DNA from: Anaerolineae bacterium
GTDB lineage: Bacteria > Chloroflexota > Anaerolineae > 4572-78 > J111
Reading direction: 5' to 3'
DNA length: 7,693 bases
Assembly (NCBI GenBank): GCA_020433785.1
Contig: JAGRCC010000098.1
Span: 1-7,693, forward strand
Below, piece by piece: positions 1 to 7,693 of this stretch. How positions within the stretch are numbered: position 1 is the stretch's first letter; each line of letters begins with the position of its first letter. The notes below the pieces were generated by a model, which was not told the origin of the DNA, did no database searches, and was given only the letters and a program-made list of their open reading frames with translations. Made by a program: the position numbers and the translations under genes.

Positions 1-3000
1 CGCTTCGAGCAGTCCTAGCTCATCGAGCGCGGGCGGCCGCAGCTCATAGACCAGCCGCCGGATGTCGGCCACCATCTGCTGGGTTTGGGCTTTCAACTGG
101 GACACGTGCTGCCCGGCGGTGGCGGGATCGCTGGTCAACATATCAAGAACAATGTCCAATTTGAGGGTTTGGCTGGCCAGGGTGGGGCCGAGGCCGTCGT
201 GCAGATCGCGGCGGATGCGGCGGCGCTCCTCCTCGCGGGCCAGCACCAGCTTTTCGCGAGAGCGCTGTAGGGCCAGGGTCAAGCGGGTAGCCGAGGCGAC
301 GGGGCCGGTCTGGGCGGCGATATCGGCCAGCAGTTGTTGCTCTTTAATCGTAAATTTCTCGCCGGGGGCGCGGGGTGACACCAGCAAACGGCCGACGGTT
401 TCTTTTTGGTAGCGTAACGGCAGCTCGACCGTCTCCCCAACCGGCTCGCCCACGGCGGCCTGTCCCACCTGCGTTTCCTGCTCGATCAGCTCGATGGCGG
501 CATAGGGCAGTTTGAGCGTGGCGGCAATGGTTTCGACAATCGAAGTCAGCGTCTCGGTCGGCACGGCGGTGGTTTGCAACTGCTGGCTCAGGTGGGAGAG
601 AACGGCGTAGGGATCGTCTCGCTGGCCGAACATGAAGCGGTTGACTCCCCGCTGGAGCCGCTCGCGGACGGGCTGGAAGGCAATGGCAATCAGGGCCGTG
701 GCCAGCAGAGAGATGACGAAGTTTCCTGAGGTTTGAAAGAGCAGGCCCAAGCCACCCACGGTCAGAATGTAAATCAAGACCACCGTCAGCGTCAGCCCAC
801 CGTAGACCAGGGTCCGATTGATGATGACGTCAATGTTCCACAGCTTATAGCGAAAAATGGCGATGGCGATGGCAATTGGCAAGAAGTATTGCCCGAAAAA
901 TAAAAAAGTCCAACCACTTGCGTTGGCCAGGAGCCGCGGCCTGCCGCTGGGAATCGAGAGAGCACCCCCAAAGATAGGAACCCATAGAATGACGGTTAAA
1001 GCCAGGATCACTACGCCAAAGCTAATCCACTTTGTTTGCTGTCGTTCTACACTATTTGCCTGTTTGGCATAGCGGTAAACCTGGAAAACAATCGCTAAAA
1101 GGACAGCCCCAACACTTGTTGTGTTTACAAATGACGCTGCCCAATCTGGAAAGGGATAAACAACGTTTTGCAGCAATAAAGGGAACATGAGCACAAGAGT
1201 ACAGATCAGAGGAATGTAAGCCCAGCGAGGGGAAAAACGGCCGTTGGGCACCAGGTAGACAAAAGTCATCATGATGATTGGGCCGATAAATGCGGCAACT
1301 AATCCCGGAACGAAGAGAAGGGGATGGATCGAACCAAATTCGTCGCCACCTGAGTACAAGGAGAAGGGGATGACAATTAAGGCCAGGGAAACAGTTAACC
1401 CAAGCTTGCTCATCCCTTGCTGCCACAGGATGAGCAAGCCCAACGACAGGTAGATCAGTTGCCCCAGCACCACCCAAAAAAGCATGTAGAGGGCGTACTG
1501 TTGCAGGCTCAGCCCCCAGGATGAGAGCACAGCGACTTCTGCGGCTGAAACCGCCAACTGGTCGCAGCCGCCAAACATCCCCAACGGCCCCGTACACACG
1601 GTCAGGATGTGCGAGTAGTCCCTGACCAGATCGAAGCCTAACAGGGTGATGTGCAGCGAAGCGACCAAAATCCAGCTCAGCAGCGCCAGCCAACGTACAA
1701 ACGGTCTTGATCGGGCCGGGTCGGTCATCTTCAGAGTTGGTTCGTTCATAGGCTCTCCAACGGGGGGTAAATCCGGCACAGCTATAACGCGGTCGACGGT
1801 GGCCTGTAATGAGCGATGGAGCGGGCGCACCCCAACGGCCACAATGCCGGTTGCCAGCACCAGGCCCATAACTTGCCCCGACTGGTTGGCGGTCACGGTA
1901 CTGATGCCGCCTACGAGGAAGACATATACAACGGTGATAAGTAGGGTCAGGCCGCCATAGACCAGGGTGCGATTGATGATGATATCGATAGCATAGAGCC
2001 GGTATTTGAAGATGGCAATGCCTATAATAACAGGGAAGCCTAAAAAGACCACAAGGAGGATCAACACGTACCAAATCGAACTGAAAATCTCAGGGTAGAA
2101 GAAAGCGCCGGGTAGCTCAAAGAAAAGGAGTTGAGCCACGACGGCTGTTCCTAGAAAATAGGCCAGCCACTTCATCTGCTGCCGTTCATCGCCTAGCGAG
2201 CGCCTGAATCGAACAACCATGGCGGTGATACCCATCAGGCTTAGGGTAAGAAGGGTCAGGTTTGAACTGCTGCTGAAGAACGAATACCACCAGTCAGGCA
2301 AGTGCGCTATGCCGAAGGGATTTGCCACGTTAAATAAGGTTTCAAAGCCATTGTCCCGGCTTAAATCGGGCAGTAGGCCCATGGCTGCCCCATTGATCGC
2401 TACGCCAATGAGACCGGCCACGGTTATCCATTGCCACCGTGGCGACAAAAACTTGCCGGTGGGGTACATCATCGGCAATAAAATAAACATAGGAACGAGG
2501 GGAAAGAATACGCCAAAGCTGTAGCTAAACCAGGCCAGGTAAGCCGAACCAGGGGCCGCGATATGTCCTGCCAGGCCACAGCTGGCATAGAGGTCGGTAG
2601 CTCCTACACCCAGCAGACCGATGCCTATCCATAAGCAGAGCCAACCGATGCGGTTGTAAGGTTGATAGGCGAAAATGAGAACGCCCAGTATCGAAAAAGC
2701 CAGACTGCTGGCGGAGGCGATAGAAATGCCTGTGACTTCTAAGTAAGCAAACGCGGCACAGCCCGCCAGAATCAGTGAGACCATCACAAGTAGCGGTATC
2801 AGGGCGACCAGCAACAAGGCGATGGTGAGCCAACGTAAGTGGGGCTGGGACGGAGATCTGCGCCCTAAACTTGTCGAAGGCGGGCGGTTGGGAGGAGGAA
2901 GCGACTTGGTTGCCTTAAGAAGTTGTTCATCGATGGGGACCATAGGCGACACAGTCACAAAACGATTGACATTCATTTGCAAGGCGTGGTGTAAGGGGCG

Positions 3001-4059
3001 AATCCCGACAACCACAATCGCCGTGCCCACCACCAAGCCAATGACCTGGCCCGATTGATTAGCCGCCAGAGTCCCGATGCCGCCGACGAAGAGCACATAG
3101 GCAGCAGTGATGAGCAGGGTCAGGCCACCGTAAACCAGGGTGCGGTTGATGATGATGTCGATGGCGTACAGCCGATATTTGAAGATGGCGATGCCGATGA
3201 CGATGGGAAAGCCCAAAAAGACCAGCCACAGCACCACGTCAAACCAGGCGCTTTCAAGTAGCCGGGGATACCAGAAGGCCGCAGGTAAATTGAAAAAAAG
3301 CATCTGAATCCCAATCGCTATGGTCAAAAAGTAGGCCAGCCACTTCATCTGCTGCCGTTCATCGCCAACCGAGCGCCTAAACCGAACGACCATCGCGGCG
3401 ACGCCGACCAGGTTGAGGAAAACAAAGCTCAGATTTGTCAGGCTGTAAAAGACGGAAAACCACCAGCCTGGTAAAGGCAATACCCCCCAGGGGTTCGCCA
3501 CCGGGAAGCGATCCATGCCGTTGCTCCGACTCAAATCCGGAACCAGCCCCATCCCTGTGTAAATGAGAATAAGAACGATAAGACTGGCCACGGTAAACCA
3601 GCGCCAGCGGGGCGATAGAAACCGTCCGGTAGGGTAGACCATCGGCAGCAGAAAAATTAAAGGGAGAATGGCAAAGTTACCATAGCTGTACAATAACCAG
3701 GCCGCGTAAGCCTTTCCCGGTGCCGCAATTGTCCCGGCCAGACCACACTGCGCATAAAGATCGATGGCGTTATTTGTAGACAGGCAAAAACCGAGCACCA
3801 GACAGAGCCAGCCGATTCGATTGTGGGGCCGGTATCCAAAAATCAAACCGCCCAGAACGGCAAATGCCGGGCCGACGGTTAGACCGAGGGGCAGACGAGC
3901 CGACGCATCGTTAACCAAATAGGGGTCACAGCCGAGCAGCACTAACCAGCCCAGCGCCAATGGACCGGGCACCAGGGCCAGCAAAAACAAACCCACAGCC
4001 AACCAGCGTGAGCGATCTAAAGATGGAGCTAGGGTTTGAAAATTGTTTGATGCGGCCAT
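1..4059 (-). CDS. Giant sensor histidine kinase with three tandem membrane sensor modules, C-terminus cut off by the window edge
   Basis: One frame stays open from the ATG at 4059 to base 1 (1353 codons), with no stop in the window. Likely order: membrane module A (about residues 18-368), linker, module B (409-760), linker, module C (789-1143), GAF domain (about 1147-1265), then HisKA_3. The phospho-acceptor is His1287 in 'RRDLHDGLGPTL', after the basic stretch 'REEERRRIRRD'. The typical X-region 'YELRPPALDELGL' lies at about 1338-1350. The HATPase_c domain is expected beyond the edge. Kinases of this NarX/LiaS-like class autophosphorylate and pass phosphate to a LuxR-type response regulator; none is visible here. 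The first ten residues are hydrophilic and there is no signal peptide. The frame could start no earlier than 4092 because of an in-frame TAA at 4093-4095. No strong Shine-Dalgarno precedes 4059. Family members I know carry one such membrane region and total roughly 600-750 residues, so this protein is about twice as long. Kinase identity is very secure; the sensed signal is unknown. Confidence 0.93.
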   Translation of the reverse strand, partial: MAASNNFQTLAPSLDRSRWLAVGLFLLALVPGPLALGWLVLLGCDPYLVNDASARLPLGLTVGPAFAVLGGLIFGYRPHNRIGWLCLVLGFCLSTNNAIDLYAQCGLAGTIAAPGKAYAAWLLYSYGNFAILPLIFLLPMVYPTGRFLSPRWRWFTVASLIVLILIYTGMGLVPDLSRSNGMDRFPVANPWGVLPLPGWWFSVFYSLTNLSFVFLNLVGVAAMVVRFRRSVGDERQQMKWLAYFLTIAIGIQMLFFNLPAAFWYPRLLESAWFDVVLWLVFLGFPIVIGIAIFKYRLYAIDIIINRTLVYGGLTLLITAAYVLFVGGIGTLAANQSGQVIGLVVGTAIVVVGIRPLHHALQMNVNRFVTVSPMVPIDEQLLKATKSLPPPNRPPSTSLGRRSPSQPHLRWLTIALLLVALIPLLVMVSLILAGCAAFAYLEVTGISIASASSLAFSILGVLIFAYQPYNRIGWLCLWIGIGLLGVGATDLYASCGLAGHIAAPGSAYLAWFSYSFGVFFPLVPMFILLPMMYPTGKFLSPRWQWITVAGLIGVAINGAAMGLLPDLSRDNGFETLFNVANPFGIAHLPDWWYSFFSSSSNLTLLTLSLMGITAMVVRFRRSLGDERQQMKWLAYFLGTAVVAQLLFFELPGAFFYPEIFSSIWYVLILLVVFLGFPVIIGIAIFKYRLYAIDIIINRTLVYGGLTLLITVVYVFLVGGISTVTANQSGQVMGLVLATGIVAVGVRPLHRSLQATVDRVIAVPDLPPVGEPMNEPTLKMTDPARSRPFVRWLALLSWILVASLHITLLGFDLVRDYSHILTVCTGPLGMFGGCDQLAVSAAEVAVLSSWGLSLQQYALYMLFWVVLGQLIYLSLGLLILWQQGMSKLGLTVSLALIVIPFSLYSGGDEFGSIHPLLFVPGLVAAFIGPIIMMTFVYLVPNGRFSPRWAYIPLICTLVLMFPLLLQNVVYPFPDWAASFVNTTSVGAVLLAIVFQVYRYAKQANSVERQQTKWISFGVVILALTVILWVPIFGGALSIPSGRPRLLANASGWTFLFFGQYFLPIAIAIAIFRYKLWNIDVIINRTLVYGGLTLTVVLIYILTVGGLGLLFQTSGNFVISLLATALIAIAFQPVRERLQRGVNRFMFGQRDDPYAVLSHLSQQLQTTAVPTETLTSIVETIAATLKLPYAAIELIEQETQVGQAAVGEPVGETVELPLRYQKETVGRLLVSPRAPGEKFTIKEQQLLADIAAQTGPVASATRLTLALQRSREKLVLAREEERRRIRRDLHDGLGPTLASQTLKLDIVLDMLTSDPATAGQHVSQLKAQTQQMVADIRRLVYELRPPALDELGLLEA
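631..1695 (-). repeat. Membrane sensor module C of the kinase, the canonical copy (residues 789-1143)
   Basis: This third module sits directly before GAF and HisKA_3 and looks like the membrane region of ordinary Chloroflexota kinases. It has a cysteine-bearing outer loop (C822, C832), 'GLSLQQYALYMLF', PNGRFSPRW (938-946), ERQQTKW (1005-1011), NIDVIINRTLVYGG (1075-1088) and the exit helix 'RERLQRGVNRFMFGQRDDPY' into GAF. Its first outer loop (about 807-851) is longer than in A and B. The cysteines are only ten residues apart, against about 60 in A and B, so it probably senses something different. Confidence 0.83.
1780..2835 (-). repeat. Membrane sensor module B of the kinase (residues 409-760)
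   Basis: This is the second copy of the ten-helix module and keeps the same landmarks as A: YQPYNRIGW (465-473), PTGKFLSPRW, ERQQMKW (625-631), INRTLVYGG (695-703), 'ANQSGQVMGL' and RPLHRSLQATVDR. The INRT motif lies exactly 391 codons (1173 bp) after that of A. The DNA at 1948-2062 is a close direct repeat of 3121-3235. C434 and C494 match C44 and C105 of A. The A-B similarity at DNA level points to duplication of A/B after their ancestor had separated from C. Confidence 0.85.
2862..2881. repeat. Degenerate copy of a dispersed short repeat inside the A-B linker
   Basis: The 20 bases 'gccctaaacttgtcgaaggc' differ at few positions from 'ccctgagcttgtcgaaggg', a short repeat I recall as abundant in Chloroflexota and some other genomes and often translated within hydrophilic linkers. 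Here it encodes the segment around 'PSTSLGR' in a Pro/Ser-rich linker between modules A and B, and it keeps the frame. The match to that family is from memory and is not tested. Confidence 0.4.
2956..4008 (-). repeat. Membrane sensor module A of the kinase (residues 18-368)
   Basis: About ten hydrophobic segments can be drawn (near residues 19-42, 58-75, 84-95, 117-140, 154-171, 201-222, 236-255, 272-292, 308-328, 338-353). Basic stretches fall on alternate sides: 'GYRPHNRIG', 'GRFLSPRWRW', 'RFRRSVGDERQQMKW' and 'KYRLYAIDIIINRT'. This fits N-in and C-in, so each module can insert independently. Hallmarks are PTGRFLSPRW (143-152), ERQQMKW (234-240), INRTLVYGG (304-312) and the closing RPLHHALQMNVNRF. 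C44 and C105 both fall on the predicted outer face. The module resembles B much more than C. Confidence 0.85.
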
Positions 4060-4103
4060 TGTTTTTCTAAAATTTAGGACTCGCCAATAGCATTACTTTA
4101 GTA

Positions 4104-4163
4104 GGAGATTGGAGACTGGTAATTAGAGATTAAACCATCTCCAATCTCTCGTCTCTAATCTCC
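4104..4163. repeat. Imperfect inverted repeat with 27-bp arms in the divergent intergenic region
   Basis: The left arm 4104-4130 (starting 'ggagattggagac') and right arm 4137-4163 can pair over 27 positions with about 20 matches. The outer 13 and inner 9 positions fit well, the middle 5 do not, and the loop is 6 nt. The arms are built from variants of 'gagattggaga' and 'gagattagaga', a composition I associate with dispersed intergenic repeats. It lies upstream of both divergent genes, so a terminator role for them is unlikely. The rest of 4060-4266 shows only the promoter given separately. Confidence 0.7.
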
Positions 4164-4193
4164 CAAACTGAAAGGTTAATCGTGGGCAGTTTC

Positions 4194-4224
4194 TTAGTAA
4201 GCTGACTCTAGGTTATGGTATAAT
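4194..4224 (+). promoter_or_regulatory. Extended -10 promoter of the toxin-antitoxin-like pair
   Basis: A perfect TATAAT at 4219-4224 is preceded by TGG (4216-4218), which makes an extended -10 element. A weak -35-like 'ttagta' at 4194-4199 leaves a 19-bp spacer. Transcription would begin near 4231, giving a leader of about 36 nt. A GGAG ribosome-binding site (4253-4256) lies 10 nt before the ATG at 4267. Confidence 0.65.
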
Positions 4225-4266
4225 AAATCCAACATAAAAGTTACTCAACTCTGGAGACCCTTATCC

Positions 4267-4575
4267 ATGGAAAACCAAGCGCAAGTGCAGGCTATTGAGG
4301 TTATTGCCATCAACCCCAACGTGCGGAATGGACGGCCTTACATTATCGGAACCTCAGTCACGGTGACCGATGTGGCGATGGCTAAGAATTATCATAACCA
4401 AGACGCCGATGGTATTGCCGATTGGTATGGCTTAACGCTGTCTCAGGTCTATGGCGCGTTGGCTTATTACTATGACCACAAAGCCGAATTAGATCAGACA
4501 ATTCGCGCCCAAATCAAACAGGCCGAAAACTTCAAAGAGAAACGCATTGGTAATGGAAATTCGCTTTTACCTTGA
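4267..4575 (+). CDS. DUF433-family antitoxin-like protein
   Basis: 102 residues. The family core is plain: 'INPNVRNGRPYIIGTSVTV' (about 16-34) matches the DUF433 signature (dP-v-GrP-I-GTRi-V). The helix-rich part 'GIADWYGLTLSQVYGALAYY' with 'DHKAELDQ' matches its helix-turn-helix-like second half. DUF433 proteins (COG2442) are predicted antitoxins, usually encoded just before a PIN-like DUF5615 protein, as here. The family role is to bind and restrain the nuclease and probably repress the shared promoter. There are about 15 extra N-terminal residues and a basic C-terminal tail beyond the compact family length. The last 23 bases overlap the downstream gene. The start at 4267 is backed by GGAG at 4253-4256 and an extended -10 promoter. 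Family assignment is confident; antitoxin activity is inferred from family and context. Confidence 0.88.
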   Translation: MENQAQVQAIEVIAINPNVRNGRPYIIGTSVTVTDVAMAKNYHNQDADGIADWYGLTLSQVYGALAYYYDHKAELDQTIRAQIKQAENFKEKRIGNGNSLLP

Positions 4576-4882
4576 TGAAAATGTGCCTATTGCTATAGCA
4601 ACGCAATTAAAAAGACGTGGTATTGAAGTTGTTACTGTTCGTGATTTAGAATTGCTTGGCGATAGCGATATCAATCATCTGCATCGAGCTACACAAATGG
4701 CCCATGTTCTATGCACGCACGATATTGACTACATTGAACTTGCGGTTAGCGGTTTAGAACATTCTGGTATTGTTTTTGGTCAGCAACATCGGCATGGTAT
4801 TGGCGATTGGGTCAGATTTCTTGAATTAGTCCATGCGGCGTATGAGCCTGAAGAGATGCGTAACCGTATTGAGTATGTCTAA
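4553..4882 (+). CDS. DUF5615 PIN-like nuclease, probable toxin partner
   Basis: 109 residues from the ATG at 4553. It opens with the diagnostic 'FYLDENVP' (5-12; acidic D8 and E9) and continues with 'VVTVRDLELLGDSD' (26-39; D31, D37, D39) and 'VLCTHDIDYIEL' (52-63; D57, D59). It ends in 'SGIVFGQQ' and the 'EEMRNRIEYV' tail. These match DUF5615 (COG4634), a PIN-like fold predicted to be an RNA-cleaving toxin. The acidic residues usually proposed as metal ligands are all present, so the copy looks intact. A TTG at 4547 would add two residues; ATG 4553 is preferred because it puts the family motif right at the N-terminus, as usual. The gene overlaps the antitoxin gene by 23 bp, implying coupled translation. 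It appears more A+T-rich than the kinase gene, consistent with acquisition as a module. Confidence 0.88.
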   Translation: MEIRFYLDENVPIAIATQLKRRGIEVVTVRDLELLGDSDINHLHRATQMAHVLCTHDIDYIELAVSGLEHSGIVFGQQHRHGIGDWVRFLELVHAAYEPEEMRNRIEYV

Positions 4883-4898
4883 TCACGCTCTAAAATCA

Positions 4899-5005
4899 GC
4901 ATAGTTTGATTCAAACGATGCGTCAAGTTTCAAACCGTTGCCATATCAAACTCATACACCCGGCTATCCCCCGCCAGATAGCGCAGGCCAATGGGCGCCA
5001 GGGCT
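4899..5005. repeat. 3'-end duplicate block, copy 1
   Basis: This stretch repeats 5729-5835 at about 88 percent identity by eye, including an unbroken 33-base match around the stop codon. It covers the last 25 or so codons of the membrane protein gene, the stop and about 30 bp beyond. Conservation of untranslated bases past the stop indicates a real DNA duplication or conversion tract, not protein-level selection alone. Confidence 0.8.
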
Positions 5006-5577
5006 GCCAGCCACAAAATGCCGGATAGAGGATACAATACATTCAGACCAAATTCGGTTTCAGTCACCTGAGCACCGGCAAAACATAGCCCGGCCAGTAT
5101 CAGCGCAATGGCTCCCCAAGTCGGAATGGTTTTGGTTCGCAAAAAGCCGCTGCCCAGAAAAATTGAGGTAAGCGGGAAGAAAAGGCAGACGAGACCGATG
5201 GCGAGGAAGGCTGGAGTCTCTGTCGCCATAATCGTTTGGTACAGTTCCCCTTCAACCCCGGCGGCGACAAGGACACCGCGCTGAATCCGGTTGCCCATCG
5301 CCATGACTCCGCAAGCGGCTCCCAGCAATCCGGTCAGAGTGCAAAATATCCCAAAGTAGGGTGCTTTTTGGCCTAAAAGCCGGGCCAGTTCCAGATAAAT
5401 TACGATAAACAGAATAGCGCCGTAGTACCCGATGATCCCTTCGGTGACGCTGCCGACGCCATCGGGTGTAACATTGATGGCCAGCACAAAGGTGAGGGCG
5501 GCGGCAATGAATAGTATCGGCCCCAGAATAAAGGCCAGGCCCAACGCTTTTTGTCGCAATATTTGATACGTATTCAT
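4930..5577 (-). CDS. Six-helix membrane protein, paralog 1 (unknown function)
   Basis: 215 residues with six hydrophobic helices (about 11-34, 49-69, 76-98, 121-146, 153-170, 180-200) and a short polar C-terminus ending 'YEFDMATV'. I do not recognise a named family with confidence; the start and layout recall DUF4386-like proteins, but this is weak. It is a clear paralog of the next upstream gene: the first 20 residues and last 25 are nearly identical, as are 'LARLLGQKAP' and the matching stretch there. ATG 5577 is chosen over ATG 5589. The sequence GGAGAG just upstream of 5577 is then the ribosome-binding site, and the same GGAGAACACA-ATG layout precedes the paralog, whose protein starts at the same MNTYQ. 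It has its own candidate promoter (5624-5653). No catalytic motif is visible. Confidence 0.85.
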   Translation of the reverse strand: MNTYQILRQKALGLAFILGPILFIAAALTFVLAINVTPDGVGSVTEGIIGYYGAILFIVIYLELARLLGQKAPYFGIFCTLTGLLGAACGVMAMGNRIQRGVLVAAGVEGELYQTIMATETPAFLAIGLVCLFFPLTSIFLGSGFLRTKTIPTWGAIALILAGLCFAGAQVTETEFGLNVLYPLSGILWLAALAPIGLRYLAGDSRVYEFDMATV

Positions 5578-5587
5578 TGTGCTCTCC
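5513..5587. repeat. 5'-end duplicate block, copy 1
   Basis: 75 bp covering the ribosome-binding site and first 22 or so codons. It matches 6334-6408 with about 11 differences, while the coding middle of the two genes has diverged far more. Confidence 0.8.
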
Positions 5588-5623
5588 ATTTGTATAGGTT
5601 TTTGAGAATTGTTAATTCTTTGT

Positions 5624-5653
5624 AGGATACTATGCGATGTTTGCCGTTGTCGT
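5624..5653 (-). promoter_or_regulatory. Candidate promoter of membrane protein paralog 1
   Basis: On the minus strand, ACGACA (5653-5648) and TATCCT (5629-5624) are separated by 18 bp, matching four bases each of the sigma-70 consensus. The predicted leader is about 40 nt. The same -35 sequence with the same spacing and leader length precedes the lipoprotein gene, which supports the call. Confidence 0.5.
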
Positions 5654-5683
5654 GGGGTAGTCTCCTGGAGAGGTCGGGAAGTT
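5644..5683 (-). promoter_or_regulatory. Conserved upstream block shared with the lipoprotein gene, copy 1
   Basis: About 31 of 40 positions match the block at 7260-7300, allowing one gap, with 14 identical bases at the promoter-proximal end ('ccgttgtcgtgggg' on the plus strand). It overlaps the -35 and reaches about 30 bp further upstream, a typical place for an activator. Which regulator binds cannot be told from the sequence. Confidence 0.55.
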
Positions 5684-5689
5684 TTTATA

Positions 5690-5721
5690 CCCGTAGGACA
5701 AACTTAAGTTTGCCCTACGGG
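5690..5721. repeat. 32-bp near-perfect palindrome between the two membrane protein genes
   Basis: The arms 5690-5705 and 5706-5721 (starting CCCGTAGG and ending CCTACGGG) are complementary at 15 of 16 positions. The one mismatch becomes a G-U pair in minus-strand RNA. No T-tract follows on either strand, so it is not a textbook terminator. It resembles dispersed REP-like palindromes and could stabilise the 3' end of the upstream transcript. Confidence 0.8.
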
Positions 5722-5728
5722 CAGGGTC

Positions 5729-5835
5729 GCATAGTATGCTTCAAACGACACGTCAAGTTTCAAACCGTTGCCATATCAAACTCGTAGGCCTGACTATCAC
5801 CCGCCAGATAACGCAGGCCAATGGGAGCCAGAGCA
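5729..5835. repeat. 3'-end duplicate block, copy 2
   Basis: This is the partner of 4899-5005 and covers the end and stop codon of membrane protein paralog 2 plus about 30 bp beyond it. Similarity stops abruptly at 5729, next to the palindrome at 5690-5721. Confidence 0.8.
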
Positions 5836-6398
5836 ATCAGGAAGGCAAGGTGTGATAGGAGCGTTAAGCTTTTTTCGATAAACTCTGCGCCACCATTCAC
5901 GCCAACAAAGAAAAGCAGCGAACCAACAATGAGCAATCCTGCTGCCCAACGGGGAATCCCACCCTGCCAGAGGAGGCCAACACCTAATAAAAGCAACCCA
6001 ATGATTGACAGCAACGACGGTAGCATCAGCACGAGTAAACCGGGCATAGCTTCCATAATGGTCCAAATTGACTCATCCAGACCGGCATTGATCATACCCG
6101 CCTGCATCGTCCTGGCGGCAGCCGGTATAACGGATATGCCCCAGCCCAGCCCAAGGATCGCACAGATCAACCCGAACAGCGGCGCACGCTGCCCCAGAAT
6201 GCGGGATAGCTCCCACACAACGGGGATCATGATTAAGAGGCCATAGGCCATAAAAATACCATCGACCCAACTGTACGGATTATTCGGGGAGCGGCCAATC
6301 CCCATCATATAGGAGACTGAGCCAACTATGGTCAGCAGCGGCCCCAGAATAAAGGCCAGACCTACCATTTTTTGTTGCAACGTTTGATACGTATTCAT
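5760..6398 (-). CDS. Six-helix membrane protein, paralog 2 (unknown function)
   Basis: 212 residues with six hydrophobic helices (about 11-34, 47-66, 73-94, 117-144, 150-168, 178-197). It shares the MNTYQ start, the 'VGLAFILGP' first helix, 'ELSRILGQRAPLFGL' and the C-terminus 'ALAPIGLRYLAGDS' plus 'YEFDMATV' with paralog 1; the loops and helices between differ widely. A strong AGGAGA ribosome-binding site lies just before ATG 6398. The gap to the upstream lipoprotein gene is 100 bp and lacks the promoter block seen before the other two genes. It may therefore be read through from the lipoprotein gene, although a hairpin lies between them. No enzymatic motif is visible, and I cannot assign a function beyond integral membrane protein. 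Confidence 0.85.
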   Translation of the reverse strand: MNTYQTLQQKMVGLAFILGPLLTIVGSVSYMMGIGRSPNNPYSWVDGIFMAYGLLIMIPVVWELSRILGQRAPLFGLICAILGLGWGISVIPAAARTMQAGMINAGLDESIWTIMEAMPGLLVLMLPSLLSIIGLLLLGVGLLWQGGIPRWAAGLLIVGSLLFFVGVNGGAEFIEKSLTLLSHLAFLIALAPIGLRYLAGDSQAYEFDMATV

Positions 6399-6408
6399 TG
6401 TGTTCTCC
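6334..6408. repeat. 5'-end duplicate block, copy 2
   Basis: This is the partner of 5513-5587 and covers the ribosome-binding site and first codons of paralog 2. Confidence 0.8.
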
Positions 6409-6426
6409 TATCACTTATATTTATTT

Positions 6427-6459
6427 AGAGCTGCCAGATTTTTGAAACCTGGCAGCTCT
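6427..6459. repeat. Stem-loop between lipoprotein and membrane protein genes
   Basis: An 11-bp perfect stem (AGAGCTGCCAG at 6427-6437 with CTGGCAGCTCT at 6449-6459) can be extended by three pairs after one mismatch. It lies downstream of the lipoprotein stop (6499). In that direction it is followed by an A-rich run, not a T-run, so any terminator would be weak. The sequence recalls 'gctgccaggttt' type dispersed repeats. Confidence 0.65.
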
Positions 6460-6498
6460 TTACGAAGATACAATTTTGTAGGTCAACCAACGCACCGT

Positions 6499-7194
6499 TT
6501 ACTGCGTTTCTTCCATCCCACCCATTTTTTCCATCACAAAGGCCATGACCTCTTCGCTGGAGGCTGTCACTTTGACGCTGTTGACAATGGCCTCGATCTG
6601 CCCTTCCAACTCGGCGTTGTGATAATCGACGGCGATAACCGCCGGGGCGAAGATATACACCCCGTTCCCCAAATCGGCCAGGCGGACGATGTAAGCTTCG
6701 GTCGGGGCAGCGGCGGTTACGCGGACTGCCGGTGTGCCGTTGCTCAAGTTGACCGGCTCGATGGTGGCCTTGGCCATGGCCTGAACGATATCCTCGTCAC
6801 CTTCCGCCATGCTCATCAACACCAACGGGGCGACCTCTTCCAATGATGACTCAGCCGTAACACCCGCCTCGGCAAACATATCGCTGGCGAGGAGCATAAC
6901 CGCAACCGCAATTTGATCTTCCGGCAACGGCTTCATGGCGTTGCTTAAGTCCATAATCTCCTGGTTCGAGCCGAACGTAACGTGGGGGAATGGGGCTTCA
7001 TCGCCAAAGCCATAAGGTTCAACCACCCAGCCGGCCGGATAGTCGGCGGTGAAGAAGCCGTTTTCATCGGTGTAGGTCTCGGTCGGGGAGGCCGGAGCGG
7101 CTTCCTCCGCTTGCGGTTGGGCGGGCTGCGCACCACAGCCAATTAGTCCAACAGCTAATAGTAGGGTAAAAATAAGATGGTGCCAGAGTTTCAT
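6499..7194 (-). CDS. Secreted lipoprotein with a PsbP/DcrB-like domain
   Basis: 231 residues from ATG 7194. The N-terminus is a lipoprotein signal: basic and polar MKLWHH, the hydrophobic LIFTLLLAVG, then the lipobox LIGC with the modified cysteine at 20. A Pro/Ala/Glu-rich linker (about 21-42) follows. The mature domain opens with 'ENGFFTADYPAGWVVEP' (about 45-61), the typical first strands of PsbP/DcrB-like folds. Its later part, 'TPAVRVTAAAPTEAYIVRL' and 'QIEAIVNSVKV' near the end, also fits that fold (repeated beta strands and a closing 'i..Sik' element). The protein should be anchored outside the cytoplasmic membrane; no ligand or catalytic site is visible. ATG 7194 is preferred over TTG 7209 because AGGAGA lies six bases upstream and the shorter form gives a clean signal peptide. 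It has a candidate promoter at 7240-7269 and may be co-transcribed with the membrane protein gene downstream. Confidence 0.85.
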   Translation of the reverse strand: MKLWHHLIFTLLLAVGLIGCGAQPAQPQAEEAAPASPTETYTDENGFFTADYPAGWVVEPYGFGDEAPFPHVTFGSNQEIMDLSNAMKPLPEDQIAVAVMLLASDMFAEAGVTAESSLEEVAPLVLMSMAEGDEDIVQAMAKATIEPVNLSNGTPAVRVTAAAPTEAYIVRLADLGNGVYIFAPAVIAVDYHNAELEGQIEAIVNSVKVTASSEEVMAFVMEKMGGMEETQ

Positions 7195-7239
7195 TGATGT
7201 TCTCCTCAAGATAGGGGTTAATTTGTTAACTTCGGTTAT

Positions 7240-7269
7240 AGAGTATCACGGAATGGTTCCCGTTGTCGT
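7240..7269 (-). promoter_or_regulatory. Candidate promoter of the lipoprotein gene
   Basis: On the minus strand, ACGACA (7269-7264) and TACTCT (7245-7240) are 18 bp apart, giving a leader of about 40 nt. The -10 is poor by itself; support comes from the same layout before membrane protein paralog 1. Confidence 0.45.
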
Positions 7270-7300
7270 GGGGGCAGGCTCCTATGTGGGCCGGGAGGTT
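7260..7300 (-). promoter_or_regulatory. Conserved upstream block shared with membrane protein paralog 1, copy 2
   Basis: This is the partner of 5644-5683. The two end alike ('cgggaagtt' there, 'cgggaggtt' here on the plus strand), and similarity fades beyond, so this looks like a bounded regulatory site. Confidence 0.55.
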
Positions 7301-7371
7301 GGTAAGGTTTGATGGGAGTAATGCGGGAGTGAGGCGGAGGAACATTTCAGAATTGGGGCAACCCGCGCGTT

Positions 7372-7507
7372 GAAACACTGAATCACTGAGGGAAATGAAC
7401 TCACTGACATCTCTACGTACCGGATACACCTCAATCTCACCTTAAGCGGGATCGAAAGGCTAAAGTATTGTTCAGTGACATCATCCTTTTCAGTGGTTCA
7501 GTGTTTC
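7372..7507. repeat. 136-bp element with 36-bp imperfect inverted ends (MITE-like)
   Basis: The left end 7372-7407 (starting 'gaaacactgaatcactga') and right end 7472-7507 are inverted copies matching at about 28 of 36 positions, around a 64-bp centre. Each arm carries three CACTGA (or TCAGTG) units. No clear target-site duplication is visible. It could be a miniature mobile element or a structured intergenic repeat. Confidence 0.6.
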
Positions 7508-7551
7508 TATCTCGCGCCATAACTGACTGGTGCCCTGAGGGATATTGAAGG

Positions 7552-7580
7552 TTGATCGGGTCTTAAAAATGGGGTAAAAT
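7552..7580 (+). promoter_or_regulatory. Sigma-70-like promoter for the gene entering at the right edge
   Basis: TTGATC (7552-7557) and TAAAAT (7575-7580) are 17 bp apart, four and five matches to consensus. The start of transcription would be near 7587, about 18 nt before the ATG at 7605. Confidence 0.6.
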
Positions 7581-7604
7581 TGTAGCCCCCACCGTTAAAC
7601 TGCA

Positions 7605-7693
7605 ATGGCTAAACTCAAGCGTGTCAGCACAGGTAAACCTAATAACCTGCGTCTGGAAATAGAGGTGTTTCATGTCATTTCGGAGCGCCAGCG
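7605..7693 (+). CDS. Start of an unidentified gene, cut off by the right edge
   Basis: From ATG 7605, 29 codons stay open to the edge. The peptide begins MAKLKRVSTGKPNNLRLEIE and continues with 'VFHVISERQR'. It is basic and soluble-looking. I do not recognise the family. There is no Shine-Dalgarno before the ATG and the predicted leader is only about 18 nt, so the true start could differ. The promoter at 7552-7580 supports a rightward gene here. Confidence 0.5.
   Translation, partial: MAKLKRVSTGKPNNLRLEIEVFHVISERQ

Follow-up and report, generated by a model that had tools for sequence, protein, structure and literature searches.

We describe a histidine kinase from an Anaerolineae bacterium in which three tandem ten-helix membrane modules, A, B and C, precede a single kinase core, and we show by sequence comparison with its relatives that the N-terminal parts of such modules have been exchanged between kinase positions. 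The gene lies at one end of the window, the whole stretch of DNA that was analysed (7,693 nucleotides, contig JAGRCC010000098.1). We cut each module at the motif INRTLVYGG, in the cytoplasmic loop between TM8 and TM9, into an eight-helix N-part and a two-helix tail. Our preferred reading, to which we give a probability of about 60%, is that of a ComP-like kinase in which exchangeable input cassettes sit on position-specific connectors and several inputs are integrated.

Architecture of the window kinase

The initial annotation, made from the DNA letters alone, proposed three tandem ten-helix modules in a single frame, and our analysis bears this out. No stop codon interrupts the 1353 codons between the ATG at 4059 and base 1 on the minus strand, and hydropathy analysis over 19 residues at a threshold of 1.3 finds ten peaks in each module (30 in the whole membrane part), spanning residues 24-357 in A, 413-748 in B and 791-1131 in C. 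If the loops alternate strictly between the two sides of the membrane, as we assumed, K+R account for 54 of 317 residues in 'inside' loops and 9 of 263 in 'outside' loops, while D+E number 19 in each. Because K+R are concentrated in the inside loops, each module reads as N-in/C-in; the proposal of an even helix number and an N-in/C-in orientation for each module is upheld by the ten peaks apiece and the positive-inside bias. The cytoplasmic linkers after A and B measure 55 and 42 residues between hydropathy peaks. A weak extra peak (1.35) at residues 1174-1192, in the cytoplasmic region, was left out of the helix count.

Between modules A and B, protein identity is 58-59% and DNA identity, over an aligned 781 nt, is 69%, a level too low for a recent tandem duplication. 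Module C is 34-36% identical to A or B in protein, and this similarity is limited to about its C-terminal 60%. From these identity levels we conclude that the modules are old, diverged copies and that C has an N-part of a different type. The description of the modules as complete copies holds for A and B, which are paralogous, but not for C, which differs in both N-part type and tail type. The PxGxF-SPRW landmark is real, its actual forms being PTGRFLSPRW in A, PTGKFLSPRW in B and PNGRF-SPRW in C. At shared residues of the motif, codons are identical in 15 of 26 cases between A and B, 11 of 19 between A and C, and 7 of 19 between B and C; since identity is raised for A-B and A-C and not clearly for B-C, no recent conversion within the window gene is demonstrated.

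The modules of the window protein matched no Pfam or NCBIfam model at cut-off, and Pfam models likewise miss theirs on seven stand-alone modules, which makes the family easy to miss when genomes are annotated. A Pfam search at E<=1 gave no PDZ match in the window protein. Sequence searches for relatives of solved structure returned two weak matches only (E 0.17 and 5.9), which we judged to be chance. Rfam and tRNA scans of the window gave no matches; a scan of positions 3950-5000 found four promoter-like sites against 2.0 expected, and no terminator.

Behind the modules, the domain search proposed with the initial annotation confirms one HisKA_3 domain (E 7.3e-15). The single GAF domain that had been proposed is borne out in part: the window protein has no Pfam GAF match at E<=1, but the corresponding region of a relative, P0041, does match GAF and is 36% identical to the window region, which we call GAF-like. 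The window contig stops before the point at which HATPase_c follows HisKA_3 in P0002, P0003 and L002, and by analogy the part lost from the 3' end of the window kinase is very likely HATPase_c. In the syntenic relative L002, a gene with Response_reg and GerE domains lies immediately behind the kinase; judging from this arrangement, the partner of the window kinase is probably a LuxR-type response regulator.

Table 1. Features of the window kinase gene
Feature	Position	Strand	Details
Histidine kinase open frame	1..4059	-	ATG at 4059, 1353 codons, 3' end lost at contig end
Module A, ten predicted helices, non-terminal	2935..4017	-	residues 15-375
A N-part (TM1-8), putative exchangeable input cassette	3151..4017	-	95.5% to P0002, 93% to P0003, 78% to sole sensor of P0154
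A tail (INRTLVYGG, TM9-10, juxtamembrane stretch), non-terminal type	2935..3150	-	
INRTLVYGG of A, N-part/tail junction	3124..3150	-	residue 304
Module B, ten predicted helices, non-terminal	1756..2853	-	residues 403-768
B N-part (TM1-8)	1978..2853	-	99% identical in P0007, 63% to sole sensor of L002 kinase
B tail, non-terminal type	1762..1977	-	same tail (91-97%) behind other N-parts in P0002, P0003, P0006
INRTLVYGG of B, N-part/tail junction	1951..1977	-	residue 695
Module C, ten predicted helices, terminal, distinct N-part type	610..1704	-	residues 786-1150
C N-part (TM1-8)	823..1704	-	93% in P0002, 78% to sole sensor of P0121
C tail, kinase-coupled (terminal) type, continues into GAF-like region	610..822	-	
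INRTLVYGG of C, N-part/tail junction	796..822	-	residue 1080
GAF-like region	274..609	-	residues 1151-1262, homology to relative P0041; no Pfam match
HisKA_3 (PF07730), dimerisation/phosphoacceptor	25..228	-	residues 1278-1345, E 7.3e-15

N-parts, tails and position in the protein

We built FastTree trees from 354 modules, 131 of them non-terminal, and labelled each module as terminal or non-terminal. The N-part tree required 57 changes of position, compared with a mean of 105.8 and a minimum of 94 in 100 label shuffles; the tail tree required only 2, compared with a mean of 104.8 and a minimum of 93. For 410 kinase-terminal or non-terminal modules, we counted 64 changes on the N-part tree versus 3 on the tail tree, and with five position/context labels 88 versus 14. 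Pairs of N-parts at least 70% identical occupied different positions in 103 of 599 cases, pairs of tails at the same threshold in none of 4,716, and pairs of tails at least 60% identical in 121 of 18,044. Clustering of N-parts at 70% yielded 48 multi-member clusters, 12 of which contained both positions, and the number of mixed clusters was 10-12 across thresholds from 50 to 75%; since the figure of 57 includes tree error, these 12 clusters are the safer minimum of position change. Eleven cross-position N-part pairs, drawn from few families, had both members on contigs of at least 15 kb. We conclude from the trees that N-parts change position often, yet retain some memory of it (57 being roughly half the shuffled value), and that tails retain an almost complete memory of position. 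Proline enrichment after non-terminal tails, which the window had led us to expect, was not found (0.074 vs 0.077), and a proline-rich linker was dropped as a general mark of these tails.

The same separation of N-parts from tails can be read from individual relatives. P0002 combines the A N-part (95.5%), the B tail (91.5%), the C N-part (93%), the C tail (100%) and the kinase part (98.5%); its first tail is only 69% identical to the A tail. P0003 starts with the N-part and tail of A (93% each). Its second N-part is 49% identical to that of C and 26% to that of B, yet is joined to a B tail (94%), and its third (48% to that of C) is followed by a C tail (89%) and the kinase part (97.5%). The first N-part of P0006, 55% identical to that of A, sits on a B tail (97%). 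P0007, on another contig, repeats the stretch from the A tail through the B N-part to the B tail at 94-99% and has a different third N-part (48% to that of C), and P0008 carries a C-type N-part (49%) first and a B-type N-part (60%) last. The kinase parts of single-module relatives, among them L002, are 83-92% identical to that of the window (P0121 90%, P0154 92%), and sole-sensor N-parts belong to the same families: the A N-part is 78% identical to that of P0154, the C N-part 78% to that of P0121 and the B N-part 63% to that of L002. One N-part family can therefore supply the sole sensor in one kinase and an upstream sensor in another: between the first module of P0015 (118-kb contig) and the sole module of P0234 (171-kb contig), identity is 89% for the N-part but 48% for the tail. 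These alignments show that near-identical kinases can carry unrelated N-parts. We considered a pool of near-identical paralogues within one genome as the source of the mosaics; this is unsupported, since G001 has one close kinase and the next is 50% identical. The donors of exchanged N-parts may be other strains.

Pairwise comparison extended these observations to 24,531 pairs from 222 of 236 proteins, 14 proteins without a full last N-part and kinase region having been dropped; pairs share proteins and are not independent, either here or in the breakpoint fits. When the GAF/HisKA region was at least 95% identical (43 pairs), the last N-part was at least 90% identical in 32 pairs, 50-90% in 3 and below 50% in 8. 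At 90-95% identity of that region, the last N-part fell below 40% in 60 of 140 pairs, and its identity is two-peaked among pairs with a similar kinase. With both contigs at least 15 kb long (69 proteins, 2346 pairs), 15 of the 32 pairs with kinase parts at least 85% identical had N-parts below 40%.

We then fitted breakpoints in the 287 pairs with a kinase identity of at least 85% and an N-part identity below 45%. In 199 of these the breakpoint lay within -20 to +15 residues of the motif start, a position that is resolved only to about -10 to +20 residues because the conserved motif draws the fit towards itself. For 33 disjoint pairs, breakpoints fell at -10 to +1 in 19, at +24 to +40 in 8 and at +59 to +63, the tail end, in 6; 14 of the 33 thus break further downstream than the motif. 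Most breakpoints thus lie at or near INRTLVYGG; the others fall inside the tail or where it ends.

At the DNA level, we compared codon by codon the two-module kinases L003 (G002, 161-kb contig) and L004 (G003, 118-kb contig). Over the second N-part their pS is 0.04, but it rises to 0.49 once the second motif is reached. Across codons 361-690 they differ by 0-7 per 90 bases (0-2 in 9 of 11 blocks), the next block has 24 differences, and clustered differing codons start at 685, just behind INRTLVYGSLT (673-683). Beyond this break the genes differ by 8-24 per 90 bases up to codon 870 (8-29 up to codon 900) and by 23-45 thereafter; because this divergence is uneven, more than one exchange is possible. 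The first N-part is intermediate, with a pS of 0.22, and its first 90 codons are the most diverged. Two single-module kinases that served as controls in this genome pair diverge uniformly, with N-part and kinase identities of 98% and 94% (L012/L014) and of 98% and 95% (L015/L018). Since the kinase part of L004 is the odd one, 72% identical to that of L003, which is 86-89% identical to those of L001 and L091, the simplest reading is that a replacement took place in the lineage of G003. In the non-terminal module, dN/dS is 0.38 for the N-part and 0.17 for the tail, values from one pair that indicate purifying selection on this module. A second junction is found in the single-module kinase of L002 (2.4-Mb contig), which is B-like (72.7% nucleotide identity) up to the motif and C-like (77.6%) after it, with a 45-nt overlap.

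Distribution of multi-module proteins and their outputs

Database searches, which had been suggested as a check, contradict the initial claim that kinases of this class are known with one module: public data contain many kinases with two or three, and relatives with one, two or three modules are all common. The three-module architecture of the window kinase itself stands, but further three-module proteins rule out its being unique. Searching with the whole window protein, we scored 7995 candidates, of which 819 reached E<=1e-10. In the best 120 of these 819, the core model detected three modules in 22 proteins (the window protein and one partial protein, P0007, included), two modules in 92 and a single module in 6. 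Because this search admits lengths from 0.55 to 1.75 times that of the query, it under-counts single-module kinases. When module C plus the kinase served as query, 6150 proteins were found and 120 listed, 116 of them new; 111 of the new proteins have one module match and 5 have two, some of these being split matches. A search with one module of a triple added P0264, a 1767-aa kinase with three full modules and one cut, as well as five proteins without a kinase (P0268, P0270, P0271, P0272 and P0290; 1731-2737 aa) that carry two to five modules and end in nSTAND1/AAA_22. The outputs of the module family hence include both HisKA_3 and nSTAND1. Of the 320 proteins listed in total, counting that of the window, a single module is present in 116, two in 165, three in 32, four in two and five in one, and 4 show no module above cut-off; these counts are biased by the length limits of the searches. 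Relatives were chosen by similarity to the window or P0066 and come mostly from short metagenome contigs; three-module proteins are also present on long ones, namely P0031 (220 kb) and P0053 (131 kb).

All named taxa among the matches listed are Chloroflexota (Anaerolineae, Anaerolineales, Chloroflexaceae, Candidatus Leptofilum, Chloroploca and Promineifilaceae). In the phylum of G001, 97 of 301 genomes have a module match at E<=1e-12, with up to 9 candidates scored per genome. The window kinase is matched in 59 of 396 genomes of the class of G001 (E<=1e-50) and in 3 of 12 genomes of its family (E<=1e-30); the best match is 82% identical, so the genomes searched do not include the species of the window. 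Among plasmid records, 9 of 72,556 match (Deinococcus, Streptomyces, Embleya, Nonomuraea, Alicyclobacillus and Candidatus Chlorohelix), all below 60% identity and none spanning 80% of the query.

In three genomes, modules also occur as separate genes that lie in a row. An 18-kb contig (L073) has 13 of them, and all 12 neighbouring pairs overlap by 1-31 bases, not counting stop codons and with the first possible start codons. L074 has 7 stand-alone module genes, with overlaps in 4 of 6 neighbouring pairs, and L072 has 11 matching frames, some of which are over-long because starts were chosen mechanically. A GAF-SpoIIE-HATPase_c_2 protein adjoins the arrays in L072 and L074; none was noticed in the frames flanking the array of L073 on its 18-kb contig. 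Seven stand-alone modules from other genomes gave no Pfam match above cut-off. By eye, stand-alone tails resemble those of STAND proteins (…IDRRFYR…), unlike both kinase tail types. Counted without shuffles, stand-alone versus other context needs 12 changes on the tree of N-parts and 2 on that of tails, and exchange of N-parts with stand-alone modules is only hinted at by these trees.

A broader reading, which we offer tentatively and rate at somewhat under even odds, is that Chloroflexota own a natural combinatorial sensor kit, in which cassettes would be exchanged, for the most part at INRTLVYGG, onto connectors of three types (in-line, kinase-coupled and stand-alone/STAND-type) and would feed GAF-linked outputs. 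A cassette could then be used alone, in line (up to 5 modules per protein) or free-standing in arrays (13 genes on one contig), and the outputs would be histidine kinases, STAND NTPases and perhaps the GAF-SpoIIE-HATPase switch beside two arrays. If this is true, the number and content of modules would evolve fast, as a trait by which perception is tuned while the output stays unchanged.

Proposed integration of several inputs by one kinase

How might three modules act on one kinase core? On our preferred reading of exchangeable cassettes, the N-part (TM1-8) would be the input cassette and the tail (TM9-10 plus the juxtamembrane stretch) the connector. Only the last module, C, would have a kinase-coupled connector, those of A and B being in-line (non-terminal). 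Because the C tail continues straight into the GAF-like region in the sequence, C is the module joined mechanically to the kinase; A and B, if they matter, would have to influence C either laterally, within the membrane, or by way of the linkers. Their state could reach the kinase by side-by-side packing of helices onto C, a packing that is our guess, in a proposed dimer of about 60 helices. Recombination would replace, add and remove cassettes, shifting the number and identity of sensors while leaving the kinase nearly constant. We infer a multi-input function for the window kinase, with A and B as working sensors, from the purifying selection in L003/L004 and from the occurrence of the same N-part families as sole sensors.

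Alternatively, A and B could be passive or structural extras, either left-over duplicates or a membrane scaffold, so that C alone senses and drives the kinase. We consider this unlikely. It would fit the fact that C alone carries the terminal tail entering the GAF-like region, and the single-module kinases with 90% (P0121) and 92% (P0154) identical kinase parts imply that such a kinase can dispense with A and B. However, the landmarks are conserved in both A and B, the non-terminal module of L003/L004 is under purifying selection (dN/dS 0.38 and 0.17), and N-parts from the same families are sole sensors elsewhere. An amplifier, in which the modules bind the same or close signals and so raise the gain rather than the range of inputs, seems to us more unlikely still. 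Modules A and B, at 58-59% identity, could share a ligand class, but the N-part of C is of another type, module C matching the other two at 34-36% over only part of its length, and adjacent N-parts of different types are found in P0003 and P0008.

The misjoining of near-identical kinase genes during metagenome assembly might also have created false mosaics and a false triple, given that many relatives, like the window itself, come from short metagenome contigs and that the tail and kinase sequences of paralogues are similar enough to mislead assemblers. We regard this as very improbable. About 31% of the aligned bases differ between A and B, triples are also found in P0031 and P0053, whose contigs measure 220 and 131 kb, and mosaics persist when both contigs are at least 15 kb and even between two contigs of more than 100 kb. 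Moreover, the joins of the window gene recur on other contigs, which makes assembly error unlikely: A N-part to A tail in P0003, A tail through B N-part to B tail in P0007, and B tail through C N-part and C tail to kinase in P0002.

Chimeric sensor kinases are commonly made by trial and error at the kinase boundary. Evolution appears to have repeated such exchanges, with a single loop within a polytopic membrane sensor as the most frequent site, and position-marked connectors would supply a rule, open to testing, for how membrane sensors can be fused to kinases. The window kinase and its relatives also provide a concrete system for asking how one kinase core reads several polytopic sensors in one chain. 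A close comparison is with the single-module HisKA_3 kinases of Chloroflexota (P0121-P0127, P0154 and L002), which have the same tail type, GAF-like region and kinase, and N-parts of the A, B or C families, but one module where the window kinase has three.

Tandem soluble sensors are well established in kinases, as in the tandem PDC domains of DctB and LuxQ, the tandem PBPb domains of BvgS/EvgS and the tandem PAS domains of FixL (PMC8534201); the units repeated in these are soluble, whereas the window kinase repeats whole ten-helix membrane modules. Swapping of input domains between kinases is recognised, in statements that call it rare (PMC4603909) or common (PMC10804942). Compared with the shuffling described there, the exchange point here is frequently internal to the membrane module, in a single conserved loop that would divide a mobile cassette from a position-bound connector. 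Section 6 of PMC10804942 mentions in passing kinases with many small repeating transmembrane units, and gives at that place no family, module boundary, position rule or lineage. Among the matches listed from open-licence PMC papers, we found no description of tandem ten-helix modules, position-bound tails or the motif as an exchange point.

Bacillus ComP, as described in PMC9620489, has ten predicted helices (earlier counts gave eight) in an N-in/C-in arrangement followed by HisKA/HATPase, with a predicted PDZ fold between helices 1 and 2. It shares with the window kinase the ten helices per module and the N-in/C-in orientation, a likeness of topology and domains, and differs in having one module rather than three; the window kinase, for its part, has no PDZ match and has a GAF-like region ahead of the kinase. 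In three relatives, P0034, P0035 and P0105, we detected a PDZ_6 match within residues 73-124, above the curated cut-off in P0105 only. This match precedes the core of the first module, close to the N-terminus, and recalls the PDZ fold predicted for ComP.

Genes around the window kinase

Upstream of the kinase of the window lie genes for two paralogous membrane proteins that are 42% identical to each other. Because the second is 53% identical to a protein encoded upstream of the single-module kinase of L002, a syntenic relative, the kinase neighbourhood is partly conserved between the two loci. At L002 (3204-3847), the first of the two upstream membrane-protein genes is divided between two overlapping frames, reflecting either a true break or a sequencing error. 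Located between the kinase and the membrane-protein genes of the window are overlapping DUF433 and DUF5615 (PIN-like) genes, which we take to resemble a toxin-antitoxin pair.

Coordinates and strands of genes and gene arrays in the window and in loci of other genomes
Feature	Locus	Position	Strand	Matching frames
Membrane-protein paralogues	Window	4930-5589 and 5760-6398	-	
DUF433 and DUF5615 (PIN-like) genes	Window	4267-4575 and 4547-4882	+	
Array of stand-alone ten-helix module genes	L073 (G041:C176)	469-16430		13
Array of stand-alone ten-helix module genes	L074	7013-15781		7
Array of stand-alone ten-helix module genes	L072	3564-17922		11
GAF-SpoIIE-HATPase_c_2 protein, near array	L072	1848-3500	-	
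GAF-SpoIIE-HATPase_c_2 protein, near array	L074	3349-5094	+	

Added domains and other outputs among module proteins

Among the module-bearing relatives listed by similarity searches, an acetyltransferase (GNAT) domain is also present in four two-module kinases (P0048, P0054, P0055 and P0069). Five proteins of 1731-2737 aa (P0268, P0270, P0271, P0272 and P0290) carry two to five modules of the same type as those of the kinases and end in nSTAND1/AAA_22 NTPase domains in place of the kinase; all four that were scanned have GAF-family matches. Six further proteins of ~915 aa (P0294, P0298, P0301, P0303, P0304 and P0310) have two modules and are listed with no kinase domain; P0303 sits on a 1.4-Mb contig.

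Arrays of stand-alone module genes

The GAF-SpoIIE-HATPase_c_2 gene at L072 and L074 is accompanied by a second gene of similar appearance (~255 aa), with no Pfam match above the cut-off. Measured with first possible starts and excluding the stop codon, neighbouring frames overlap in 12 of 12 pairs in the L073 array, by 1-31 bases, and in four of six pairs in the L074 array.
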